Shown in pieces: positions 1-64,000 of a DNA stretch of 64,000 nucleotides. This stretch comes from a virus. The translations under genes were made by a program, and so were the position numbers. The notes under the pieces were generated by a model that did no database searches, had not been told where the DNA came from, and saw only the letters and a program-made list of their open reading frames with translations. Position 1 is the stretch's first letter. Every line of letters starts with the position of its first letter. The stretch is from positions 17,133-81,132 of the IMG/VR virus record IMGVR_UViG_3300035661_000042. One strand, 5' to 3'.

Positions 1-831
1 CATAGGCTCTGGCGGAGTAAATCCGTTGACGACAGGTGATGCCACATTGTCAAAATATGCGTTTTCTTCTGCCTCTTTGGCCGCCAGTTCTTCTCGGCGT
101 AGCCGAAGCGCAATATTGACTGCAAGTGTAAGTGCAATTGCCATTGGATCAAAAGCAAAGATGATCAAGAAGATCAAGTACTTTGTTGCATTGTCAGTAT
201 CAAGTCCAAACGCCTTGGCGATATAGGTAATTGGACCAATGTGGGCTTCGGTCTTAATTGTTTCTTGTCTCAATGCAAGTAGTTGCGTGTCCAGTTCTGT
301 TACTCGTTTAGTAACGGATTCTTGTTCAGCTTTGTACTGCTTAACGATAGACTCGCGTGATCGGGTTGTTTCGCGTAATGCACGAGTTGCGTTTGGATCA
401 ACATTGCCATCTTTTTTGTTGACAGAACCAACGGTAGGCCCCCCTGCGATTAGGTCGTCAATCTGTTTCTTACGAGCAAGACTTCGTACCTTCTCTTCAT
501 CAAGAAGTGAAATTTGTTCTTGCTTCTGTTTGAGAGGCAAAATATCCTGTTGATATCCAGACGACAAGTATCCAAAAATACCAAGCGAAGTCAGCATCGA
601 GAGCACTGTAACGCCTGCAATTAAGTAGACTTTCAGTGCTAAATTGGTCTTAACCCAGTATCTGTACAGGTACGATACTGCCATCAACTTGCCAGCGCCA
701 AGCGAGCCACCCATAATGATCACTGACCAAAATACGCCGCTGAATGTTGCAGCCAAGCCGATGACGCTGAAATATTCAGCGGACAAAGCAATCGCTGCTG
801 TTGATAGAATCAACAAGAAGATGAAAAGCAT
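1..831 (-). CDS. Membrane protein with coiled-coil middle, C-terminus cut by window edge
   Basis: An open frame starts at the ATG at 831 and stays open to base 1, giving 277 residues without a stop. A GGAG ribosome site lies just upstream, and the gene follows the GroES-like gene by 11 bases. Residues 1-50 hold two hydrophobic segments (MLFIFLLILSTAAIALSAEY, then an aliphatic/glycine stretch). A third follows near residue 70. The middle (about 90-190) is charged and Gln/Glu-rich, as in a coiled coil. A last hydrophobic segment (ITYIAKAFGLDTDNATKYLI and on) lies near 225-260. The topology suggests an inner-membrane protein with a long helical hairpin. I do not recognise the family well enough to give a function; the C-terminus is not visible. 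Confidence 0.75.
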   Translation of the reverse strand, partial: MLFIFLLILSTAAIALSAEYFSVIGLAATFSGVFWSVIIMGGSLGAGKLMAVSYLYRYWVKTNLALKVYLIAGVTVLSMLTSLGIFGYLSSGYQQDILPLKQKQEQISLLDEEKVRSLARKKQIDDLIAGGPTVGSVNKKDGNVDPNATRALRETTRSRESIVKQYKAEQESVTKRVTELDTQLLALRQETIKTEAHIGPITYIAKAFGLDTDNATKYLIFLIIFAFDPMAIALTLAVNIALRLRREELAAKEAEENAYFDNVASPVVNGFTPPEPM

Positions 832-842
832 ACTATTCTCCG

Positions 843-1412
843 TTATGCATATGCCAAGATACTGTCATCCTTGATGAAAGACATTGTTACCCCAGCATGC
901 CTAAATGTATCTGTGAAATTGGTGTCGTTGTAATAGATAGTTGTACCAACTACCAGTTCTGGTGAAACTTTTGGTCCCAAGTGCAACACAACACCCGTTG
1001 GTGTTTCGTCGGATCCACCAATCACAACGATAATGCCACTGGTTGATTTGAGATCAGCCTTTGGATTTTGTTTGAATAGCACAACATTGGTAAGCGGTTC
1101 AATCGGTGCGAATGGAGTGTCACGCACAGCAACAGCTTGGGATTCGTCAGACATCCATACACGAACGCCTTCAAACTTCAACCCCGACGTCCAGCGCAAG
1201 TTGGGGAGAAGTACTTGTTGACCGACCTTTATTGTGCAACTGGGGCCAACAGCAATAACTTTGACCCACCGTGGTTCTTTAGCGCTGTCATCAAAGCTGG
1301 CTTTCAGCACAATCCCTGATGCGGTTGATTCTTTCTCAAACTCCCCCTTGGAATTAACGCGGTCGATAAATTCAAATGCGATTCCATTGCTCTTGACTGG
1401 TACGATGTTCAT
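843..1412 (-). CDS. Tandem GroES-like (co-chaperonin-type) protein
   Basis: The 189-residue product appears to hold two copies of the small GroES beta-barrel. Copy 1 (about 8-98) has SGIVLKASF, a mobile-loop-sized gap, then VKVIAVGPSCTIKVGQQVLL, matching the Cpn10 pattern of a V-x-AVGPG turn followed by VKVGD-x-VLF. Copy 2 (about 107-189) repeats it: SGIIVVIGG, then GVVLHLGPKVSPELVVGTTI and a closing DDSILAYA. T4 encodes a single-domain co-chaperonin, gp31 (111 residues), that replaces GroES when GroEL folds the capsid protein. A similar job is an inference. The mobile loop that should contact GroEL is not obvious in copy 2, so a divergent scaffold role is possible. Confidence 0.55.
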   Translation of the reverse strand: MNIVPVKSNGIAFEFIDRVNSKGEFEKESTASGIVLKASFDDSAKEPRWVKVIAVGPSCTIKVGQQVLLPNLRWTSGLKFEGVRVWMSDESQAVAVRDTPFAPIEPLTNVVLFKQNPKADLKSTSGIIVVIGGSDETPTGVVLHLGPKVSPELVVGTTIYYNDTNFTDTFRHAGVTMSFIKDDSILAYA

Positions 1413-1438
1413 ATGGTTTTATGCTTTCTGTATGTTTG

Positions 1439-1657
1439 TTATTCTTGTGGTGGATCCGAAGGATCCTCAATTACGGGAGCAGTGAGATCAACAGTATCAC
1501 GCTTCAACTTTTTGATCCGACGCTTGAACTTCTGATCAATAAAAGCTTCCCGTGCTTGTACGTTTGTTGGTTTTGGTGCAGACGCAATCTGCTGTTTGAT
1601 TTTGAGCAAGTCAAAATCAACCAACTGTCCTTTTGCGCTCTTCACTGGCTTTGCCAT
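1439..1657 (-). CDS. Small basic hypothetical protein
   Basis: This 72-residue gene has a clear AGGAGA ribosome site before its ATG and lies between the polymerase-III-like fragment and the GroES-like gene in the same orientation. The middle is strongly basic (FKRRIKKLKRD) and the tail acidic and proline-rich (EDPSDPPQE). I do not recognise it. The spacing and ribosome site support expression as part of the operon. Confidence 0.6.
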   Translation of the reverse strand: MAKPVKSAKGQLVDFDLLKIKQQIASAPKPTNVQAREAFIDQKFKRRIKKLKRDTVDLTAPVIEDPSDPPQE

Positions 1658-1666
1658 ATATGTCTC

Positions 1667-2221
1667 CTATTCGTGCAAAAAATCATCGATATCCAAATCG
1701 TACTTAAACGAATCTACGTCGTGCACTCCGATGATGTACAACACGTATGACGATACGCTACTCCCTCTACCAACACCCCAGACGGTATTGGTAGCGGTTA
1801 GTGTATTTATGATCCAAATTATAGTGCGAATCACGTCAAACAGTTGATATTTGTTGTATATGACAAGTTCCTCTGCCAATCTACGCTCTCGCAGCGCAAT
1901 TTCCGCAGGTGGTTCCCCTTCAAATAAAACACTGTGTGCCTTAAAGAGGTACTCAATCACATCCAACTTTTTGAATGAATCAGGAATCGTCCAATCATAT
2001 GTCAGAGGATTACAGGTGTCCTTAACTTCGATCTGCTGGGCAACCGACGCGTGTCGATTGAATTCTTCTACTAATGGAGAGGGCTGCGTTACAAACCGGA
2101 TGTCATGAAACTTGACCATACGCAGCAGAGCTGCTGGATCAAACGAAGATACACCATCGTACCACAACACTCTATCGTTGAGGTGGGTGTTAAGCAAATG
2201 GGGTTTTGTAACTATTTCCAT
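1667..2221 (-). CDS. DNA polymerase III alpha-like palm fragment, catalytic part absent
   Basis: Residues 149-182 of this 184-residue protein carry GVGRGSSVSSYVLYIIG followed by VDSFKYDLDIDDFL. This matches the bacterial replicase signature GPGRGSAAGSLVAYxLGIT-DVDPL-KYxLLFERFL in the palm of PolC/DnaE. The preceding helix (RERRLAEELVIYNKYQLFDV, 111-130) matches the RLExELxVI-YFLIV segment that comes before it. In DnaE the catalytic PDIDIDF aspartates follow within a dozen residues, but here the frame ends at FLHE. The protein therefore cannot be a complete polymerase; a binding or decoy role is possible. It overlaps the upstream gene by 32 bases and has no clear ribosome site, so translation is probably coupled. 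Confidence 0.6.
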   Translation of the reverse strand: MEIVTKPHLLNTHLNDRVLWYDGVSSFDPAALLRMVKFHDIRFVTQPSPLVEEFNRHASVAQQIEVKDTCNPLTYDWTIPDSFKKLDVIEYLFKAHSVLFEGEPPAEIALRERRLAEELVIYNKYQLFDVIRTIIWIINTLTATNTVWGVGRGSSVSSYVLYIIGVHDVDSFKYDLDIDDFLHE

Positions 2222-2564
2222 TGGATGTATCTACGTCAGGAGCTCGTACCGGCTGCGCTCCACCAGTGGCGAATGGACCAGCTAATCCTTGTGGAGAAGA
2301 AGCAAGGCCGCCACTTGACATTCGAAGTTGTCCTGGATCACCAGGCATTGGTAGGGGCATTGGCATATTTTCGGCCGCTTGTCGGAAGTGCTGCTGTTGT
2401 TGTGGTTGTGGTGGAGCTGATTCTTGCAGCCGTTCAATCATTGAACGAATACGAGTCCATTGACGAACGCTCGGCACCCACTCCTCAACGTCTGCTGCAA
2501 ATTCAACAGCTTCGATGAATGTTTTCAGTTCTGTTACTGTAACTGGTTTTGTGATGTCTGCCAT
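2190..2564 (-). CDS. Hypothetical protein with Pro/Gln-rich tail
   Basis: The 124-residue product starts with a compact, mostly helical region (residues 1-47, VTVTELKTFIEAVEFAADVE then a Trp-containing helix). It continues into a low-complexity tail with PPQPQQQQH and repeated PMPLPMPG. An AAGGACATACC ribosome site precedes the ATG. An 11-base tandem duplication (TCCTTTGTTTA twice, 2571-2592, plus strand) covers the ribosome site and the end of the neighbouring endonuclease-like gene. I do not recognise a function. Confidence 0.6.
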   Translation of the reverse strand: MADITKPVTVTELKTFIEAVEFAADVEEWVPSVRQWTRIRSMIERLQESAPPQPQQQQHFRQAAENMPMPLPMPGDPGQLRMSSGGLASSPQGLAGPFATGGAQPVRAPDVDTSNGNSYKTPFA

Positions 2565-2570
2565 GGTATG

Positions 2571-2592
2571 TCCTTTGTTTATCCTTTGTTTA
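2571..2592. repeat. 11-base tandem duplication at endonuclease gene border
   Basis: TCCTTTGTTTA occurs twice without gap (2571-2581, 2582-2592). The copies carry a duplicated ribosome site and GGATAA ending at the edge of the inserted endonuclease-like gene. Confidence 0.8.
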
Positions 2593-3303
2593 TCCGATTA
2601 GGCCGTGCAAAGATCGTTCAATTATTTGAATATCAACATTCAGTACTTCTGACCACCCAGAAAATGGTAATCGTTCTGATTGTCGATAGGTTGCAAACGT
2701 GCTTAACATTTGCTGTTCTGCTGACCACGCTTTTAGCAAAGTTGTGTTGTGACTAATGATGATCTCGTGGTCAACTCCACCATATCGTAATCGAAGTGAG
2801 CGCTTTGTTATACCTACTTTGTTGTATGTTCTACTATTTACGTTCAATTTTACAAGGTAGATCAAAGCTGATTGGCTGGCAAGGTTTTGATCAGCATCAA
2901 ACATCCATTGTTTATATTTTCCAGCTGAAAAATGACACTTTGGACATCCTTGACGAGCACTTACGTGCATGTTAGGGGTTTGCAAGAATGGTCCGTGGGT
3001 TTTACACCCTATTAGTACCTTTTGTCGATTATGAACGTAGTTTACTTCGTTATATGTGTAGGTATTTCCGTGAACCACTTGTGCTCGTTGCACAAATTCT
3101 GGTTTGGTCAAAAACTGCGATTGTTTTCGACAGTTAATGCATCCCAACACTTGCAGGTGTGAGTATGAACGTTGGGTAAATATTCCATGAGTCGGGCAAA
3201 GAATTTCAATTTTATCATGGACTCTATGTTCACCAACCGCATCATATTGATACTTGTTGCCATGAACTTTCAGAGCGCGAATCTTGAATGTATCGTTATC
3301 CAA
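2590..3303 (-). CDS. Probable homing endonuclease: two zinc-finger repeats plus GIY-YIG-like domain
   Basis: Two similar treble-clef-like modules run in tandem. The first has HGNKYQYDAV, then EILCPTHGIF and CINC. The second has HGNTYTYNEV, then VLIGCKTHGPF and CPKC. They are followed by a C-terminal module opening YLVKLNVNSRTYNKVGITKR, which resembles the GIY-YIG / T5orf172 nuclease start (Y-x-V/I with a downstream KVGxTxR). Such zinc-repeat plus GIY-YIG proteins are common phage mobile endonucleases. I set the start at the TTG at 3303, which overlaps the stop of the upstream gene (ATTGGATAA). The longer frame to 3384 also begins with TTG and would sit inside that gene. The gene interrupts an otherwise tight operon. 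Confidence 0.6.
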   Translation of the reverse strand: MDNDTFKIRALKVHGNKYQYDAVGEHRVHDKIEILCPTHGIFTQRSYSHLQVLGCINCRKQSQFLTKPEFVQRAQVVHGNTYTYNEVNYVHNRQKVLIGCKTHGPFLQTPNMHVSARQGCPKCHFSAGKYKQWMFDADQNLASQSALIYLVKLNVNSRTYNKVGITKRSLRLRYGGVDHEIIISHNTTLLKAWSAEQQMLSTFATYRQSERLPFSGWSEVLNVDIQIIERSLHGLIG

Positions 3304-3784
3304 TGAGATCACCAACAATGATATCTTTGAGGTATTTGTTGTACGTATCGGAGGGGGATACGCAGATCCACTCGTCAGGTCCAATAGGATGGCACAACAT
3401 TTGATGTTTGTTCAATGATGGGCCAACATTTTTGTGTTCAATGTAGTAGTTGGTTACTGTAATGATTTCTGGCGAGACGGCAGATTTCTTTGGTCCATAT
3501 GTCAGCGCAGTGAACTGTCTACCAGCTGTTTCAGCAAGTTCAACGACATCCAGCTGGGCTGTCTCTCGATCGTAAACAAGCACATTCCAATTTGCTGGAA
3601 GGGTAAACTGGAAACCCTTAATCAACACCTGAATTGAAGGACAAACAACTTCCTCCAACATCAACAAAGGTGCAAGGGTAAAGTCGAGCATTGACAGGTC
3701 CAGTACCCACATATGTTCTGTCATAGTGGGTCCGTGAATACTGTCAAGAATGATTGGTTGGGATTCGCCGTCAAATATAAGCAT
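3296..3784 (-). CDS. Conserved hypothetical protein next to uvsW
   Basis: This 162-residue gene follows uvsW by 18 bases in the same operon. The product is beta-rich with regular hydrophobic strands (FTLPANWNVLVYDRETAQLD; VCPSIQVLIKG) and conserved-looking prolines and Trp. There is no signal peptide, membrane segment or recognised nucleotide-binding motif. The segment around LPANWNVLVYDRE resembles Hint-type folds in hydrophobic pattern only, which is too little to call. Its position with UvsW and UvsY suggests a role in DNA metabolism, by context alone. Confidence 0.65.
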   Translation of the reverse strand: MLIFDGESQPIILDSIHGPTMTEHMWVLDLSMLDFTLAPLLMLEEVVCPSIQVLIKGFQFTLPANWNVLVYDRETAQLDVVELAETAGRQFTALTYGPKKSAVSPEIITVTNYYIEHKNVGPSLNKHQMLCHPIGPDEWICVSPSDTYNKYLKDIIVGDLIG

Positions 3785-3802
3785 GATATGAGTGTACCTT
3801 GG

Positions 3803-5335
3803 TTACTCGGGTAAGTCAAGCAATGTCATTTGCTTAACGTAATCGATTTTGTGTTTCTTAAAGGGGTATTGAGCTTCTTCGTAGTAGTTGGTTCGATGTT
3901 TCAAGTGCTTCTTGCTATACTTCAAGTCGCCACATATATCAGTGACTACAACAGAATCCTTGTCTGCTGCCTTACGAAGTCCTCGACCAATTCCCTGAAT
4001 AACTCGAATGAATGACTTACCAACATCAACAAATACAAGGTTAAATATTCGGTTGATGTTCAATCCCGTTCCTGCAATGTGTACCGTTGCTATAACGACT
4101 AAATCATCGCGTGTCTTGAAAAGATCATAAATTTTAGTGCGTTCTGATACCTTCTTGACGTCCTGACCATTGACAAACATAGCACCGGGAATGTAGGAGG
4201 CGAGTTTGCGTCCAAGGGGAATGCTGTCTACCAAACACATCACATTTCCCTTCTTTGAATCTTGCTTTGCAAGCAAGAACTCTGCAATCCACTCAATGCG
4301 CAGTTCGTTTCTGTGCAAGTATGACTTTTCCGATGCGAAGTCGGGGAAATATCCGTCCTTGAACTGAATGTATGTCGGTGGCTTGCTTCCCGGAACGTCT
4401 TCATTGCAGAATGTGGCATATTCTGTCCGGAGATCCTCTTCCAGTTGAATGACATCAATGTGGATAGTTGACAACACTCCCATCTCTATCAACGTATGGG
4501 CAGGCATAGTAAATCTAACAGGGCCAACAGCAACGTGAACAGCCATCCGTTCAGCTTCATCTTTCGGCAACGTACCTGTAAATCCAAACCGGTACGGAAG
4601 ACGCGATGCGTGATCACAAATGATTTTTGTCAGCACATTTCCACGTAGTCCATGACATTCGTCAACGATTACCATTTGAAACATTTCGACAATCTTTGGA
4701 TTGTTTTTCAGTGCTTGCCACGTAGAGACAACGTGCTTGTGATCTAACGTTTTAACAGCTCCACTGTATTCGCCCGTATCAAGCCCGCAATTGATATATT
4801 CTGCCTTGGTCTGACGGATCAATCCTTGGTCAGGTACAATTGTCAGCGACTTTACACCAAGGTTGTCGTATGATTTAACCAGTGCTGAACACATCAATGT
4901 TTTCCCAGCACCAGTGCCCGCAAGACAAATTCCACTGCCAGCCTCAATCAATGAATTGACCCCTTCTACTTGGTCTGCACGAAGGATTGTTGGCTTCCCC
5001 GTGTCAAGGTGAAGTATGTGGGAAAACACTCCATTATCGATTAAGTCAGGTGCTTGGGCTTGTGTTGTACGTAAATCCTCAATGACAACGTTATATCCAA
5101 ACTTCACCAATCTGGGAAGGATATCTTCTAACAAGTAAACAAATGTTTTTCCCGTCTTGTGAAAATACCGAATCTTTCCGTCCCACTGTCCAAGTTTGAA
5201 CCGAGGGTTGAAGAAATAGTTCGCAGCAGGCACAGCATACTTGTTGTACAGTTGTGTCAGATGATCTTCGTGAAGACCAACTAAAACTGCGGATACTTCG
5301 TCGAGGAGACGAATTTTACAATCAGTCTTTGCCAT
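3803..5335 (-). CDS. uvsW: UvsW-type DNA/RNA-DNA helicase
   Basis: This is a superfamily 2 helicase of 510 residues (T4 UvsW has 503). Motifs in order: Walker A AGTGAGKT (139-146), DEAH-box variant VDECHG (224-229), motif III-like FGFTGTLP, and motif VI QGIGRGLRK near 430. In T4, UvsW unwinds R-loops, branch-migrates recombination intermediates and drives the switch from origin to recombination-dependent replication. The start codon overlaps the uvsY stop (TAATG), so the two are translationally coupled. Length, motif order and placement beside uvsY and uvsX make this call firm. Confidence 0.93.
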   Translation of the reverse strand: MAKTDCKIRLLDEVSAVLVGLHEDHLTQLYNKYAVPAANYFFNPRFKLGQWDGKIRYFHKTGKTFVYLLEDILPRLVKFGYNVVIEDLRTTQAQAPDLIDNGVFSHILHLDTGKPTILRADQVEGVNSLIEAGSGICLAGTGAGKTLMCSALVKSYDNLGVKSLTIVPDQGLIRQTKAEYINCGLDTGEYSGAVKTLDHKHVVSTWQALKNNPKIVEMFQMVIVDECHGLRGNVLTKIICDHASRLPYRFGFTGTLPKDEAERMAVHVAVGPVRFTMPAHTLIEMGVLSTIHIDVIQLEEDLRTEYATFCNEDVPGSKPPTYIQFKDGYFPDFASEKSYLHRNELRIEWIAEFLLAKQDSKKGNVMCLVDSIPLGRKLASYIPGAMFVNGQDVKKVSERTKIYDLFKTRDDLVVIATVHIAGTGLNINRIFNLVFVDVGKSFIRVIQGIGRGLRKAADKDSVVVTDICGDLKYSKKHLKHRTNYYEEAQYPFKKHKIDYVKQMTLLDLPE

Positions 5336-5793
5336 TATAGAGTTGCATTTTGGATTGTTGCGATTCGAGCAGCTGTTAGGTCACGCAGCGCAAATCCTCG
5401 CTTGTCAAATGCGCTAACAGCATCGTCAAACTTATCGTGTAGTTCTGCAATTTCAAGGTACAGTTCATTGATTTTGAGATACTCGTCTTCTGAATCAATA
5501 AAACTGTTCATTACCCGCTCACCAAGAGTCCGAGAGTAATTTTCAACATAGCGACGAGCAAGTCGCCCCCGGGCAGCAGACACCTGGGCGTCAAGGTACT
5601 TCATAATTGTTTTTAGTTCAGCTCTGCGCTGTGCATAAAAAATTGGCCACGTGCTTTGTTCGTTCAAAGCCTTATCGAGCGCCTTACCTGATAACCGAAG
5701 GTTCTCTTCAATCCCCTCGAAAGCTTCTTCAAATTCGACAATTAGTGTGGGAAGATTGGAGAATTTATCTCCGAGGTCAGCAAGTCGGCTCAT
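5335..5793 (-). CDS. uvsY: UvsY-like recombination mediator
   Basis: The product is a 152-residue, highly helical, charged protein (T4 UvsY has 137). The C-terminal DKRGFALRDLTAARIATI aligns with the T4 UvsY end KSRGFAIKHIQDMRAFE. UvsY loads UvsX onto single-stranded DNA covered by gp32. The gene overlaps its upstream neighbour by 4 bases (ATGA) and its downstream neighbour uvsW by 1 base (TAATG), as expected for proteins made in step. Recognition rests on the C-terminal match, the length and the context with UvsX, UvsW and gp32. Confidence 0.75.
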   Translation of the reverse strand: MSRLADLGDKFSNLPTLIVEFEEAFEGIEENLRLSGKALDKALNEQSTWPIFYAQRRAELKTIMKYLDAQVSAARGRLARRYVENYSRTLGERVMNSFIDSEDEYLKINELYLEIAELHDKFDDAVSAFDKRGFALRDLTAARIATIQNATL

Positions 5794-6302
5794 TGTGATG
5801 TCCCTTTGGTCAGTTGCTGAAAATACAGCAACTGCGTCATTTGTTCTTTTGTTAGTTCTGCAATGTTAAAATACTGTGGAATCTGCTTTTGCTCGGCCGT
5901 GAGAGGCTCTTCTGTCTTATTCCCCATTGCAACACTCATTAACCAACCCTTGATCGTTTCTTTTTCTTGAAATACAACTGTCAAAGGAATGCCAAGTGTG
6001 ATCGTTCGTTGAATTTGGACAGGGTTTTCTCCTTGCACAGACGGCATCACCAACGTAAGAAATTGTGACATCTCTTTTGCTGGACTATACGTGATTTCAG
6101 CACGTATTACCAATATGGATTGAACGACATCCATATCTTCCCACACAATTGCGTCGGTTGGCACATTAACCAACTCAAATATTGCTGAAAGGACAGAAGG
6201 CGTCAATGTTTCAGCAATCTCTCGATTGCAAGCATTTCTGGCCTTCTGTCTCTTATCGAATAACCCCAACAAGTGTTCGATTTGTTCTAAGTCTTTGCCC
6301 AC
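5790..6302 (-). CDS. Hypothetical protein of the uvs operon
   Basis: The 170-residue product has a helical N-terminus (KRQKARNACNREIAETLTPS), a beta-rich centre (FLTLVMPSVQG; TITLGIPLTVVF) and a Gln-rich helical C-terminus (ELTKEQMTQLLYFQQL). The start is a GTG inside the end of the nucleotidyltransferase gene (16-base overlap), and the end overlaps uvsY by 4 bases. I do not recognise the family. The tight coupling on both sides suggests it works with the recombination proteins. Confidence 0.65.
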   Translation of the reverse strand: MGKDLEQIEHLLGLFDKRQKARNACNREIAETLTPSVLSAIFELVNVPTDAIVWEDMDVVQSILVIRAEITYSPAKEMSQFLTLVMPSVQGENPVQIQRTITLGIPLTVVFQEKETIKGWLMSVAMGNKTEEPLTAEQKQIPQYFNIAELTKEQMTQLLYFQQLTKGTSQ

Positions 6303-7351
6303 ATTGCGTCCTGAATGTCAAGCACAAGTTGTGCTGCAAATTTGATGTTCGGTTTCTTTGGAAGTGATGTCTTTGCGTACAAATTGACACGTACGTCATT
6401 ATCCATCATTTCAGCGTATTCCACTACTTGCTCGTACGTCCAAGCACCATTTCGGATCGACAACAGTTCCTCTGCATCGGGACGCTTGACAAGCAGTTGT
6501 CCGGTTTGCAGTGCTTCTGCACCCATTCGAAGCAGACGAACCAAATGCATTGCATGCTTGGTATCGTACCCAAATTGTTCTTCCAACGAACTACGCTTTT
6601 CATTGCGGTTCTTTTTCCACGTCCAGTAGTTCTCCCACGTTTCCTTCGCTGCAACATAGACAGAACGGTTGAACTTGACGATGAACAACGGTGTTCCGAG
6701 GGCGTGACTATCGCCTTCGTAATCGTCATTTAGTGCACCCGTCTCTTTGTTGAACGGACTGTACTTGTCCGCAGGATATACACCGTACGTATCACCACTA
6801 AACGGAACGAGACGGTGACCCCGTTCGTAATCCCGGAGACTGACCTTGAACGTCTTTGGACCTGTAAAATTGTGGACGAGAGAGACAAAATCCACTTGCT
6901 GTGGACGTTGTTCAGATTGGGGCTGATTGATCCACTTATTGTGCCCTTTGATCCGTTTCAGTTGAGCAAGTGCATATCCACTCGTTGTGAATGCGATCTT
7001 GCTTGACAAGAGTTGTGGAGCGGCAGCACGCAGGATTTCATACGCAGGCGTGGTGTGTACGATGTCTTGACGATCAACCCACAACGATTCAACAACGTTT
7101 GGATTGCAGTCAAGTGCAAGCTTCATGAAGTTGGCAAGTTCGTAGATTACCGTATCCTCTTCCGACGTGTCATTGACTTCATTCAGGGGATAGAACGGCG
7201 TGCGTACATTAACTGGGTCAGCGCAGAAAATACCACGAAAATCAACATCAGACATGGGCAAGTTGGTTCCATACGAGATTGAACCTGCATAGTGCTTGAC
7301 GATCAGATTATCTGTCATCAGTTGTTGTGCTGTTTTGAGTGTGAATGTCAT
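6287..7351 (-). CDS. Predicted nucleotidyltransferase, RlaP/YcgL type
   Basis: Residues near 23-43 read GSISYGTNLPMSDVDFRGIF. This is the polymerase-beta-superfamily motif (GS, then D-x-D about ten residues on) as seen in COG3541/YcgL proteins, a family also called RlaP and predicted to act in RNA repair. The rest is long and helical with conserved-looking Trp, His and Arg (RIKGHNKWINQPQ). I chose the ATG at 7351 because GGGAG lies 8 bases upstream; the frame extends 22 codons further but without a ribosome site. The length is then 354 residues. It sits between uvsX and the unknown gene before uvsY. Substrate unknown; RNA 3'-end addition is a family-level inference. Confidence 0.72.
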   Translation of the reverse strand: MTFTLKTAQQLMTDNLIVKHYAGSISYGTNLPMSDVDFRGIFCADPVNVRTPFYPLNEVNDTSEEDTVIYELANFMKLALDCNPNVVESLWVDRQDIVHTTPAYEILRAAAPQLLSSKIAFTTSGYALAQLKRIKGHNKWINQPQSEQRPQQVDFVSLVHNFTGPKTFKVSLRDYERGHRLVPFSGDTYGVYPADKYSPFNKETGALNDDYEGDSHALGTPLFIVKFNRSVYVAAKETWENYWTWKKNRNEKRSSLEEQFGYDTKHAMHLVRLLRMGAEALQTGQLLVKRPDAEELLSIRNGAWTYEQVVEYAEMMDNDVRVNLYAKTSLPKKPNIKFAAQLVLDIQDAMWAKT

Positions 7352-7372
7352 TATGATTCTCCCAACGGGGAA

Positions 7373-7405
7373 CGAGAGTAGAATACATATTGTACTCCAC
7401 TCTCG
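7373..7405 (-). other. Long RNA hairpin between uvsX and nucleotidyltransferase
   Basis: On the minus-strand RNA a 14-pair stem (CGAGAGUGGAGUAC with GUAUUCUACUCUCG) closes a 5-base loop. Two pairs are G-U, which would be A-C mismatches in the opposite strand, so the structure belongs to the minus transcript. No U-run follows, so it is more likely a processing or stability element than a terminator. A short GTTGAT-AC-ATCAAC palindrome (7405-7418) lies beside it. Confidence 0.5.
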
Positions 7406-7423
7406 TTGATACATCAACAGATA

Positions 7424-8548
7424 TTACTCTGCTGTTGCCTTCTTTTTCCGCCTTGCTTTTGCAGTTCCTTCTTCGCCGTGTTCTGATTCATCCACTTCGA
7501 GATCAGATTCAGCCGTTCCTGCCTTTGTAGACAAGAACATTTGAGCCTTTGCCTCGGCTTTGATGAGCAGAGCTTCTGCGAACGGTCCAATGTCTGATTC
7601 GAAGAACCATTGACCGTCTTCGAGATAGTACCGTCCAGACTTCTTCTCGATAATTCCCAACGTTGTGAGAACATCTGCAAGACCTGAATAAGGATCCATT
7701 CCTGCTTCGTATGGAACTTCAACAGTAACCACCTGGAACGGCTTGGTGAACCGGGTCTTGTACCCTTCGCACTTCATATTGATACCAGTGATTTCCTTGG
7801 TGGCCTGTCCCTTGACAGCTTCACGCAGCTTCAACTTCGACAGCATAACGATTTGTGAGCATGCGTACTTGACAGCATCGCTAACAATCCACACACCTTC
7901 GCCGTTGAGAACGTCTTGGTTCTTGTACACTTGTGACGTACATACCATTGCAACGTTCAGTGTCTTGATGTCTTGAACAAACCCACGGAGCATCGCTTTC
8001 AATTGCTTATTGCGTTGTCCTTGATCGCCCTTTTGCACACCCTTTTCGTAGTTCTCTTGTTCCGTTTCTGTCATCAGCATATCGAGGCTGTCGATCAGGA
8101 TTAGGACCTGTTCAGAGTCAGCATCTTCACCGCAAGCAGCACGGTATCCTTTGAGGAACTTTGAAATCACATTCGTAACCTGGGCAATCGTTGTTACTTC
8201 GGCGTACATGTACTTGCCGTTGTTGACATCAACACCAATTTTACCCATGAAATCGTCGTCAAGAGCGTTTTCACTATCAACAACGAGAACCGTTGCACCA
8301 GATGCTTGCGCAGCCTTGACAAGGTTCGCTGCCAAGAAACTCTTACCAGCTCCGGATGCTCCTGCCAGGTCAGTAATACGACCTTGTGGAATACCCTTGA
8401 AGAAGCTGCCAGAAATGATCTTGTTCAGCACGTAGTTACCGGTAGAATACCAATAACGCGGAGGGAGAGCAGATGTGCCAACTCCTTCCATTTTTTCCAA
8501 ATCCTTCTCGAACGCCTTCAAGAAGTCTGGTGTTACAGACTTTGCCAT
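7424..8548 (-). CDS. uvsX: UvsX RecA-like recombinase
   Basis: The 374-residue protein (T4 UvsX has 391) carries Walker A GASGAGKS at 63-70, preceded by PQGRITDLA, and Walker B VLILIDSLD at 148-156. It also has the RecA-type sequence VLVVDSENALDDDF after the first ATPase strand. It catalyses homologous pairing and strand exchange on gp32-coated single strands with UvsY as mediator. A GGAG ribosome site precedes the ATG. A UUCG-loop hairpin separates it from the upstream single-strand-binding gene. The C-terminus is Lys/Arg-rich (KARRKKKATAE). Confidence 0.94.
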   Translation of the reverse strand: MAKSVTPDFLKAFEKDLEKMEGVGTSALPPRYWYSTGNYVLNKIISGSFFKGIPQGRITDLAGASGAGKSFLAANLVKAAQASGATVLVVDSENALDDDFMGKIGVDVNNGKYMYAEVTTIAQVTNVISKFLKGYRAACGEDADSEQVLILIDSLDMLMTETEQENYEKGVQKGDQGQRNKQLKAMLRGFVQDIKTLNVAMVCTSQVYKNQDVLNGEGVWIVSDAVKYACSQIVMLSKLKLREAVKGQATKEITGINMKCEGYKTRFTKPFQVVTVEVPYEAGMDPYSGLADVLTTLGIIEKKSGRYYLEDGQWFFESDIGPFAEALLIKAEAKAQMFLSTKAGTAESDLEVDESEHGEEGTAKARRKKKATAE

Positions 8549-8570
8549 ATGTTTACTCCGTTAAATGAAG

Positions 8571-8592
8571 GGAGGTAGCCGAAGCTACCTCC
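8571..8592 (-). terminator. UUCG-loop hairpin after gp32
   Basis: A 9-base perfect stem (GGAGGTAGC) with UUCG loop lies between the gp32 stop and uvsX. The following sequence is only weakly U-rich (CTTCATTT), so partial termination or mRNA stabilisation is likely. Confidence 0.55.
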
Positions 8593-8602
8593 AAAGCCAG
8601 AA

Positions 8603-9556
8603 TTACTTGGCTGCGCGGCGTGCACGGATTTGTGCAAGCATTGCGTCAACGTCACTCGAACCCTCTTCTGTGACTGCTGCCTTGACAGCTTTCACAGGCT
8701 TTGGATCCGGTTCAAACGGAGGATCATCGTCTTCATCTGCTGGTGCAGCGGCACGAGCTGGTGCAGGACGAGCTGCGACACGTGGTGCCGGTTCGCTATC
8801 ACCAGACGATTCCTTGCGGCCTTCGTCTTGGTAATCTTCACCGTTCAGGTCAGCGTTCAGCATTGCACGAACCTTCTCAACGCCAGGGTTCTTTGGCAGC
8901 AGAGTTTTCAGTTCGATCATCCCTTCCTCAACCACAACGAGCTCATCTTCCGATAATGAACGTTGCTTCGAGTGGAACTTCGTTCCCATTGTGTACGTTG
9001 AGTACTCACCCTGTTCCGTCTTCTTGATGATGAAGTCGTAACCATCTGCAAAGTCATCAGGTGATGCGTCCAGTGGATCATCTTCCGAAGCAAACGCTTC
9101 CTTGATGATGTTGTACAGCTGGTAGCCGAGGGCAATGTGCCGAACTTCACCTTGGTGAGTCAACCCAGTATCCTTATCAGCTGGCAGCGGATCTTCCAGT
9201 ACAAGTGCTTGCGCAATGTACTGCTTCTTACGCCAGTACTTCTTGCCGTTGATCTTGTCATTGACCTTGTAATAGTCCTGTGACACCTTGCAGATCGGGC
9301 AGTCTTCACCGTACATGCTCAGGCATGCAACAGTCTTTTTCTGTCCATTGATCAAAAGGTTGTGGGACACCTTCTCTACCAAGAAGCCGCGAGAATTGCT
9401 CTCGTCCTTATCCGGCAGGAAACGAATGACGGCACGTTGTCCGGCCTTCATGTTCCAAAACGGGTAGTACTTGTTGGTGAATTGTTCGCGAGGGCCAGAT
9501 TGCTGATCGCCGAATTGGGCGCGAATGGCTGCGAGTTTTTCTTTTGCTGTTGACAT
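8603..9556 (-). CDS. 32: Single-stranded DNA-binding protein gp32
   Basis: The 317-residue product (T4 gp32 has 301) shows the gp32 zinc site: H65, C78, C86 and C89 (VSHNLLING, then ACLSMYGEDCPICK), spaced almost as in T4 (H64, C77, C87, C90). The aromatic and basic residues of the OB-fold core surround it (KYYPFWNMKAGQ; KKYWRKKQYIAQALVLEDP). The C-terminal 90 residues are Ala/Pro-rich with an acidic patch (DEDDDPP), but the very end is basic (ARRAAK), unlike T4. An AGGAGA ribosome site precedes the ATG. Upstream lie a sigma70-type promoter, tandem hairpins and a late-promoter element. Confidence 0.93.
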   Translation of the reverse strand: MSTAKEKLAAIRAQFGDQQSGPREQFTNKYYPFWNMKAGQRAVIRFLPDKDESNSRGFLVEKVSHNLLINGQKKTVACLSMYGEDCPICKVSQDYYKVNDKINGKKYWRKKQYIAQALVLEDPLPADKDTGLTHQGEVRHIALGYQLYNIIKEAFASEDDPLDASPDDFADGYDFIIKKTEQGEYSTYTMGTKFHSKQRSLSEDELVVVEEGMIELKTLLPKNPGVEKVRAMLNADLNGEDYQDEGRKESSGDSEPAPRVAARPAPARAAAPADEDDDPPFEPDPKPVKAVKAAVTEEGSSDVDAMLAQIRARRAAK

Positions 9557-9620
9557 AATTTTTCTCCTATTTCTGTTCTAGTTGTTGTTTGACTTCTCTT
9601 CTGTGAATCGATATGTCTAC

Positions 9621-9651
9621 GTTCACATCTGCATACTATCTGTTCACATCT
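9621..9651. repeat. Direct repeat GTTCACATCT, 21-base period
   Basis: GTTCACATCT occurs at 9621-9630 and 9642-9651, exactly two helix turns apart. One copy is in the spacer of the gp32 promoter and one lies near the predicted start point: a candidate operator. Confidence 0.55.
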
Positions 9652-9663
9652 AATAAAAGTCAA
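9635..9663 (-). promoter_or_regulatory. Sigma70-type early promoter of gp32 gene
   Basis: On the minus strand TTGACT (9658-9663), a 17-base spacer and GATAGT (9635-9640) form a good sigma70 promoter about 80 bases before the gp32 ATG. It lies downstream of the tandem hairpins, so it starts new transcripts after the fibre-array mRNA should have ended. Confidence 0.65.
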
Positions 9664-9668
9664 GAAGG

Positions 9669-9684
9669 TTTGGGACCTCCCAAA
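9669..9684 (-). terminator. Hairpin 2 after the fibre array
   Basis: TTTGGG/CCCAAA stem with 4-base loop directly after hairpin 1; followed by CCTTCTTGACTTTT, which includes the gp32 promoter -35. Confidence 0.45.
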
Positions 9685-9687
9685 TTA

Positions 9688-9704
9688 AGGGTGCTTCTCA
9701 CCCT
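9688..9704 (-). terminator. Hairpin 1 after the fibre array
   Basis: AGGGTG/CACCCT stem with 5-base loop, followed on the minus strand by TTAATTT. Confidence 0.45.
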
Positions 9705-9719
9705 ATCTTTCGATGCTTG

Positions 9720-9727
9720 TATTTATG
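9720..9727 (-). promoter_or_regulatory. Late element CATAAATA before gp32
   Basis: Minus-strand CATAAATA between the fibre gene stop and the tandem hairpins, 164 bases before the gp32 ATG. Because hairpins lie between, its use for gp32 is doubtful. Confidence 0.35.
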
Positions 9728-9754
9728 ATTGTTGTTGTAAAAGTAACCAATACT

Positions 9755-10984
9755 TTAAGCAACACCCACAACTGCCGTTGCGATCAAAATGTCGAGAGTA
9801 GCATCATAGTATGCACGGATAAAGTTTGTTGCATTAGGTGTTGTAACAAACGTGGGCGGTGTGCCGCTGCCCCATTTCCACTTTGTACCAAAGGTGACTG
9901 CTCGGCCACCGCCGCCGTCTTGCCGAATGCGGATTTTCAACTCTTGACCATCCACCAAATTGATTGGGTTAGCAAGTTGCCGCGTCGCGCCCGCAACGTC
10001 AAGCACAACCTGAAAATTGTTGCTTATTCGTCCGTTGATTGTTATCGGTGATGCGTCGGTTAGCGTAAACGGCATGACCGTCTGTCGTGTCCCCACAGTA
10101 TCAACTGTGTACCACTGATTACTAGGGAAGTTCATTATGGATACACAGCCGCCGACTGGCAATATAACTTCGCCGTTTAACACACCATCAAGATATTGAC
10201 CAACAGGTGGGATAATTCTAATAACGTATTGGTTGAGAATGTCTGCTCGCACAAATGTGTAATTGAACACAAACGACCGGGCAAACTCGTCTACAAAAGT
10301 ATTTGCGCCAGCCGGTAAGGTATATGTAGGATCTGAATTAACTGCGGAACATACTGTGAGATAATGACCAAGACCTACAGGATTTGGAAAACTTGAGCCG
10401 GTAAAACTAAATCCAACACCGCTATGAGTCGTAATTATTGATTCCGCAGTGTTTTCCCTTTCACGGTACCAGTCAAACGATCCACCATCGAGTGCATTTT
10501 GTGCTCTTGTAGTAGGTGCCCATGGCGCGTCCTGTGGTAAGATTTCTCTCAAAATATATGCATATTTTTGCTGGCTTGCCCACACACGGTCACCAGCAGT
10601 CCAGAGGGTACCTACTGGCGAATCAGCACGACGAGTGACGGTTGCTGTATCTGCGCCGCCGTTTATCGACGCAATCACCCAGATTCCTTCGTCTGCCACT
10701 ACACCATAGACGTATGTCATTAGAATTGATTCACCAACAGAGACGTTTGCAGCCCCAAAGAAGGGGGCGCCAGCAACACTAATTGTTCCTGTGCTAGGGG
10801 AAATCTGATTACCACTTGGAGCGGAAGCCCAGCTAACAGGTTCTCGTTGCTTTGGGTATTGATTAGACCAAGTTCCACTTTGGTAAGTTAGTACTTGATT
10901 GGTTGCGGGTGCGGCAAGCGTTACCCCGCCAATGTCAGCCAGGTCTACGTCAACTTGCGATCCAGATACTTTTTGTTGTGCCAT
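9755..10984 (-). CDS. Tail-fibre / virion structural protein
   Basis: This 409-residue beta-rich protein opens with SGSQVDVDLADIGGVTLAAP, typical of phage fibre proteins that attach to a fixed base, followed by LTYQSGTWSNQ. The C-terminal 100 residues form a jelly-roll-like module seen in many virion proteins (LANPINLVDGQELKIRIRQD, then VTFGTKWKWGSG and FIRAYYDATLDILIAT). A perfect TATAAATA late element lies 20 bases upstream of the ATG, and GGAG serves as ribosome site. It is the last gene of the fibre array, with two hairpins after it. Confidence 0.7.
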   Translation of the reverse strand: MAQQKVSGSQVDVDLADIGGVTLAAPATNQVLTYQSGTWSNQYPKQREPVSWASAPSGNQISPSTGTISVAGAPFFGAANVSVGESILMTYVYGVVADEGIWVIASINGGADTATVTRRADSPVGTLWTAGDRVWASQQKYAYILREILPQDAPWAPTTRAQNALDGGSFDWYRERENTAESIITTHSGVGFSFTGSSFPNPVGLGHYLTVCSAVNSDPTYTLPAGANTFVDEFARSFVFNYTFVRADILNQYVIRIIPPVGQYLDGVLNGEVILPVGGCVSIMNFPSNQWYTVDTVGTRQTVMPFTLTDASPITINGRISNNFQVVLDVAGATRQLANPINLVDGQELKIRIRQDGGGGRAVTFGTKWKWGSGTPPTFVTTPNATNFIRAYYDATLDILIATAVVGVA

Positions 10985-11003
10985 GAATTACTCCGGTGTT
11001 GGA

Positions 11004-11011
11004 TATTTATA
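11004..11011 (-). promoter_or_regulatory. Late promoter, perfect TATAAATA
   Basis: Exact T4 late consensus overlapping the stop of the lectin-like gene and 20 bases before the ATG at 10984. Confidence 0.7.
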
Positions 11012-11684
11012 TTACACCAAACTGAACACGGCTCAGATTTGTTGTTACTGCTGGTACGTTATCGGGGATATCAATTGTTAGTTCGTTGATGACAGGCATA
11101 CCACCAACTACAAGAGTATCCTGTAACACTGCGTTGACGTAGATCGCCATTGTTGTCTTATCAGCATTGAACTCAAATCGCAGCGTAACAGGAACGTTTG
11201 CCGTCACCGCACCAACGTCACCAGTAAATTGATCCGAAACATTACTACCGCCACTGAGATTGTTATCGCCGTACACATACAAGTTCCACTGACCAGCATT
11301 CACTGAAACCTCAAAATACCATCCAGTCCATAGAGTGTAGTTATTTTCACGGATATTGACCGTGATACTTCCACCAAATACAAGAGTAGACGATTCAACA
11401 TCCACTTCAAGAAACGAAGGAACAGTGGTTGGCATTGTCCATATTGACGGCACAATAGAGAGTTGTCCTGAAGTGCGGGTCGACGAAAGAAGTCCTCCAG
11501 ACACCACGCCCTGCGTTAATGCTCGGCCGTCAGTATTATTGATAGGATGCAGCGCCCATGCGTGTAAACTATCAGTGATGCGCCCGTCTAATGAACCAGA
11601 GCCAGTGAACGTGTCAAGAAACGACACTGGTACGGGAGCTATCCTAGGTGACCACAACGGGGCCATTAGTGCAATGTTGATCAC
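11007..11684 (-). CDS. Lectin-like fibre accessory protein
   Basis: The 225-residue product is almost all beta-strand. It begins (about residue 23) with FLDTFTGSGSLDGRI, then has paired Trp/Tyr-rich strands (LWTGWYFEVSVNAGQWNLYV) and a closing segment VTLRFEFNADKTTMAIYVNA, the pattern of a concanavalin/LamG-like sandwich. A similar module opening LQDTFTGSGYL forms the C-terminal third of the gene at 37862-39655. The annotated start is a GTG immediately after the stop of the upstream gene; an ATG at 11666 is the alternative. Probably a carbohydrate-binding part of the fibre complex. Confidence 0.6.
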   Translation of the reverse strand: MINIALMAPLWSPRIAPVPVSFLDTFTGSGSLDGRITDSLHAWALHPINNTDGRALTQGVVSGGLLSSTRTSGQLSIVPSIWTMPTTVPSFLEVDVESSTLVFGGSITVNIRENNYTLWTGWYFEVSVNAGQWNLYVYGDNNLSGGSNVSDQFTGDVGAVTANVPVTLRFEFNADKTTMAIYVNAVLQDTLVVGGMPVINELTIDIPDNVPAVTTNLSRVQFGVI

Positions 11685-11685
11685 A

Positions 11686-12027
11686 TTATGCTGCCGTTAG
11701 ATTACCTTCAACATCCCACCGGTCTGTACCAGTTTTCATCAACGTAATCTTACCGTTCAGCTTACGAATTGATAGTGTTTCAGGTGTTCGGAATGTTACA
11801 CCAGCTCCGTCGACCGTTACTGTGCCATCACCCGCTTGTCCAAGCACAACAGTAGTGCCAATGTCACAAGGTAGTACAGCATTCGTTGGAATAGTGTATG
11901 TTGTTGCCCCTGCATTAGCGATCAACACAACGTTACCGAAGTGTGTATCAAGCATTGCTTGTGAAGCAACATACTCAAATACTGTTACTACCGGCAGTTG
12001 CGAAGGGTGGAGACGTGATTGTGACAT
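11686..12027 (-). CDS. Small fibre module protein
   Basis: This 113-residue protein is a free-standing copy of a module found inside the 723-residue fibre gene upstream. Both contain a TYTIP/YVYLP strand, an IGTTVVLGQ/IGAEVILSS strand, GTVTVDGAGVTFRTPETLSI versus GTVTVRGSSGVVVRSPQSLT, a GKITLMK/GRVIAIK strand and an ending DRWDVEGNL/NTWEIDGQL. The ribosome site is AAGGACCCT. It is probably a beta-sandwich knob on a fibre. Confidence 0.6.
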   Translation of the reverse strand: MSQSRLHPSQLPVVTVFEYVASQAMLDTHFGNVVLIANAGATTYTIPTNAVLPCDIGTTVVLGQAGDGTVTVDGAGVTFRTPETLSIRKLNGKITLMKTGTDRWDVEGNLTAA

Positions 12028-12046
12028 ATTAGGGTCCTTAGATTAG

Positions 12047-13252
12047 TTAGGCGTAAGCAAATACTGCAATATCGTCGTTGAGAGCCAACCCAGAAGCAAA
12101 TGTGATCTGACTTGCACCTGTTACTGTAAATGCCTTTGACGAACCCTCTTGTTGCAGAACACCATTGCGGTATACTTGGATATACGCAGTAGTAGCTGTT
12201 TTTGCAGTAGTAAGCAACGGCGAGGTGTTAACTACTGTTTGAGCTGCGGTCGCAACAAGCTGGATGTGGTGTGGAACACCAACCGACGGAGCAGGAGCAG
12301 CAACTGTGGTAATAGCTGAACGAAGCAGAATGGTGTTGATATCAACAACCGTAGCCACTACTACTGGGTTTGGTGGTGGAGTTGGTGTTAGGTCACCAGT
12401 CAAGCTGACATACAGAGGTGCATTTACACCTGCAACTGTCCAATTCCACAAAGGATTAGTGATCAAGCCTTCCATCGCAACATTGACTACTTCACCAATA
12501 ACAACCCCAATGTCAATCATACCATATGCACCATTCGTTGTTGTAACGTTTGTTGCAAGGGTGATCTTGTTGAAATCAACGAAGTGAACAATGCTGTATG
12601 CAGGAATGTTGGCAGTCGCAACAGCTTCAATGTTGATTGCGGCAATCTTTAATTGGCCGGCCGAAGCAGCACCAGTAACAACAACATCTTCTGTTGTGAA
12701 GAAGTATCCACCAAGGCGCTTGATTGCGTCTCCGTTGATGTCGTACAAGATTGGACCAACCATCGTAGGAATTGCAGTCAGTGTGCTGATCTGCGATCCT
12801 TCGTATGCTGGGTTGGCGACGCCAACGCTTTGCAGAACGGATCCGTTATCCAGCTTTGCAGCAAATACACGAATCTTTTTCAACCAACGACCAGTGCCAG
12901 TAAACACCTTCATTACATTGTTTGTCGTGTCAAACCAATGTTGGTCAACTGCTGGTGCAGAAGGTGCAACAGGAGAATCAACAGGGGCGATCAACGTATG
13001 ACCAAACGTGCGTAGTCCTGTCAACGGGTCAAGATCCCAGTACAACCAATAATCTTGTACCCCTGATGCAAATGGGCCAGTCCAAGCACTTACGACAGAA
13101 ACACGCTCTGTATGCAAGTAATCCGTTGGTCCATCCGCCAGAGCCACCGAAACGTACGCAGGAGCTGCGACATTAAGATTGACCGTAGCACCATTTAGTT
13201 GAAGAAACCCAGGAGGCGCGATTACGATGCCTTGGCGAAAATTGATACGCAT
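12047..13252 (-). CDS. Tail-fibre paralogue 1 (short form)
   Basis: At 401 residues this is the shortest of three consecutive genes sharing an N-terminal region of about 330 residues. Shared marks are an opening RINFRQGIV, an YWLYWDLDPLTGLRTFGHTL segment, a QHWFDTTNNVMKVFTGTGRW segment, IRVFAAKLDNGSVLQS, FFTTEDVVVTG and NPLWNWTVAGVNAPLYVS. After the shared part it has only a short C-terminal sandwich (LQVYRNG-type strands; VTGASQITFASGLALNDDIA). A perfect TATAAATA element lies 29 bases upstream. Confidence 0.65.
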   Translation of the reverse strand: MRINFRQGIVIAPPGFLQLNGATVNLNVAAPAYVSVALADGPTDYLHTERVSVVSAWTGPFASGVQDYWLYWDLDPLTGLRTFGHTLIAPVDSPVAPSAPAVDQHWFDTTNNVMKVFTGTGRWLKKIRVFAAKLDNGSVLQSVGVANPAYEGSQISTLTAIPTMVGPILYDINGDAIKRLGGYFFTTEDVVVTGAASAGQLKIAAINIEAVATANIPAYSIVHFVDFNKITLATNVTTTNGAYGMIDIGVVIGEVVNVAMEGLITNPLWNWTVAGVNAPLYVSLTGDLTPTPPPNPVVVATVVDINTILLRSAITTVAAPAPSVGVPHHIQLVATAAQTVVNTSPLLTTAKTATTAYIQVYRNGVLQQEGSSKAFTVTGASQITFASGLALNDDIAVFAYA

Positions 13253-13280
13253 GATGTTGTTCCTTAGTAGAGGGTACAGT

Positions 13281-13288
13281 ATTTATAT
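13281..13288 (-). promoter_or_regulatory. Late promoter, perfect TATAAATA
   Basis: Exact consensus 29 bases before the ATG at 13252; should also serve the two small fibre genes downstream. Confidence 0.7.
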
Positions 13289-13310
13289 TTGATACGGTTG
13301 TTTTGTGGTA

Positions 13311-15482
13311 TTACACGCCTGGCCACGAAAGATTCAACACACCCGTTGTTACGGTTTGTACAGAGCCTGTGTAGTCAGATGTAATAGTAACGAGGAATGA
13401 ACCAGCCTTCGCTGCTCCGGTATCAGCGTATCCCCACCGCAAAGAGCCAAATGCATATGTGGTATATTGCGCACCCAATGTGCCAACCGCTCCACCTTGT
13501 GCGCCGGCATATGTCATTACATCGCCACTCAATTGTGTTACTGTGATCAGCAACGTATCACCACCTGGGATTACTGTACAAGGGTTTGACAAATAACTTG
13601 ACAAAGTAACGTTGTTGATATCAGTAACCACACCAATACTGTTAATCAGAACAGCATTGACGCCTGTCATATCAACACCGTTCATGAAATTTTGTTTGAA
13701 AATCAAAACATTTGGTATAGTACATCCTGTCGTAAATGACCCAAGAATCGGTCCGCCTGATGACTCTGAAAATTCAATCAACATCGTAAACGCTGCAAGA
13801 CTTGAATGTGACCGTGTAACGTACCACGATGGTTCTTCCGGGGCAGTTGGTCCAAACTGGGTCCATACGCCCTCCGCAGTTCCCACTCTACCGTACGGAA
13901 TTGGAGTGGTAACAAGCGTAACTCCACCAGTTAGAACGGTTGCGCGAGCCCATTGAAATGTTGGTAAAGCTGTACACCACACTTGTAATACTGAAAATTG
14001 GTAGTTATTGAAGACTGATGTAAATGCGTCTTCTAATGTTCCTGTGGTGCTTGCAAGGATGTTGGTAGTAATTTGCGAGAGATATACGCCGTATGTTAAT
14101 GTTTCTGGCCCTGCTGGCTGTACAGTCAGGCTTGGATACAAAACATTGAACGTACATTGTGCATTGATTGGAAGCACAGTAAATTGTGTTTGTGCACGCA
14201 ACTGGCCGTCAATTTCCCACGTATTTGCAGCAACCTTAATGGCAATTACACGCCCGTATTTGCGTTCAATCGTCAAGCTTTGTGGGCTACGTACCACTAC
14301 TCCACTCGAACCACGCACAGTGACTGTACCAAAATCAGAAGAGGACAGAATCACTTCTGCACCAATTGGAATTGCAACAGCGGCATCAGTTGGTAGATAT
14401 ACATATCCGTCTGTTCCAAAAGGAACACTAACCCGAACCATGGTTGAAATTCCGTCTGCTAATACCAAGACGTAGTTGTTGGATACTTCTTTGATTGTCA
14501 AGTTTTGTGGAGCGGCAGGGCCTGCGGTTCCACCATTGACCACAACAATCGAAGCTCGCAATAGAATTGTGTTAGTATCAACCACTGTTGCAACAACTGT
14601 TGCTTGTGGGGGCTGAACTGTCGTCAGTTCACCCGTCATACTAACGTACAGAGGCGCATTTACGCCTGCTGACACCCAGTTCCACAACGGATTTGTTACC
14701 AATCCTTCAACAGAAACGTTGACAACAGCTCCTGCCGACGCAGCCCCTTCAATTAACCCATAAGCACCAGAAGTTGTCAGGTTGGTAGCAAGGTCAATTT
14801 GATTAAAATCTGTGAAATGAACAATGCTGTAAGCAGGAATGTTTGCCACGGCAACTGCTTGAATGGCGATTGCTCCAATTTTTAGTTGAGCTGCTGATGC
14901 AACCCCTGTAACAACAACATCTTCTGTTGTGAAGAAGAATCCATTTCGCTTAACTGCATCACCGTTGACGTCAAATACCAATGCTCCAACACTTGTTGGA
15001 ACGGCTTCAAGTGTACTGACTTGTGAACCTGTAAACGCTGGATTATCAGCACCAACACTTTGTAGAATGGATCCGTTGTCCAGCTTTGCAGCAAACACAC
15101 GAATTTTGTTGACCCAGCGACCAGTACCAGTAAACACTTTCATTCTGTTGGTAGACGTATCAAACCAATGCTGGTCAACTGCTGGTGTAGGTGGGGCAGT
15201 GGAAGATGCGACAGGTGCAAGCAGGGTATGTCCAAACGTGCGTTGTCCTGTTAGGGTATTGATGTCCCAGAACAACCAATAAGATTGTGGGCCAGCGGCA
15301 AACGGACCAGTCCAAGCGCTTGTAATTGGCAACCGTTCAGTGTGAAGGTAATCTGTTATCCCGTCAGCAAAAGCAACATTGACTTGATCAAGTGGAGCAA
15401 GAGCGAGGTTAACAGTTGTTCCGTTCAGTTGTAGAAAGCTGGGTGGTGCTGTGACAATACCTTGTCTAAATTGGATGCGCAT
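13311..15482 (-). CDS. Tail-fibre paralogue 2 (long form)
   Basis: This 723-residue protein has the N-terminal 330 residues in common with the genes on either side (RIQFRQGIV; WLFWDINTLTGQRTFGHTLL; QHWFDTSTNRMKVFTGTGRW). A module about 325-430 reappears alone as the 113-residue protein at 11686-12027. The remaining 290 residues are unique in the window and beta-rich, with five cysteines (for example VLQVWCTALPTFQWARATVL) and probably form the tip. The ATG overlaps the stop of the upstream gene by one base, and there is no late promoter of its own, so it is co-transcribed from 17484. Confidence 0.65.
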   Translation of the reverse strand: MRIQFRQGIVTAPPSFLQLNGTTVNLALAPLDQVNVAFADGITDYLHTERLPITSAWTGPFAAGPQSYWLFWDINTLTGQRTFGHTLLAPVASSTAPPTPAVDQHWFDTSTNRMKVFTGTGRWVNKIRVFAAKLDNGSILQSVGADNPAFTGSQVSTLEAVPTSVGALVFDVNGDAVKRNGFFFTTEDVVVTGVASAAQLKIGAIAIQAVAVANIPAYSIVHFTDFNQIDLATNLTTSGAYGLIEGAASAGAVVNVSVEGLVTNPLWNWVSAGVNAPLYVSMTGELTTVQPPQATVVATVVDTNTILLRASIVVVNGGTAGPAAPQNLTIKEVSNNYVLVLADGISTMVRVSVPFGTDGYVYLPTDAAVAIPIGAEVILSSSDFGTVTVRGSSGVVVRSPQSLTIERKYGRVIAIKVAANTWEIDGQLRAQTQFTVLPINAQCTFNVLYPSLTVQPAGPETLTYGVYLSQITTNILASTTGTLEDAFTSVFNNYQFSVLQVWCTALPTFQWARATVLTGGVTLVTTPIPYGRVGTAEGVWTQFGPTAPEEPSWYVTRSHSSLAAFTMLIEFSESSGGPILGSFTTGCTIPNVLIFKQNFMNGVDMTGVNAVLINSIGVVTDINNVTLSSYLSNPCTVIPGGDTLLITVTQLSGDVMTYAGAQGGAVGTLGAQYTTYAFGSLRWGYADTGAAKAGSFLVTITSDYTGSVQTVTTGVLNLSWPGV

Positions 15483-17458
15483 TATATTGTTCCTACTATT
15501 GTAATAATCAAACCGACTGCGCCTGTGCCAGCACTGGTTATGTTGACAGTGATTCGATCACCATACGCAAACGTTGTAATATTTGCTGCTAATCCTTGCG
15601 TTGAACCAGACGTAATCGTTGTTGTGTGTATCACACTGCCGTTTTTCGATATTGTTGCCACAACGCTGCCAGAAGAACTTGCTGTCAACAAATCACCACG
15701 AATTGTAGTTGATGTAAAGTCACGAGGTGCAACTGCAATCGCTGCGTTAGTCTTAATTGCAACTGCGTTTGTTGTATCAGAGCACGCCAACGTCAAGTCG
15801 TACGGAATTGTGACAATAGCTGGCGGCGGACCACCAACCAAGTATCCAACGTGTACCACATCAGAATATCCCGGAGGTGGATTGTTGGTAACATCGGTTA
15901 CAATAAACGTGTGGTTGAAATAATCAAAAAACACGGTAATGTCGTGCGTATGTGCAAGGATACTGCCGTTAGATGAAGATGTAATTACCACACTTGGTTG
16001 TGATATATCTGCAACGTTGTTTGCTGGATTGGTCGTTTGTATCAACATTTCTGCCTGGGCCATTGTCATCAATGCCCAGTGATAGTGAGTGGGATTTGCA
16101 GTTGGTGGTACACCAACTTGAAACAAGAATCCTCCACCCTGAATTGTACCTGGCAGCCAATTTGCTCCATTATATACCAGCGCGTCGTTGAGAACTGCAC
16201 CTGCTGTATTGACATCTGTTAGGCTATCTAACGTATACGCTTTTGTGTCAACGTACTGTTTTGTAGCAGCCCCGAGATTAGTAACGGGGTTTGCACTCAA
16301 CACCAACGGACCAGTCATCGTATCACCGGCCTTCAATACCTTATTGTTCAGTCGTGGATCGTTGTCGCCGACAACGATTGGTGCATCTACATCAGCAGCG
16401 TTGACAGACAAGCGCGAAATACCGTACGTTGATGCAGTAGCCAATTGTACGCCACCCGCAAGGCCAGGCTCACCACGATCACCCTTACCACCAAGCCCTT
16501 GGTCAAACAAAATGCTGGTAGGAGTAACAACACGTGCAACGGGAACTTGGCTGTTTGGATACACAAATGCGTTGGCAACGTGTGGATCAACATTTGTCAA
16601 TACGCCGGCTTCTGAAATCCACAACTTTGCGCCGACTGTTTGCCAATTCCAGCTTGGATTTGTTACGTGGCCTTGTACGCAAATTGTGCCAACTTCTTGG
16701 CCGTCGAGGTCTTCCATTGCCATTGCAATTGTCGTATTACCCGTATCATTGTAGCCTGCCAAACTGATAAGTCCGAATGCACTGAACTTGACAACTTGGA
16801 ACTTCGCTATCGGCTCATACGCGGTGGCAGTAAGTATGTTTGCTTCAAGTCTGATTACGTTGACAGGCGAACCATTGACAAAGAACGTATCTTCTGATGT
16901 GAAGAATTTTCCATCAGAGCGTCGCACAGGAAGTCCTGTATCTCCAACGATGATTCGACCAGCTGATTTGTTCGGTGTTGTTAATCCAGCTTGTGTTCCG
17001 GCAAATGGACGACCAGCATATCCAGTTCCAAGGGGAGTAAACGTTGAATTGTTTGCTTGTGCAGCAAATACACGCAATGCTTCTCGAAAAATTCCAGACG
17101 TGTACACATACATTTTTCGTTCAAACGTGTTGAACCAATGTTGGTTTTCCACAGGGGAGGATGGAGGTGCAGTGGAATAAACAGGCGCCAATGTTGTGAA
17201 TCCAAATGTGCGGACGCCTGTTTGTAGGTTGATATCCCAGTACAACCAGCAATCAGTGCTTGATGGAAGCGGACCCCAGGCGTTTGTTACGTTGGAAGAC
17301 TCTGACAGTAGGTAGTTTTCAGATCCGTATGCAAGTGTAATGTCTGTGCGCCCATTGGCTGTTGTCAGGGAGACAAATCCACCCGAATACGACAGGAACG
17401 ATTGCAGTCCGCTGTCAATCGGATATGTGATTACGCCCTGTTGGAAGTCTAAATTCAT
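15482..17458 (-). CDS. Tail-fibre paralogue 3 with collagen-like and phage-fibre motifs
   Basis: The 658-residue protein is a more distant copy of the shared N-terminal module (CWLYWDINLQTGVRTFGFTT; QHWFNTFERKMYVYT). It then has a short collagen-like stretch (GGKGDRGEPGLAGG, near 325-338). A classic tail-fibre repeat follows (VGDNDPRLNNKVLKAGDTMT, then GPLVLSANPVTNLGAATKQY), which mediates trimerisation in many phage fibres. The C-terminal 160 residues form a separate sandwich with a repeated VVATISKNGSVIHTTTI-type strand. A GATAAATA element lies 26 bases upstream. Confidence 0.7.
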   Translation of the reverse strand: MNLDFQQGVITYPIDSGLQSFLSYSGGFVSLTTANGRTDITLAYGSENYLLSESSNVTNAWGPLPSSTDCWLYWDINLQTGVRTFGFTTLAPVYSTAPPSSPVENQHWFNTFERKMYVYTSGIFREALRVFAAQANNSTFTPLGTGYAGRPFAGTQAGLTTPNKSAGRIIVGDTGLPVRRSDGKFFTSEDTFFVNGSPVNVIRLEANILTATAYEPIAKFQVVKFSAFGLISLAGYNDTGNTTIAMAMEDLDGQEVGTICVQGHVTNPSWNWQTVGAKLWISEAGVLTNVDPHVANAFVYPNSQVPVARVVTPTSILFDQGLGGKGDRGEPGLAGGVQLATASTYGISRLSVNAADVDAPIVVGDNDPRLNNKVLKAGDTMTGPLVLSANPVTNLGAATKQYVDTKAYTLDSLTDVNTAGAVLNDALVYNGANWLPGTIQGGGFLFQVGVPPTANPTHYHWALMTMAQAEMLIQTTNPANNVADISQPSVVITSSSNGSILAHTHDITVFFDYFNHTFIVTDVTNNPPPGYSDVVHVGYLVGGPPPAIVTIPYDLTLACSDTTNAVAIKTNAAIAVAPRDFTSTTIRGDLLTASSSGSVVATISKNGSVIHTTTITSGSTQGLAANITTFAYGDRITVNITSAGTGAVGLIITIVGTI

Positions 17459-17483
17459 ACGGGATACCTCGAAAGTTGTCCCG

Positions 17484-17491
17484 TATTTATC
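17484..17491 (-). promoter_or_regulatory. Late promoter GATAAATA
   Basis: 26 bases before the ATG at 17458; serves fibre paralogues 3 and 2. Confidence 0.6.
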
Positions 17492-17518
17492 AGTTGCCTA
17501 CATCACCAGCGATAGCTA

Positions 17519-20500
17519 TCAGATTCTCGATACTATCACAGACTGGAACGTATTTGTCGTTGTAGTAGCAGCAGTTACGTGTGATAGTCCAAGAATCAGT
17601 GCACCAGTGGTGTTGATTGTTGTTGCACCACCAGCGTTCACAACATTACCAGTTGCAGCAGATGTAATACCGGTTGCGCCGTTATTCATCAGGTTACCGT
17701 AACAATATACTGATCCTGATGCACCAATTGCACGAACAACGAAGAACAATGTCACAACAAACGGAACTGTTGTACCAGACGTCGCCGCCGTTGCTGTCAG
17801 TGTTGTCAGTGCAGTATCTGCGGTTGTACCAGCAGCACCGAGCCTTGGTGTAAATGTTGTTACGTTGGCAACCGTCGAAGTACAAGTGCCGTATGCAGTG
17901 ATACGGAATGTATCACCAACTGCCAATGTATTGGCAGCAATGCTGAATGTTGTTGGTGCAATATATGTTGCCGTTGTGTTCAACGCAGCTGACGCAGCTG
18001 TTGTTGCTTTTGTAGGCAGGGTAAAGCTTGCCGTAACAGCGCCAGTAGCAGCAGACATTGTAATTTGGTTTGCTGTACCAGCAATAGAAGTAACAACTGA
18101 CGCCCAAACAGGAGCTGTTGTTGCTCCTTGGGAGGTTAGGGCTTGTCCAGAGGTACCAGCACTACTATTAAGTTGCAGTGATCCGTTTGTTGGAATTATG
18201 AGGTTAATGACACCCGGGGTGCCTGATCCAGTTCTGGCGCCAGCAGTTAATGTAACACTACCGCCAGCACTATTACCCGCACCCGACGCAGAAGTTCCTG
18301 TTATTGCAACACTACCGCCAGGGCCACCAATAATGTACGAATCTCCACCCTTAACAGTTACAGTTCCTGGTAGAGGAGACCCTGTATCAATATTTGGAGC
18401 ACCACCTGCAATGTTGACCGCACCGCCAGCTCCGCCTGAAGTGCCACCCGTGCCACCAGAGATTGTAATTGTGCCGCCAGCTTGCGTTCCGCCGCCGCCC
18501 GATCCAGCAGTGGCGGATATACTTCCACCTGTTGTTGTACCACTACCAGAGCCAGCCGTCAGGGAAACACCTCCTGCAAAACTGCCTGATGCGTTAGCAC
18601 CCGTCAACGATATGCTGCCAGCAGTACCGTTTGTTGGAACTCCACCGTTAATCGCAATATTACCGCCGCTACCTGATGTACTACCGCCTGGGCCACCAGT
18701 AATTGTCAAAGCATTACCGGATGCAGTTGCATTTGCAGCATCGCCAGGAATAACATTGAGGGCTGTTCCAGTTGTTGTTGTAATGCTGTTTGTTGCTGTT
18801 CCTGCAATGATGCTACCTGTTGCTTGTACGGAGCCAGGTGCAATCAACGTAGACGGCAGAGAAACAACAACTGCACCTGTTGTTGGAGTGGAAGTTACTT
18901 GGTTTGCTGTGCCAGTGACGGAAGACACAGCGCCACCACCACCAACAACAGTATTCGATACAATATACCATTGTGTTGCACTGATTGCTGTTACTTCCAA
19001 CGTACCGTTGGCGATTATGGTGACAGCAACGTTAGCACCGAGTGCATCAATTTGAGCTCCTGATGCCGGATAAGCCAACAGTGCATTTGCACCGCGATTC
19101 GTAACCCGGACAGTTCTACCAGCCAACCCAGCAGGCAATACGACACCTGTACCCGATGCAGTTGTTGTTACAACTGCATAATCGGTAGTTAGTACTGTGC
19201 CGGTGCCTTGTGTCGTACCAGCAGCAGTAATGCTGTTCGTTGCAGACGACTGCAACGATGTAGTGATTTGTAATGAGCCAGGGGCTACCAACGTTGACGA
19301 AAGACCAACAGTAACTGCACCAGTTGCGGCGGAAACTGTTGTTTGATTTGCTGTTGCAACATTCGACGTAACACCGGTGTTATTGATAGTTAATGTGCCG
19401 GCGCCAGCTGTGATGGAGATGCCAGTAGAGACACCTAGCGTAGCTACTGTATAGGTTGTACCATTACCAACCAATAGCTGGCCGTTGGTTGGGGTTGTTG
19501 TTACACCGGTACCGCCGTTACCAACACCAACCGTACCCGAAAGAGCGATGGATGGAGCACCAGCTACGCCGTCAGCATTAGTAACAGTGATATTTGTGCC
19601 TGAGCCAAGTGTGCGCGTAGTCCACGTATCTGCTGCTGTGCGAACAGCTATACCAGTTGTAGCCAACCCTTCAACTGCTGCCAAGTCGTTTGCAAGCGCA
19701 ATCGTTGATGTTGCAGCAGGTGTTTGTGCTACACCACTGTTTGTAACTGTAATGCCTGCGCCTGGTTGTGTCACTGTAACAGATGTGACAGTTCCTGAAC
19801 CACCAGCAGAAGTATTTGATACAGTATACCACTGTGTTGCACTGATTGCGTTTATTTGTAACGTACCGTTGACAATCACAGAAATTGCAACGTTTGAACC
19901 AAGTGCATCAATTTGAGCACCAGATGCTGGGTATACTAACAGTGCATTTGCACCGCGATTCGTAACCCGGACAGTTCTACCAGCCAACCCAGCAGGCAAT
20001 ACGACACCTGTACCCGATGCAGTTGTTGTTACAACTGCATAATCGGTAGTTAGTACTGTGCCGGTGCCTTGTGTCGTACCAGCAGCAGTAATGCTGTTCG
20101 TTGCAGACGTCTGCAACGATGTGGTGATTTGTAATGAGCCTGGTGCAATTAACACTGATGCAAGGCCGATTGTGACAGCACCGGTTGCACCGGATACTGT
20201 CGTCTGGTTTGCTGTTGCGACGTTTGATGTCACACTAACTGCTGGTGATTGCCACGTCGGCGCTGTTGTAGCACCTGTTGAGGTTAACAGTTGTCCCGAC
20301 GTACCAGTTGCTGCACCACCGGTTCCAATTGACCACGCTCCGTTTGCAAGAATTCGAAGACGTTCTGTCAATGACGTCGCGCCCGTGCTTAATACAACAT
20401 ATCCACCACTACCTGATGTTGTCAATCCACCGTTGATAGAGACATTACCACCAGAAGTACCGCCTGTAACCGAACTACCAGCAGTGATAGTTACGTTACC

Positions 20501-22558
20501 ACCACTACCTGATGTTGAACCGTTAGTTGAATTACCACCCAGCAATGAAAGATTTGCGCCAGCAATGCTATTGCCAGCGCTATTTCCTCCACGAATTGTA
20601 ACGCCCCCGCCTCTGTATATTGAATCAGCGTGAATAGTTACAACACCCGCATTGCCAGTAGATGACGTATCCCCTGACCGTAATGTTAGAGATCCTCCGA
20701 TATTTGCGCCACCGGCTGTACCACCTGCAATAGTCGTGTTTCCTGCATCACCACCAGAAGTACCGCCAGCTGTCAGGGTAATATCATTTCCTGTGCCGCT
20801 TGATGAAAATCCTGCACTGATTGTCATCGGTGCTGAACTCAATGTTCCAGTTATTCCTGTAAACGTGACAGCAGAATTTGCAGTGACCCCGAGTGTAGTT
20901 GCATTAGGCAGTGACGAGGATGCAGGTGGGGTTGTCCACGTACCGTTTCCACACCAGAATGTTGTACCTGATGCAGATGTTCCGCTATTCAGGTTAGTAA
21001 CTGGTAGATTACCCGACACGTGTGTTGTTAAGTCAACTTTACCCCAGGCAGATACGGTCGTGACACCACCAGAAATCAACACGTTACCAGTAGCAACCGA
21101 CGACAACTTGCCCAATACGTTTGATGCAGTACCTTGTAGTAAGTCACCAACAGCATATGTTGTGATATTGGTGCCACCGTTACCAATTTGGAGAGTACCA
21201 GTTACATCAGACGTAGAAATGTCAACGTTTGTCCACGTAGTTGTGCCGTTTCCCGCTGCATTGTGGAGGAATGAGTTTGTTCCACCATTATTCAATGGGA
21301 GAGTTAAGTTCCAGTTGGCGCTCGAAGCGCCTGATTGAATTCTTGTGTAATTAACAGTTGATGCGTTTCTGAATGTAATTTGACCGAGTGCTGTTGAACT
21401 TTGACCAAGCTCCAACGAATCCGTTGCAAGAATCGTCAGCTTACCATTCATTGTATCACCGTTGACAGACACGCTGTCATATGCAGAAATACGAAGAATC
21501 GTTGCTGTTTCAATAACAATAAAGTAAAGGTTACCAGCAATGATACCACCAATAGGAACTGTTGTAATTCCCATTGATATTATGATAGCGCCTTGACCAG
21601 AAATGTTCATCGTCGGGCTTGTTGCGCTTGAATTGCTGGCAGCCTTAAACACAAACTGTTGTCCAATTGCTGATGCATACGATGCAATTGCAGGCGACGG
21701 AGTAATTGTCAGTGCATTAGCTGTACCACCTGCCGTGCCGCACCATATTAACGGTGAAACACTACCACCCGCCGCTGCCCACGTTGGTGTTGCACCTGCA
21801 CCAGCTGATGACAAAACTTGTCCAGCCGTACCAACACTGCCATTGAGTGTGATTGGTGATGATGCACCTGACAAAGATAAACCGGCGGCTGCGATTAGTT
21901 GACCAGTTCCTGTATTGACAGTTAGGTTTGCACTACCAGCAAGACTTCCACTGCTGTTGAACTGAACTTGTGTTGTTGAGCCACCAGCCGCCGGCACTGA
22001 ATTACCATTGAACAAAATAGTAATTGCAATGTTTTTATTGTTACCAAACGTGCCTGAGCCGTCAACGAACGTAACGTTGAATGTAAACCATCCTGTATTA
22101 TCAACTTTTGAAGCTACTGTCCAGCGCTGGAATATAGATGCATCATCCAAATCCTGAATGTACAGCGTTGATGGAAAGTTTAAGTTATTGAAGTACGTAG
22201 TTGCATCGAAGCCACCGCTTGTTAGTGAATCAATATAGATTGCAGTGCTACTTGATAATGTAGCATTATTCCATTTCAAATTTCCGGAGCCAGGATCAGT
22301 TGCAGCTTGGTTATTAGTTACGCTTTTGTATTTGCCGAGTTGGCTAATACCAGAAGGAAACTGGCTCGCCCAGACGTTGGAGCTGTTGTATACTTCTAAT
22401 GAACTTGTGTCAGTATTCCAGCGAATGGATGCAAGGACGGGAGAGCCTGGCCGTTGTGCCGTTGTGCCAACTGGAAATACAATTGACCCCGTTCCACCAA
22501 ATGTTACAAATGCTTGGTCGTCAGGGGATATTGTGTCTGTACTGTGGTCAAATTCCAT
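17519..22558 (-). CDS. Giant Gly/Thr-rich tail fibre (1,679 residues)
   Basis: The N-terminal 200 residues resemble those of the next fibre upstream (GTGSIVFPVGTTAQRPGSPV followed by IRWNTDTSSLEVYN). The body alternates between fibre modules and two long blocks of GG-rich rungs (for example SGSGGNVTITAGSSVTGGTS and GTQAGGTITISGGTGGTSGG) that look like beta-helix or glycine-rich stalk. A module of about 140 residues (VLTTDYAVVTTTASGTGVVL and on) occurs twice, and at DNA level 19077-19248 and 19938-20109 are identical. The C-terminal 160 residues are a jelly-roll-like knob. The composition produces long open frames on the opposite strand that I do not treat as genes. Confidence 0.75.
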   Translation of the reverse strand: MEFDHSTDTISPDDQAFVTFGGTGSIVFPVGTTAQRPGSPVLASIRWNTDTSSLEVYNSSNVWASQFPSGISQLGKYKSVTNNQAATDPGSGNLKWNNATLSSSTAIYIDSLTSGGFDATTYFNNLNFPSTLYIQDLDDASIFQRWTVASKVDNTGWFTFNVTFVDGSGTFGNNKNIAITILFNGNSVPAAGGSTTQVQFNSSGSLAGSANLTVNTGTGQLIAAAGLSLSGASSPITLNGSVGTAGQVLSSAGAGATPTWAAAGGSVSPLIWCGTAGGTANALTITPSPAIASYASAIGQQFVFKAASNSSATSPTMNISGQGAIIISMGITTVPIGGIIAGNLYFIVIETATILRISAYDSVSVNGDTMNGKLTILATDSLELGQSSTALGQITFRNASTVNYTRIQSGASSANWNLTLPLNNGGTNSFLHNAAGNGTTTWTNVDISTSDVTGTLQIGNGGTNITTYAVGDLLQGTASNVLGKLSSVATGNVLISGGVTTVSAWGKVDLTTHVSGNLPVTNLNSGTSASGTTFWCGNGTWTTPPASSSLPNATTLGVTANSAVTFTGITGTLSSAPMTISAGFSSSGTGNDITLTAGGTSGGDAGNTTIAGGTAGGANIGGSLTLRSGDTSSTGNAGVVTIHADSIYRGGGVTIRGGNSAGNSIAGANLSLLGGNSTNGSTSGSGGNVTITAGSSVTGGTSGGNVSINGGLTTSGSGGYVVLSTGATSLTERLRILANGAWSIGTGGAATGTSGQLLTSTGATTAPTWQSPAVSVTSNVATANQTTVSGATGAVTIGLASVLIAPGSLQITTSLQTSATNSITAAGTTQGTGTVLTTDYAVVTTTASGTGVVLPAGLAGRTVRVTNRGANALLVYPASGAQIDALGSNVAISVIVNGTLQINAISATQWYTVSNTSAGGSGTVTSVTVTQPGAGITVTNSGVAQTPAATSTIALANDLAAVEGLATTGIAVRTAADTWTTRTLGSGTNITVTNADGVAGAPSIALSGTVGVGNGGTGVTTTPTNGQLLVGNGTTYTVATLGVSTGISITAGAGTLTINNTGVTSNVATANQTTVSAATGAVTVGLSSTLVAPGSLQITTSLQSSATNSITAAGTTQGTGTVLTTDYAVVTTTASGTGVVLPAGLAGRTVRVTNRGANALLAYPASGAQIDALGANVAVTIIANGTLEVTAISATQWYIVSNTVVGGGGAVSSVTGTANQVTSTPTTGAVVVSLPSTLIAPGSVQATGSIIAGTATNSITTTTGTALNVIPGDAANATASGNALTITGGPGGSTSGSGGNIAINGGVPTNGTAGSISLTGANASGSFAGGVSLTAGSGSGTTTGGSISATAGSGGGGTQAGGTITISGGTGGTSGGAGGAVNIAGGAPNIDTGSPLPGTVTVKGGDSYIIGGPGGSVAITGTSASGAGNSAGGSVTLTAGARTGSGTPGVINLIIPTNGSLQLNSSAGTSGQALTSQGATTAPVWASVVTSIAGTANQITMSAATGAVTASFTLPTKATTAASAALNTTATYIAPTTFSIAANTLAVGDTFRITAYGTCTSTVANVTTFTPRLGAAGTTADTALTTLTATAATSGTTVPFVVTLFFVVRAIGASGSVYCYGNLMNNGATGITSAATGNVVNAGGATTINTTGALILGLSHVTAATTTTNTFQSVIVSRI
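19077..19248. repeat. 172-base perfect direct repeat, copy 1
   Basis: Identical to 19938-20109 within the giant fibre gene, offset 861 bases (287 codons, in frame). Near identity continues for about 30 bases after the perfect part. Confidence 0.9.
19938..20109. repeat. 172-base perfect direct repeat, copy 2
   Basis: Second copy of 19077-19248. The sequence between copies differs from flanking modules, so recent duplication or gene conversion is likely. Confidence 0.9.
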
Positions 22559-22570
22559 TATCAGTACTCA

Positions 22571-24979
22571 TTAGTTCGTGACTTGTGCAGTATCAATTGT
22601 TGCAATCCAGCGAATCGTCTTTGCAGCTTCACCAGTTACACGAATTCGCAATGAGCCGTTTGTTGTATCAGCGTCAACCACAACGTCCCATGCCGCGTTA
22701 GTTTCACCAAGAATTGACTTGACTACTGCGCCGACCAATGTTGTAGAACCAGCTGTTGTATCCTTACGAATTACACCGTCAAACCTGTAACCAGCGCCAC
22801 CACCAACCGCATCCGTGCGGCGGGCTGCAACCAACATAGAGAACGTCCACAACGAGTTGTTAGGTATTACAACTCGTGTTGCAGAACCATCAAGGAATAG
22901 TTCTGTTTGTGTAGCGTTGACCGTAGAATTACGAGCAACAAGCATTAGACGTTGCGCGTCGCCGAGCGTACCAAATTGACCGTTTGCAAATGCCTTTGCA
23001 CCGTACAATGATGCAGAAGCACCTGTGCTAACAGCAAATCCGTCAGTCACAGTTGCGGAAGACCCAGATCCAAGTGCCACTGTGTTAGTACCTGATGCAA
23101 CAGGTGCTGTTGGTGTTGATGGGCTTTCGTTGTACAGCTTCAACGCTGTTGCCTGCAAGTCAGCCAGTACAAGTTGGCGGAACGTTGGTGCGCCAGTTGA
23201 GCCGTTTGGAGCGATGAATACAGTATTTGTCGTCTGCGTAGCCAATGTACCCGTCAGTGTACCGGTGGTTGTTACTGGTGAACCAGAAACAGTGATAAAC
23301 GATGGCAGAGACAGGGCGACGGACGTTACCCCAGTATTGGCAATAGAGATTGTGCCGGCACCTGGCGTTACAGAAATACCTGTACCAGCACTAATTGATG
23401 CACGTACTGGTACAGCGCCTGTTGAACCAATCAAAATTTGACCGTCTGTCGCAGCTGCTGTTGAAGATACAAGACCAGCAGCTCCTGAATAGATGAACGA
23501 ATTTGGAGTCAAGTTATCGACTGTCAACGACGTTGTAACACGAAGTGTACCAGGAGCAATCAACGTCGAAGACAAACCAATCGTAACAGCGCCAGTTGCG
23601 GCAGAAACCGTCGTCTGGTTTGCCGTTGCAACATTTGATGTGACACCAGTGTTGTTGACCTGCAACGTGCCGGAGCCAGCCGTAATAGAAATACCAGTTC
23701 CTGTGCCAAGCGTTGCAACTGTGTAGTTTGTACCGTTACCAACGAGCAATTGACCGTTTGTTGGTGTTGTTGTTACACCAGTACCGCCAAGCGATACAGC
23801 AATAGGAGAGGTGATAGAGAATGTTGTACCAGTCAGTGTCAATCCTGTGCCTGCGCTGTATGTACCAGCACCAGAGAATTGAACAAAGTTGATTGCTGTT
23901 GAGTTGAGTGTACCACCTTGGTCAGATGTACATACCCATCCTGTATCTGCAAACGTTGAACCGCTGGTTTCCACAAATACGAACGCGTTTGGTACTTCTG
24001 TCCACGAATCCATATCTACTGCACGAGTAGGTGCACCTGATGCGTTGACCGTGTAGATACCGTTTTCAGATGCTGTACCTTGATTCTTGATAAGGATACG
24101 ATCACCAGTTACCAACGTAATGCCGTCAATCACAGAACCGTTGGCAAATGATGATGCAAGCGTACCGGACGCGATTGTCATTGCGCGAACGGATCCCTTT
24201 GGATCAAGACCTTGTGCAAGGCTGTCAACGTATGCTTTGGAAGCAGCAGAACCAGCAGTGGTTGGTGTTGCTGGAAGACCAAGAACTTCACCACCGCCAG
24301 AGAACGTCAAGTTCGCAGCGGATGTCATTGAGTCACCAGATACGTTCACATATGTAGAATCAACCAGTGCTGTAATGTCACCAGCAACAACTGCTGTGTT
24401 GTTAATTACACGACCTTTGGTATCGAGTTGAATCTTGACAAACGACGTACCAGTGGCACCCTGTGTAACCGTTACAAGGTCGATAGTCGGTGCGCCGGCA
24501 ACACCGTCGCCGTTCGTGACAGCAATATTTGAACCTGTACCTGTAATCGTGCGGCCAGTATATGTACCAACAGCTGTGCGGGCAACCATTCCTGTTGTTG
24601 CAAGGTTTGATACACCAACCAGTTCAGCGCCAAGCGTTAGTGCAAATGTACCGGTGTTTGTGATCGTCTGCGTTGTTCCAGCAGATACCAACAATCCAGG
24701 GCTGACGGTTGTTACAGTGACTGATGATACAGCGGCACCACCAGTTGCCAGCGTATTCCATCCAGATCCGTTGTTGTATTCAACAAGGCTTGATGTTGTG
24801 TTGAAACGAATTTGACCAGCAGCGTTTGCAGGACGAGCAGCATCTGCACCAAGTGGCAAATACAACGAACCCGTACCAGTAATTACCAGCGATTGTGTTC
24901 CGCCACCGAGAGGAGGTGCAACAGAAGTATCGATTGTTAATAGGCTATCAATAAAGCCGGTGTCGTGGTTGAAATTCAT
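22571..24979 (-). CDS. Long tail fibre with C-terminal tip shared with next gene
   Basis: This 802-residue protein has common long-tail-fibre segments: GVSNLATTGMVARTAVGTYT then NGDGVAGAPTIDLVTV; GLPATPTTAGSAASKAYVDS; and a domain with DRILIKNQGTASENGIYTVN that recurs in many phage fibres. A segment with GTGVTTTPTNGQLLVGNG is shared with the giant fibre downstream. The last 190 residues (NTVALGSGSSATVTDGFAVS to IATIDTAQVTN) are a paralogue of the small upstream protein at 24991-25638. It has no promoter of its own; it should be read from 25662. Confidence 0.75.
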   Translation of the reverse strand: MNFNHDTGFIDSLLTIDTSVAPPLGGGTQSLVITGTGSLYLPLGADAARPANAAGQIRFNTTSSLVEYNNGSGWNTLATGGAAVSSVTVTTVSPGLLVSAGTTQTITNTGTFALTLGAELVGVSNLATTGMVARTAVGTYTGRTITGTGSNIAVTNGDGVAGAPTIDLVTVTQGATGTSFVKIQLDTKGRVINNTAVVAGDITALVDSTYVNVSGDSMTSAANLTFSGGGEVLGLPATPTTAGSAASKAYVDSLAQGLDPKGSVRAMTIASGTLASSFANGSVIDGITLVTGDRILIKNQGTASENGIYTVNASGAPTRAVDMDSWTEVPNAFVFVETSGSTFADTGWVCTSDQGGTLNSTAINFVQFSGAGTYSAGTGLTLTGTTFSITSPIAVSLGGTGVTTTPTNGQLLVGNGTNYTVATLGTGTGISITAGSGTLQVNNTGVTSNVATANQTTVSAATGAVTIGLSSTLIAPGTLRVTTSLTVDNLTPNSFIYSGAAGLVSSTAAATDGQILIGSTGAVPVRASISAGTGISVTPGAGTISIANTGVTSVALSLPSFITVSGSPVTTTGTLTGTLATQTTNTVFIAPNGSTGAPTFRQLVLADLQATALKLYNESPSTPTAPVASGTNTVALGSGSSATVTDGFAVSTGASASLYGAKAFANGQFGTLGDAQRLMLVARNSTVNATQTELFLDGSATRVVIPNNSLWTFSMLVAARRTDAVGGGAGYRFDGVIRKDTTAGSTTLVGAVVKSILGETNAAWDVVVDADTTNGSLRIRVTGEAAKTIRWIATIDTAQVTN

Positions 24980-24990
24980 TATTGTGCCTT

Positions 24991-25638
24991 TTAATTGGTT
25001 ACTTCAAGCGTATCTATCAAGACCGCCCATCTGATTGTTTTTCCAGCTTGTCCGGTGACTTTGATGGTTAAACTACCGTTTGTTGTATCTGCGGTTGTAT
25101 TTATATCCCAGGCCGTATTACTTTCAGCAAGAACGGTTTTAACTGGTGTACCTTGAAATGCAACTGATGATGCACCAGCACCACGGTAAATTACACCTTC
25201 GACTTTGTATCCAGCGTGCCCGTCACTAACATCCGTACGGTGGCCTGTAATTGTTGCTGTGAACGTCCACGTGCTATCATCTGGAATTACCAACCGCTCA
25301 CCACCAGCTGTCCCGTTCAAATACACTTCTGTGTCTGTGCCGTTAACGGTTACAGTTCGAAGAAGGTATTTTCCTACTTGAATGTCACCAGTTGACCCAA
25401 ATCGGCCATTAGCAAATACCAAAGCGCCTCTGTGACGGGCAAGAGACTGATTACCAAGTGCAATGCTGTTTGTAGCGCCTGTTTCTGTGGTGGCGCCAGG
25501 ACCAATAGCTACGGAATTATCACCCTGGGCCGCTGGCGGCGTGGGTGTAACTGGTTTTTCTTTGTATAGTTCGAGCGTAGTGCCACTGCCACCACTACCG
25601 GGTGTCGTTGCACCAGAGTTGGCTACGATTACACTCAT
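24991..25638 (-). CDS. Fibre tip protein with YadA-like head repeats
   Basis: The 215-residue product begins with a Gly/Ser-rich linker and ELYKEKPVTPTPP. It then has NSVAIGPGATTETGATNSIA-type repeats, the left-handed helix motif of trimeric autotransporter heads. The C-terminal 130 residues (VYLNGTAGGERLVIPDDSTW, then RTDVSDGHAGYKVEGVIYR and a final IRWAVLIDTLEVTN) parallel the end of the 802-residue fibre gene next to it. It is first in its unit, with a CATAAATA element 24 bases upstream of the ATG. Confidence 0.65.
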   Translation of the reverse strand: MSVIVANSGATTPGSGGSGTTLELYKEKPVTPTPPAAQGDNSVAIGPGATTETGATNSIALGNQSLARHRGALVFANGRFGSTGDIQVGKYLLRTVTVNGTDTEVYLNGTAGGERLVIPDDSTWTFTATITGHRTDVSDGHAGYKVEGVIYRGAGASSVAFQGTPVKTVLAESNTAWDINTTADTTNGSLTIKVTGQAGKTIRWAVLIDTLEVTN

Positions 25639-25661
25639 CTATTGATCCTTCCGTATTGGGA

Positions 25662-25669
25662 TATTTATG
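25662..25669 (-). promoter_or_regulatory. Late promoter CATAAATA (minus arm of divergent pair)
   Basis: 24 bases before the ATG at 25638; probably serves the small tip gene and both long fibres. Confidence 0.6.
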
Positions 25670-25706
25670 TACTTTGTATTTGACGGTGTTGTGGGTTTTG
25701 GGTTAG

Positions 25707-25714
25707 CATAAATA
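25707..25714 (+). promoter_or_regulatory. Late promoter CATAAATA (plus arm of divergent pair)
   Basis: 22 bases before the ATG at 25736; 37 bases from the oppositely directed element. Confidence 0.6.
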
Positions 25715-25735
25715 TCCGAAACACAGTGGACCCCT

Positions 25736-26323
25736 ATGGCTATCAAGATTCTTACAGTTCATTTCACAAATAACGGCAGTCCTGTTACTGGATTGTCTCC
25801 AACCGTTGACATTTACGAACTCGATCCGGTTACACCTTCAACGAATACGTTAGTTGTTAGTGCTGGTGCAACAGTTGAGATTGGTAGTGGTTGGTACAGG
25901 TATCAATTCACCACATACGACACAGCAAAAAGCTACGTATTCACGTTTGACGGTGGAGCAGGACTTTCTGCTTATGAGCGGTACAAAGTAGGCGGAAATG
26001 AGACGTATTCAGAAGAAGTTGCTAACGGTGTTTGGGATGAAACTGCAAATACACACGTTCAATCAGGGTCAACAGGGTTGATTTTGCAACAAACAAAGGC
26101 AGATACAGCAAGCATTGTTGTTTCAGAGGTGACAATCGTCACGCTACTGAACCTGTTATTGAAGTATCAACGCAACAGGACAAAGATCGATTTGGTCAAT
26201 AGCCAATTGATTATCTATGACAATGATTGCACGACACCGTTAACGACTTTCAACTTGCTTGACTTCAACGGTATGCCAAATGTGCAAGAAGTATGCGAAA
26301 AAATCCCGCTTACCTGCCCATAA
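25736..26323 (+). CDS. Virion structural protein, paralogue of 34993-35913
   Basis: The first 90 residues (IKILTVHFTNNGSPVTGLSP to DGGAGLSAYERYKVGGNETY) look like an immunoglobulin-type sandwich with YRYQFTTYDTAKSYVFTFDG. The C-terminal 100 residues (NGVWDETANTHVQSGSTGLI, TKADTASIVVSEVTIVTLLN and a YQRNRTKIDLVNSQLIIYDN segment) match the C-terminus of the gene at 34993-35913. It opens the plus-strand set, with CATAAATA 22 bases upstream. The 97 bases between it and the divergent minus-strand unit hold only two late elements and leader sequence. Confidence 0.65.
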   Translation: MAIKILTVHFTNNGSPVTGLSPTVDIYELDPVTPSTNTLVVSAGATVEIGSGWYRYQFTTYDTAKSYVFTFDGGAGLSAYERYKVGGNETYSEEVANGVWDETANTHVQSGSTGLILQQTKADTASIVVSEVTIVTLLNLLLKYQRNRTKIDLVNSQLIIYDNDCTTPLTTFNLLDFNGMPNVQEVCEKIPLTCP

Positions 26324-26326
26324 ATA
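26319..26326 (+). promoter_or_regulatory. Late promoter CATAAATA
   Basis: Overlaps the stop of the preceding gene, 33 bases before the ATG at 26359 of the giant adhesin. Confidence 0.6.
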
Positions 26327-26358
26327 TACAACTAATGTCACGGTAGCAAGGACCCTAA

Positions 26359-29300
26359 ATGGCAGCAATTACAGTAATTTCCAGCGGAAACATGGATCAA
26401 TCACAGAATCCTATTTTCATGGCTACTGGAAATACGACAACAGGAAATCAATCATCACCAGACGCTGTATCATGGACAGCGAGAACTTTGCCAAGTGCGA
26501 TTGCATGGACTGGATTGGCGTACGGCTTGGGATTGGGTGTAGCTATTGGAACTGGCGTTGCTGGATGTGCTACATCACCTGATGGAACTACTTGGACGGC
26601 AAGAACAATGCCAAGCGCAGCTGTCTGGTACGGAGTTGCATTTTCAGGAACCAGATTTGTTGCTGTTGCTAACGGTAGCACAAGTGCTGCGTATTCAGAT
26701 GACGGATTCAACTGGACAGCATCAACAATGTCGTTGTCAGCGGCTTGGAAATCGATTGCATACGGTAATGGAACGTTTGTTGCGCTTGATAACGTTTCAG
26801 GATCCAACTCATTACGCACTTGCACATCTACGAATGGTACTACTTGGGCAAACCAAACTGCGACTATTACGTCTACCGGTACTTGGACCAGCATTACTTT
26901 TGGTAACGGCAAGTTTGTTGCAGTGTGTTCTGGTGGTACTGTTGCAGCAGAATCAACTGATGGTGTGAGTTGGACAGCAAGAACGTTACCAAGTTCTAAA
27001 AACTGGAATAGCGTATGCTACGGACCAGCGGGATTTGTTGCGATTCCTTCTGATGCTGCAAACACAGCCGCTGCGTTCTCTGCCGATGGAACAACGTGGG
27101 TTGCTACGGTACTTCCAGCATCTACAACGTGGGTTGCTGCTGCGTACGGCTACGGTCGATACGGTGCTGTATCTTTGAGTACAACCAATGCTGCATCCTC
27201 GTTTGATGGAAAGATTTGGACAGCCCGCACGCAAGTGTCTAATGCATATGTTGCTTGTCAATTCTTTCCGTTCACGTGGAATAGTGCTGATACACTAACG
27301 ATTAACAACGGTGCAACGGTAACTGTTAATACCGACCAACCGAAGTTCTGGAACACGATTGCGATTACCAACGGAAGACTTGCAATTGCTAATGCGGGGA
27401 CAACCCTTGGAAGCGCAATTACATTCAGTATGGGACGTGTAACTGGTGCAACAGCAAACACGATTACTCCGGGCTCTGGTCTTGGCTCTATTACAATCAA
27501 TGGCGACTGGATTAGCCTTGCGACTGGTAGCGGAGCTGCAAATCAAAGCGTAACAACGCCGTACACAGACTACATTGCTGCTCTATGGATAGAAACTGTG
27601 TCAGGTAGTGGTGTATATGAAATGTGGCTGAATGCGACAGGAGCTTATGGCAGCACAACTCCTGTGTTTAACAACGGATTGAGTGCGGTCAGTACAGGCA
27701 ACCGAGGAAAGTTCTTCAAGCAAACATCAAATGGAACATCTGGGTTTGATGGTCCTCTTACATTAACAACTGCGTCTGGTGTTGCAGCAACGAGAATCAT
27801 TACAGTAACCAGTACAACAAATCTGATACCTGGTGCATCAGTAACAGGTACTGGTCTTACAGCTAACTCTGTTGTTCAAAGAATCATTTCAGCAACACAG
27901 TTTGAAGTAAATTTAATCACATCTGGCGCTGTTTCTGGCTCATTAACGGCATATAACCCATATAGAAGCCAACTAACCAATCAAGTAATATTTGGTGATG
28001 GTACAAACGGAAACTTGGTTCCAACGGGTGCAAATATCAGAATTCCTAACATTCTGATTACTGATTTGACAGCTGGTAACATTCAAACAGCATCTGGTAT
28101 ATTGAGCACCAGCATTGTTATGACGAACGGTGGTACGATTCAAGCAAACATTTGCTTGTTTGATGAATCATACAACAACTTTTCCCAGGCAAATAGCGTA
28201 TCACTGACGAACGTTGGATTTAGTTTGCCGTTTCTGATTTCAGAATGCTATCAGTTTACTGCAACAAACCTTGCTTTTGCGTTGACACCAGTGCGCCGGT
28301 TTTATCCTGGTACATTTTGGACGCCAAGGGACAACAGAACAGGATATGCGTTAGCGTGGTCGTATATTTCAAACGCAAATATCCAAACATTCAAAATGGC
28401 CAACAATTGTGGGTCGGGATACATTGCTGCCGCTGCATCCGCTACTGCACCTGGTGCTCATATTTCTTTGTCATATACATCTGCTGCAACGTTCAATAAC
28501 TGTGATTTGTTCTCGTTTAACGGAGCAAAGGCATCTGGATCAGTTGGCATTTCAGCAACTCTGGGCGTAATCAATTGCAACTTCACAAATTTTGGTTTGT
28601 ATGGTTGCCAACCACTAAACTTACAAACATCATCTGGTAACAAAATGACGAATATCAGGCACAGTTCTGATATGTTCAATGGTGTAACTACGCTGACAAC
28701 TACACAGTTTAGATTGTACAACGATCCAAGTACTGGTGCAGCACTTGTCGACAATACCACGTACTTTTTGAAAGTACGTTCGTTTAGAACGTGGAATGAT
28801 CGGTCGCAATATTTTGAAGGTTCATTGGTGTCATTTGCCACCCAAAACGGCAATAAGTTGCTAAATGTTCCGAGGGTATCAGCAATCTCAACTGCGGCTA
28901 ATACTGTTAGACTGGACTGGGAACAGAAAAGCCCAGCAGCCGTTGTTGCAATATATGAGGTATACCGCGGAACGTCGGCTGGATTTGCAAAATCCGGCGC
29001 TGCTCGTCTGACAAATATCGTTGCCGCTGCTACGATTACATACGTAGATGCAACCGCAACTACTGGTACGACATACTACTATGCTCTTCGTAAGCATTCC
29101 CTCCAATATGCGACAATTGTTGCAAGCGGTGGTGCGTCAGGAGCATTTACGATTACCAGTGCGTCAAATATGCGAACGGCTCTTGGAACAACTGGCAACG
29201 TTGCAACAGGTAAGACTGGTAGCACAAAGATATTGTTTGCGCCGGGTTACGTAGCAACAACTACGCTTGCTGTTGGTATGTACGTTGGTAATGCAAATAT

Positions 29301-31725
29301 TCCTGCGGATACGACGATTGTTAGCATCGATGATGTCAATGAAATCACTATTTCAGCTGCTTGTACAGCAGATATTGATCGTGGTTCACTAACAATCGGT
29401 GCTGGTATTGGTATGGCAGTGTATGGAACTGGTGTTGCTGTTGGTGCTGTTATCACAAACGTTGCCGCTGGTGGCTTAACGATTACTGTTGATACAGCAA
29501 ACACAGGTACAGTATCAGGCACACTGACATTTACAAACTTTGAGCAATCAAATGAAATTCAAGTAGTATCGCAGGGTGCAAATAAAACTGCTACCAACTT
29601 GCTCCTGCAATCGAATACACTTGCTACAACGTGGGTAGCGACAACAATTACGCCATTGGCTGCGGCTGCAACCGGCGTTCACGATACGAACCTTGGTACA
29701 GCTGCAACACTATCTGCTTCAAAGTTGACACTGACCAGTACAACAGGAAACGTAACACAATCACCAGCAACAGCGATTGCAAGTAACTATACGTTTGGTG
29801 TTTGGTTGCGTACAGACTTGACCGCCGTACAAATTGCAGGTATCAGCGGTACAATTGGACTTGGTTCAAATACAACAGCATTTACTGTGACGGACACGTG
29901 GCAATATTTCTCTGTTTCGTTTACTGCTATTGCCACCACTACTGCCGCTACTATTACTGTTAACGGCGCATCGGGTAACTTCATTTATGTCAGCGGTGCA
30001 TTTGTATCGATTGCAGCAAGTGCAACGACGTTGGCAGGAATGCCAATTGCAACATTAACAACAGCTGTTGCATTGAATCCGGCAGCACAGGAAATAACAT
30101 TTGCATATGCATATTCGAGAAGTGCAAGTCAGTTTACAGGCAACCAAGGTGTTGATATTACACTCGCTGCTGCGCCAGCAGGCACTTTGTGGAGTGAACT
30201 CTACTTGGGTACAACATCAGGATTTACTCCATCGTTTACCAACAGAATTGGTACGACCCTTCCGTGCTCTGCATCGCTATTCAATTACAACGCTGGTGCG
30301 TCTGATAATGTAGTTGATACATTAGTAATCGAAGGGAACGGAGGAATATCAGGTGGTTTGGCTGCGGTTGTATTAGCAAACGCTTCTTCGCGCAACAAGT
30401 TCCTCAATTTCACAATCAATGCACCAACGTGGAATGCTGGTCAAATAGCAAACTTTGCTACGTTGTGTAACGACAATGTGTTCCATAATTGGAACCTTAC
30501 GGGAATTAGGTCAAACTCTAACGTTGATTTGTTTACAACAGCTAACAACTGTTCTGGTCAATTTGTTCAGAACGTCGTAATCAACAGAGCACCAGATTTG
30601 CTTTCAAATATGCAGGCATTGAGTACAGAGTTTCGCAACGTAACAAGTGGTTCAAATGCTCCTCTAACCACTACGACAACATATGTCCTCGGTGGTACAG
30701 ACGGCGTTGCTGTGTCAGGTCTTGCACAATATGACTATATGTTCTTGGAACTAAACTTTTCCAGTAACGAGGGAGCACTATTCCTGCGATTTAACGCCAG
30801 TGCAAAGGCTGTCAAACCATACACTATCACTGGCACTGCGAACTTTGACAACAACGGTAGACTGTATTTCAACGCAGTCAACGACAGTATTGAGATTGTA
30901 TGGCCACACAAAATATACGGTGTATCTGGATTTCAAAACCGAAGAATCAAAGCGATTGGGGTTGATTTGGGATTAAGTGCGGATATATTAGAGTCATTGT
31001 ACAAAGAGTACGCAATTGATACGGGATCTGGATACGGTGCATATAAGGAAATGACTCCTGCAAATATGTCGGCTGAAACGGTTTCAGCCAGTACTGGATT
31101 CTATTTCAAAGTACGGTTGACAGCTTTGTATGCCTTTAAGTATCCATCATTCACCAATGCGTACGTTGTTGGTGAAGTGATTAAAGGAGCAACATCACTT
31201 GCAACAGCCACAGTTGTACAAGATTACCGAGCAACAGCAACAACTGGTACAGTAATTTTGAGCGGAATTACAAACGGTCCGTTTGCTCCTGGTGAAACCC
31301 TCGTAAGAAACTCTGATTCACAAGCTCGGAGTCCATCGACAGCTGTGGCGTCGGGCGCTGACTTACGATTTAACTACCCATTCTTGGGATCATACATCGC
31401 CGGGTTGCAAATTCCTACAACAGTTAACGCATCTGTGCTATATCCGCCATATGAAGTTGCTGTAAACATTGTACTCCAAAACGTTGTTGTTGGATCTCGC
31501 TACCGGATTGAAGTTGTATCCACAGGAGTGCTGCTGTTTGAAGGTACTGCTGCTGCATCAACCGTGACAATTCCATATACGTGGACAGCCAACCTTGCGA
31601 TCAAAATTCGTGTTCGCAAAGCAAGCACTGCTCCAAAGTATCAACCGTTTGAGACGCTGGGAACAATTACAGAACAAGGTGTCATTGTATTTGTGTCACA
31701 AGTTCGCGACTTGGTCGTGCAATAA
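26359..31725 (+). CDS. Giant adhesin (1,788 residues) with N-terminal seven-repeat propeller
   Basis: Residues 30-300 carry seven Asp-box-like repeats of about 40 residues: SPDAVSWTAR, SPDGTTWTAR, SDDGFNWTAS, STNGTTWANQ, STDGVSWTAR, SADGTTWVAT and SFDGKIWTAR, starting near residues 33, 73, 113, 157, 199, 241 and 281. This predicts a seven-bladed beta-propeller, as in sialidase-type carbohydrate binders. The middle is long and beta-helix-like. A fibronectin III-like domain lies near 840-910 (VRLDWEQKSPAAVVAIYEVY). Later segments look like glycan-binding sandwiches (SNYTFGVWLRTDLTAVQIAG). The C-terminus shares an IRVRKASTAPKYQPFETLG pattern with the next gene. CATAAATA lies 33 bases upstream. 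Confidence 0.75.
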   Translation: MAAITVISSGNMDQSQNPIFMATGNTTTGNQSSPDAVSWTARTLPSAIAWTGLAYGLGLGVAIGTGVAGCATSPDGTTWTARTMPSAAVWYGVAFSGTRFVAVANGSTSAAYSDDGFNWTASTMSLSAAWKSIAYGNGTFVALDNVSGSNSLRTCTSTNGTTWANQTATITSTGTWTSITFGNGKFVAVCSGGTVAAESTDGVSWTARTLPSSKNWNSVCYGPAGFVAIPSDAANTAAAFSADGTTWVATVLPASTTWVAAAYGYGRYGAVSLSTTNAASSFDGKIWTARTQVSNAYVACQFFPFTWNSADTLTINNGATVTVNTDQPKFWNTIAITNGRLAIANAGTTLGSAITFSMGRVTGATANTITPGSGLGSITINGDWISLATGSGAANQSVTTPYTDYIAALWIETVSGSGVYEMWLNATGAYGSTTPVFNNGLSAVSTGNRGKFFKQTSNGTSGFDGPLTLTTASGVAATRIITVTSTTNLIPGASVTGTGLTANSVVQRIISATQFEVNLITSGAVSGSLTAYNPYRSQLTNQVIFGDGTNGNLVPTGANIRIPNILITDLTAGNIQTASGILSTSIVMTNGGTIQANICLFDESYNNFSQANSVSLTNVGFSLPFLISECYQFTATNLAFALTPVRRFYPGTFWTPRDNRTGYALAWSYISNANIQTFKMANNCGSGYIAAAASATAPGAHISLSYTSAATFNNCDLFSFNGAKASGSVGISATLGVINCNFTNFGLYGCQPLNLQTSSGNKMTNIRHSSDMFNGVTTLTTTQFRLYNDPSTGAALVDNTTYFLKVRSFRTWNDRSQYFEGSLVSFATQNGNKLLNVPRVSAISTAANTVRLDWEQKSPAAVVAIYEVYRGTSAGFAKSGAARLTNIVAAATITYVDATATTGTTYYYALRKHSLQYATIVASGGASGAFTITSASNMRTALGTTGNVATGKTGSTKILFAPGYVATTTLAVGMYVGNANIPADTTIVSIDDVNEITISAACTADIDRGSLTIGAGIGMAVYGTGVAVGAVITNVAAGGLTITVDTANTGTVSGTLTFTNFEQSNEIQVVSQGANKTATNLLLQSNTLATTWVATTITPLAAAATGVHDTNLGTAATLSASKLTLTSTTGNVTQSPATAIASNYTFGVWLRTDLTAVQIAGISGTIGLGSNTTAFTVTDTWQYFSVSFTAIATTTAATITVNGASGNFIYVSGAFVSIAASATTLAGMPIATLTTAVALNPAAQEITFAYAYSRSASQFTGNQGVDITLAAAPAGTLWSELYLGTTSGFTPSFTNRIGTTLPCSASLFNYNAGASDNVVDTLVIEGNGGISGGLAAVVLANASSRNKFLNFTINAPTWNAGQIANFATLCNDNVFHNWNLTGIRSNSNVDLFTTANNCSGQFVQNVVINRAPDLLSNMQALSTEFRNVTSGSNAPLTTTTTYVLGGTDGVAVSGLAQYDYMFLELNFSSNEGALFLRFNASAKAVKPYTITGTANFDNNGRLYFNAVNDSIEIVWPHKIYGVSGFQNRRIKAIGVDLGLSADILESLYKEYAIDTGSGYGAYKEMTPANMSAETVSASTGFYFKVRLTALYAFKYPSFTNAYVVGEVIKGATSLATATVVQDYRATATTGTVILSGITNGPFAPGETLVRNSDSQARSPSTAVASGADLRFNYPFLGSYIAGLQIPTTVNASVLYPPYEVAVNIVLQNVVVGSRYRIEVVSTGVLLFEGTAAASTVTIPYTWTANLAIKIRVRKASTAPKYQPFETLGTITEQGVIVFVSQVRDLVVQ

Positions 31726-31735
31726 TCACACACTA

Positions 31736-31743
31736 CATAAATA
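31736..31743 (+). promoter_or_regulatory. Late promoter CATAAATA
   Basis: 31 bases before the ATG at 31774. Confidence 0.6.
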
Positions 31744-31773
31744 CCCCAACATACACCTTCGAGGACAAATAAC

Positions 31774-34536
31774 ATGAGTGACGTAATTCTTTCCGGTGAC
31801 TTCACAGTCTACTACACAGCAGATAACGCAAGAAAGCAAATCAAGTGGACGGGATCAGCTGCTGGAACGAGGTCGTCCAACGAACTGTATTCAGCAATCC
31901 AAGACTTGTTTGACGAATTGACACAGTTGGATGACGGTATTCCAATGTCAGCACAAACACCAACAGAATATACAATTGGTGCAATTGACGCTTCTGACAC
32001 TGTGCCTTGGTTTATTGACGACGAAACAATCCAACATATCTACGGTGGTGCTATCAAGACTTCTCTGTGGACACGGATCACAGGTACACAGGCTGGTCTT
32101 GTCAAGGTTTCTGTCAGCGCAAACGCTGCGATTGTATATGCCGACATTGGTAATTCGATTTCAGCAACTGCTGGTTCAACCTCGACTGGTGTTCTTGTTG
32201 ATATGCGTGGATCTGGTGCAACTACTGTGCTGTATATTCGTCCAACGGATGCAACGGTAACACACGACTGGACAGGTACAACGAACATCACATGTAACGC
32301 TCACGCAACAGGTGCAATGACTTGCACCGTCGCAACTGGTGAAGCACTGTGGGCAAACATTTACTCACTGGGATCACTAACTGTTGATACTGGTAAGAAC
32401 CCAACAGCCGACTTGTATGTGTACAAGAGTGGCACAAAGGTGCAACGACTGAATGCCGGTGCCGCAGCATACCAATGGTGGCCAACGGGTCACATTGACA
32501 TTCTGATGAAGGTGAAAGAGGCTGGTGCTACTCCATTCACTGCTACTACCTCTGCGTCCATCAACGTTACTGGTATGTCAATTAACGCAGGTCTTCTTCG
32601 TGTTGGACAACCAATTTTTGGTTCTTCAATCCCAGCAGGTACGACGATTGCGTCAATTGTGTCAATCAACGCAATCACGCTATCACAGGCAGCGACTGGT
32701 GCTTCTACAAACATCTATGTTAATACAATTGACGGTGGCTACGTAACTGTATTTGCACGTGAATACGACAATACATATGACTACTTCACAGTGGATTTGA
32801 ATTCTGGTGGTCGTAACCCAATCCCTCTGGCAACTGGTGACGACTTGAACAACCACACTGGTCTGCGTATGTTCGTAGGATCGGCAGGATCAGGAACGTT
32901 CTCTGTTGGTGAAATCATCTACACGGGCGCTTCGCTGGCAGCAGCAACAGCGCGTGGTGTTATTACGGCTGTATCAGGAACAACTCCTACACAAACTGTA
33001 CGATACTACTTGATTGGTGACTTGACCGAACTAACGGCAACTGTTACAGGCGCCGTATCTACTGCTACTGCTACTGCTTTCAGCACTGCACCTATAACTT
33101 CAAACGCAACGTTCAACCCAGCAAACTTGACAGGAATGTCAGTATCGTTTGGCGCCTTTACGGACGACATTAACAACGGTAACGGCTCAAAATTGTACGG
33201 TATCCGGATTGATCCGGGTGTCAACCTGTATCCATTGGCCAATATGTATGAATGGACGAAGTTCATCACACGCCGGGGATCACTCGATACAACCAATAAC
33301 AACGGTATCAACGGCGAACGGTATATTGGTGCGGAAACGATTCTCACGTACACATCAGCTGGATTTGGTACATATGCAGCAGGCACAGTAGTATTCCAAG
33401 CAGCAACAGGTGCATTTGGTACAGTTGTTGCTCACGACAACGCTAATGCCGTTGCACAAGCTGGTGGCTTCACCAAGTTTGTTCTGTTGAGAAACGTACG
33501 TGGTTCCTTCAACGCATCGTCAATTACTGACGGAACCAATGCATTGGTTCCAACAGGTGTTAACACATTTACACCTATCAAGCCAAATCCATATGGTACA
33601 TTCGCTGGTGGCAAGTTCTTTGCTGCGCCTGGTGTTATGTTCCTACGTGCAAATTTGGCTGCTGGTGACATTCAAGCTTATCAGTTGACGGCTCTTGATG
33701 CAACAACACAGGTTCCACCAAACATCATTGCAGTGTCGATCACTGGTCTCACTGCTGGTGATGCTGCTGGTGTATTTGCTACTCGGGCGGTTGTTGGTGT
33801 TGTGGATAAGGCATCGTACACAATGCCTTCTGTTGCAGCGTCCGGTGGTACAACAATTGTTGTCACTTCGGGTACTCGTACAGCTATTGCAACGGATGAA
33901 CCACAAGTAGGATTCCTGCGTATTGTTAAAACGATTTCTGCTGGTGTCACACAAGAACATCGTTACAGGTATGCATCGTGGACGGGCACAACGTTCACGT
34001 TGTCACCAGTTACAACTGGTCAAGGTGCTGCTCTAACAGCAACTGCCGCTCAATATTGGAACAGCAAGACAAACGCAGCCGACACGGGTGGTAATTTGCT
34101 TCGTGTAACACTTGGTACTGCAATCTCAACAGCGCAAGTATCTGTTGGTGATATGGTGTTCACAGCCGCATCTGGCACACCAACCACGACATTGTCAAAT
34201 GGTTCAATTGTTAAGATTGAAGACACAACTCACATCTGGGTTCGTGTATTTGGTACAGTTACACTTGGTAACTGGTCTGGTGTGGGCAATGTGATCTCAT
34301 TCAATACATTGGCAACAACGTATGCAAATACTGACAAGGTGTATGTCCCAATTATTGACTCGTACATTGCTGCTGGTACATCAATCAGCAATTCACTGAT
34401 TTACACGTCAGACATCAACGTACTTGTTCGCGTACGGCAGGCTCGAAATATTCTACCTTTTGAACAAAGTACATCTGTTGGATCAACCGGTCTTACAGTA
34501 TCAGCGATTAGGTCAACAGACACAATCATCACGTAA
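31774..34536 (+). CDS. Large virion structural protein (920 residues)
   Basis: The N-terminus, ILSGDFTVYYTADNARKQIK followed by a helical ELYSAIQDLFDELTQLDDG, is followed by alternating sandwich domains, for example one with GWW-type aromatic strands (AAAYQWWPTGHIDILMKVKE). The C-terminal DINVLVRVRQARNILPFEQS corresponds to the ending of the giant gene before it, so the two probably attach or fold the same way. CATAAATA lies 31 bases upstream, GAGGA is the ribosome site and a strong UUCG-loop terminator follows 19 bases after the stop. The role is probably a baseplate- or fibre-associated structural protein; I do not know which. Confidence 0.65.
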   Translation: MSDVILSGDFTVYYTADNARKQIKWTGSAAGTRSSNELYSAIQDLFDELTQLDDGIPMSAQTPTEYTIGAIDASDTVPWFIDDETIQHIYGGAIKTSLWTRITGTQAGLVKVSVSANAAIVYADIGNSISATAGSTSTGVLVDMRGSGATTVLYIRPTDATVTHDWTGTTNITCNAHATGAMTCTVATGEALWANIYSLGSLTVDTGKNPTADLYVYKSGTKVQRLNAGAAAYQWWPTGHIDILMKVKEAGATPFTATTSASINVTGMSINAGLLRVGQPIFGSSIPAGTTIASIVSINAITLSQAATGASTNIYVNTIDGGYVTVFAREYDNTYDYFTVDLNSGGRNPIPLATGDDLNNHTGLRMFVGSAGSGTFSVGEIIYTGASLAAATARGVITAVSGTTPTQTVRYYLIGDLTELTATVTGAVSTATATAFSTAPITSNATFNPANLTGMSVSFGAFTDDINNGNGSKLYGIRIDPGVNLYPLANMYEWTKFITRRGSLDTTNNNGINGERYIGAETILTYTSAGFGTYAAGTVVFQAATGAFGTVVAHDNANAVAQAGGFTKFVLLRNVRGSFNASSITDGTNALVPTGVNTFTPIKPNPYGTFAGGKFFAAPGVMFLRANLAAGDIQAYQLTALDATTQVPPNIIAVSITGLTAGDAAGVFATRAVVGVVDKASYTMPSVAASGGTTIVVTSGTRTAIATDEPQVGFLRIVKTISAGVTQEHRYRYASWTGTTFTLSPVTTGQGAALTATAAQYWNSKTNAADTGGNLLRVTLGTAISTAQVSVGDMVFTAASGTPTTTLSNGSIVKIEDTTHIWVRVFGTVTLGNWSGVGNVISFNTLATTYANTDKVYVPIIDSYIAAGTSISNSLIYTSDINVLVRVRQARNILPFEQSTSVGSTGLTVSAIRSTDTIIT

Positions 34537-34554
34537 GTTTCAAAGTGACCAAAG

Positions 34555-34580
34555 AAAAAAGGGACTTCGGTCCCTTTTTT
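34555..34580 (+). terminator. Strong UUCG-loop terminator
   Basis: AAAAAAGGGAC-TTCG-GTCCCTTTTTT, a perfect 11-base stem ending in a T-run, 19 bases after the stop at 34536. Confidence 0.9.
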
Positions 34581-34598
34581 GTTACCCCGTACGTTGAA

Positions 34599-34606
34599 GA
34601 TAAATA
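34599..34606 (+). promoter_or_regulatory. Late promoter GATAAATA
   Basis: Just after the terminator at 34555-34580 and 19 bases before the ATG at 34625. Confidence 0.6.
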
Positions 34607-34624
34607 CCCAACAAAGGAAAAAAC

Positions 34625-34984
34625 ATGGCGACTGAATCAGAAATCTTGGGTGATATCCAGCAAATATACAGGAAGGTAGATCAATGCTACCGGTCGAAAG
34701 AAGATTTGGCAGCGCATATCGCAAAAGAGCAGGCTGGTATTGTTGAGTTGGAGCTGCTGATGAAGGCTGATGGCGAGCGTGTTGATTCAGGTAAGCGACC
34801 ACGATATGATTCTGCTTCAATGCTGGCGAATATCGAGCGATTAGTGGACAATATTCACTTGTTTCAAGCAACAATCAAGCGCGAAGACGAAAACATTGCA
34901 ACATTTCATAAGGTCGTCAAGGTGTTGCAAGAAGATATGGCTCGTCCAACAGAGCTAATTATTGACGCATCGCCTGCACGATAA
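34625..34984 (+). CDS. Coiled-coil hypothetical protein
   Basis: The 119-residue product is almost wholly helical and charged (DIQQIYRKVDQCYRSKEDLA; ANIERLVDNIHLFQATIKRE), predicting a long coiled coil or helical hairpin. AAGGAAAAAAC precedes the ATG and GATAAATA lies 19 bases upstream, so it opens a late unit with the next two genes. Probably a small structural or assembly protein; I do not recognise it. Confidence 0.6.
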   Translation: MATESEILGDIQQIYRKVDQCYRSKEDLAAHIAKEQAGIVELELLMKADGERVDSGKRPRYDSASMLANIERLVDNIHLFQATIKREDENIATFHKVVKVLQEDMARPTELIIDASPAR

Positions 34985-34992
34985 GGTAGAGA

Positions 34993-35913
34993 ATGGCTCT
35001 AATATCCACCATCACGATTGACTTTGACGCTTCCCCGCGAATCGTGCTAATCCCGCCGCCGCTGGTGTCAGTGACAGTTCAAGATTTGGTTGATACAATT
35101 CGCTATCTTGAAGCGGAAAACATCATATATCCAAAGATTGTAGATACAGCTGGTAAAACGTTCTTGTATAACGACGGATTCGCTGACTTCTACACAGGTA
35201 TCGTTGTAACCCTGCAAAATGCGCAGATTGCTTTTGGAGCACGCCCAGGTCCTGCATATGTTCAGTGTCAAATCGCGGCTGGCGACATTGTTGCTGTTGA
35301 TGCAAATTCATTGCCTATTAGTCCTGTGTATCCAACAGCATTCACACAGCTTGTGATTTCTCAATCAACATCCCCATCTATCGTTGTTACGTCCGGAGGC
35401 GTAGGAACACCGGCTGATGTGGCAAATGCTGTGTGGGATGCATCAATGTCAGCACACTTGGGTGCTGGGACGACAGGTGAAAAACTGAATTCAGCTGGTT
35501 CAGGCGGTGGGTCCAGCGACTGGACATCACCAGAACGTGAACAAATTCGCTTCCGGTTGGGATTAGACGGAACACAGGCAACACCTGCAACAACGACAGG
35601 AACATTACCAAACGTTGCTTCAAAGGTATGGGAAGAGGTTGCCTTATCTCATATGACATCAGGTACAACCGGTGAAAAACTGAACCTCACAAAAGCTGAT
35701 ACGGCAGCAATTGCAGTGTCTGTTGTTAGCATTGAAACGATGGTCAACACGATCTTGAAGTACGATAAGAACCGTACAAAAATTGACACAACCGCAAAGA
35801 CATTGATTGTGTACGATAACGACGGTGTCACACCAATCCAAGTATTTAACTTGAAAGATGCCAGCGGAAACCCAAGTGTTGTAGAAAGCTACGAACGCAT
35901 CCCAACACTGTGA
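34993..35913 (+). CDS. Virion structural protein with duplicated VW...GEKLN motif
   Basis: The 306-residue protein has an N-terminal sandwich (LISTITIDFDASPRIVLIPP and on). It then has two copies of the motif NAVWDASMSAHLGAGTTGEK / SKVWEEVALSHMTSGTTGEK, each ending in KLN. The C-terminus, VSIETMVNTILKYDKNRTKI then LIVYDNDGVTPIQVFNL, is the same module as in the gene at 25736-26323. The gene follows its neighbour by 8 bases and is co-transcribed. The two paralogues bracket the two giant plus-strand proteins and may be alternative connectors for them. Confidence 0.65.
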   Translation: MALISTITIDFDASPRIVLIPPPLVSVTVQDLVDTIRYLEAENIIYPKIVDTAGKTFLYNDGFADFYTGIVVTLQNAQIAFGARPGPAYVQCQIAAGDIVAVDANSLPISPVYPTAFTQLVISQSTSPSIVVTSGGVGTPADVANAVWDASMSAHLGAGTTGEKLNSAGSGGGSSDWTSPEREQIRFRLGLDGTQATPATTTGTLPNVASKVWEEVALSHMTSGTTGEKLNLTKADTAAIAVSVVSIETMVNTILKYDKNRTKIDTTAKTLIVYDNDGVTPIQVFNLKDASGNPSVVESYERIPTL

Positions 35914-35921
35914 GATAACAT

Positions 35922-36455
35922 ATGTCCATACGCTCAATTATTACCAAGGGATTGGGCGGGCTTGCACGGTGGTTGGTCAAAGCTCGGTTTGACCTGGCTG
36001 ATAATGACGGCACTCCACCCGTCATCCCTCCACAAATTCCTGGTAATGGTATATTCACCACAGCTTACAGTCCACTAATCACGGGTGGATTGGGGACGTC
36101 TGCGTGTTGTGGATTGTTACTTGGTGGTATGGGAGCGTGGCAGTGCTTTGTTGGCATTACTCCACCTCCAACCGGTGGTGCAGGTGGAGGTGGTGGAAGC
36201 TATGCAATTCATCCAGGAATCTATGTTCCTTGGCCCAAAGCACAACTACGCAAGAAGAATACCCGAGCGATTGTAGTTACAGTGCGAATCAAGGAAAAGA
36301 AATGGACAAAGAGCTATCTGATTCCTGAAAAACGTGCAAAGATTGCAGTTCAAGCGATACATTTCATCAACAAAACAACCGCCGCATTGTCTGTTGGCGT
36401 ATCAAGTGTCCACCGTGCAGCTCGCAAAGTTACGGCTGTGTTCAACAAAGAATAA
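35922..36455 (+). CDS. Hypothetical structural protein, Gly-rich centre and basic tail
   Basis: This 177-residue protein starts with a basic amphipathic helix (IRSIITKGLGGLARWLVKAR). It has a hydrophobic Gly/Cys-rich centre (GTSACCGLLLGGMGAWQCFV, a possible membrane or tightly packed segment) and a GGAGGGGGS linker. The C-terminal half is strongly basic (KAQLRKKNTRAIVVTVRIKE; KKWTKSYLIPEKRAKI). It lies 8 bases after the preceding gene. I do not recognise it; membrane association is possible but unproven. Confidence 0.55.
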   Translation: MSIRSIITKGLGGLARWLVKARFDLADNDGTPPVIPPQIPGNGIFTTAYSPLITGGLGTSACCGLLLGGMGAWQCFVGITPPPTGGAGGGGGSYAIHPGIYVPWPKAQLRKKNTRAIVVTVRIKEKKWTKSYLIPEKRAKIAVQAIHFINKTTAALSVGVSSVHRAARKVTAVFNKE

Positions 36456-36458
36456 ATA
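36451..36458 (+). promoter_or_regulatory. Late promoter AATAAATA
   Basis: Overlaps the preceding stop codon; 22 bases before the ATG at 36480. Confidence 0.55.
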
Positions 36459-36479
36459 CCTGCTCACGAGGAAAAATCA

Positions 36480-37316
36480 ATGAGCGAACCAACAATCAAA
36501 ATCAACCCAGCAAAAGCATGCGAAATCGAGTTCGAAGTATCCGTGCAAGGCTCGGAGGTATCGGAGCCACCCATTGTGCGCTTCGTTATGAGCGGATGCG
36601 ACGAGTACTTATGCACGTTTGAATGTGTAAAAGTCGAAGGGGTTAAGTGGTCTGTAAAGATTCCTCCTCTGTCACACTTCACAAAGACGACCGTTCCGTT
36701 TCACGTTGAAGTCATTGTTGATGGTTACTACTTTGAACCAGCCGAAGGCACAGTTCAATTGATCACAAATCCGTCTGTTAAATTCCAACCAGTAGTAAGC
36801 GCAAAGCCAACTGTGACAACGTCATTTACTGTAAAGCAGGATGATGAAAAGCCAGCAAAACCTGAAAAGAAGGTATCAGAGGCGGCAAGTGCTGCAACAA
36901 TTACTGGACAGTATGCACCAACTAATGGACTATTGAAGCCAGAAGAAGAACCAACACAAAGCAGCGTCAAGATTGGGAACGCAACGAAGGATGACGAACA
37001 CATTGATCATACTCGTTTATCAGACATCAGCTCATCGGTTCTTCCTGGGGAAACAACTGATCCTGAACCACAGCGTGGAAATAACGAGCCAAGCGGCGAA
37101 GAAGGTGATGACGAAGAGTTTGATCCAAAGCGCGTTGCAGAAGGCATCGTCAGCCGCACGATTGGTGGATCCGCTCAAAAACCAACAACACAAGGCACCT
37201 TGTTCAAGCGTGGCAAAGACGGTAAGGCAGTGATTGAAGGTATCGATTCGCCTGCTGCAAAGGCTGAAAAAGCATCAAAAGCAGCCAAGGTGAAAGAAAT
37301 CCTATCAGGTCAGTAA
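36480..37316 (+). CDS. Two-part structural protein with disordered C-terminus
   Basis: Residues 1-110 form a predicted immunoglobulin-like beta-sandwich (ACEIEFEVSVQGSEVSEPPI; VKWSVKIPPLSHFTKTTVPF). Residues 115-278 are charged, Lys/Glu/Ala-rich and probably disordered (QDDEKPAKPEKKVSEAASAA; GEEGDDEEFDPKRV; basic end KAEKASKAAKVKEILSGQ). AATAAATA lies 22 bases upstream and GAGGAAA is the ribosome site. Late expression and this architecture suit a virion or head-associated protein. The stop codon abuts the stop of the convergent gene. Confidence 0.6.
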   Translation: MSEPTIKINPAKACEIEFEVSVQGSEVSEPPIVRFVMSGCDEYLCTFECVKVEGVKWSVKIPPLSHFTKTTVPFHVEVIVDGYYFEPAEGTVQLITNPSVKFQPVVSAKPTVTTSFTVKQDDEKPAKPEKKVSEAASAATITGQYAPTNGLLKPEEEPTQSSVKIGNATKDDEHIDHTRLSDISSSVLPGETTDPEPQRGNNEPSGEEGDDEEFDPKRVAEGIVSRTIGGSAQKPTTQGTLFKRGKDGKAVIEGIDSPAAKAEKASKAAKVKEILSGQ

Positions 37317-37865
37317 TTACTGAACAAGTCCGTACCGGCGAAGCATTTCAACCAGCTTCAAAAGGTGCTTACACATTCCAGGAACTTGGTCTGGATTGAC
37401 TGGTGGACGATTTGTCTTGCGTTGATACAATGGCGGCGGTTTCCCGACAAGTGATTTATCCTGTGCATTGTAGTTTGCAAAGCGGTAGTGGAAGTCCAAA
37501 CAGTTACAACGCACCTTGACTGTATGTCCGGTAAGTGCAAGCGGCTGGACGTGATAATCCTCTCCATCACTCGCTTGGAACGTTGCATTAGATTCGGTAT
37601 CTTCCGGTTCGAACTGAACCTTCATAAACTGCAACGCTTGTTGGTACTGATGGCCGTTACTGGCTGACAAAGACTTGACGTGCAACATCTTCATACCAAT
37701 GTACGGCATATACTGCACATTAGACACAACAACTTCACCGGTTGCATGCTGGCGCTTGCGGGTGTTAGGGAACGCTTGAACAATGTTTTGTTCCAAATCA
37801 GGAACGGAAGAAGCCTCTTCCAATTGTTGAAGGATACGTTCCCCACGAAGTAAAAAGAAGGTCAT
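37317..37865 (-). CDS. SWIM zinc-finger protein
   Basis: The 182-residue product contains CNC at 120-122 (VKVRCNCLDFHYRF) and CKH at 165-167 (VPGMCKHLLKLVEML). This is the C-x-C ... C-x-H pattern of SWIM zinc domains, which bind DNA or proteins. The upstream 110 residues are mixed, with a helical start (LLRGERILQQLEEASSVPDL). It overlaps the upstream adhesin gene by 4 bases, so it is made from the same late mRNA. A role in packaging or DNA handling is speculation; the SWIM call is firm at motif level. Confidence 0.7.
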   Translation of the reverse strand: MTFFLLRGERILQQLEEASSVPDLEQNIVQAFPNTRKRQHATGEVVVSNVQYMPYIGMKMLHVKSLSASNGHQYQQALQFMKVQFEPEDTESNATFQASDGEDYHVQPLALTGHTVKVRCNCLDFHYRFANYNAQDKSLVGKPPPLYQRKTNRPPVNPDQVPGMCKHLLKLVEMLRRYGLVQ

Positions 37866-39655
37866 GATAGAGTTGGCCTTGCTGTGATTAAGTCAAACTG
37901 CGTTGTAGGTCCATTAGTTACGCCCTCTGCACGAACATTGATTGTACGTCCCGAGTTATTCGTGCTGGTTGCGTTACCAAAGTACTTAATCCCGTCGATC
38001 GACACCTGAACGCCTGCGGGTCCAGACCGAATGCGCAATGTGCGAGCAACGGAAGATACAGCAGCAGGAATCGCAACAGTAGTTACGCTTGCACCAGTGT
38101 ATGGCTTAACTTCTATGCGGCTGTTTATTGCATTAGTTGTATTTACCACCCGAACAGTCGTTCCTGTGCGCAGTGAATCATCGTACAAGTTTCCTGTCAA
38201 TACGGGTGATGTTGTTACAACAAATGCGCCATCATTTGCTGTTTGGAGATTGAACACAACAATAATTTCAACGCCCGCACCAGGAATAACACCCGACGAG
38301 TGATATGACCATGAATCATATCCATCAAATACCACCGTACCCCCAGAGAGGGTTGTTGGATAAAAGTTGGAATCGCCAGATAGGGCAGGAACACCTGCCC
38401 CTGTGTATCCAACCCACACTGCCCCAATTTCGCCTGTATGAGAACCTGAGAATGGGTAGGCAAGATATCCAGATCCTGTAAATGTGTCTTGAAGAATTAA
38501 CGGTGCACTCACATTAACTGGGGTGTATGTAAGTTCCGCAGGAGGACACGGAACAGCCCAACCAGGATGAGTAAACATACATGGCATACGGGCGCCGATT
38601 GGGTTGTTGACATCAGGAACGCCAGCACCAAGACCGTTATCGTAATCAACATACCACGCCCATTTTGTACGCCACGCGTCAAAGAAATCAATATTCTCAG
38701 CAGTAGCTGAAGCATGGTATAAAGACCCAGAGCCACCGCCTGACCATCCAACATCAATTTCATTGATCGTACCGGCCAGCAAACCTGCAACGGCAGGTGT
38801 GTAACTACCGCCCGCTGTTTCTACAAATCCGGTGACACTTGTAGCTGTCCCGGTGAACGTTTCCGTCGCCACAACCACTCGGTTAAATACAATCTCCACA
38901 ATGATTTCAGCAGAGTTTAGAGGATTGATGCCAAACAGAGCACCCGCAAGTGTATCAGCAGCTGTGGCGGTTGCCACATCAGTCGTTACGTCAAATATTC
39001 CAAAGTTGAACCGACGAACTGATACACCTCCGGAAATATATGGGACTACATTTGGTTGATCATTCCATAGCGTGTAGTTGCTATACGCTATCAATGGATT
39101 TGCACGGGTTGGATTGTTATCAAACCACTGTTCATATAAGATCGGTAGATTATTGTTAATTGCTTGAATGTACGGAGATTTAGACCACGCTGCCGTAGCA
39201 GCCATGCCTGGGAACGTAGACAGGCCTGGCGGCATCAGAATCGTTCCAGCACCATTTCCACCTTTGCCTGCATACCAAGCACCAACCACAGGATTTGTCA
39301 GTTGATAGAGGGCAACATAGTTAGTTGTTACAAGATTAGAGCCTGGGGAGTATATCCCGTAGTCGAGAGAAAACCCCGTATATGGCCCTGACACACCCAA
39401 GTCGGTAAATACGCCGAGGTTCGTGGCTGGTAATACTGGCGGATTAGTCCACACACTTGGATCACCACCCAAATTGACATTCATGCTTACACCATCAAGC
39501 GTGTCGTCATCGAAAAATGTGGGGACGCCTGGTACAGGGGTGAATGGAAGAAATACACCCGTTGTCCACGGGAACGGTGACAGGTAATATGGTGGACACG
39601 GACCAGCAACAGTCCGTATGGCCCAATACGGACCGAATGTAGCTTGTGATAGCAT
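37862..39655 (-). CDS. Adhesin-like virion protein with C-terminal lectin-type module
   Basis: The frame extends to 39673 with a TTG, but I chose the ATG at 39655 because AAGG lies just upstream, giving 597 residues. The N-terminal 400 residues are Pro/Gly/Trp-rich with many aromatic loops (YWAIRTVAGPCPPYYLSPFP; SAEIIVEIVFNRVVVATETF). The C-terminal 205 residues start at LQDTFTGSGYLAYPFSGSHT and resemble the free-standing 225-residue protein at 11007-11684. CATAAATA lies 25 bases upstream. It has no fibre-repeat sequences, so a surface-decoration or receptor-binding role is only an inference. Confidence 0.6.
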   Translation of the reverse strand: MLSQATFGPYWAIRTVAGPCPPYYLSPFPWTTGVFLPFTPVPGVPTFFDDDTLDGVSMNVNLGGDPSVWTNPPVLPATNLGVFTDLGVSGPYTGFSLDYGIYSPGSNLVTTNYVALYQLTNPVVGAWYAGKGGNGAGTILMPPGLSTFPGMAATAAWSKSPYIQAINNNLPILYEQWFDNNPTRANPLIAYSNYTLWNDQPNVVPYISGGVSVRRFNFGIFDVTTDVATATAADTLAGALFGINPLNSAEIIVEIVFNRVVVATETFTGTATSVTGFVETAGGSYTPAVAGLLAGTINEIDVGWSGGGSGSLYHASATAENIDFFDAWRTKWAWYVDYDNGLGAGVPDVNNPIGARMPCMFTHPGWAVPCPPAELTYTPVNVSAPLILQDTFTGSGYLAYPFSGSHTGEIGAVWVGYTGAGVPALSGDSNFYPTTLSGGTVVFDGYDSWSYHSSGVIPGAGVEIIVVFNLQTANDGAFVVTTSPVLTGNLYDDSLRTGTTVRVVNTTNAINSRIEVKPYTGASVTTVAIPAAVSSVARTLRIRSGPAGVQVSIDGIKYFGNATSTNNSGRTINVRAEGVTNGPTTQFDLITARPTLS

Positions 39656-39679
39656 ATGTGACCTTTGTATCAATCACAT

Positions 39680-39687
39680 ATTTATGC
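39680..39687 (-). promoter_or_regulatory. Late promoter CATAAATA
   Basis: 25 bases before the chosen ATG at 39655; serves the adhesin and the SWIM gene. Confidence 0.6.
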
Positions 39688-39704
39688 AGCTACACATAAG
39701 TCCT

Positions 39705-40208
39705 TTACTTGACAAGGTTATGGTCAGACACGATGATCTCGTGGAACTCACCAAGCATCGGAGCTTGCAGCGCATTGTAGTGCTGACGAACAGCCGATTC
39801 AGGCACGACCTTATCACCGCGAGTAGTGCGGCGCTTCAACAGTACATCCAGGCTGATTGGCATCAGCACAGCAACCGTCTTGTAGCCGTTCTTACGAGCA
39901 CCTTCCAAGTACATCTTACGGCGGCGAGCCGACAGATTCGTATTGTCGATATACATCGTACGACGTTCCTTGACCTGGGAATGAAACCGGGCATTCGCCT
40001 TTGCTTCAAATCCCTTATCGGCAACAGAGCCTTCGTACGCCTTGTGGTAGTCATCAGTATCGTACCATTCGTGACGCAGCGCGTCCAGAGAGAACACGTT
40101 GATATCAGGAATGGTTTCGCGCAACTTTGCCAAGTACGTGCTTTTGCCACATCCGCTTGGACCCACGGGCATATACATAACAGGAACTGACATGTGGTCA
40201 TTACTCAT
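39705..40208 (-). CDS. Polynucleotide 5'-kinase-like P-loop protein
   Basis: The start at 40208 overlaps the HNH gene stop and has GGAAGGAAAAG upstream; a longer frame to 40304 lies inside that gene. The 167 residues have P-loop GPSGCGKS (16-23), then FSLDALRHEW with D42 and R45. The D-x-x-R spacing matches the acceptor-binding pair of T4 polynucleotide kinase (D35, R38). A lid-type segment LLKRRTTRGDK (123-133) follows. There is no phosphatase half, unlike T4 Pnk; an HD hydrolase gene two genes upstream could supply it. The likely reaction is phosphorylation of 5'-OH RNA or DNA ends. Alternative: another small P-loop kinase. Confidence 0.75.
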   Translation of the reverse strand: MSNDHMSVPVMYMPVGPSGCGKSTYLAKLRETIPDINVFSLDALRHEWYDTDDYHKAYEGSVADKGFEAKANARFHSQVKERRTMYIDNTNLSARRRKMYLEGARKNGYKTVAVLMPISLDVLLKRRTTRGDKVVPESAVRQHYNALQAPMLGEFHEIIVSDHNLVK

Positions 40209-40692
40209 TTCGCTTTTCCTTCCACCATAGGTAGATTTGTTCAAACTCGTCAAAAGTAGCGTCCGTTTTGATATTATTTGCTCGAAAGGAGATGTAATGG
40301 ACATTGCCCTTCACGTATCCTCTTGAACTATCAAGTCGGTCCAGGCTTCCTTGATGAAGTTCCGATATTGTCCCAGTTTCTTGACCCAGAGACAACGGAA
40401 CATTCAAAATCGGACATATCCCTGTCCAAATATCTTGAAGGTAGACTAGGTCAAGGTCAAACTCCCACCCATTTTCCTTGGCTCGTTGACGTGCCTTTTG
40501 CAGAGAAAACTTTAGCGAACCGGACCGTCGACTGGCAACAGTTCTCGCCTTTTCACGTTGCTTGTATTCATCAGTGTGACGAAGGGCTCTATGCGTTGAT
40601 AGGAATCGTTCTCGGTTATTCTCACGCCATTGTTTGGCGGCAGCGTTTAGACGTTCTTTGTGTTTCTCACGATAGCGTTGACTTGGTGTCAT
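40201..40692 (-). CDS. HNH-type endonuclease, probable homing gene
   Basis: The 163-residue product has a basic N-terminus (RYREKHKERLNAAAKQWREN), then WTGICPILNVPLSL and a SLDRLDSSRGYVKGNVHYIS segment ending RANNIKTDATFDEFEQIY. This CP-x-LG/L ... SLDR-DS-GY-GNV-IS-AN-K layout is typical of phage HNH nucleases that act as free-standing homing enzymes. It sits between the HD hydrolase and kinase genes and overlaps the latter by 8 bases. A GATAAATA late element lies 22 bases upstream, while the HD gene before it has an early promoter. Confidence 0.75.
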   Translation of the reverse strand: MTPSQRYREKHKERLNAAAKQWRENNRERFLSTHRALRHTDEYKQREKARTVASRRSGSLKFSLQKARQRAKENGWEFDLDLVYLQDIWTGICPILNVPLSLGQETGTISELHQGSLDRLDSSRGYVKGNVHYISFRANNIKTDATFDEFEQIYLWWKEKRNE

Positions 40693-40713
40693 AATGTATT
40701 CCTCCGATAGACG

Positions 40714-40721
40714 TATTTATC
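40714..40721 (-). promoter_or_regulatory. Late promoter GATAAATA before HNH gene
   Basis: 22 bases before the HNH ATG at 40692, in the gap after the HD gene. It could also bring late transcription of the kinase gene. Confidence 0.55.
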
Positions 40722-40737
40722 GGGAAGTACATCCACC

Positions 40738-41379
40738 TTACCTTTCGCCATTATCTGGCATGCGTACCGTAGCTGCTAACTCCATAAATTTAGATACCCA
40801 ATCATCAGCCATTTTGACTTTCGCAGGCTGGTCATCAGAAAACCGGCCGTATTGATCAGCAAGCAAGTGACGAACAAACACTTCTGCACCACAGTAGTGG
40901 TTCGCAGTCAGTGCAAGATTGCGACGCTTTTCCTTGTCTTCAACAGACCAAGGCATGTGATGTTCAATGATGAACGACACAGTTACGATGTCTTGTGCGG
41001 AGAACAGCGGAAAACGAGCAGCAGCATACGTCTCAAACAGCCGTGCAGACAACAGTTCATGACCGTGGTAAGCACGGTAATCGCCACGGGCTTCGCTGTG
41101 CTTCTTGATTTCAGCTGCCGGCTTGCCCGTATCGTGAAACAGTGCTGCCATTGCGCCGAGGTAGTCAAGGCGCGACCACGGTTCAGAGTAGTGTTCGCAG
41201 TTTGCATCAACCATGCGAACATACTGGTCAACAACCATCATCGTATGAACGAATACGTTCTCTTCGCGATGCCAAGGACTATCCTCAACGGTGCGCTTCA
41301 TCCGCTCGAACATAGGAAATTGTGCCAAGGCATCGCGCTGGCCGAGGAAAGTTGAGCGGTAATCGATCTGGTGTTCCAT
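40738..41379 (-). CDS. HD-domain phosphohydrolase
   Basis: With the start at the ATG at 41379 (AGGGA ribosome site; the upstream ATG at 41406 lies inside the promoter -10), the protein has 213 residues. HD motif residues are in order: H45 (NVFVHTMMVV), H82-D83 (ALFHDTGKP), H105/H107 (AYHGHELL), H140-H141 (IIEHHMPW) and D175. The opening DSPWHREENVFVHT resembles the HD half of bacterial HD-Pnk end-healing enzymes (Runella type), where HD removes 2',3' phosphates next to a P-loop kinase. Here the kinase is a separate gene after an HNH insertion. Other HD substrates such as nucleotides remain possible. Confidence 0.75.
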   Translation of the reverse strand: MEHQIDYRSTFLGQRDALAQFPMFERMKRTVEDSPWHREENVFVHTMMVVDQYVRMVDANCEHYSEPWSRLDYLGAMAALFHDTGKPAAEIKKHSEARGDYRAYHGHELLSARLFETYAAARFPLFSAQDIVTVSFIIEHHMPWSVEDKEKRRNLALTANHYCGAEVFVRHLLADQYGRFSDDQPAKVKMADDWVSKFMELAATVRMPDNGER

Positions 41380-41404
41380 ACATGTATCCCTAAAAGTTAC
41401 CCTC

Positions 41405-41433
41405 ATAGTAACCGAAACACATTAAAAAGTCAA
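41405..41433 (-). promoter_or_regulatory. Sigma70-type early promoter of HD gene
   Basis: On the minus strand TTGACT (41428-41433), 17-base spacer, TACTAT (41405-41410). It overlaps the terminase stop, so it begins a unit separate from the late terminase mRNA. It excludes the first in-frame ATG of the HD gene (41406) as start. Confidence 0.7.
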
Positions 41434-42992
41434 CCCATTACAATACCGTATCCGTTGTCCCTGTCGTCGTACTCACTTGGTGCCTCGGTAATGTATGCGT
41501 GTGAGTACAGTTTGTCGTACGCGTCTTGGTCAAATGTTGAAATCTCTTCAAGCAGACGGACAACGATCAATGAAGCCATGATCAAGTCGTCTGTACTACC
41601 AGTCTTTGCAGCATAAGAACCCTTTGAACGAACAAAGTGCTTCATCTCTGCAATCAGTGCTTTTGACCTGATCTTGATGCTGTCACGCTCAACCATTTCC
41701 TTGAATGTCATACATGCTTTGATCTTTGACTTGCCAGTCGTCGTCATTCCCTTGCGCTTCTGACCTGTTTCAGAGACAAATTCTGCTGTTTCAGGTGGAT
41801 TTTCATCTGCTTCATACAGCGCCATGATTCCTTCGCCGACCCCGTTGTTTTCAACGGAGAAGTACACCGTTCCCTTTGCTTTCTCAAAGATGCGCAGTAG
41901 CTTTTTGAGCATGTGGTAGCCAGTAACGGATGACATTGTGTTGGAGCGGAACTCTGCAATCTGCTCCAATGCAGGGAAGTCGTACACAACTATTGTCGTA
42001 AAGTCGCTCCCTGACCCCGTAGCAACGTCCATTCCAATCAGGTACACAGTATTCGCAACAGGTTCTTTGTAGAATACAATCTCTCCTGATACGCCGATCG
42101 GTTTGATCCGGTCTACAATGCCTGTTAGGTTTGCCAGGACAACGGTGTCTACCAGCAACGGATCGCTTGATAGGAATTGACATTCATATTCCTGCTTCCA
42201 GCGAATTTCACCAATCTTTGCAGTTTCAGCATCCTTAAACTTTTGATCACGGCCTGGTGGCTCATTCCACATGATTTCAATGGGAGCAAAGTTGTTGACA
42301 CCAATCTTTGGATTTTCTGTCGAAGGAATGTTCGCACCACGCCACAACTGCGCAAATCTGTTCGTATCGCCGTTTGGCGTAGAACAGATGATACATCGTC
42401 CACCGGTTGCAAGTGTAGGTGAAACAGAACCCCAAAACTCTTCCGCAACGCTGTCTCGTACGAATGCAAATTCGTCCAGGAACAGCAGTGAAATTGCAAG
42501 ACCACGACCAGTATTAACAGACGTTGCTTGCGAGATGATACGGCTTCCGTTATCAAACCCTACACTGTGCTTGTTCCATCCGTCTTCCATCAGGCCTGGC
42601 TTTAACCAGTGTGGAAGACGCTCGTAGATGAACCGGACGCGGTGGATCATTTCCATTGCGTTGTCGTTCTTGTTTGACGCAATCACCACCGTTTGTTCAA
42701 ACTTAAACATTGCAAACCAAAGCAGGAACGCACCTGCAATCCACGACTTACCAATCTGCCGTGGTGCTAATGCAATCGAGAGTCGGTTGTCAGCAAACGT
42801 GCGGACAATATTTCGCTGGTACGGACGCAAAGAGAACGGAATTGAGCCTTCCGTTGCTGTTTGAATCTGGCAGTACTTGTCAATGAAGTACTCTGGATCT
42901 TCCATGCATTTGGAAAGCTCCATAACCTGCTCAGCAGTATATTCATACTGCTCGTTCGCACGTTTAAGAAATGGGTTTTTGGATTTGGCCAT
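41430..42992 (-). CDS. 17: Terminase large subunit gp17
   Basis: This is the packaging motor ATPase-nuclease, 520 residues from the ATG at 42992 (T4 gp17 has 610). Walker A-type APRQIGKS is at 76-83, adenine-proximal [12 protein letters not shown] just before it, and Walker [10 protein letters not shown] at 169-177 with D173/E174. Motif [13 protein letters not shown] follows. The nuclease domain begins at [20 protein letters not shown], with the RuvC-like Asp, and ends with a [13 protein letters not shown] helix. A further in-frame ATG at 43010 lacks a ribosome site. The small subunit gene lies just upstream. Confidence 0.95.
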
Positions 42993-43021
42993 GCAGGTAT
43001 TTACCCGCATAAAAGGTAGGG

Positions 43022-43456
43022 TTACCTTTTGGTCTTATCGAGGAGTGCCCGGAGGATCTCGTTCCGGTCAGCAACAATCAGGTTATTGTTGGTTGTATGT
43101 GTAGCAGTTCCAGGAATTGGAGTTAGCTTATCTTTGTGCATTTTTAGCACAGACTTTTCACGAACAGCACCAAGAGCTACGTTCAACATTGTTGCTGTCA
43201 CTTCACCCATTCGTGCTTTGAACTTACCTTCAACGCGTTCGAGTTCATCGCTGATAACGCTGACTTGTCCCATTGCAACAGTATAAATCTCTTCCAATTT
43301 GACTTCAATCTCGTCATCTTTCGCATCGTACGTAGGCATTGACACAACTTCTGCTGGGAGTACTTCTTTGTACTCAACCATTGTTGTACCCGACTCAATG
43401 TCAAAGATATCTTCCAGAGGATGATCGACGAGCTTTTGTTGTGTGGTAATGTTCAT
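43022..43456 (-). CDS. 16: Terminase small subunit gp16
   Basis: The 144-residue product (T4 gp16 has 164) starts [20 protein letters not shown]. Its central helical pair, [20 protein letters not shown] then [20 protein letters not shown], matches the coiled-coil oligomerisation core of gp16 proteins. It regulates gp17 and recognises DNA for packaging. It overlaps the upstream nuclease gene by 4 bases and lies immediately before gp17. Confidence 0.8.
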
Positions 43457-43890
43457 TTGAAAATCGTCTTCTCTGTGATGATTCGAAACGATATATTTCG
43501 AGCCTTACAAAACGACTGGGCCGCTTGCCACTTTGCAACATTAACAGCAAACATCAGTTGTTCATACAGAGCATGTTTGTGGTTTTTGCGCGGTGCTTGT
43601 GTTTGAGCTGCTGGCTTAACCTCAATGATTTCCTGTATGATTACGCCATCTTTGTTGATGTATTCTACCCAGTAATCCGGATAGTATTTATGCACACGAT
43701 TGTCAGTGGGTTTCAAGTATGGAATTGCTATTTCTTCGCTTGACCAGCGAAGGACTCGTTCGTTTCCATCAAAAAACTTGTGTGTTGCAAGTTCATACGA
43801 CGACATAAACCGAATCTTATCCACATCACCAACATACTTGTGTGGATTGATTGGAGTATATTTTCCTTGGGAAAACCTACTGCCAGCCAT
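43453..43890 (-). CDS. 4: Head completion protein gp4 (nuclease fold)
   Basis: The 145-residue product matches T4 gp4/gp50: QGKYTPINPHKYVGDVDKIR, then SSYELATHKFFDG, VLRWSSEEIAIPYLKP, a YYPDYWVEY segment and QEIIEVKPAA. The D (PDY) and E-x-K (IEVK) pair form a restriction-enzyme-type nuclease core. In T4 gp4 is needed to finish the filled head before tail joining. It lies directly before the terminase genes, a different position from T4. Confidence 0.8.
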   Translation of the reverse strand: MAGSRFSQGKYTPINPHKYVGDVDKIRFMSSYELATHKFFDGNERVLRWSSEEIAIPYLKPTDNRVHKYYPDYWVEYINKDGVIIQEIIEVKPAAQTQAPRKNHKHALYEQLMFAVNVAKWQAAQSFCKARNISFRIITEKTIFK

Positions 43891-43892
43891 GA

Positions 43893-45335
43893 TTAACCAC
43901 TACCACCAAACGGAAGGCTCGTAATCGCTTTACTGAATTTCGTTCCAAGATCAGCAACAGATGCAACAGCGGATTTACCCAAGCTGGCAACTTGATTAGA
44001 TGCATTTTTAAGAGGTCCAAGCAAGTCTGCTGCTGATCCACTTGAACCAATGTTAGTAACTGCGTCAATTGGACTATTACCCTTCGTTGCATTCCCGTTG
44101 TAGCGAAGAGGATACACTCCACCACGTTGTGTTTGTTTGAGGTTATACTTATTGGCAGATGCAAGGGATACATCTGGATCAAGGAATACGCTGTCATAGT
44201 TGAACGTGAGAGATAATTCTGACCCTTCGTTGCCAACAGACATGTCCAATTCATCCAAATTTAGCGCAGAGATTCGTGGGTTGAAAAAACGCCAAACATT
44301 CATCCGATTGCCGTTGTCGAATAGGTGATAGATACGAATTTCACTGAATACTTGCTTACGATCATTAACCAACGTTCCTGATGAGGCTGCATACTTACTT
44401 GCTGCAATTTGGTTAATGATTTGATTAGCGCTTAATGTATTGTCAACGAAATCCATACCTCCCTGTTCCAGCATATCTGACTGGGCTCCTGACGCTTCAA
44501 TTCCAGTGATTGGTGACATTGCTCGCATGTATGAGTGATAGAACCGTGTACCAACATTCATTGTATCATCGTGAAATGACATGTTCATTTCATCAAACTC
44601 TGTCTTTGTAACCACCTTGGTGCGGAAGTTGTAATAGTTCACATCTTCGTGGTGAAACTTGATATTTGGACGTGACGATCGCTTGACAGTAAATGCCATA
44701 TCAAGTGGACCAAAGTCTTGATCGCCAAGTGGGCCGTATCCTGCATCGGGAATAAATTGGACAACAAACAAGAACTTGAATTTAGGAGCACGTGCAATCA
44801 GGTCAACTGCGTATGGAGAAGCCTCGCAATGTTCACCAAGTGCTGTTTGTGCATCACCTGCGCCGGGGGTAAAAATATTGCGCCCTAACCGCTCTAAATT
44901 TTGAAAGTCTTGTAGTGCAGAAGGAATATCAGTGGTCTTGAAATTTCCCGCCTTAACTTTGGAGTATACTTGTTTTGCCTGTCCATATGCTTGATTTGCA
45001 ATCGCTGGATTCAAAGGACGCAACATATTAACCACTGTTGGTGCAATTCCTGTTTGTTGCAGGACCCAGTTTGCACCTGTGTCAATTGATGTTCCGATAG
45101 ATGTTGGAAGGGCGCCGGTTCCAACACGAATTGAGTTTGAAATGCTGTTAAGATTACGCAGTCCCTTGCCTATATTCCCGCCGCCAATGCTATTCAACAC
45201 TTGCAGGTCACCAATCTTCCCTATGGAGTTGAAGAAGTCGCGACGGTCAGCAGTCGAACCTGCAATTCCTGCTCCACTCTTTTGTAGATAAGCAGGTTCG
45301 CATTGTTTGACAGTATAGGTACGTGGATCAGCCAT
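43893..45335 (-). CDS. Tail-tube-fold protein, possibly baseplate tube initiator (gp54-like)
   Basis: The centre of this 480-residue protein (about 170-400) has the tube-protein signature RPNIKFHHEDVNYYNFRTKV, then VTKTEFDEMNMSFHDDTMNV, and later NRMNVWRFFNPRISALNLDE. These are the strands shared by gp19, gp48 and gp54. The flanking N- and C-terminal 100-170 residues are Gly/Ala/Ser-rich and helical. It is far longer than the 196-residue tube protein upstream. In T4, gp54 (320 residues) starts tube assembly on the baseplate; the match is by fold type, so gp48 or another tube-capping protein is possible. It has its own late element after a terminator. Confidence 0.6.
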   Translation of the reverse strand: MADPRTYTVKQCEPAYLQKSGAGIAGSTADRRDFFNSIGKIGDLQVLNSIGGGNIGKGLRNLNSISNSIRVGTGALPTSIGTSIDTGANWVLQQTGIAPTVVNMLRPLNPAIANQAYGQAKQVYSKVKAGNFKTTDIPSALQDFQNLERLGRNIFTPGAGDAQTALGEHCEASPYAVDLIARAPKFKFLFVVQFIPDAGYGPLGDQDFGPLDMAFTVKRSSRPNIKFHHEDVNYYNFRTKVVTKTEFDEMNMSFHDDTMNVGTRFYHSYMRAMSPITGIEASGAQSDMLEQGGMDFVDNTLSANQIINQIAASKYAASSGTLVNDRKQVFSEIRIYHLFDNGNRMNVWRFFNPRISALNLDELDMSVGNEGSELSLTFNYDSVFLDPDVSLASANKYNLKQTQRGGVYPLRYNGNATKGNSPIDAVTNIGSSGSAADLLGPLKNASNQVASLGKSAVASVADLGTKFSKAITSLPFGGSG

Positions 45336-45359
45336 GTTAATTCCTCTGGGTAACGTACT

Positions 45360-45367
45360 TATTTATG
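45360..45367 (-). promoter_or_regulatory. Late promoter CATAAATA
   Basis: 25 bases before the ATG at 45335, immediately after the tube-gene terminator. Confidence 0.6.
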
Positions 45368-45384
45368 CACAGCAAACACTAAAA

Positions 45385-45410
45385 GAAAAGCACGCCGAAG
45401 CGTGCTTTTC
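45385..45410 (-). terminator. Strong UUCG-loop terminator after tube gene
   Basis: GAAAAGCACGC stem, UUCG loop on the minus strand, then TTTT; 18 bases after the tube stop. Confidence 0.9.
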
Positions 45411-45427
45411 TACAATCGTGATCAGGC

Positions 45428-46018
45428 TTAACCGATCTTACCAGCACCACCAGAAGCGATGCCTTGACCTTGCGCATATCCACCAATATTCTGGCGTGCG
45501 TGATCATAGCTGATTGACATAACAATTGTTACTGGGTCAGCTGTTGAGTAGTCAAGTTCTGTCCAGTCAACGTTTTCAAACCAGCAGCCTTCCATTGTCC
45601 AGCGCTCGGTAACTTGATCGTTGCCGTCAAGCATTTCGAGATATGTAACAAACTTGTAGATTGAACCTTCACCAGCTGCTGCAAGCCATTGGCCTTCTGC
45701 ACCAATCAACCACTGTTGCTTTTGCAGTTGTGCTTGAATTACTTGTGAAGCTGAACCTGTGACGTCGTCCTGAACTGTGAGAGCCATTGGATCCCACGAG
45801 TGCTTTCCTGCAACATACGACACAGAGTTGTAACGGTGAAGTTCAACTTTTGCGAATGTCAACTTTGGACGATTGATGTTAATCGCTTGCATTGATACAG
45901 GTTGGCTGTCAGTGCCGCCGCCCATATTAGCAAACGTTACACGCCAGCGGTTTTTTTGCTTTGGATGTAGGATACCTGAACCTACGCCTGGGATGCCGAT
46001 ATCGTTGATTGTGCTCAC
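45428..46018 (-). CDS. 19: Tail tube protein gp19
   Basis: The 196-residue product (T4 gp19 has 163) has the tube fold signature: NRWRVTFANMGGGTDSQPVS, the strand INRPKLTFAKVELHRYNSVS, SWDPMALTVQDDVTGSASQV, and a C-terminal DWTELDYSTADPVTIVMSIS. It polymerises inside the sheath to form the DNA channel. The start is a GTG with AAGGAGA upstream. It follows the sheath gene, as in T4 (18-19), and a strong terminator follows it. Confidence 0.92.
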   Translation of the reverse strand: MSTINDIGIPGVGSGILHPKQKNRWRVTFANMGGGTDSQPVSMQAININRPKLTFAKVELHRYNSVSYVAGKHSWDPMALTVQDDVTGSASQVIQAQLQKQQWLIGAEGQWLAAAGEGSIYKFVTYLEMLDGNDQVTERWTMEGCWFENVDWTELDYSTADPVTIVMSISYDHARQNIGGYAQGQGIASGGAGKIG

Positions 46019-46045
46019 ACTTATCTCCTTGTATGGCTATTTAGA

Positions 46046-48280
46046 TTAGATTTGTGCGCCGGTCGCAACAATGCGGATTGGGATGTACAAGAATTCAGCT
46101 GCACGAACAGGCTTCAAAGCGATGTCGATGTACAGTTCATTCCGGTCAATCCGATCAGGCGTGTTATTGGACTCATCGCAGACCGTAGCAAAGTCATACA
46201 GACCGCGCTTGACAATCAAATCTCCGAGGAAGCCATCAACTGTTGCTTTCAGGTTATCACGTGTTAGTTGGTCGTTCGGTTCAAAGATGAACGACATTGT
46301 GTTCTTACGTAGTTGACGACGGATGTAACCAATCAAACGCTCTACGTTGATACGGTCACGTGCCGAAGCATCAGGCGCAGAAGTCTTTTGACCCCACACA
46401 ATAATGCCGCGTCCTGGGAAGAACACGATTGGGTTGATATTTGTGAAGTACTTGTACAAGTTATCACGTTGACCTTGGTTAAGAGCAACTTCATTAAACG
46501 TTGTTGCTGTGCCAAGTGTACCTGTCACATAACCAATGTTTGAAGCACCAGATACCAAGCCACGACGTGTACCAGCTGGGGCGAACCACAGCTCGGATAC
46601 TTCATCGCTGTATGCCATTGTGCGCAGAGCGATACCAGATGCGGCAACAAATACGTCTGTTCCGTCGAGGTTTGAAGCAAACCCGTGTGGGTAGTAGTAT
46701 GCCAAGCCTGGTGAAGTACGGCGTGATACAGTAGCTGCCCAAAGTGCAACGTCTTCTGGTGTCTTGTCGAATGGAACATCACCAATTACGAATGCTTCGT
46801 CTTGAATGTCTACACGCAAGTTGATCATTTCGTCAACGAGCTCTGGGAAACCAGGGCACAGAATCAAGTTGAACTCGTACGTTTCAGAGCGAATATCAGT
46901 ATTGCTGTTGATCGATGCAGCAAGCGCTGTAATAACAGCAACACGGCGTGCTGCATCATTAGCACCAAGGCTGGTTTGATTCAGGAATTCAGCTGTGTAC
47001 TTGAACGAATCGGCTGCACCAAGCAACGTTGAAGATGCTTCTGCTGCTGTCCATTCTGTACCAACAACACTACCAGTCACATTCGAAACCCAATCAGCCG
47101 CATCACCAGTCAGTCCAATAAACAGGCCTGTTGCAGGAGCAGAGTATCCATTTGCATAGATGTTCTTTGGAGCAGATGTGAAATCATTAGTAAATGACGC
47201 TTGTGAGTTCTTGAACGAGAACATTTGCCAAATGAATGCATCAGCAGTTGCTGCCAGTGACAAGAATGCTGTTTGATCAACAGTTTGTTTGTACGATGTG
47301 AGGGTTGCAATACCAATGCTAAATCCAGCACCTGGACCACCGACGTTTGAACTCAACGCAGACAACGTATCGCCAACGCTGTACCCTGAACCCTTGTTTA
47401 CCAGCGTTGCGATCGTTACAGTACCACCGGCAACAGTAATGTTTGCTGTTGCGCCCGTGCCTGTACCGCCTGTCAATGGGACATTCATGTATGTGCCGGT
47501 TGAGTACAGTGTACCACCAACCAGTCCACCAATTGTAGCCACAGGAACAGAGAATCCTGAACCCGTGCCACCAATCAGAGCAGCAGATGCTGTCAATGAG
47601 TTACCACCGGCATATCCTGAACCGTGGCTGGTTAGCACTACTGTTATAACAGCCGCACCCGCAACAGTAATCGTTGCCTTCGCACCTGTTCCCGTTCCAC
47701 CCGTTAGTGGAACGTTCGTGTATGTGCCGTCCGTATACAACGAACCACCAACGACGGAGCCAAGTGTTGCAATACGAGTTGTTGACTGTGTATTGATAGC
47801 ATTGACAGTACTTGGAATAAAGCCGTTTGTGTGGTTGTATTCATTCAAATACGCATTGACCAAGTTTTCCAGCACGTATGCTGCTTCTTGCATCTTTGTA
47901 TCCCACATCACACGAATGTCTGTGAGGTTGTCATTCAAGTTGACGTTTGCACGAACAACATATGCCAGATTGCCAACTCCGAGGAATTGATTCAGAGCAA
48001 ATACGCCGTATTCATTGCGAACATCGCCGTGTTGTTGATTTCCGCTGCTATCAGCAAGAAAGCGAGGAATGCCGTACAGTTCTGTGCTTTGCTTCAATGA
48101 AGTAACAGTGCGAATTACGTTGCTTTCAAACGTACCAGCGGCGTCAGCAATTCCATTTGGTTGCTTTTTTTCATCAGCTGTTGTGATGAAGATCAAGGGA
48201 ACGGTCGAAGCAGCAGCAGGAATGAAAAACGATTCATCCGTTACTGTAACACTTACACCGGGGGAAACTAGGTTAGCCAT
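46046..48280 (-). CDS. 18: Contractile tail sheath gp18 with inserted duplicated domain
   Basis: The sheath start VSPGVSVTVTDESFFIPAAA and the C-terminal assembly domain (SARDRINVERLIGYIRRQLR, FEPNDQLTRDNLKATVDGFL, and the closing AEFLYIPIRIVATG) are clear. The length is 744 residues against 659 in T4. Residues 177-250 and 253-327 are two copies of one module: GSLYTDGTYTNVPLTGGTGT ... SHGSGYAGGNSLTA, and GTLYSTGTYMNVPLTGGTGT ... NKGSGYSVGDTLSA. This domain type also occurs in phage surface proteins; here it probably decorates the sheath exterior. GATAAATA lies 35 bases upstream. Confidence 0.93.
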   Translation of the reverse strand: MANLVSPGVSVTVTDESFFIPAAASTVPLIFITTADEKKQPNGIADAAGTFESNVIRTVTSLKQSTELYGIPRFLADSSGNQQHGDVRNEYGVFALNQFLGVGNLAYVVRANVNLNDNLTDIRVMWDTKMQEAAYVLENLVNAYLNEYNHTNGFIPSTVNAINTQSTTRIATLGSVVGGSLYTDGTYTNVPLTGGTGTGAKATITVAGAAVITVVLTSHGSGYAGGNSLTASAALIGGTGSGFSVPVATIGGLVGGTLYSTGTYMNVPLTGGTGTGATANITVAGGTVTIATLVNKGSGYSVGDTLSALSSNVGGPGAGFSIGIATLTSYKQTVDQTAFLSLAATADAFIWQMFSFKNSQASFTNDFTSAPKNIYANGYSAPATGLFIGLTGDAADWVSNVTGSVVGTEWTAAEASSTLLGAADSFKYTAEFLNQTSLGANDAARRVAVITALAASINSNTDIRSETYEFNLILCPGFPELVDEMINLRVDIQDEAFVIGDVPFDKTPEDVALWAATVSRRTSPGLAYYYPHGFASNLDGTDVFVAASGIALRTMAYSDEVSELWFAPAGTRRGLVSGASNIGYVTGTLGTATTFNEVALNQGQRDNLYKYFTNINPIVFFPGRGIIVWGQKTSAPDASARDRINVERLIGYIRRQLRKNTMSFIFEPNDQLTRDNLKATVDGFLGDLIVKRGLYDFATVCDESNNTPDRIDRNELYIDIALKPVRAAEFLYIPIRIVATGAQI

Positions 48281-48314
48281 CTGACACTCCTGTCAATTGA
48301 AGATTGGTTATAGA

Positions 48315-48322
48315 TATTTATC
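48315..48322 (-). promoter_or_regulatory. Late promoter GATAAATA of sheath gene
   Basis: 35 bases before the sheath ATG at 48280. A weaker CTAAATA (46038-46044) lies before the tube gene. Confidence 0.6.
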
Positions 48323-48347
48323 CAGCGGTCCCAAATAACTCTCAATT

Positions 48348-49121
48348 TTACTTAACTGTTAGATCAGTTGCATCTTGTACCAGCTCGTAAGGAATATTTT
48401 GACCGTCGAGATCACCAATGATCTCGAAACTATCAGTGATGTCCGTACCGGTGCTGATAGCACCAATTCGCATAAAGATTTTTTGAATGAAGTCCTTACG
48501 AATATCAGCAGGAGTATCAACAAAAATTGGCATTGAAAACGTCAATGTGCTTTGAATAATGCGGCGATCTACTCCAATTGGATACGGGCTATCCATTTGT
48601 GAGCCAGTTAACAACACATGGGTCAGTCGTGTCCAATCAAACGGAGCATCTGATAGTTGAATGTTTAACTGTGGATCAAACAATGGGAGAATCTGTTCGA
48701 GAATTTGAAAATGTTGATCAGTATTGCTGGCGTAAATCGACAACTCCAAATCCAGATCATAGGGAACTGGACGGCGCTGGTGAATCACTTCGATGTCATC
48801 GGGGATCAGGCCACCAACGGGAATATATGCTTTCCGACGCTCCGTACCTGTGCCAGCCATCCGTCCATTCGCCATTGTAAGGTTTCGCAAATACGCGCTC
48901 ATTACTGGCAGACGAAGTGGTTTATTCTGGGTATTATCGGATAGAATCGAAGCAACAACCCGGTCTTGTGCACCATAGTGAATAGGAACAGAAATTAGAC
49001 GCTCATCTTTGTCGTTCCATTTCCCAATTTGCACTTGCAATCCAGAGAAAATAGCCATAAATTGAAGAATGTAGCTCTTCAATTGTTGGTCATAGTAGTA
49101 TCCATCACGACGGTATGCCAT
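48348..49121 (-). CDS. 15: Tail sheath terminator gp15
   Basis: The 257-residue product matches T4 gp15 (272 residues): opening YYYDQQLKSYILQFMAIFSG, ERLISVPIHYGAQDRVVASI, YDLDLELSIYASNTDQHFQI then LEQILPLFDPQLNIQLSD, and RRIIQSTLTFSMPIFVD. gp15 caps the tail tube and sheath at the head-proximal end and joins gp13/gp14. It sits one base after the gp14-like gene and before the sheath gene. Confidence 0.85.
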   Translation of the reverse strand: MAYRRDGYYYDQQLKSYILQFMAIFSGLQVQIGKWNDKDERLISVPIHYGAQDRVVASILSDNTQNKPLRLPVMSAYLRNLTMANGRMAGTGTERRKAYIPVGGLIPDDIEVIHQRRPVPYDLDLELSIYASNTDQHFQILEQILPLFDPQLNIQLSDAPFDWTRLTHVLLTGSQMDSPYPIGVDRRIIQSTLTFSMPIFVDTPADIRKDFIQKIFMRIGAISTGTDITDSFEIIGDLDGQNIPYELVQDATDLTVK

Positions 49122-49122
49122 T

Positions 49123-50694
49123 TTACTTTACCTTTCGGGCCGACGTTTTGGTCGGGCTGGTTGTATATTCATCAAGTCTTACTTTTTGATCATTGAATTG
49201 CCGACGACGGTCGGTTTCCAGATATATCCAACGATTCTTTGTAGTTGACCAACGATACAAGCGAGCTGGAACATCTTTTGCAGTGCCTTCATACACAAGG
49301 CGATGGTATTCACCATTGGCTGCGGTTGCAGGAAGGATTGTCGATTCTGTGTATGGATCACCATTTTGAGGGATTGCATCTTCAACGTACAATCCTTTGC
49401 GGTTGAAACCTAACTTGTTCAAATGAGGGAATCCATCTATGCCAGCTTGTGTAAGTTCCGCTTCCGTGAACTCACGAATTGTGTTTGATCCTTCGCTTCC
49501 ACGCTCTGGTACTTGTGTCGCAGCCGTTGCTTTGATCGTTTGATCAACAGCGGAGAAGTCTTGATACTTTTGATTGTTACCGTCATCCGTGCTAAACAAT
49601 CCCGACGTATCAACTGTTTGGGCAAGGTCTCCGAAGATATCTTGTGTTTCTTGGGTGGCAAGAGCAGGTTGAGCTGTCAACATTAGCATTGTTGGCATCC
49701 AACCAGGCGTATACGACGCAGAATCCCACGTCACATCAGTTACTTCAAGGTACCGCTTGATTGGACGCAGGTCGGTTGTGTACTGGGTTTCGCTTGGCAG
49801 TTCAATAATATCACCAATCACAACAGGGCGGCCGAGCTTTGCCACTGCGGCATTAAAATTGACTCGAATCTGATAGTTCGCTGTTGGGATCTCAATACCA
49901 AACCGTGTTAGATCCGTTGCCACACTCAAAAGCTCGTAGTATCCTTTTAACAGGACAGCTGTTTCAGCATAGTTACGGTCGCGATTTTCCATCAAGATTT
50001 TGTCTTGAATGTTGCTGATGTGCGTCAAAGAGTAGTCAAACATCTCTAACGCCTGAACACCCCAGCTGTCACATTCTGTTCCAACAAAACCAATTGGACG
50101 AAGCCTCCAAAACCGCATTGGCACAGAGTGCTTAAAATGCAATGTATTGAGAACATCATCATTTGGTAGCGTTAGCACAGCGACGCCGTACCATTCCGTT
50201 CCGTTTTCAGACCGCTCAACACGAACTTTTGCTACACGCCGGATAGGATTGCTGCTTTGCTTGATTTTAATCGCTGTTATGTGTTGCCGAAGGGGAGCAT
50301 CAACTCCGTATCGCTGTCTACCGTTTGGCAACTTGATAACACCGAAATCATAGCCGATATACGCGGATGCAACGGTTGCAGCAGCTCCTGTTTGCTTTGA
50401 ACGCCACTCGTTCGCGTATGTGGTGAAAGCATTGCTTGCTGGATAGTTGGGAGCAGATCCACCAGAAATTGGTGTACCATCGCTTGTCAAGTCAACCAGC
50501 TTCGTTTGTTCGTGTACGCCCAACAACTTATACACATTGACTTGCGCGCCGGCAATCTGCAATGACTCTTCAATTAGACTGTCCGCGTAGCACGAAATAC
50601 GCGTCTGTTGGGACATATCCCAAGGACGACAAGAAGCCCAGCCTGATGCAGGCGGGCAAATTTCGCCAGATGGTTTTGTTACGCAATCAGTCAC
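49123..50694 (-). CDS. 14: Neck protein gp14-like with galactose-binding-type insertion
   Basis: The product has 523 residues, twice T4 gp14 (256). The part near 240-350 (GIEIPTANYQIRVNFNAAVA, then KLGRPVVIGDIIELPSETQY and RYLEVTDVTWDSASYTPGWM) corresponds to the T4 gp14 core. Residues about 85-215 resemble an F5/8 type C (discoidin) sandwich: VASAYIGYDFGV, HITAIKIKQSSNPIRRVAKV, ERSENGTEWYGVAVL, then VPMRFWRLRPIGF. The opening has five cysteines in 40 residues. Position between gp13 and gp15 supports the neck assignment; the exact gp14 match is moderate. Confidence 0.6.
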   Translation of the reverse strand: MTDCVTKPSGEICPPASGWASCRPWDMSQQTRISCYADSLIEESLQIAGAQVNVYKLLGVHEQTKLVDLTSDGTPISGGSAPNYPASNAFTTYANEWRSKQTGAAATVASAYIGYDFGVIKLPNGRQRYGVDAPLRQHITAIKIKQSSNPIRRVAKVRVERSENGTEWYGVAVLTLPNDDVLNTLHFKHSVPMRFWRLRPIGFVGTECDSWGVQALEMFDYSLTHISNIQDKILMENRDRNYAETAVLLKGYYELLSVATDLTRFGIEIPTANYQIRVNFNAAVAKLGRPVVIGDIIELPSETQYTTDLRPIKRYLEVTDVTWDSASYTPGWMPTMLMLTAQPALATQETQDIFGDLAQTVDTSGLFSTDDGNNQKYQDFSAVDQTIKATAATQVPERGSEGSNTIREFTEAELTQAGIDGFPHLNKLGFNRKGLYVEDAIPQNGDPYTESTILPATAANGEYHRLVYEGTAKDVPARLYRWSTTKNRWIYLETDRRRQFNDQKVRLDEYTTSPTKTSARKVK

Positions 50695-50717
50695 TATGAA
50701 TCCTTTGCCCCAAATGA

Positions 50718-50751
50718 AAATAACCCGAGAGTTTGACGTCTCGGGTTATTT
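50718..50751 (-). terminator. Terminator after the 381-residue virion gene
   Basis: A 13-base perfect stem (AAATAACCCGAGA with its complement) and 8-base loop, ending in TTATTTTCATTT on the minus strand. Its upstream arm contains a late-promoter element. Confidence 0.75.
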
Positions 50752-50754
50752 ATG
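50747..50754 (-). promoter_or_regulatory. Late promoter CATAAATA overlapping a terminator stem
   Basis: 53 bases before the gp14-like ATG; shares bases with the hairpin at 50718-50751, so the new mRNA would begin in the stem. Confidence 0.5.
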
Positions 50755-50772
50755 AGGAAGCGATTACACAGG

Positions 50773-51918
50773 TTATGCAATTGCGAGGTCAGTTGTGTAA
50801 TCAACCCATGCTGAACCGTTGTAGTACACGTTCACCAGGCGTGCATTACCACGTGCTGCTGGCTTAGTTCCGCGGCGTGTGAAGAACGCGCCTGGTGGGA
50901 TCAGTGTCCACATTGGAGTGCCTGTGTTTGCCTTTGTCGACAACAGAAGTGCCTTGTATGCAGCTGGCGTGCTGGATGTACCAACAGTACCTTCTGTACC
51001 AGCCGTACCAGCAACAAGTGCTGCTGTAAAGTCGATTGGAGCTGCAACTGCTGTAAGAGCAGCAATGAGGTCAAGCACTGAACCAGCTGTAACTGCTGGG
51101 ACTGCGGTTGCAACGTTGCCCGGAACGTTCGTTGTGACGTTGAACGTCAGCAAGTTTGATGTAGCTACAACAGTTGCCGTCAGTGCAGGGAATGCAACTT
51201 TCAGAGCTGTGTTGAACTTTGTCAGGAACGTTGCGAATGTTTCACCACCAACAACTGCGACTGCAACTGACTTAGGAACAGAGTTGACAGTAACTGTTAG
51301 GTCATACGTAGCAGCTGCTACGCTCATTGGAGATGCAGCAACAACGCCTGTACCAGCAACCGTGAACGCATCAGATGCATACGTCTTGAACGTTTGGGTT
51401 GGTGACAGAACTGCTGCCTTTGCTTCCCACTCATCTTGTAGAGCACCGTCCATTGAGTTGTAGCGAACATACACGAGTGCAGCTGGCGTCGACTTGACTG
51501 ATACCAGACCGAAGTTTGCACCCTTGACGTTTGCGAACAGTGCTGTTGAGCCTGAACCGTCAGTGATTACAACGGACGATGAAGCAGTTGCTGCCAAACT
51601 GGTGATAACAAGCTTGCCACCAACCAGAGCTGCTGTTGCCCACGTTGAGATGTCAGTATTGATTTCTGCAATCAGAGTCGTGAACGTTTGTGCAGCTGAT
51701 CCAAGGATCGAAATTGCACGAGGAGTACCGTCAACGTTGGCTGATGCTGTGTATGTCGTTGCGCCGACGAGACCAGTTGCCGTGCCGCCTTCGGCAGGAA
51801 GGACACCGTAGTCAACAACTGCGAAGCCAGGGTTTGCCTCAACTTGTAGAACGAGATCGAGAGCGTTATCGAACGTAACGTCTGCTGTTTGAATGAATGC
51901 GCCAGGAACTTGTGCCAT
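50773..51918 (-). CDS. Virion protein with duplicated beta module, between gp13 and gp14
   Basis: The 381-residue Ala/Thr/Val-rich protein has two similar modules: TTYTASANVDGTPRAISILG ... TFTTLIAEINTDIS ... LVITSLA, and ATYDLTVTVNSVPKSVAVAV ... TFATFLTKFNTALK ... LLTFNVT. Both show a strand, a T-F-x-x-L-I/F helix and a strand, as in hook-in type repeats. The N-terminus has DVTFDNALDLVLQVEANPGF and the C-terminus a basic TRRGTKPAARGNARLVNVYY. TATAAATA lies 46 bases upstream and a hairpin terminator follows. It is probably a collar or head-decoration protein; I do not recognise a named family. Confidence 0.6.
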   Translation of the reverse strand: MAQVPGAFIQTADVTFDNALDLVLQVEANPGFAVVDYGVLPAEGGTATGLVGATTYTASANVDGTPRAISILGSAAQTFTTLIAEINTDISTWATAALVGGKLVITSLAATASSSVVITDGSGSTALFANVKGANFGLVSVKSTPAALVYVRYNSMDGALQDEWEAKAAVLSPTQTFKTYASDAFTVAGTGVVAASPMSVAAATYDLTVTVNSVPKSVAVAVVGGETFATFLTKFNTALKVAFPALTATVVATSNLLTFNVTTNVPGNVATAVPAVTAGSVLDLIAALTAVAAPIDFTAALVAGTAGTEGTVGTSSTPAAYKALLLSTKANTGTPMWTLIPPGAFFTRRGTKPAARGNARLVNVYYNGSAWVDYTTDLAIA

Positions 51919-51963
51919 TGCTGTCTCCAGAAAGAAAATAAGATTAAGAATCTTTGGTGAGAG

Positions 51964-51971
51964 TATTTATA
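51964..51971 (-). promoter_or_regulatory. Late promoter, perfect TATAAATA
   Basis: Exact consensus 46 bases before the ATG at 51918. Confidence 0.7.
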
Positions 51972-52013
51972 TGTGTGCTTTATAAATTTGTGTTTTTCTT
52001 ACCCACAACACGT

Positions 52014-54968
52014 TTATCCAAATGTGAATTGTGTTGCCATACCGTATTCTTCTGGCTTATCAGCAACATACGACTCAATATCAGCGATACATCCATCAAT
52101 GTCTGCCTGGCCTGTTTGACGCAGTTCTCCTGCATTTAGTGTGACAGAGCCACTTGCGCCTGGTAATGTTGAGAATTTGCCACGAATTTCTGATAGCATA
52201 ATTCGGCACACACCTGTTGCATAACGACGAATCCATGCTTTTGAATAACGATCTGTCATCAAGTCTTGCTCTGTGCGTTCTTCTGTTGCCTCAATACATA
52301 CCATCTTTTCAGATAAAGCAAACCTGTTATGAATCCAAACTTCACGTTTTTGCTCGTTCCAGTTGAAGGTCAGTCGCGCTGCGAACAACATTTCCATCAG
52401 TTTTGTGTAGTCTGCCATGATGTGATAGCTCAACAGGTCAAAGGTACCCATGTTGTACATATGCTGCAACACAATTTGTCCATACACACCTGCGCCGTGT
52501 GCTGATGAAAGGAACGAGGATGTCAGTCGGTATATTCCCAAAATATCAACAATCTTGTTCATTCCAGATATCTTGTTCGTCAGATTGTACCGCTGTTCAT
52601 TTGCCTTGATGCCCATGAAGAAGAATCCGCGCTTGTATGCAAGACCAGAACGCTGGCGAAGCTCACTCAAAGCACGACTGACAGCATAATCCATTTGCTC
52701 TTTTGTCAATTCCACATCAACAACTGGATATCCAAGCTCGTACCGAATGTCATTGACAATTGCGTTTCTTACAGAGTCTGTTCCATCAGTACCAATACCA
52801 ATTTCTGTGTACGACGGTTCATCAGATACCCCATCAACACCCGGTTTAGAGTTGTGAACAGTAAACGTAGTTGCAAGCGCCAACAGCAAGGAGCTATCGG
52901 AGTTAATTCCAACATACGACGTGCTTCCAATGTGAGTGTCTGTGAACAGCAAATTGCCATTACAATCAAGCTCAACAGTAGCGATAGGAGTTGCTGGTAC
53001 CCACGCATATCCATCCCACGTCATCAACATGCTGGTAGTTGTGTTATACCACAGACTTCCTGTTGATGGGGTTAGTGGTGTTGATGAATATGTCAGCGAC
53101 ACCCATGCAACACCGTTCCACTGGCTTAATCCTTGGTTGGTTGAATTAAACCAGAATGTGCCAGTTGGAGGTACGAGAGGATTTGTTAGAGATTTGATTG
53201 GAGAGATCAATAACCAAGATCCTGCGCTCCGAACAAACCATGTGTTTGCTGTTGTGTTGTGCCATACAGTTCCGTTAGGAACAAGTGTTGGATCTGTTGG
53301 GAAGTTGACGAACGTTGCTACCTTGAAGCAGTTGTTTTCCCACACATACAGGACACCGGTGTCAGTATCATACCACGTTGCGCCTTCCACCATAACAGGG
53401 GCGACAGCTGGATCGATTGTTTGCTGGAAGAAATGTGCTACTGTCACCCACGTTGATGTCAATATGTTCCAAACTTTCAACAGATCATTTGTAGTATCCC
53501 ACCATACATCACACGTTGCTCGTACGGTAGGATCAAATGGGAAGACAATCACGTCTTGCTGGACCCATAGTGTGTTTAGCGAATTACGCTCAAACAACTC
53601 CATTGTTGTTGGATTGTACCACAACTTACCTGGTGCTGGCAGAGCTGGTGCTATTTCCGAGAACGAAACATTTTCCTGTTCATTTCCTGTGAATCCTGGA
53701 TTTGGAGAATTAAACTTACGCAGGATATTTGATGTTTCTTCCAGCCAAAACGTACCGGTTACCAAGGCATTTGGATTTGTGAGCGATTGAACAGCTGTCG
53801 TCACCCCCCACATATCAAGCGAACTATTCCACTTGTACAGAGTTTCCGCTGTTGGATTATACCAGAACGAACCATCAGGAGGATTGATTGCCAAAGATGG
53901 ATCAGCAGCCTGTACGGTTGTTGATACTTGGCACCATGTAGTACCGTTCCAAAGGAACGCAGTCGTGCCGTTGAACCAGTATGAAGTATCTGCGGGTGGG
54001 AGCGCTGGGTTGACAGAGTGATCAATTACAATTACAGCAGTCCACACCAATCCGTCCCAAATCGACAGAACGTTCGTTGTTGTGTTTAGCCAATATGCAC
54101 CAATTGGTGCAAGCGTTGGATCTGTCGCATTGTAGATAACTGGTACTTCTACGTGTGCTGATCCATTCCACAAGAACAACTTTTTCTGTGAGGCGTTCCA
54201 ATAGTAGGTTCCAGTGTTAGGAGCTGTTGGGCCTATTGGTCCACCTGATAACAGAGCGAATTGTTGGTTGAGAGCAGCAACAAGTTCTTCGTATGTTGAC
54301 GCAGTTGACCCGTCAATTGTCAGTGTATAGATCGGAGCTGATGGGTTGCAATCAACCGAATCAACTGGTTTGTTTGGCTTTGGCAATACACCAAGTTGAA
54401 CAATCAAATCATACGGTGTAGCAGCAAGAAGACCAGTTGAGTCAGTAGGTTGAACACCCATTGCTGACGCAGAGGAGTTAAGAACTACTACCTGTGTGCC
54501 GTGTGTTCCATCAGATCCGCGATTGACATAGTCTGTTGAATATGCATGAACACCCGGTGCAAAATAGCGCAACTGGCAATCAGTTGGATATCCTGACACA
54601 AAGTACGGCGTATTTGCTTTTAGTCCTGTGATATCAAAGTATGTTGTGGTCTTGTCTTGGTAAAACGCACCGATTACCATTGCAGTAGCAATCAAATCGC
54701 CAGCAAACAAGTTTGAATCAGCGGTTGGATCGGAGCTATACACTGTTCCGTTTACAGGACTCTTTCCTGCGGCCGCTGCCTTTGTATCCAAAGTAACAAC
54801 CATACCACAGTATGCTTGTGTCTCTGCCGTGCAACCAGCTGCTGGTGTTGGGATATTCCAACTAACACGACCAGTTGTTGGCCCTGTCCTATCGAATTTC
54901 AACGTAATGTTGATCGATTCGGCGCGAAGCAATCCAGGTGCGTCAGTGACAATATCAAATGTGCTCAT
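52014..54968 (-). CDS. 13: Neck protein gp13 fused to fibre-like Trp-repeat stalk
   Basis: The C-terminal 253 residues (about 732-984) are gp13: DSVRNAIVNDIRYELGYPVV, then ELTKEQMDYAVSRALSEL, a GFFFMGIKANEQRYNLTNKI segment and a C-terminal helical part (QDLMTDRYSKAWIRRYATGV). T4 gp13 is only 309 residues. Residues 252-660 are 11 tandem repeats of about 35-40 residues with a G-x-x-W-(Y/F/L)-N-x-T-x-x-x-L-x-x-W-x-G-x-x-W pattern, for example GAYWLNTTTNVLSIWDGLVW and GSLWYNTTTSMLMTWDGYAW. Residues 1-130 look fibronectin III-like. gp13 forms the head-tail neck ring, so the extension should project from the collar. GATAAATA lies 21 bases upstream. Confidence 0.8.
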   Translation of the reverse strand: MSTFDIVTDAPGLLRAESINITLKFDRTGPTTGRVSWNIPTPAAGCTAETQAYCGMVVTLDTKAAAAGKSPVNGTVYSSDPTADSNLFAGDLIATAMVIGAFYQDKTTTYFDITGLKANTPYFVSGYPTDCQLRYFAPGVHAYSTDYVNRGSDGTHGTQVVVLNSSASAMGVQPTDSTGLLAATPYDLIVQLGVLPKPNKPVDSVDCNPSAPIYTLTIDGSTASTYEELVAALNQQFALLSGGPIGPTAPNTGTYYWNASQKKLFLWNGSAHVEVPVIYNATDPTLAPIGAYWLNTTTNVLSIWDGLVWTAVIVIDHSVNPALPPADTSYWFNGTTAFLWNGTTWCQVSTTVQAADPSLAINPPDGSFWYNPTAETLYKWNSSLDMWGVTTAVQSLTNPNALVTGTFWLEETSNILRKFNSPNPGFTGNEQENVSFSEIAPALPAPGKLWYNPTTMELFERNSLNTLWVQQDVIVFPFDPTVRATCDVWWDTTNDLLKVWNILTSTWVTVAHFFQQTIDPAVAPVMVEGATWYDTDTGVLYVWENNCFKVATFVNFPTDPTLVPNGTVWHNTTANTWFVRSAGSWLLISPIKSLTNPLVPPTGTFWFNSTNQGLSQWNGVAWVSLTYSSTPLTPSTGSLWYNTTTSMLMTWDGYAWVPATPIATVELDCNGNLLFTDTHIGSTSYVGINSDSSLLLALATTFTVHNSKPGVDGVSDEPSYTEIGIGTDGTDSVRNAIVNDIRYELGYPVVDVELTKEQMDYAVSRALSELRQRSGLAYKRGFFFMGIKANEQRYNLTNKISGMNKIVDILGIYRLTSSFLSSAHGAGVYGQIVLQHMYNMGTFDLLSYHIMADYTKLMEMLFAARLTFNWNEQKREVWIHNRFALSEKMVCIEATEERTEQDLMTDRYSKAWIRRYATGVCRIMLSEIRGKFSTLPGASGSVTLNAGELRQTGQADIDGCIADIESYVADKPEEYGMATQFTFG

Positions 54969-54988
54969 ACTTTTTCCTCAGTTGAGCA

Positions 54989-54996
54989 TATTTATC
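54989..54996 (-). promoter_or_regulatory. Late promoter GATAAATA of gp13 gene
   Basis: 21 bases before the ATG at 54968, just after the early-unit terminator. Confidence 0.6.
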
Positions 54997-55005
54997 TGTC
55001 AGAGA

Positions 55006-55034
55006 CGAAAATAGTGCCTCAGGCACTATTTTCG
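55006..55034 (-). terminator. Terminator of the embedded early unit
   Basis: A 13-base perfect stem (CGAAAATAGTGCC) with 3-base loop, ending in ATTTTCGTCTC on the minus strand, 22 bases after the stop at 55056. Confidence 0.75.
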
Positions 55035-55055
55035 GGAAGCGCTGGCGATTTGCTG

Positions 55056-55700
55056 TTACGCGTACGTCAATTCATCGTGTTCATCCTGTTGATCATCTTC
55101 GGTGTTTAGCCCAAGTGATGCCATCAGTTCTGCAACAGGGTCGCGTGACTTCTTGCGACGACTTTTTGCCGCCGCAATTGCCTTACGTTCAGCTTCACGC
55201 TCGTGAATCAGTGCGTATACCTGATGCTGTGCAACAAGCGCATCGTCATACGTACCGTAATCCGTGCATTGATCCACCAAATTGCACACATCCTCAACTA
55301 CCGCATCTGCATTCGCAATCATCGTAGGGTGATCGAACTTGTAAAACAATGCGATCGTCGGTTCAATGACCAGCAAGAACATTGGTAAATTCCGCTTTTT
55401 AAGCAGGGCTGATTCGCTACTATCTTTGCCAGACGTCAAGTACGTAGTTAGCAGCTTGTTGACTTCACGAGGAGCATTGTAGTCAACGCCTTGGTACTTG
55501 CGCTTACCAATCATTGGTTCAGTTCCCTTCATTGCATCAGCCACAGAACGCAAAGCGGCTTTAACATCACCTTCGTCAGTAAACCACTTGTTCCACACCA
55601 GTGGATTTGGATCGTAAATCAGCCCCATCAATCGGATATATCGTCGAATGCCTTCTTTGAGTTGAGCTAATTCTGCGGGAATGAAATGTTCTGTCAGCAT
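55056..55700 (-). CDS. Hypothetical protein of an early unit inside the head module
   Basis: The 214-residue protein is mainly helical: a globular first 150 residues (HFIPAELAQLKEGIRRYIRL; RNLPMFLLVIEPTIALFYKF), then a basic stretch KSRRKKSRD and an acidic end EDDQQDEHDELTYA. No family recognised. It follows the 63-residue gene by 17 bases and shares its sigma70-type promoter (55941-55969). A hairpin terminator lies between its stop and gp13. Early transcription and no structural signature argue for a regulatory or host-takeover role, by inference only. Confidence 0.6.
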   Translation of the reverse strand: MLTEHFIPAELAQLKEGIRRYIRLMGLIYDPNPLVWNKWFTDEGDVKAALRSVADAMKGTEPMIGKRKYQGVDYNAPREVNKLLTTYLTSGKDSSESALLKKRNLPMFLLVIEPTIALFYKFDHPTMIANADAVVEDVCNLVDQCTDYGTYDDALVAQHQVYALIHEREAERKAIAAAKSRRKKSRDPVAELMASLGLNTEDDQQDEHDELTYA

Positions 55701-55717
55701 ATTACGGTACTCCTGGG

Positions 55718-55909
55718 TTAGTGTACAAGGTCATCGTCAGTCATCAAATAAATGGGCTTAATTGTCGTAGCTCCAACTTGGTACATTATTTCGATCGTTG
55801 ATTCAATCTGCTCCAATAGCCCCATCTTGTATTCAAACGAATCTGCCGAAGCAAGTGCGTAATCCAAGTACGATCGCGTAAAATCGAATTGTTGTACAGG
55901 TGTGGTCAT
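55718..55909 (-). CDS. Small hypothetical early protein
   Basis: This 63-residue gene is first after the sigma70-type promoter at 55941-55969. The product has a helical core FEYKMGLLEQIESTIEIMYQ and an acidic end MTDDDLVH. The leader GCCCCTTTA-type sequence gives a weak ribosome site (GGGGCAGTTA before the ATG). Unknown function; its position directly behind an early promoter and before the 214-residue gene makes it a plausible host-takeover protein. Confidence 0.55.
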   Translation of the reverse strand: MTTPVQQFDFTRSYLDYALASADSFEYKMGLLEQIESTIEIMYQVGATTIKPIYLMTDDDLVH

Positions 55910-55940
55910 TAACTGCCCCTAATTTGTATCAGTGGGGCGC

Positions 55941-55969
55941 ACTATATTCCAGAAACAAAAAAAGGTCAA
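55941..55969 (-). promoter_or_regulatory. Sigma70-type early promoter overlapping a terminator
   Basis: On the minus strand TTGACC (55964-55969), 17-base spacer with a T7 run, and TATAGT (55941-55946). The -35 and spacer are part of the terminator hairpin at 55958-55984. It drives the 63- and 214-residue genes. Confidence 0.7.
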
Positions 55970-55984
55970 CGAGTGACCTTTTTT
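55958..55984 (-). terminator. Terminator fused to an early promoter
   Basis: AAAAAAGGTCA/TGACCTTTTTT stem with 5-base loop, 18 bases after the stop at 56003. The descending arm and T-run double as promoter -35 and spacer. Confidence 0.85.
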
Positions 55985-56002
55985 GATAACAACAGTGGTG
56001 AG

Positions 56003-56587
56003 TTACATATGCGACGGTGATGAACCTGTACGTGAAGGACCCGCGGCTGCAATTGGACGAGGTGAAGAGGCACCACGCATTGCACGATCAACAGCAAATT
56101 GAAGTTGACGGGTTGCAGCCATTAGTGCAGTTCCATTAGGCTTTCCACTCTGTTGAGAAGCCATATAGTCTTGAATAAGAGTCATGTACTTTGCTTTCAG
56201 ATCTTCCTTACGAGCACCAAGGTTAACAATTGGCATCGTTGCCATATTGACAAACCCGTCAGCGCCCAATCCAGCAACAGCAAGCACACGCAGAGTATTC
56301 TGCTTCTTTTCTTCGTCTTGTGAATTAGGGAGCGCGTCGGCCATCGCGTCAACACCTGCCATGAACGCTGCAACAGAATTGAGGTGCATTAGCTTAATTG
56401 GCTTACCTTCCTGCACAGTAACAGCGATGTTTGCGAGCAAACTTGTTACACTTTCTGCAAGAACTTCCGTAGTAATTTGCTGTTGTTCAGCTACAACAGC
56501 CATGTATGCCACAATTGCTTGTGATTCTTGTAGATTTGTCTTGTGCAACTTTGTTGCCTGCTGAATCATATTAAACTTTGTGGCCAT
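56003..56587 (-). CDS. Conserved-type helical hypothetical protein after gp23 unit
   Basis: I set the start at the ATG at 56587, which has GGGGAGAACAAA just upstream; a longer frame runs to 56617. The 194 residues are almost all helical and Ala/Met-rich (VLAESVTSLLANIAVTVQEG; LNSVAAFMAGVDAMADALPN), ending in a Pro/Ser-rich tail (RPIAAAGPSRTGSSPSHM). It overlaps the upstream gene by 17 bases. A terminator/early-promoter element follows its stop. Unknown; late transcription with the next gene suggests a head-assembly role. Confidence 0.6.
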   Translation of the reverse strand: MATKFNMIQQATKLHKTNLQESQAIVAYMAVVAEQQQITTEVLAESVTSLLANIAVTVQEGKPIKLMHLNSVAAFMAGVDAMADALPNSQDEEKKQNTLRVLAVAGLGADGFVNMATMPIVNLGARKEDLKAKYMTLIQDYMASQQSGKPNGTALMAATRQLQFAVDRAMRGASSPRPIAAAGPSRTGSSPSHM

Positions 56588-56921
56588 TTTGTTCTCCCCT
56601 GTTGGCATGTCTTGCAAGCCATTTTGCTAATTTAACACCTGACCAAAATGTTGCGAACTTTTCATCCTCGTGAATATCATGAGGACCAACAGTACGTATT
56701 GATTCTGGCGTTGGTTGGTTAGGATTGTCGTATTTCCATTCGACAATTACCTTGTTCTTTGGTTTAAGCCCGATTAGTGACTTCTCATCTTCGGTTTCTC
56801 CAACAGGTAGCGAGCAGTACTTCTTAACCTCATATTCAATAACGGAAGTAGGAACGTTCTCAATTGCACGCAGCAGTTGGTCCTTACTCTCCACATATTG
56901 TTTGAATGTCAGTTTTTGCAT
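56571..56921 (-). CDS. Hypothetical protein downstream of the capsid gene
   Basis: The 116-residue product opens LTFKQYVESKDQLLRAIENV and continues VIEYEVKKYCSLPVGETEDE, KSLIGLKPKNKVIVEWKYDN and PTPESIRTVGPHD. It is a small mixed alpha/beta protein without recognised motif. It has its own AATAAATA element 38 bases upstream, placed just after the capsid-gene terminator. Probably late, possibly head-related by position. Confidence 0.6.
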   Translation of the reverse strand: MQKLTFKQYVESKDQLLRAIENVPTSVIEYEVKKYCSLPVGETEDEKSLIGLKPKNKVIVEWKYDNPNQPTPESIRTVGPHDIHEDEKFATFWSGVKLAKWLARHANRGEQNGHKV

Positions 56922-56958
56922 TTTAGTGAACTCGCCTTTACGCAGTTGTTATATGGGA

Positions 56959-56966
56959 TATTTATT
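56959..56966 (-). promoter_or_regulatory. Late promoter AATAAATA
   Basis: 38 bases before the ATG at 56921, after the capsid-gene terminator. Confidence 0.55.
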
Positions 56967-57018
56967 GTTATAAGGAGAGTAAGTTCAAAAACGACTGACG
57001 TATACACCAATACAAAGA

Positions 57019-57042
57019 AAAAGGCCACCGAAGTGGCCTTTT
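57019..57042 (-). terminator. Strong UUCG-loop terminator after capsid gene
   Basis: AAAAGGCCAC-TTCG-GTGGCCTTTT on the minus strand, followed by TC and more T, 21 bases after the gp23 stop. Confidence 0.92.
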
Positions 57043-57063
57043 GATTCTTCCGATAGGAGAAAC

Positions 57064-58506
57064 TTATGCAAACTGGAAGTTCGCAACGTTAATCTTTCCG
57101 TAGTAATCCGCGCTGTTTCCGAGCGACGTTTCCGACTGCGTGAACGCTGTCTTGCCGTAACGTGTCATCATCGAAACGACTGGTTGGAACGTTACTGGGT
57201 TGATAACAACACCGCTTGACATCAGGGGGATGTATGGGCAGTAGAAGTATCCAGTATCCGTTTCACCGTTGCCACCCTTGTATCCAACCAGGATCACGTC
57301 GTTAACTGCTGCACCCAAGCCAGAGACTTGGTTCCACAGGTACGAGTAAACCTTGATCGAACCGTTCAGTGTACCAACCAACATCGTGTTGTTTGGACCC
57401 TTGAACGAACCAGCAACAGCAGGTGCGAACACCGACTTAGCTGCCGATTGCAGGATCGACACAACCATTGGTGAAACAACGATGAAGTTGGCTGCACCAC
57501 GACGTGTCTTACGTGCGATTTCGTTTGCGACTGCGTTGATCACAATACCCAGGTTAGCGAAACGATCGCCGAGGTATGCTGGCTGGTACTGTGGTCCCAG
57601 ACCGATCGTTGCGTAGTCGTATGTACCAACCGTGCCCGCCAAAGCGATCAGGTCAGACAGGATTTCGCTGTCGATTTCTTGCACAATTTCTGCTGAAACA
57701 ACTTGCGACAGTTCCGACTCAAGGTCGAGACCGTGCTGGCTCTTCAAGTCTTGCATAGCTTCGACTGTCCAACCAGCTTGCAGCTTACGTGTTGAAGCTT
57801 CAACAGCTTGCGACACAACTTCCAGCTTTACTGAACGACCGCCGGAACCTTCAATGAAGGAACCTGAACCACCGTACAGACGACCAGCATACTTCTGACC
57901 GATTGCGTCAACACCCGATGAAGGATATGGACCAAACAGCGAAGTGTTTGTTGCTGGCAAGCTTGAAGGCCATGCACCACGTGATGCGTTACCTTGGATG
58001 TCAGCTTCGTCAGCTGCTGCATTTGTGATGCCAGAAGCACCTGCAGGTTGAGCTGCACCACCGTCACCAACAGAAGCACCAGCAGCGCCAGAGTAGAACT
58101 GACGCAGAACTGGGTTGTTACCGAACATTTCGGCGTTAGCTGCAATCGTACCATCGGAACCGTTTGCTGTCCATGGGTTACCAGCTTGGCCAGCAGCAGG
58201 TACTGCAACGCCTTCACCGTACTTGTAACGCATCGTGTAAACGAGACCAACTGGACCTTGCATTGGCTGAACACCAACGATTTCAGTTGCGATTGTACCT
58301 GGGATGATACGGCGAATCATCGGGATCAGGATCTTGCGGAAACCTGCGATGTCGTTTGCTGCTACAGCACCTGCGGCTGCAGTTTCTGCCAGGATGTGTT
58401 GCTTCTGGTTTTCCAGCAGCGTGCCGACGATTTGCTTCTTAGAAGAATCAAGACCTTCGAGCAGGGCGTCCTTAACTTCGGACCAGTTTTCAAATAGTTC
58501 ATTCAT
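57064..58506 (-). CDS. 23: Major capsid protein gp23
   Basis: The 480-residue protein (T4 gp23 has 521) has the HK97-type gp23 signature: IRRIIPGTIATEIVGVQPMQ, then GPVGLVYTMRYKYG, a long Gly/Ala loop and a C-terminal CPYIPLMSSGVVINPVTFQP. The N-terminal scaffold-binding helix ends HILAETAAAG; LAE (39-41) fits the L/I-x-E site cut by the gp21 protease, so maturation after E41 is predicted. AGGAGAG is the ribosome site. It is read with gp22 from 59529, and a strong UUCG-loop terminator follows. Confidence 0.95.
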   Translation of the reverse strand: MNELFENWSEVKDALLEGLDSSKKQIVGTLLENQKQHILAETAAAGAVAANDIAGFRKILIPMIRRIIPGTIATEIVGVQPMQGPVGLVYTMRYKYGEGVAVPAAGQAGNPWTANGSDGTIAANAEMFGNNPVLRQFYSGAAGASVGDGGAAQPAGASGITNAAADEADIQGNASRGAWPSSLPATNTSLFGPYPSSGVDAIGQKYAGRLYGGSGSFIEGSGGRSVKLEVVSQAVEASTRKLQAGWTVEAMQDLKSQHGLDLESELSQVVSAEIVQEIDSEILSDLIALAGTVGTYDYATIGLGPQYQPAYLGDRFANLGIVINAVANEIARKTRRGAANFIVVSPMVVSILQSAAKSVFAPAVAGSFKGPNNTMLVGTLNGSIKVYSYLWNQVSGLGAAVNDVILVGYKGGNGETDTGYFYCPYIPLMSSGVVINPVTFQPVVSMMTRYGKTAFTQSETSLGNSADYYGKINVANFQFA

Positions 58507-58552
58507 GTTTATCTCTCCTTGAGATGTTGTTTGCTTTTACTAGCGGTTAGAA

Positions 58553-59485
58553 TTAGACAAGGCCCGCAAGACGACGGTACCGTTGCTTATCAGCGTCAGA
58601 AATTGTTGGCTGTTTTTGTTCCGCAGCTTCGAAGACTACTTCTTCTTCTTGCTGGGCTTTGTTGTCGCCACTCTTTACAACGCCGCGCACTTCTTTCTTC
58701 TCACCTTCAGCTAGTACTTTTTCTTCCTTCTCTGAGGTCACAGCCTTTTCAGCTGTTTCTTTGAGCACTCTACCTACGTAGGTCTTGTAAGCATCTTCCA
58801 TCAGTGGGGTATCCACATTCTTTAGGATTGCTTCCATGACTTCTCTCGTGCGGCCCGAGAGAGGTGCCAAAACTTTTTCCATCTTGATCGAGCGTTCCAG
58901 CTTTGCAGCCTTCTTTTCCGACTCTTCAAGAGTTGCAAGCGCGTCTGCAAGACGTTGTTCAGTTTCAGTCAGCTTTGCTTCGACGGAGTCGTCACCAGCA
59001 TAGTGCTTCTTGAATTCTGCAACAAACGATTCAAACACCTTCTTGCCAAATTCGTTCTTCTTGACTTCCGTGATGTCTTCGCGGAGTTCTTCGATTTCTG
59101 CCGACAGGCGAATTTCGAGGAAGTTGTCAAGCTTTTCAATCAACTGGCCAACGTCTTTCTTCAACGTTACAGCCATTTCACCCTTTGCTTCAACGAGCTT
59201 GACAGCATATTCTGCTTCAAGGTCGCGGAAACGTTCGATATCAGTACGCAGTTCCGACAGTTCTTCTGTCAGAGCTTCTGTGACCTTTGCGTCAAGTGCT
59301 TCAATCAGAGTATCACGTTCAGTCAACCAAGCTTCATTCAGTTCAGCAGTAACTGTCGCTTGAGCCTCTGCGCGTGCCTTCTCGAAAGCTTCTGTAAGCT
59401 GTCCCTTGAAAGCTGCTTCTAGCTCTTGCTTCGTTTCCTCGGTCAGTACTTCCGCGGCAAGTAGTTTCTTTAGCAGTTCGTCCAT
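58553..59485 (-). CDS. 22: Prohead scaffold (core) protein gp22
   Basis: This is a 310-residue, highly charged, coiled-coil protein (for example AELNEAWLTERDTLIEALDA; TEETKQELEAAFKGQLTEAF) ending DADKQRYRRLAGLV, the conserved gp22-type tail that contacts the shell. Several L-x-E sites suit digestion by gp21 during maturation. T4 gp22 has 269 residues. It lies between gp21 and gp23, as in T4, after a terminator and its own CATAAATA element. Confidence 0.88.
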   Translation of the reverse strand: MDELLKKLLAAEVLTEETKQELEAAFKGQLTEAFEKARAEAQATVTAELNEAWLTERDTLIEALDAKVTEALTEELSELRTDIERFRDLEAEYAVKLVEAKGEMAVTLKKDVGQLIEKLDNFLEIRLSAEIEELREDITEVKKNEFGKKVFESFVAEFKKHYAGDDSVEAKLTETEQRLADALATLEESEKKAAKLERSIKMEKVLAPLSGRTREVMEAILKNVDTPLMEDAYKTYVGRVLKETAEKAVTSEKEEKVLAEGEKKEVRGVVKSGDNKAQQEEEVVFEAAEQKQPTISDADKQRYRRLAGLV

Positions 59486-59528
59486 TTATGTCTCCTTGAC
59501 AAGTCACACTCGTGATTCTTGTGTATTT

Positions 59529-59536
59529 TATTTATG
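59529..59536 (-). promoter_or_regulatory. Late promoter CATAAATA of gp22-gp23
   Basis: 44 bases before the gp22 ATG at 59485. No element precedes gp23 itself. Confidence 0.6.
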
Positions 59537-59577
59537 GTGCCGGTCAAATTTGTTTCAAAAACGTGCCCGTACTCATT

Positions 59578-59606
59578 AAAAAACCCGCGTATTCCTGCGG
59601 GTTTTT
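59578..59606 (-). terminator. Terminator after prohead protease gene
   Basis: AAAAACCCGC/GCGGGTTTTT stem with 8-base loop, 26 bases after the gp21 stop. A second short inverted repeat CCGGAA/TTCCGG (59613-59626) precedes it. Confidence 0.88.
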
Positions 59607-59632
59607 GTGGGACCGGAAAATTCCGGATTTTG

Positions 59633-60268
59633 TTACTTCTTTGCGAACAAGCCTGCTTCAAGAAACTTCATAATCTCTTTTTTGAAGTACTTTTGAGCGG
59701 CTGGATCTTGACGAAGCTGTTCAGCCAATGTCAGAATCTTTCCACCGTTCTTTGCTTGTTCAATCGACTCATACATCATTCCTGGATATGCATTTGGGGC
59801 GCTTGGTGTAACAACAATGTCGTACGTAATGAATTGGAATCCATTGACATCACCACTTTCGTTGACATTACCTGCACCACGACTTGATACCCCAATCTTT
59901 ACACCACTCTTCAACAGTTCCTGTGCAATCAACCCCATTGGAGTATTAAGCAACTTAGCCTTGCCAAATGCGTTGTTTCCATTCATCCACATCTCTGTAA
60001 TTGCATGTGAAATGCGATCACTATTGATGTTCAATGACTGTGGGTGATCAAGTTCGCCAAAAATGCCATTATTTTCCTTGATTCGTGCCATAGCAACACG
60101 AACAGCTTCGGAGATTTCCGAGGTTGGATAATTACGACCATTGCGGTTCTTAATGGCGCCCTGCATGCAGATGCCATTAAGCCACATAGACTTACCGTCT
60201 GTTGACGATTCACTAACAACCCGTGCTTCCGACGGGTTTAGTTCTTCAACGAGTAGAATTGCTGACAT
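59633..60268 (-). CDS. 21: Prohead maturation protease gp21
   Basis: This serine protease of 211 residues (T4 gp21 has 212) carries the catalytic motifs GELDHP with H75 and GVSSRG with S128/S129, plus YPTSEISEAV and the conserved DIVVTPSAPNAY near 150. It processes gp22, gp23, gp67 and itself, including predicted L/I-x-E sites. It sits between the gp67-like gene and gp22, in the T4 order. A perfect stem terminator follows. Confidence 0.94.
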   Translation of the reverse strand: MSAILLVEELNPSEARVVSESSTDGKSMWLNGICMQGAIKNRNGRNYPTSEISEAVRVAMARIKENNGIFGELDHPQSLNINSDRISHAITEMWMNGNNAFGKAKLLNTPMGLIAQELLKSGVKIGVSSRGAGNVNESGDVNGFQFITYDIVVTPSAPNAYPGMMYESIEQAKNGGKILTLAEQLRQDPAAQKYFKKEIMKFLEAGLFAKK

Positions 60269-60295
60269 GGTAAAGACTCCTATTCAAACGGCGAA

Positions 60296-60577
60296 TTACT
60301 CGTCGTCGCCCTTGTCTTTCTTGTCGTCTTTCTTGTCTTTCTTTTCGAAAGGAGGAGCCTTCTTGTCGTCCTTATCGTCAGACTTCTTGTCATCTTTGTC
60401 GCCATCAGGCTCTTTGTCGCCCTCGTCATCAGACTCTTCCTCAGCAGCTTCGCCGAGAAGAATTGATTGCGACTTCAAACGTAGATAGTCGTGAAATGCA
60501 GCCTTGGCTGCTGTTGTATCTTGCTCAACCAGAGCCTCAACCACTGCTTCAAGATGTTGCTTCATTTGCTTGTTCAT
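60296..60577 (-). CDS. 67: Prohead core protein gp67-like
   Basis: This 93-residue protein has a helical N-terminal half (QHLEAVVEALVEQDTTAAKA, then AAFHDYLRLKSQSILL) and an Asp/Lys/Glu-only tail (GDKDDKKSDDKDDKKAPPFE and on). T4 gp67 has the same short helical start and acidic tail and lies between genes 20 and 21, as here. gp67 shapes the scaffold and is cut by gp21; ALVEQ and LLGEA offer sites. An AATAAATA element lies 54 bases upstream. No separate gp68 gene is visible. Confidence 0.8.
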   Translation of the reverse strand: MNKQMKQHLEAVVEALVEQDTTAAKAAFHDYLRLKSQSILLGEAAEEESDDEGDKEPDGDKDDKKSDDKDDKKAPPFEKKDKKDDKKDKGDDE

Positions 60578-60630
60578 TTAACATGCTCCTTGTCAGAACT
60601 TAGTGATGGCTTTATGCAAAGCCGGTGATT

Positions 60631-60638
60631 TATTTATT
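60631..60638 (-). promoter_or_regulatory. Late promoter AATAAATA of gp67-gp21
   Basis: 54 bases before the ATG at 60577; a second AATAAATA (60662-60669) overlaps the portal stop. Confidence 0.55.
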
Positions 60639-60664
60639 GGGACGCTATCCCGTTCGGTAAGTAT

Positions 60665-62332
60665 TTATTGAACGGGCGGTGGAGAACCACTATTTCCGGG
60701 TGGAACCGCAGCAGGAGCGTTTCCAGTTTCGGGACCCATTGGAGGTTCAGCACCTCCAATTGGCTGATCAAAACCGGGACCGCCCAATGTGCCTGCCATC
60801 ATACCACCGCCACCCAAAGCGTCTCCTGCTCCACCTTCTGCTGGTGGAGGACCGTACACAGCGAGCATATTAGCCTTGACATCTCCATCTGGATCAAGAC
60901 CAAGCTCTTCTGTACGCTGACGGAAGTTCAACAGAATTTCTTCATCAGTCATTTGCAAGAACTTCTTCTGACCAAAGCGCTTCGACAAATGTTCAATTCC
61001 ATTTGCTTGTGAGTATGTAGTCAACAAATCGTTGTCCAATTGTTGTTGACGGTAGATACCAAAGTTTTCTGGCTCATTCAACTTAATGTGAAAGATCGTT
61101 GGGTCGATATTGATTCCAGCGGCGCGTAGGTACCGTTTGAATTCCTTGTCAATCACCCGGTTCATATATCCCTGCAACCGCTTGATGTACATCGCAAAGC
61201 GCAGTTCTTGAATGTATGCAACGCCTGTCTTACCATCAGACATCATTGCATTATCTTGGCCTTCACGCATGTATGACAGAGGAATACGCAATCCACGGAA
61301 TACTTTCCACTGGAAGTATTCCAGGTCAGCAAGTTCACCAAGTCCTTGGCCACCTGGCAGTGTTTCAACCTTACTACCAGCACCATCAGGACGCTGAGCA
61401 AAGAAAAAGTCTTCACTCATTTGTTGTGGGTTATACACAGAATCAACTTGGTCTGTCCCGCCACCGTACGTAGGAATCTTACGTTGGCGGATTTCGTTCT
61501 TGATACCTTCAAGGTATGATTTAACACGCTGTGGTGGCATCTTACCCACGTCAATATAGAACACACGCCGTTCAGGAGCACGTTGGATACGATAGATGAT
61601 AATAGCATCTTCAAGCAGTTCTTTTTGCTTTTGGGCACGGTACACTGCACGGAGAATTGATTCTCCGAATGGTGCTGCTTCGGAAATATCATCATTTAGG
61701 GTGAACCAAACTACTTCATCTGTGCTAAATGTGTCAACCAATTCGTTTGAATAATTACCAAAGTGTCCGGTAGGCTGATTGTACGGAGAGTTTGGAGTTT
61801 TTGTATCACGCTTGATCTGCCACCCAACTACACGCGTCATATCACGGTCGTCAACGATCGCTGCAACAACTTGTTTTGGATGAATGTATTCCCACCGAGC
61901 TGTATCTTTGTGGCGAATGAAGAAGCAGTCGCCGTACTTAATGGTAACGCGTGAGATTTTGAATAGTCGATTTTCCCAATCGTGCAGCGTATTCCAGTAT
62001 CGGAGAGCTGCACGTAGTGTCATTACAACGGACGTTGGAATGTTCGTGTCTTTTTCACCATCAATCACCAACTCAATTGGAAGATCAGAGTTTGGATCAG
62101 ATCCAATCATTTCTTCTGCAATGGTATCCAACGAACGAGCAACTTCAACGTCGTTATCCATCAAATCATATTCACGATACCGTGTGATTCGAGATGCAGC
62201 TCCTTGAACAAGGCGTTGATACCAAGTGTAATTTGCATAGGTGCCCTGATCGCCAAGATTTTGGCTATCGGACATTGTCGTCACGCCCGGCTTCGGGGTT
62301 ACGACCTTGAAGTAATCAGCAAACTTTGCCAT
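60665..62332 (-). CDS. 20: Portal protein gp20
   Basis: The 555-residue protein (T4 gp20 has 524) shows the gp20 pattern: ASRITRYREYDLMDNDVEVA, then IAEEMIGSDPNSDLPIELVI, a WFTLNDDISEAAPFGESILR segment, APERRVFYIDVGKMPPQRVK, and YNPQQMSEDFFFAQRPDGAG, ending in a Pro/Gly/Met-rich tail. It forms the dodecameric DNA gate and docks the terminase. CATAAATA lies 36 bases upstream. It is the first clear head gene of the late block. Confidence 0.95.
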   Translation of the reverse strand: MAKFADYFKVVTPKPGVTTMSDSQNLGDQGTYANYTWYQRLVQGAASRITRYREYDLMDNDVEVARSLDTIAEEMIGSDPNSDLPIELVIDGEKDTNIPTSVVMTLRAALRYWNTLHDWENRLFKISRVTIKYGDCFFIRHKDTARWEYIHPKQVVAAIVDDRDMTRVVGWQIKRDTKTPNSPYNQPTGHFGNYSNELVDTFSTDEVVWFTLNDDISEAAPFGESILRAVYRAQKQKELLEDAIIIYRIQRAPERRVFYIDVGKMPPQRVKSYLEGIKNEIRQRKIPTYGGGTDQVDSVYNPQQMSEDFFFAQRPDGAGSKVETLPGGQGLGELADLEYFQWKVFRGLRIPLSYMREGQDNAMMSDGKTGVAYIQELRFAMYIKRLQGYMNRVIDKEFKRYLRAAGINIDPTIFHIKLNEPENFGIYRQQQLDNDLLTTYSQANGIEHLSKRFGQKKFLQMTDEEILLNFRQRTEELGLDPDGDVKANMLAVYGPPPAEGGAGDALGGGGMMAGTLGGPGFDQPIGGAEPPMGPETGNAPAAVPPGNSGSPPPVQ

Positions 62333-62367
62333 GCTTGGTTCCTATGTGCTATCTGTGGCGTGTTGAT

Positions 62368-62375
62368 TATTTATG
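62368..62375 (-). promoter_or_regulatory. Late promoter CATAAATA of portal gene
   Basis: 36 bases before the portal ATG at 62332. Confidence 0.6.
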
Positions 62376-62401
62376 TTGACAAAAAATAGGCTGTCAAACT
62401 G

Positions 62402-64000
62402 TTATACATAGTTGTATTGAGCGCCAAACTTATTGTCGCTCCTCAGTTTGGAGCGGCTGTCACTGTTTGTTTTCTCAGTATCCGTCATCGTCATAGCAAC
62501 AAGCTGTTTTTCTGCAAGCGTTAGTTGCTGTTCAGTCATATCAGCAATTCGTTTGAGGAAATCGTTGGATGTATCCATTTGTTTAACCTGAGCGGCAATA
62601 CCATCTGCTGACGACAGTGTTGCTTTCTTTGTGGCTTCTGCTGAATCAGAAGCCTTCTTAGCAGCCTCAGCAGCTTTATCATCTTTCTTTGGTGTTGTTG
62701 GTTGCGTTAGTGCTGCTCCTGCACCAGGATTCATCCAATCGTAAACTTTACTGCCAATTGATTGGCCACCCATCAACCCTTCTGCGCCTTTGTTGATCTT
62801 ATCGCCCGCGTACATTCCCCAACGCATTGGCGAGATCATGTCCATTCCTGATGGTATTTCTGTTTGTGCCTTACCTTGCATCAGATCGTTAACACCCATC
62901 CCAGCATCCAGCACAGCACCAGCAACTCCGGCACCCTTTAACAGTGTGCCAGCTTTGCCGAGAACACCAGCAGCCTTACCTGCTGTTCCAGCAGCTTTAC
63001 CTACTGTTCCAGCAGCGCCCGCGGCGCCTTCGGCTACTGTTCCAGCAGCCTTGCCTGCTGTCCCAGCAGCACCACCCATTTTTCCAAGCAGTTTACCAGC
63101 ACCTTTACCTAAAAGATCCATAGCCTTACCACCCAACAACATAGCACCTATTGCAGCTACGCCCGCTGCTATCGGTCCAAGATAGTTGGTTCCTGATACT
63201 ATTAGTTTTGCTTGGTCGTATAGCAGTTCTGCGTGGTATCCCATCTTCAAAACTATATCTTTCGACGCATCAACATACGCAGCTTTGACTTCTGCCAGTG
63301 GTTTAGCCAGTGTATCACCAAGTGTTGTTGAAAACGCACTGCCTTTACCATACAGGTCTTCGAGTCCTAACTTATCTACCAACTGCGTTGCAAAAATTTC
63401 TGATCCAAGCCCTTGTTGAGCAGCCTGGTCCATTCTGTTTGCCATTGCAGTACTAAACTTCGCAATTGCTTCTTGGTTTGCTTTTTGTTGCTCTGGTGTT
63501 CCGCGCTTGCCCATTGAAACAGCTTTCGCAGCTTCCTCAGCACCACTAATTCCCATTGCACCGCCAAGTGCTCGAATTTTTGCAGCTTGTTTCAGACGAT
63601 CAAGAGGCTTTGCTCCAACCATCTTATTCATCATCTTTGCAGCTTCTTTTGCTTGCTCGGCTGACATACCAATTGCAATTGAGTGTTGAACAAGGTCACG
63701 TTGGTTTTGTAACAGTGCAGCTCTGTCTTCTTTACGAGCTGAACGCAGCATATCAATCGAATCAACATCGTTTGCAATGTCATCATAAAATGCGCGTGCT
63801 GCTTGTTGATTCATTCCTGTTTGTGCAGCAAGAGTTTTTACATCCGCTGTATAAGATTCAAGAACGCTTTGAGTTGGCTTTACTCCCTTTTGAGCAAACG
63901 ACGTCATTGATTCTGTCAAGGCAGCAAACGCCACAGAGCGATCACCGGTCATTGCATAGAAGCTGAGCATACTGGACTCAACCTGCTTGGTAGCCGCAGA
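62402..64000 (-). CDS. Tape-measure-like virion protein, N-terminus beyond the window
   Basis: The frame is open to base 64000 with no stop before the window edge, so the internal ATG at 63970 is probably not the start. The visible 532 residues are helical and Ala/Lys/Gln-rich in the first half (VKTLAAQTGMNQQAARAFYD), with a Gly/Ala-rich hydrophobic centre (GPIAAGVAAIGAMLLGGKAM) and repeats of AGTAGKAAGTV type. The helical end is TEQQLTLAEKQLVAMTMT. Such a mix is typical of tail tape-measure or internal virion proteins. T4 gp29 is the candidate analogue, but no specific match is visible. Confidence 0.6.
   Translation of the reverse strand, partial: SAATKQVESSMLSFYAMTGDRSVAFAALTESMTSFAQKGVKPTQSVLESYTADVKTLAAQTGMNQQAARAFYDDIANDVDSIDMLRSARKEDRAALLQNQRDLVQHSIAIGMSAEQAKEAAKMMNKMVGAKPLDRLKQAAKIRALGGAMGISGAEEAAKAVSMGKRGTPEQQKANQEAIAKFSTAMANRMDQAAQQGLGSEIFATQLVDKLGLEDLYGKGSAFSTTLGDTLAKPLAEVKAAYVDASKDIVLKMGYHAELLYDQAKLIVSGTNYLGPIAAGVAAIGAMLLGGKAMDLLGKGAGKLLGKMGGAAGTAGKAAGTVAEGAAGAAGTVGKAAGTAGKAAGVLGKAGTLLKGAGVAGAVLDAGMGVNDLMQGKAQTEIPSGMDMISPMRWGMYAGDKINKGAEGLMGGQSIGSKVYDWMNPGAGAALTQPTTPKKDDKAAEAAKKASDSAEATKKATLSSADGIAAQVKQMDTSNDFLKRIADMTEQQLTLAEKQLVAMTMTDTEKTNSDSRSKLRSDNKFGAQYNYV

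Follow-up and report, generated by a model that had tools for sequence, protein, structure and literature searches.

The locus described here is best explained as a phage HD-Pnk, an end-healing enzyme, whose two halves have become separate proteins through the insertion of a free-standing homing gene of the HNH type in its inter-domain linker; the probability of this reading was put at about 0.8. The DNA analysed (the window) is a 64,000-nt part of an IMG/VR virus record of 81,132 bases, in which T4-like structural genes are present. Three consecutive minus-strand ORFs, for an HD protein, an HNH-like protein and a kinase, are flanked by the terminase gene gp17 on one side and a SWIM-like gene on the other (Table 1). 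The initial annotation had given this order, and it was recovered with PHROG matches well above chance. Only ~45 nt separate the HD stop from the HNH start, and the HNH and kinase genes touch.

Table 1. Features of the split HD-Pnk locus (window coordinates).
Feature	Position	Strand	Basis
HD metal-dependent phosphoesterase half of HD-Pnk (predicted), 213 aa	40738..41379	-	phrog_6931, AlphaFold, invariant residues
HNH-like free-standing homing-type endonuclease gene (putative), 163 aa, in HD-kinase linker	40201..40692	-	phrog_3322 'endonuclease', same-junction homologues
T4-Pnk-type polynucleotide 5'-kinase half (predicted), ATG at 40208 or 40193	39705..40208	-	phrog_6931, AAA_33, 1ly1
Predicted RNA hairpin pairing with the Shine-Dalgarno sequence of the HNH gene	40694..40732	-	folding energy, analogous hairpins in L122 and L076
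Late-promoter motif GATAAATA within the HNH-leader hairpin	40714..40721	-	ATAAATA overrepresentation in the window
GGAAGG Shine-Dalgarno-like site for the kinase, within the 3' end of the HNH gene	40218..40223	-	sequence
Sigma70-type promoter TTGACT-17-TACTAT (candidate), directly after gp17	41405..41433	-	motif, partial recurrence in relatives

The HD and kinase ORFs match adjacent halves of a single family, phrog_6931. PHROG profile search placed the HD protein on positions 20-163 of this family (E 2e-17), and the kinase falls on positions 185-338 (E 4e-22). The AlphaFold model of the HD half is an HD-type domain (pLDDT 93.4) and gave only weak, generic matches in a PDB fold search (SAMHD1, exopolyphosphatase/PPX, PDE). 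Residues H37, H45, H82-D83, K86, H107, H141, D175 and R179 are invariant across 31 homologues, so that the N-terminal domain holds a full metal set. The set listed in the initial annotation stood for H45, H82-D83, H107, H141 and D175 and had to be amended elsewhere: H105 and H140 vary, and the invariant H37 was absent from it. Placement of the HD protein among YfbR/MazG-linked nucleotide hydrolases, named beforehand as a result that would refute the split HD-Pnk reading, was rejected, as no such family occurs among its Pfam, PHROG or NCBIfam matches. The activity of the HD half is predicted by homology; phage HD-kinases are already known.

The kinase matched AAA_33 (E 1e-15) and the T4 Pnk structure 1ly1 (E 4e-7), although its P-loop profiles also match PSTK. 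Its motifs are complete, with a P-loop (GPSGCGKS, 11-18), the D37-x-x-R40 pair and lid arginines R121 and R125, in agreement with the earlier assignment to the T4-Pnk type. The architecture of T4 Pnk itself (PseT), a kinase followed by a HAD phosphatase, was ruled out, since HD precedes the kinase and the kinase ORF stops after the kinase domain.

Bacterial HD-Pnk sequences for comparison were taken from a plasmid collection; a profile search of genome contigs with the phage profile gave no bacterial relative. The phage family profile aligned with the HD-kinases of Deinococcus and a Pseudomonas plasmid over 324 columns covering both domains (hhalign probability 99.8, E 3e-29). The shared N-to-C order claimed earlier is thus upheld for the Deinococcus type, with which the alignment is co-linear, and homology of both domains, in the same order, extends to characterised members through this profile and through the presence of phage RM378 in phrog_6931. 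The Deinococcus and Pseudomonas-plasmid genes used each come after an RNA-ligase gene. On the Pseudomonas aeruginosa plasmid p4782_002 (L066, 112245-120255) an RNA-ligase and HD-kinase gene pair lies near IS21 elements.

The nearest relative, L002, has the same flanking genes, no HNH gene and a single 383-aa HD-kinase ORF. Identity between the window and L002 is 72% for HD and 89-91% for the kinase, and the two adjoin in both the HD and the kinase trees with support of 100. DNA alignment confined the net insertion in the window, ~538 bp, to the linker, and the catalytic sets of both halves are intact despite it. Fused genes in related phages, set beforehand as a check, were found in 67 distinct versions among the loci fetched, including L002 at the same locus, and the contrary expectation that the two genes never occur together did not hold. 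The fused gene is also present in named phages, among them Salicola phage SCTP-2, Campylobacter phages and Rhodothermus phage RM378. With L002 and 66 further distinct relatives all fused, the split gene of the window is a derived form and not a canonical, single-polypeptide member of HD-Pnk.

Among the same loci, HD and kinase are split without HNH in four (L048, L049, L051 and L126), and HD occurs alone in L050 and L142. The split in L048/L049 is a directly overlapping ATGA stop/start, a further fission of the linker without HNH; a small unrelated ORF lies between HD and kinase in L051 (4532-4775) and L126 (3047-3266), again without HNH. The lone HD gene of L050/G016, a 318-kb phage contig, is accompanied ~5 kb away by a full T4-type Pnk (phrog_505, 293 bits).

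The inserted protein was assigned to HNH from PHROG profiles (phrog_3322 'endonuclease', E 5e-30) and the motif S-L-D-R-x-D...GY-x-K-GN-V...N-x-I-K. The canonical first His is not evident in the 163-aa protein, Pfam and PDB sequence searches gave no Pfam match and nothing useful, the AlphaFold model is poor (pLDDT 56), and there are weaker profile matches to 'Srd anti-sigma factor'. On the strength of the profiles and motif, the product is a putative nuclease. A second endonuclease-like gene of the window (phrog_681, E 1e-32; 2590-3384, minus strand) overlaps the end of the adjoining ORF 3296-3784.

Insertion at this linker was found more than once. In L122 the order is likewise HD, HNH and kinase, with an HNH protein 56% identical to that of the window, and both insertions end just before the first strand of the kinase. 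L128, a sister of L122 at ~80% DNA identity and with the same metagenome number, is fused. In both pairs (window against L002, L122 against L128) the HNH gene therefore interrupts a reading frame that is unbroken in the sister without HNH; the earlier proposal of a homing-type gene between the halves of one enzyme is borne out by the fused L002 and by L122, with HNH at the same place. HNH homologues occupy the same junction in L075/L076 and L081/L082 as well, where HNH is followed by the kinase and HD is absent. As these two HNH-bearing lineages have lost HD, the HD/kinase pair is not always kept. The stretch L081:1428-3600 is a homing hot spot, in which a repeated gp17 C-terminal fragment, HNH, kinase, a GIY-YIG endonuclease gene and another kinase fragment follow one another. 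In L012, L013 and L020 the terminase gp17 is itself interrupted or bears an insert.

The presence of HNH at this one site is discordant with phage phylogeny. On the gp17 tree the HNH state requires four changes, and the AU test rejected the window and L122 as one clade (p 1.5e-11) and all HNH carriers as one clade; a preceding tree had also led to rejection of a window-L076 clade (p 3.8e-6). In at least one case, clearly, an HNH-type gene came to the same linker by separate insertion, as is most clearly seen from the two fused-sister pairs. The L075/L076 and L081/L082 lineages could have reached the HNH-kinase state by transfer or loss.

Expression signals were sought around the insertion. The window contains 25 copies of the motif ATAAATA where 5.6 would be expected, and many of them precede structural genes. 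The copy upstream of the HNH gene, GATAAATA, sits inside a predicted hairpin that pairs with the Shine-Dalgarno sequence of this gene (-12.2 kcal/mol, z -2.66). According to the prediction, this hairpin is lost from a transcript that begins immediately 3' of the motif. This layout recurs in the HNH leaders of L122 and L076, with stems that differ (-10.6 and -9.9 kcal/mol). The hairpin of L081 is weak and leaves the Shine-Dalgarno site uncovered, so that three of the four HNH leaders have a predicted hairpin that covers the ribosome-binding site and carries a late-promoter motif in its loop. A hairpin that hides the ribosome-binding site, together with a late promoter, is the design described for I-TevI, I-TevII, I-TevIII, SegB and Aeh1 MobE (PMC2988022). 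From these folding predictions the HNH gene appears to be wired for early silence and late activity. Where their HNH genes end, L076 and L122 have Shine-Dalgarno-type sites for the kinase comparable to GGAAGG. The fused gene is preceded by sigma70-like sites (9-11/12, 17-nt spacers) in L002, L007, L011, L013, L014 and L016, and no comparable site was found upstream of the gene in L006, L012, L017 and L018; taken by itself, the candidate promoter upstream of HD in the window falls short of significance (shuffle 0.1).

These features suggest the following course of events. An HNH-type homing gene would have landed in the linker of an enzyme whose HD phosphoesterase domain is N-terminal and whose 5'-OH polynucleotide kinase domain is C-terminal. 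The inserted gene would terminate HD translation within the linker, and the kinase would draw both its Shine-Dalgarno site and its start codon from the 3' end of that gene. The hairpin over its own ribosome-binding site would keep HNH off early, and the late promoter inside the hairpin would give shortened transcripts from which HNH is translated late. As two separate halves, which may re-assemble, the enzyme would still heal broken ends: HD would remove 2',3'- or 3'-phosphates, the kinase would phosphorylate 5'-OH ends, and a ligase would then seal them. The ends may be of RNA or DNA, and the counter to host anticodon nucleases suggested in the initial annotation is a possible role. A wider reading, for which we would give slightly less than even odds, is that the HNH element repeatedly targets the HD-Pnk linker as a portable cassette (HD stop, late-gated HNH start, and kinase ribosome-binding site and start) that keeps the enzyme working in two pieces, and that in some lineages HD and the RNA-repair pathway are then lost.

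Several known systems resemble parts of this arrangement. The RM378 5'-polynucleotide kinase/3'-phosphatase (Blondal et al., 2005, JBC 280:5188, cited through PMC1997131) resembles the window in its PHROG and in its domain order, HD before a T4-Pnk-type kinase; it differs in being one polypeptide with no HNH and is ~22% identical to L002, the fused sister. Rm378p110 (L052:2926-4011) was taken as the assayed enzyme because it is the sole match in the RM378 record, and it presumably is. Its label is 'probable poly A polymerase' and that of phrog_6931 is unknown function, despite publication of the RM378 enzyme in 2005. Bacterial HD-Pnk enzymes (Deinococcus DRB0098, Runella; cited through PMC9146567) have the same domain order and motifs, the profile match being to the Deinococcus type, but are fused, bacterial and distant in sequence, with an RNA ligase next door at the Deinococcus and Pseudomonas-plasmid loci. 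T4 Pnk shares the kinase domain and its motifs; there the kinase comes first and is joined to a HAD phosphatase, to which the leading HD domain of the window is unrelated. Aeh1 MobE and T4 mobA are free-standing HNH homing genes that split their phage host genes (nrdA and gene 60, respectively; PMC2988022), as in the window, and an RNA hairpin also conceals the ribosome-binding site of MobE. The window differs from both in the host gene, in the cut within an inter-domain linker and in the recurrence of the association in several lineages.

The surrounding ligase complement was also surveyed. No RNA ligase was found in the incomplete 81-kb fragment to which the window belongs. Ligases of the Rnl1/Rnl2 type are usual in large genomes with the fused gene, with G002 and G010 as exceptions; G002, which has no Rnl-type ligase, is a close relative of G003 and G004, which have such ligases. 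RtcB was found in 0 of the 21 records searched. The large L081/L082 genomes are without Rnl-type ligases and without HD.

The rate of change in the two halves bears on whether the split is degenerative, that is, whether the healing enzyme lost its function when HNH was inserted, leaving pieces heading for loss as in L075/L076 and L081/L082. The absence of HD from those two HNH lineages, and of Rnl-type ligases from the large L081/L082 genomes, would fit such decay, as would the 19 lineage-specific HD changes in the window against 9 in L002 (polarised with an outgroup), a weak and non-significant difference that is only suggestive of faster change in the window. Decay is nevertheless considered unlikely. 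Both ORFs are intact and keep every invariant residue, and the kinase is not accelerated (5 lineage-specific changes against 5; gp17, 33 against 32). The pN/pS values against L002 (0.25 for HD and 0.12 for the kinase) are comparable to those of neighbouring genes (0.17-0.23), with synonymous change saturated or nearly so and with most of the window-L002 divergence possibly predating the split.

Two other explanations deny a split enzyme altogether. HD and kinase could be separate enzymes that are merely adjacent, the one a nucleotide or signalling phosphohydrolase and the other a kinase for tRNA or a small molecule, as the generic HD fold with its weak PDB matches, the lone HD genes and the PSTK matches of the P-loop profiles would allow; this is very improbable given the 67 distinct fused versions, the published activity of the RM378 homologue, the co-linear match to Deinococcus-type HD-Pnk adjoining RNA ligases, and the T4 Pnk D-x-x-R pair and lid arginines of the kinase. 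Introns and inteins often harbour HNH genes, and one fused protein might still be produced if the gene lay within a self-splicing intron or an intein. A group I/II intron was rejected when positions 36000-46000, scanned with Rfam at E values up to 5, showed no intron core RNA around the HNH gene. The tight packing of the three genes, the in-frame stop codons and the kinase's own Shine-Dalgarno site also count against splicing at either level, and we regard it as scarcely credible. A phage HD-Pnk divided by a free-standing HNH-type gene remains the preferred reading.

Phage HD-kinases as such are not new, the RM378 PNK having been published in 2005, and genes in pieces through free-standing HNH genes are likewise known; what sets this case apart is the combination, its recurrence and the regulatory layout. 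No report of a split HD-Pnk was found in the literature searched, with most subscription papers lying outside that search. The family phrog_6931, seen here in many large phages, gains a likely function. Fused and split close sisters of one end-healing enzyme in two phage clades amount to a natural before/after experiment. With these pairs it becomes testable how a homing gene cuts a useful gene without killing its function, whether end healing requires both domains in one chain, and whether splits lead on to domain loss.
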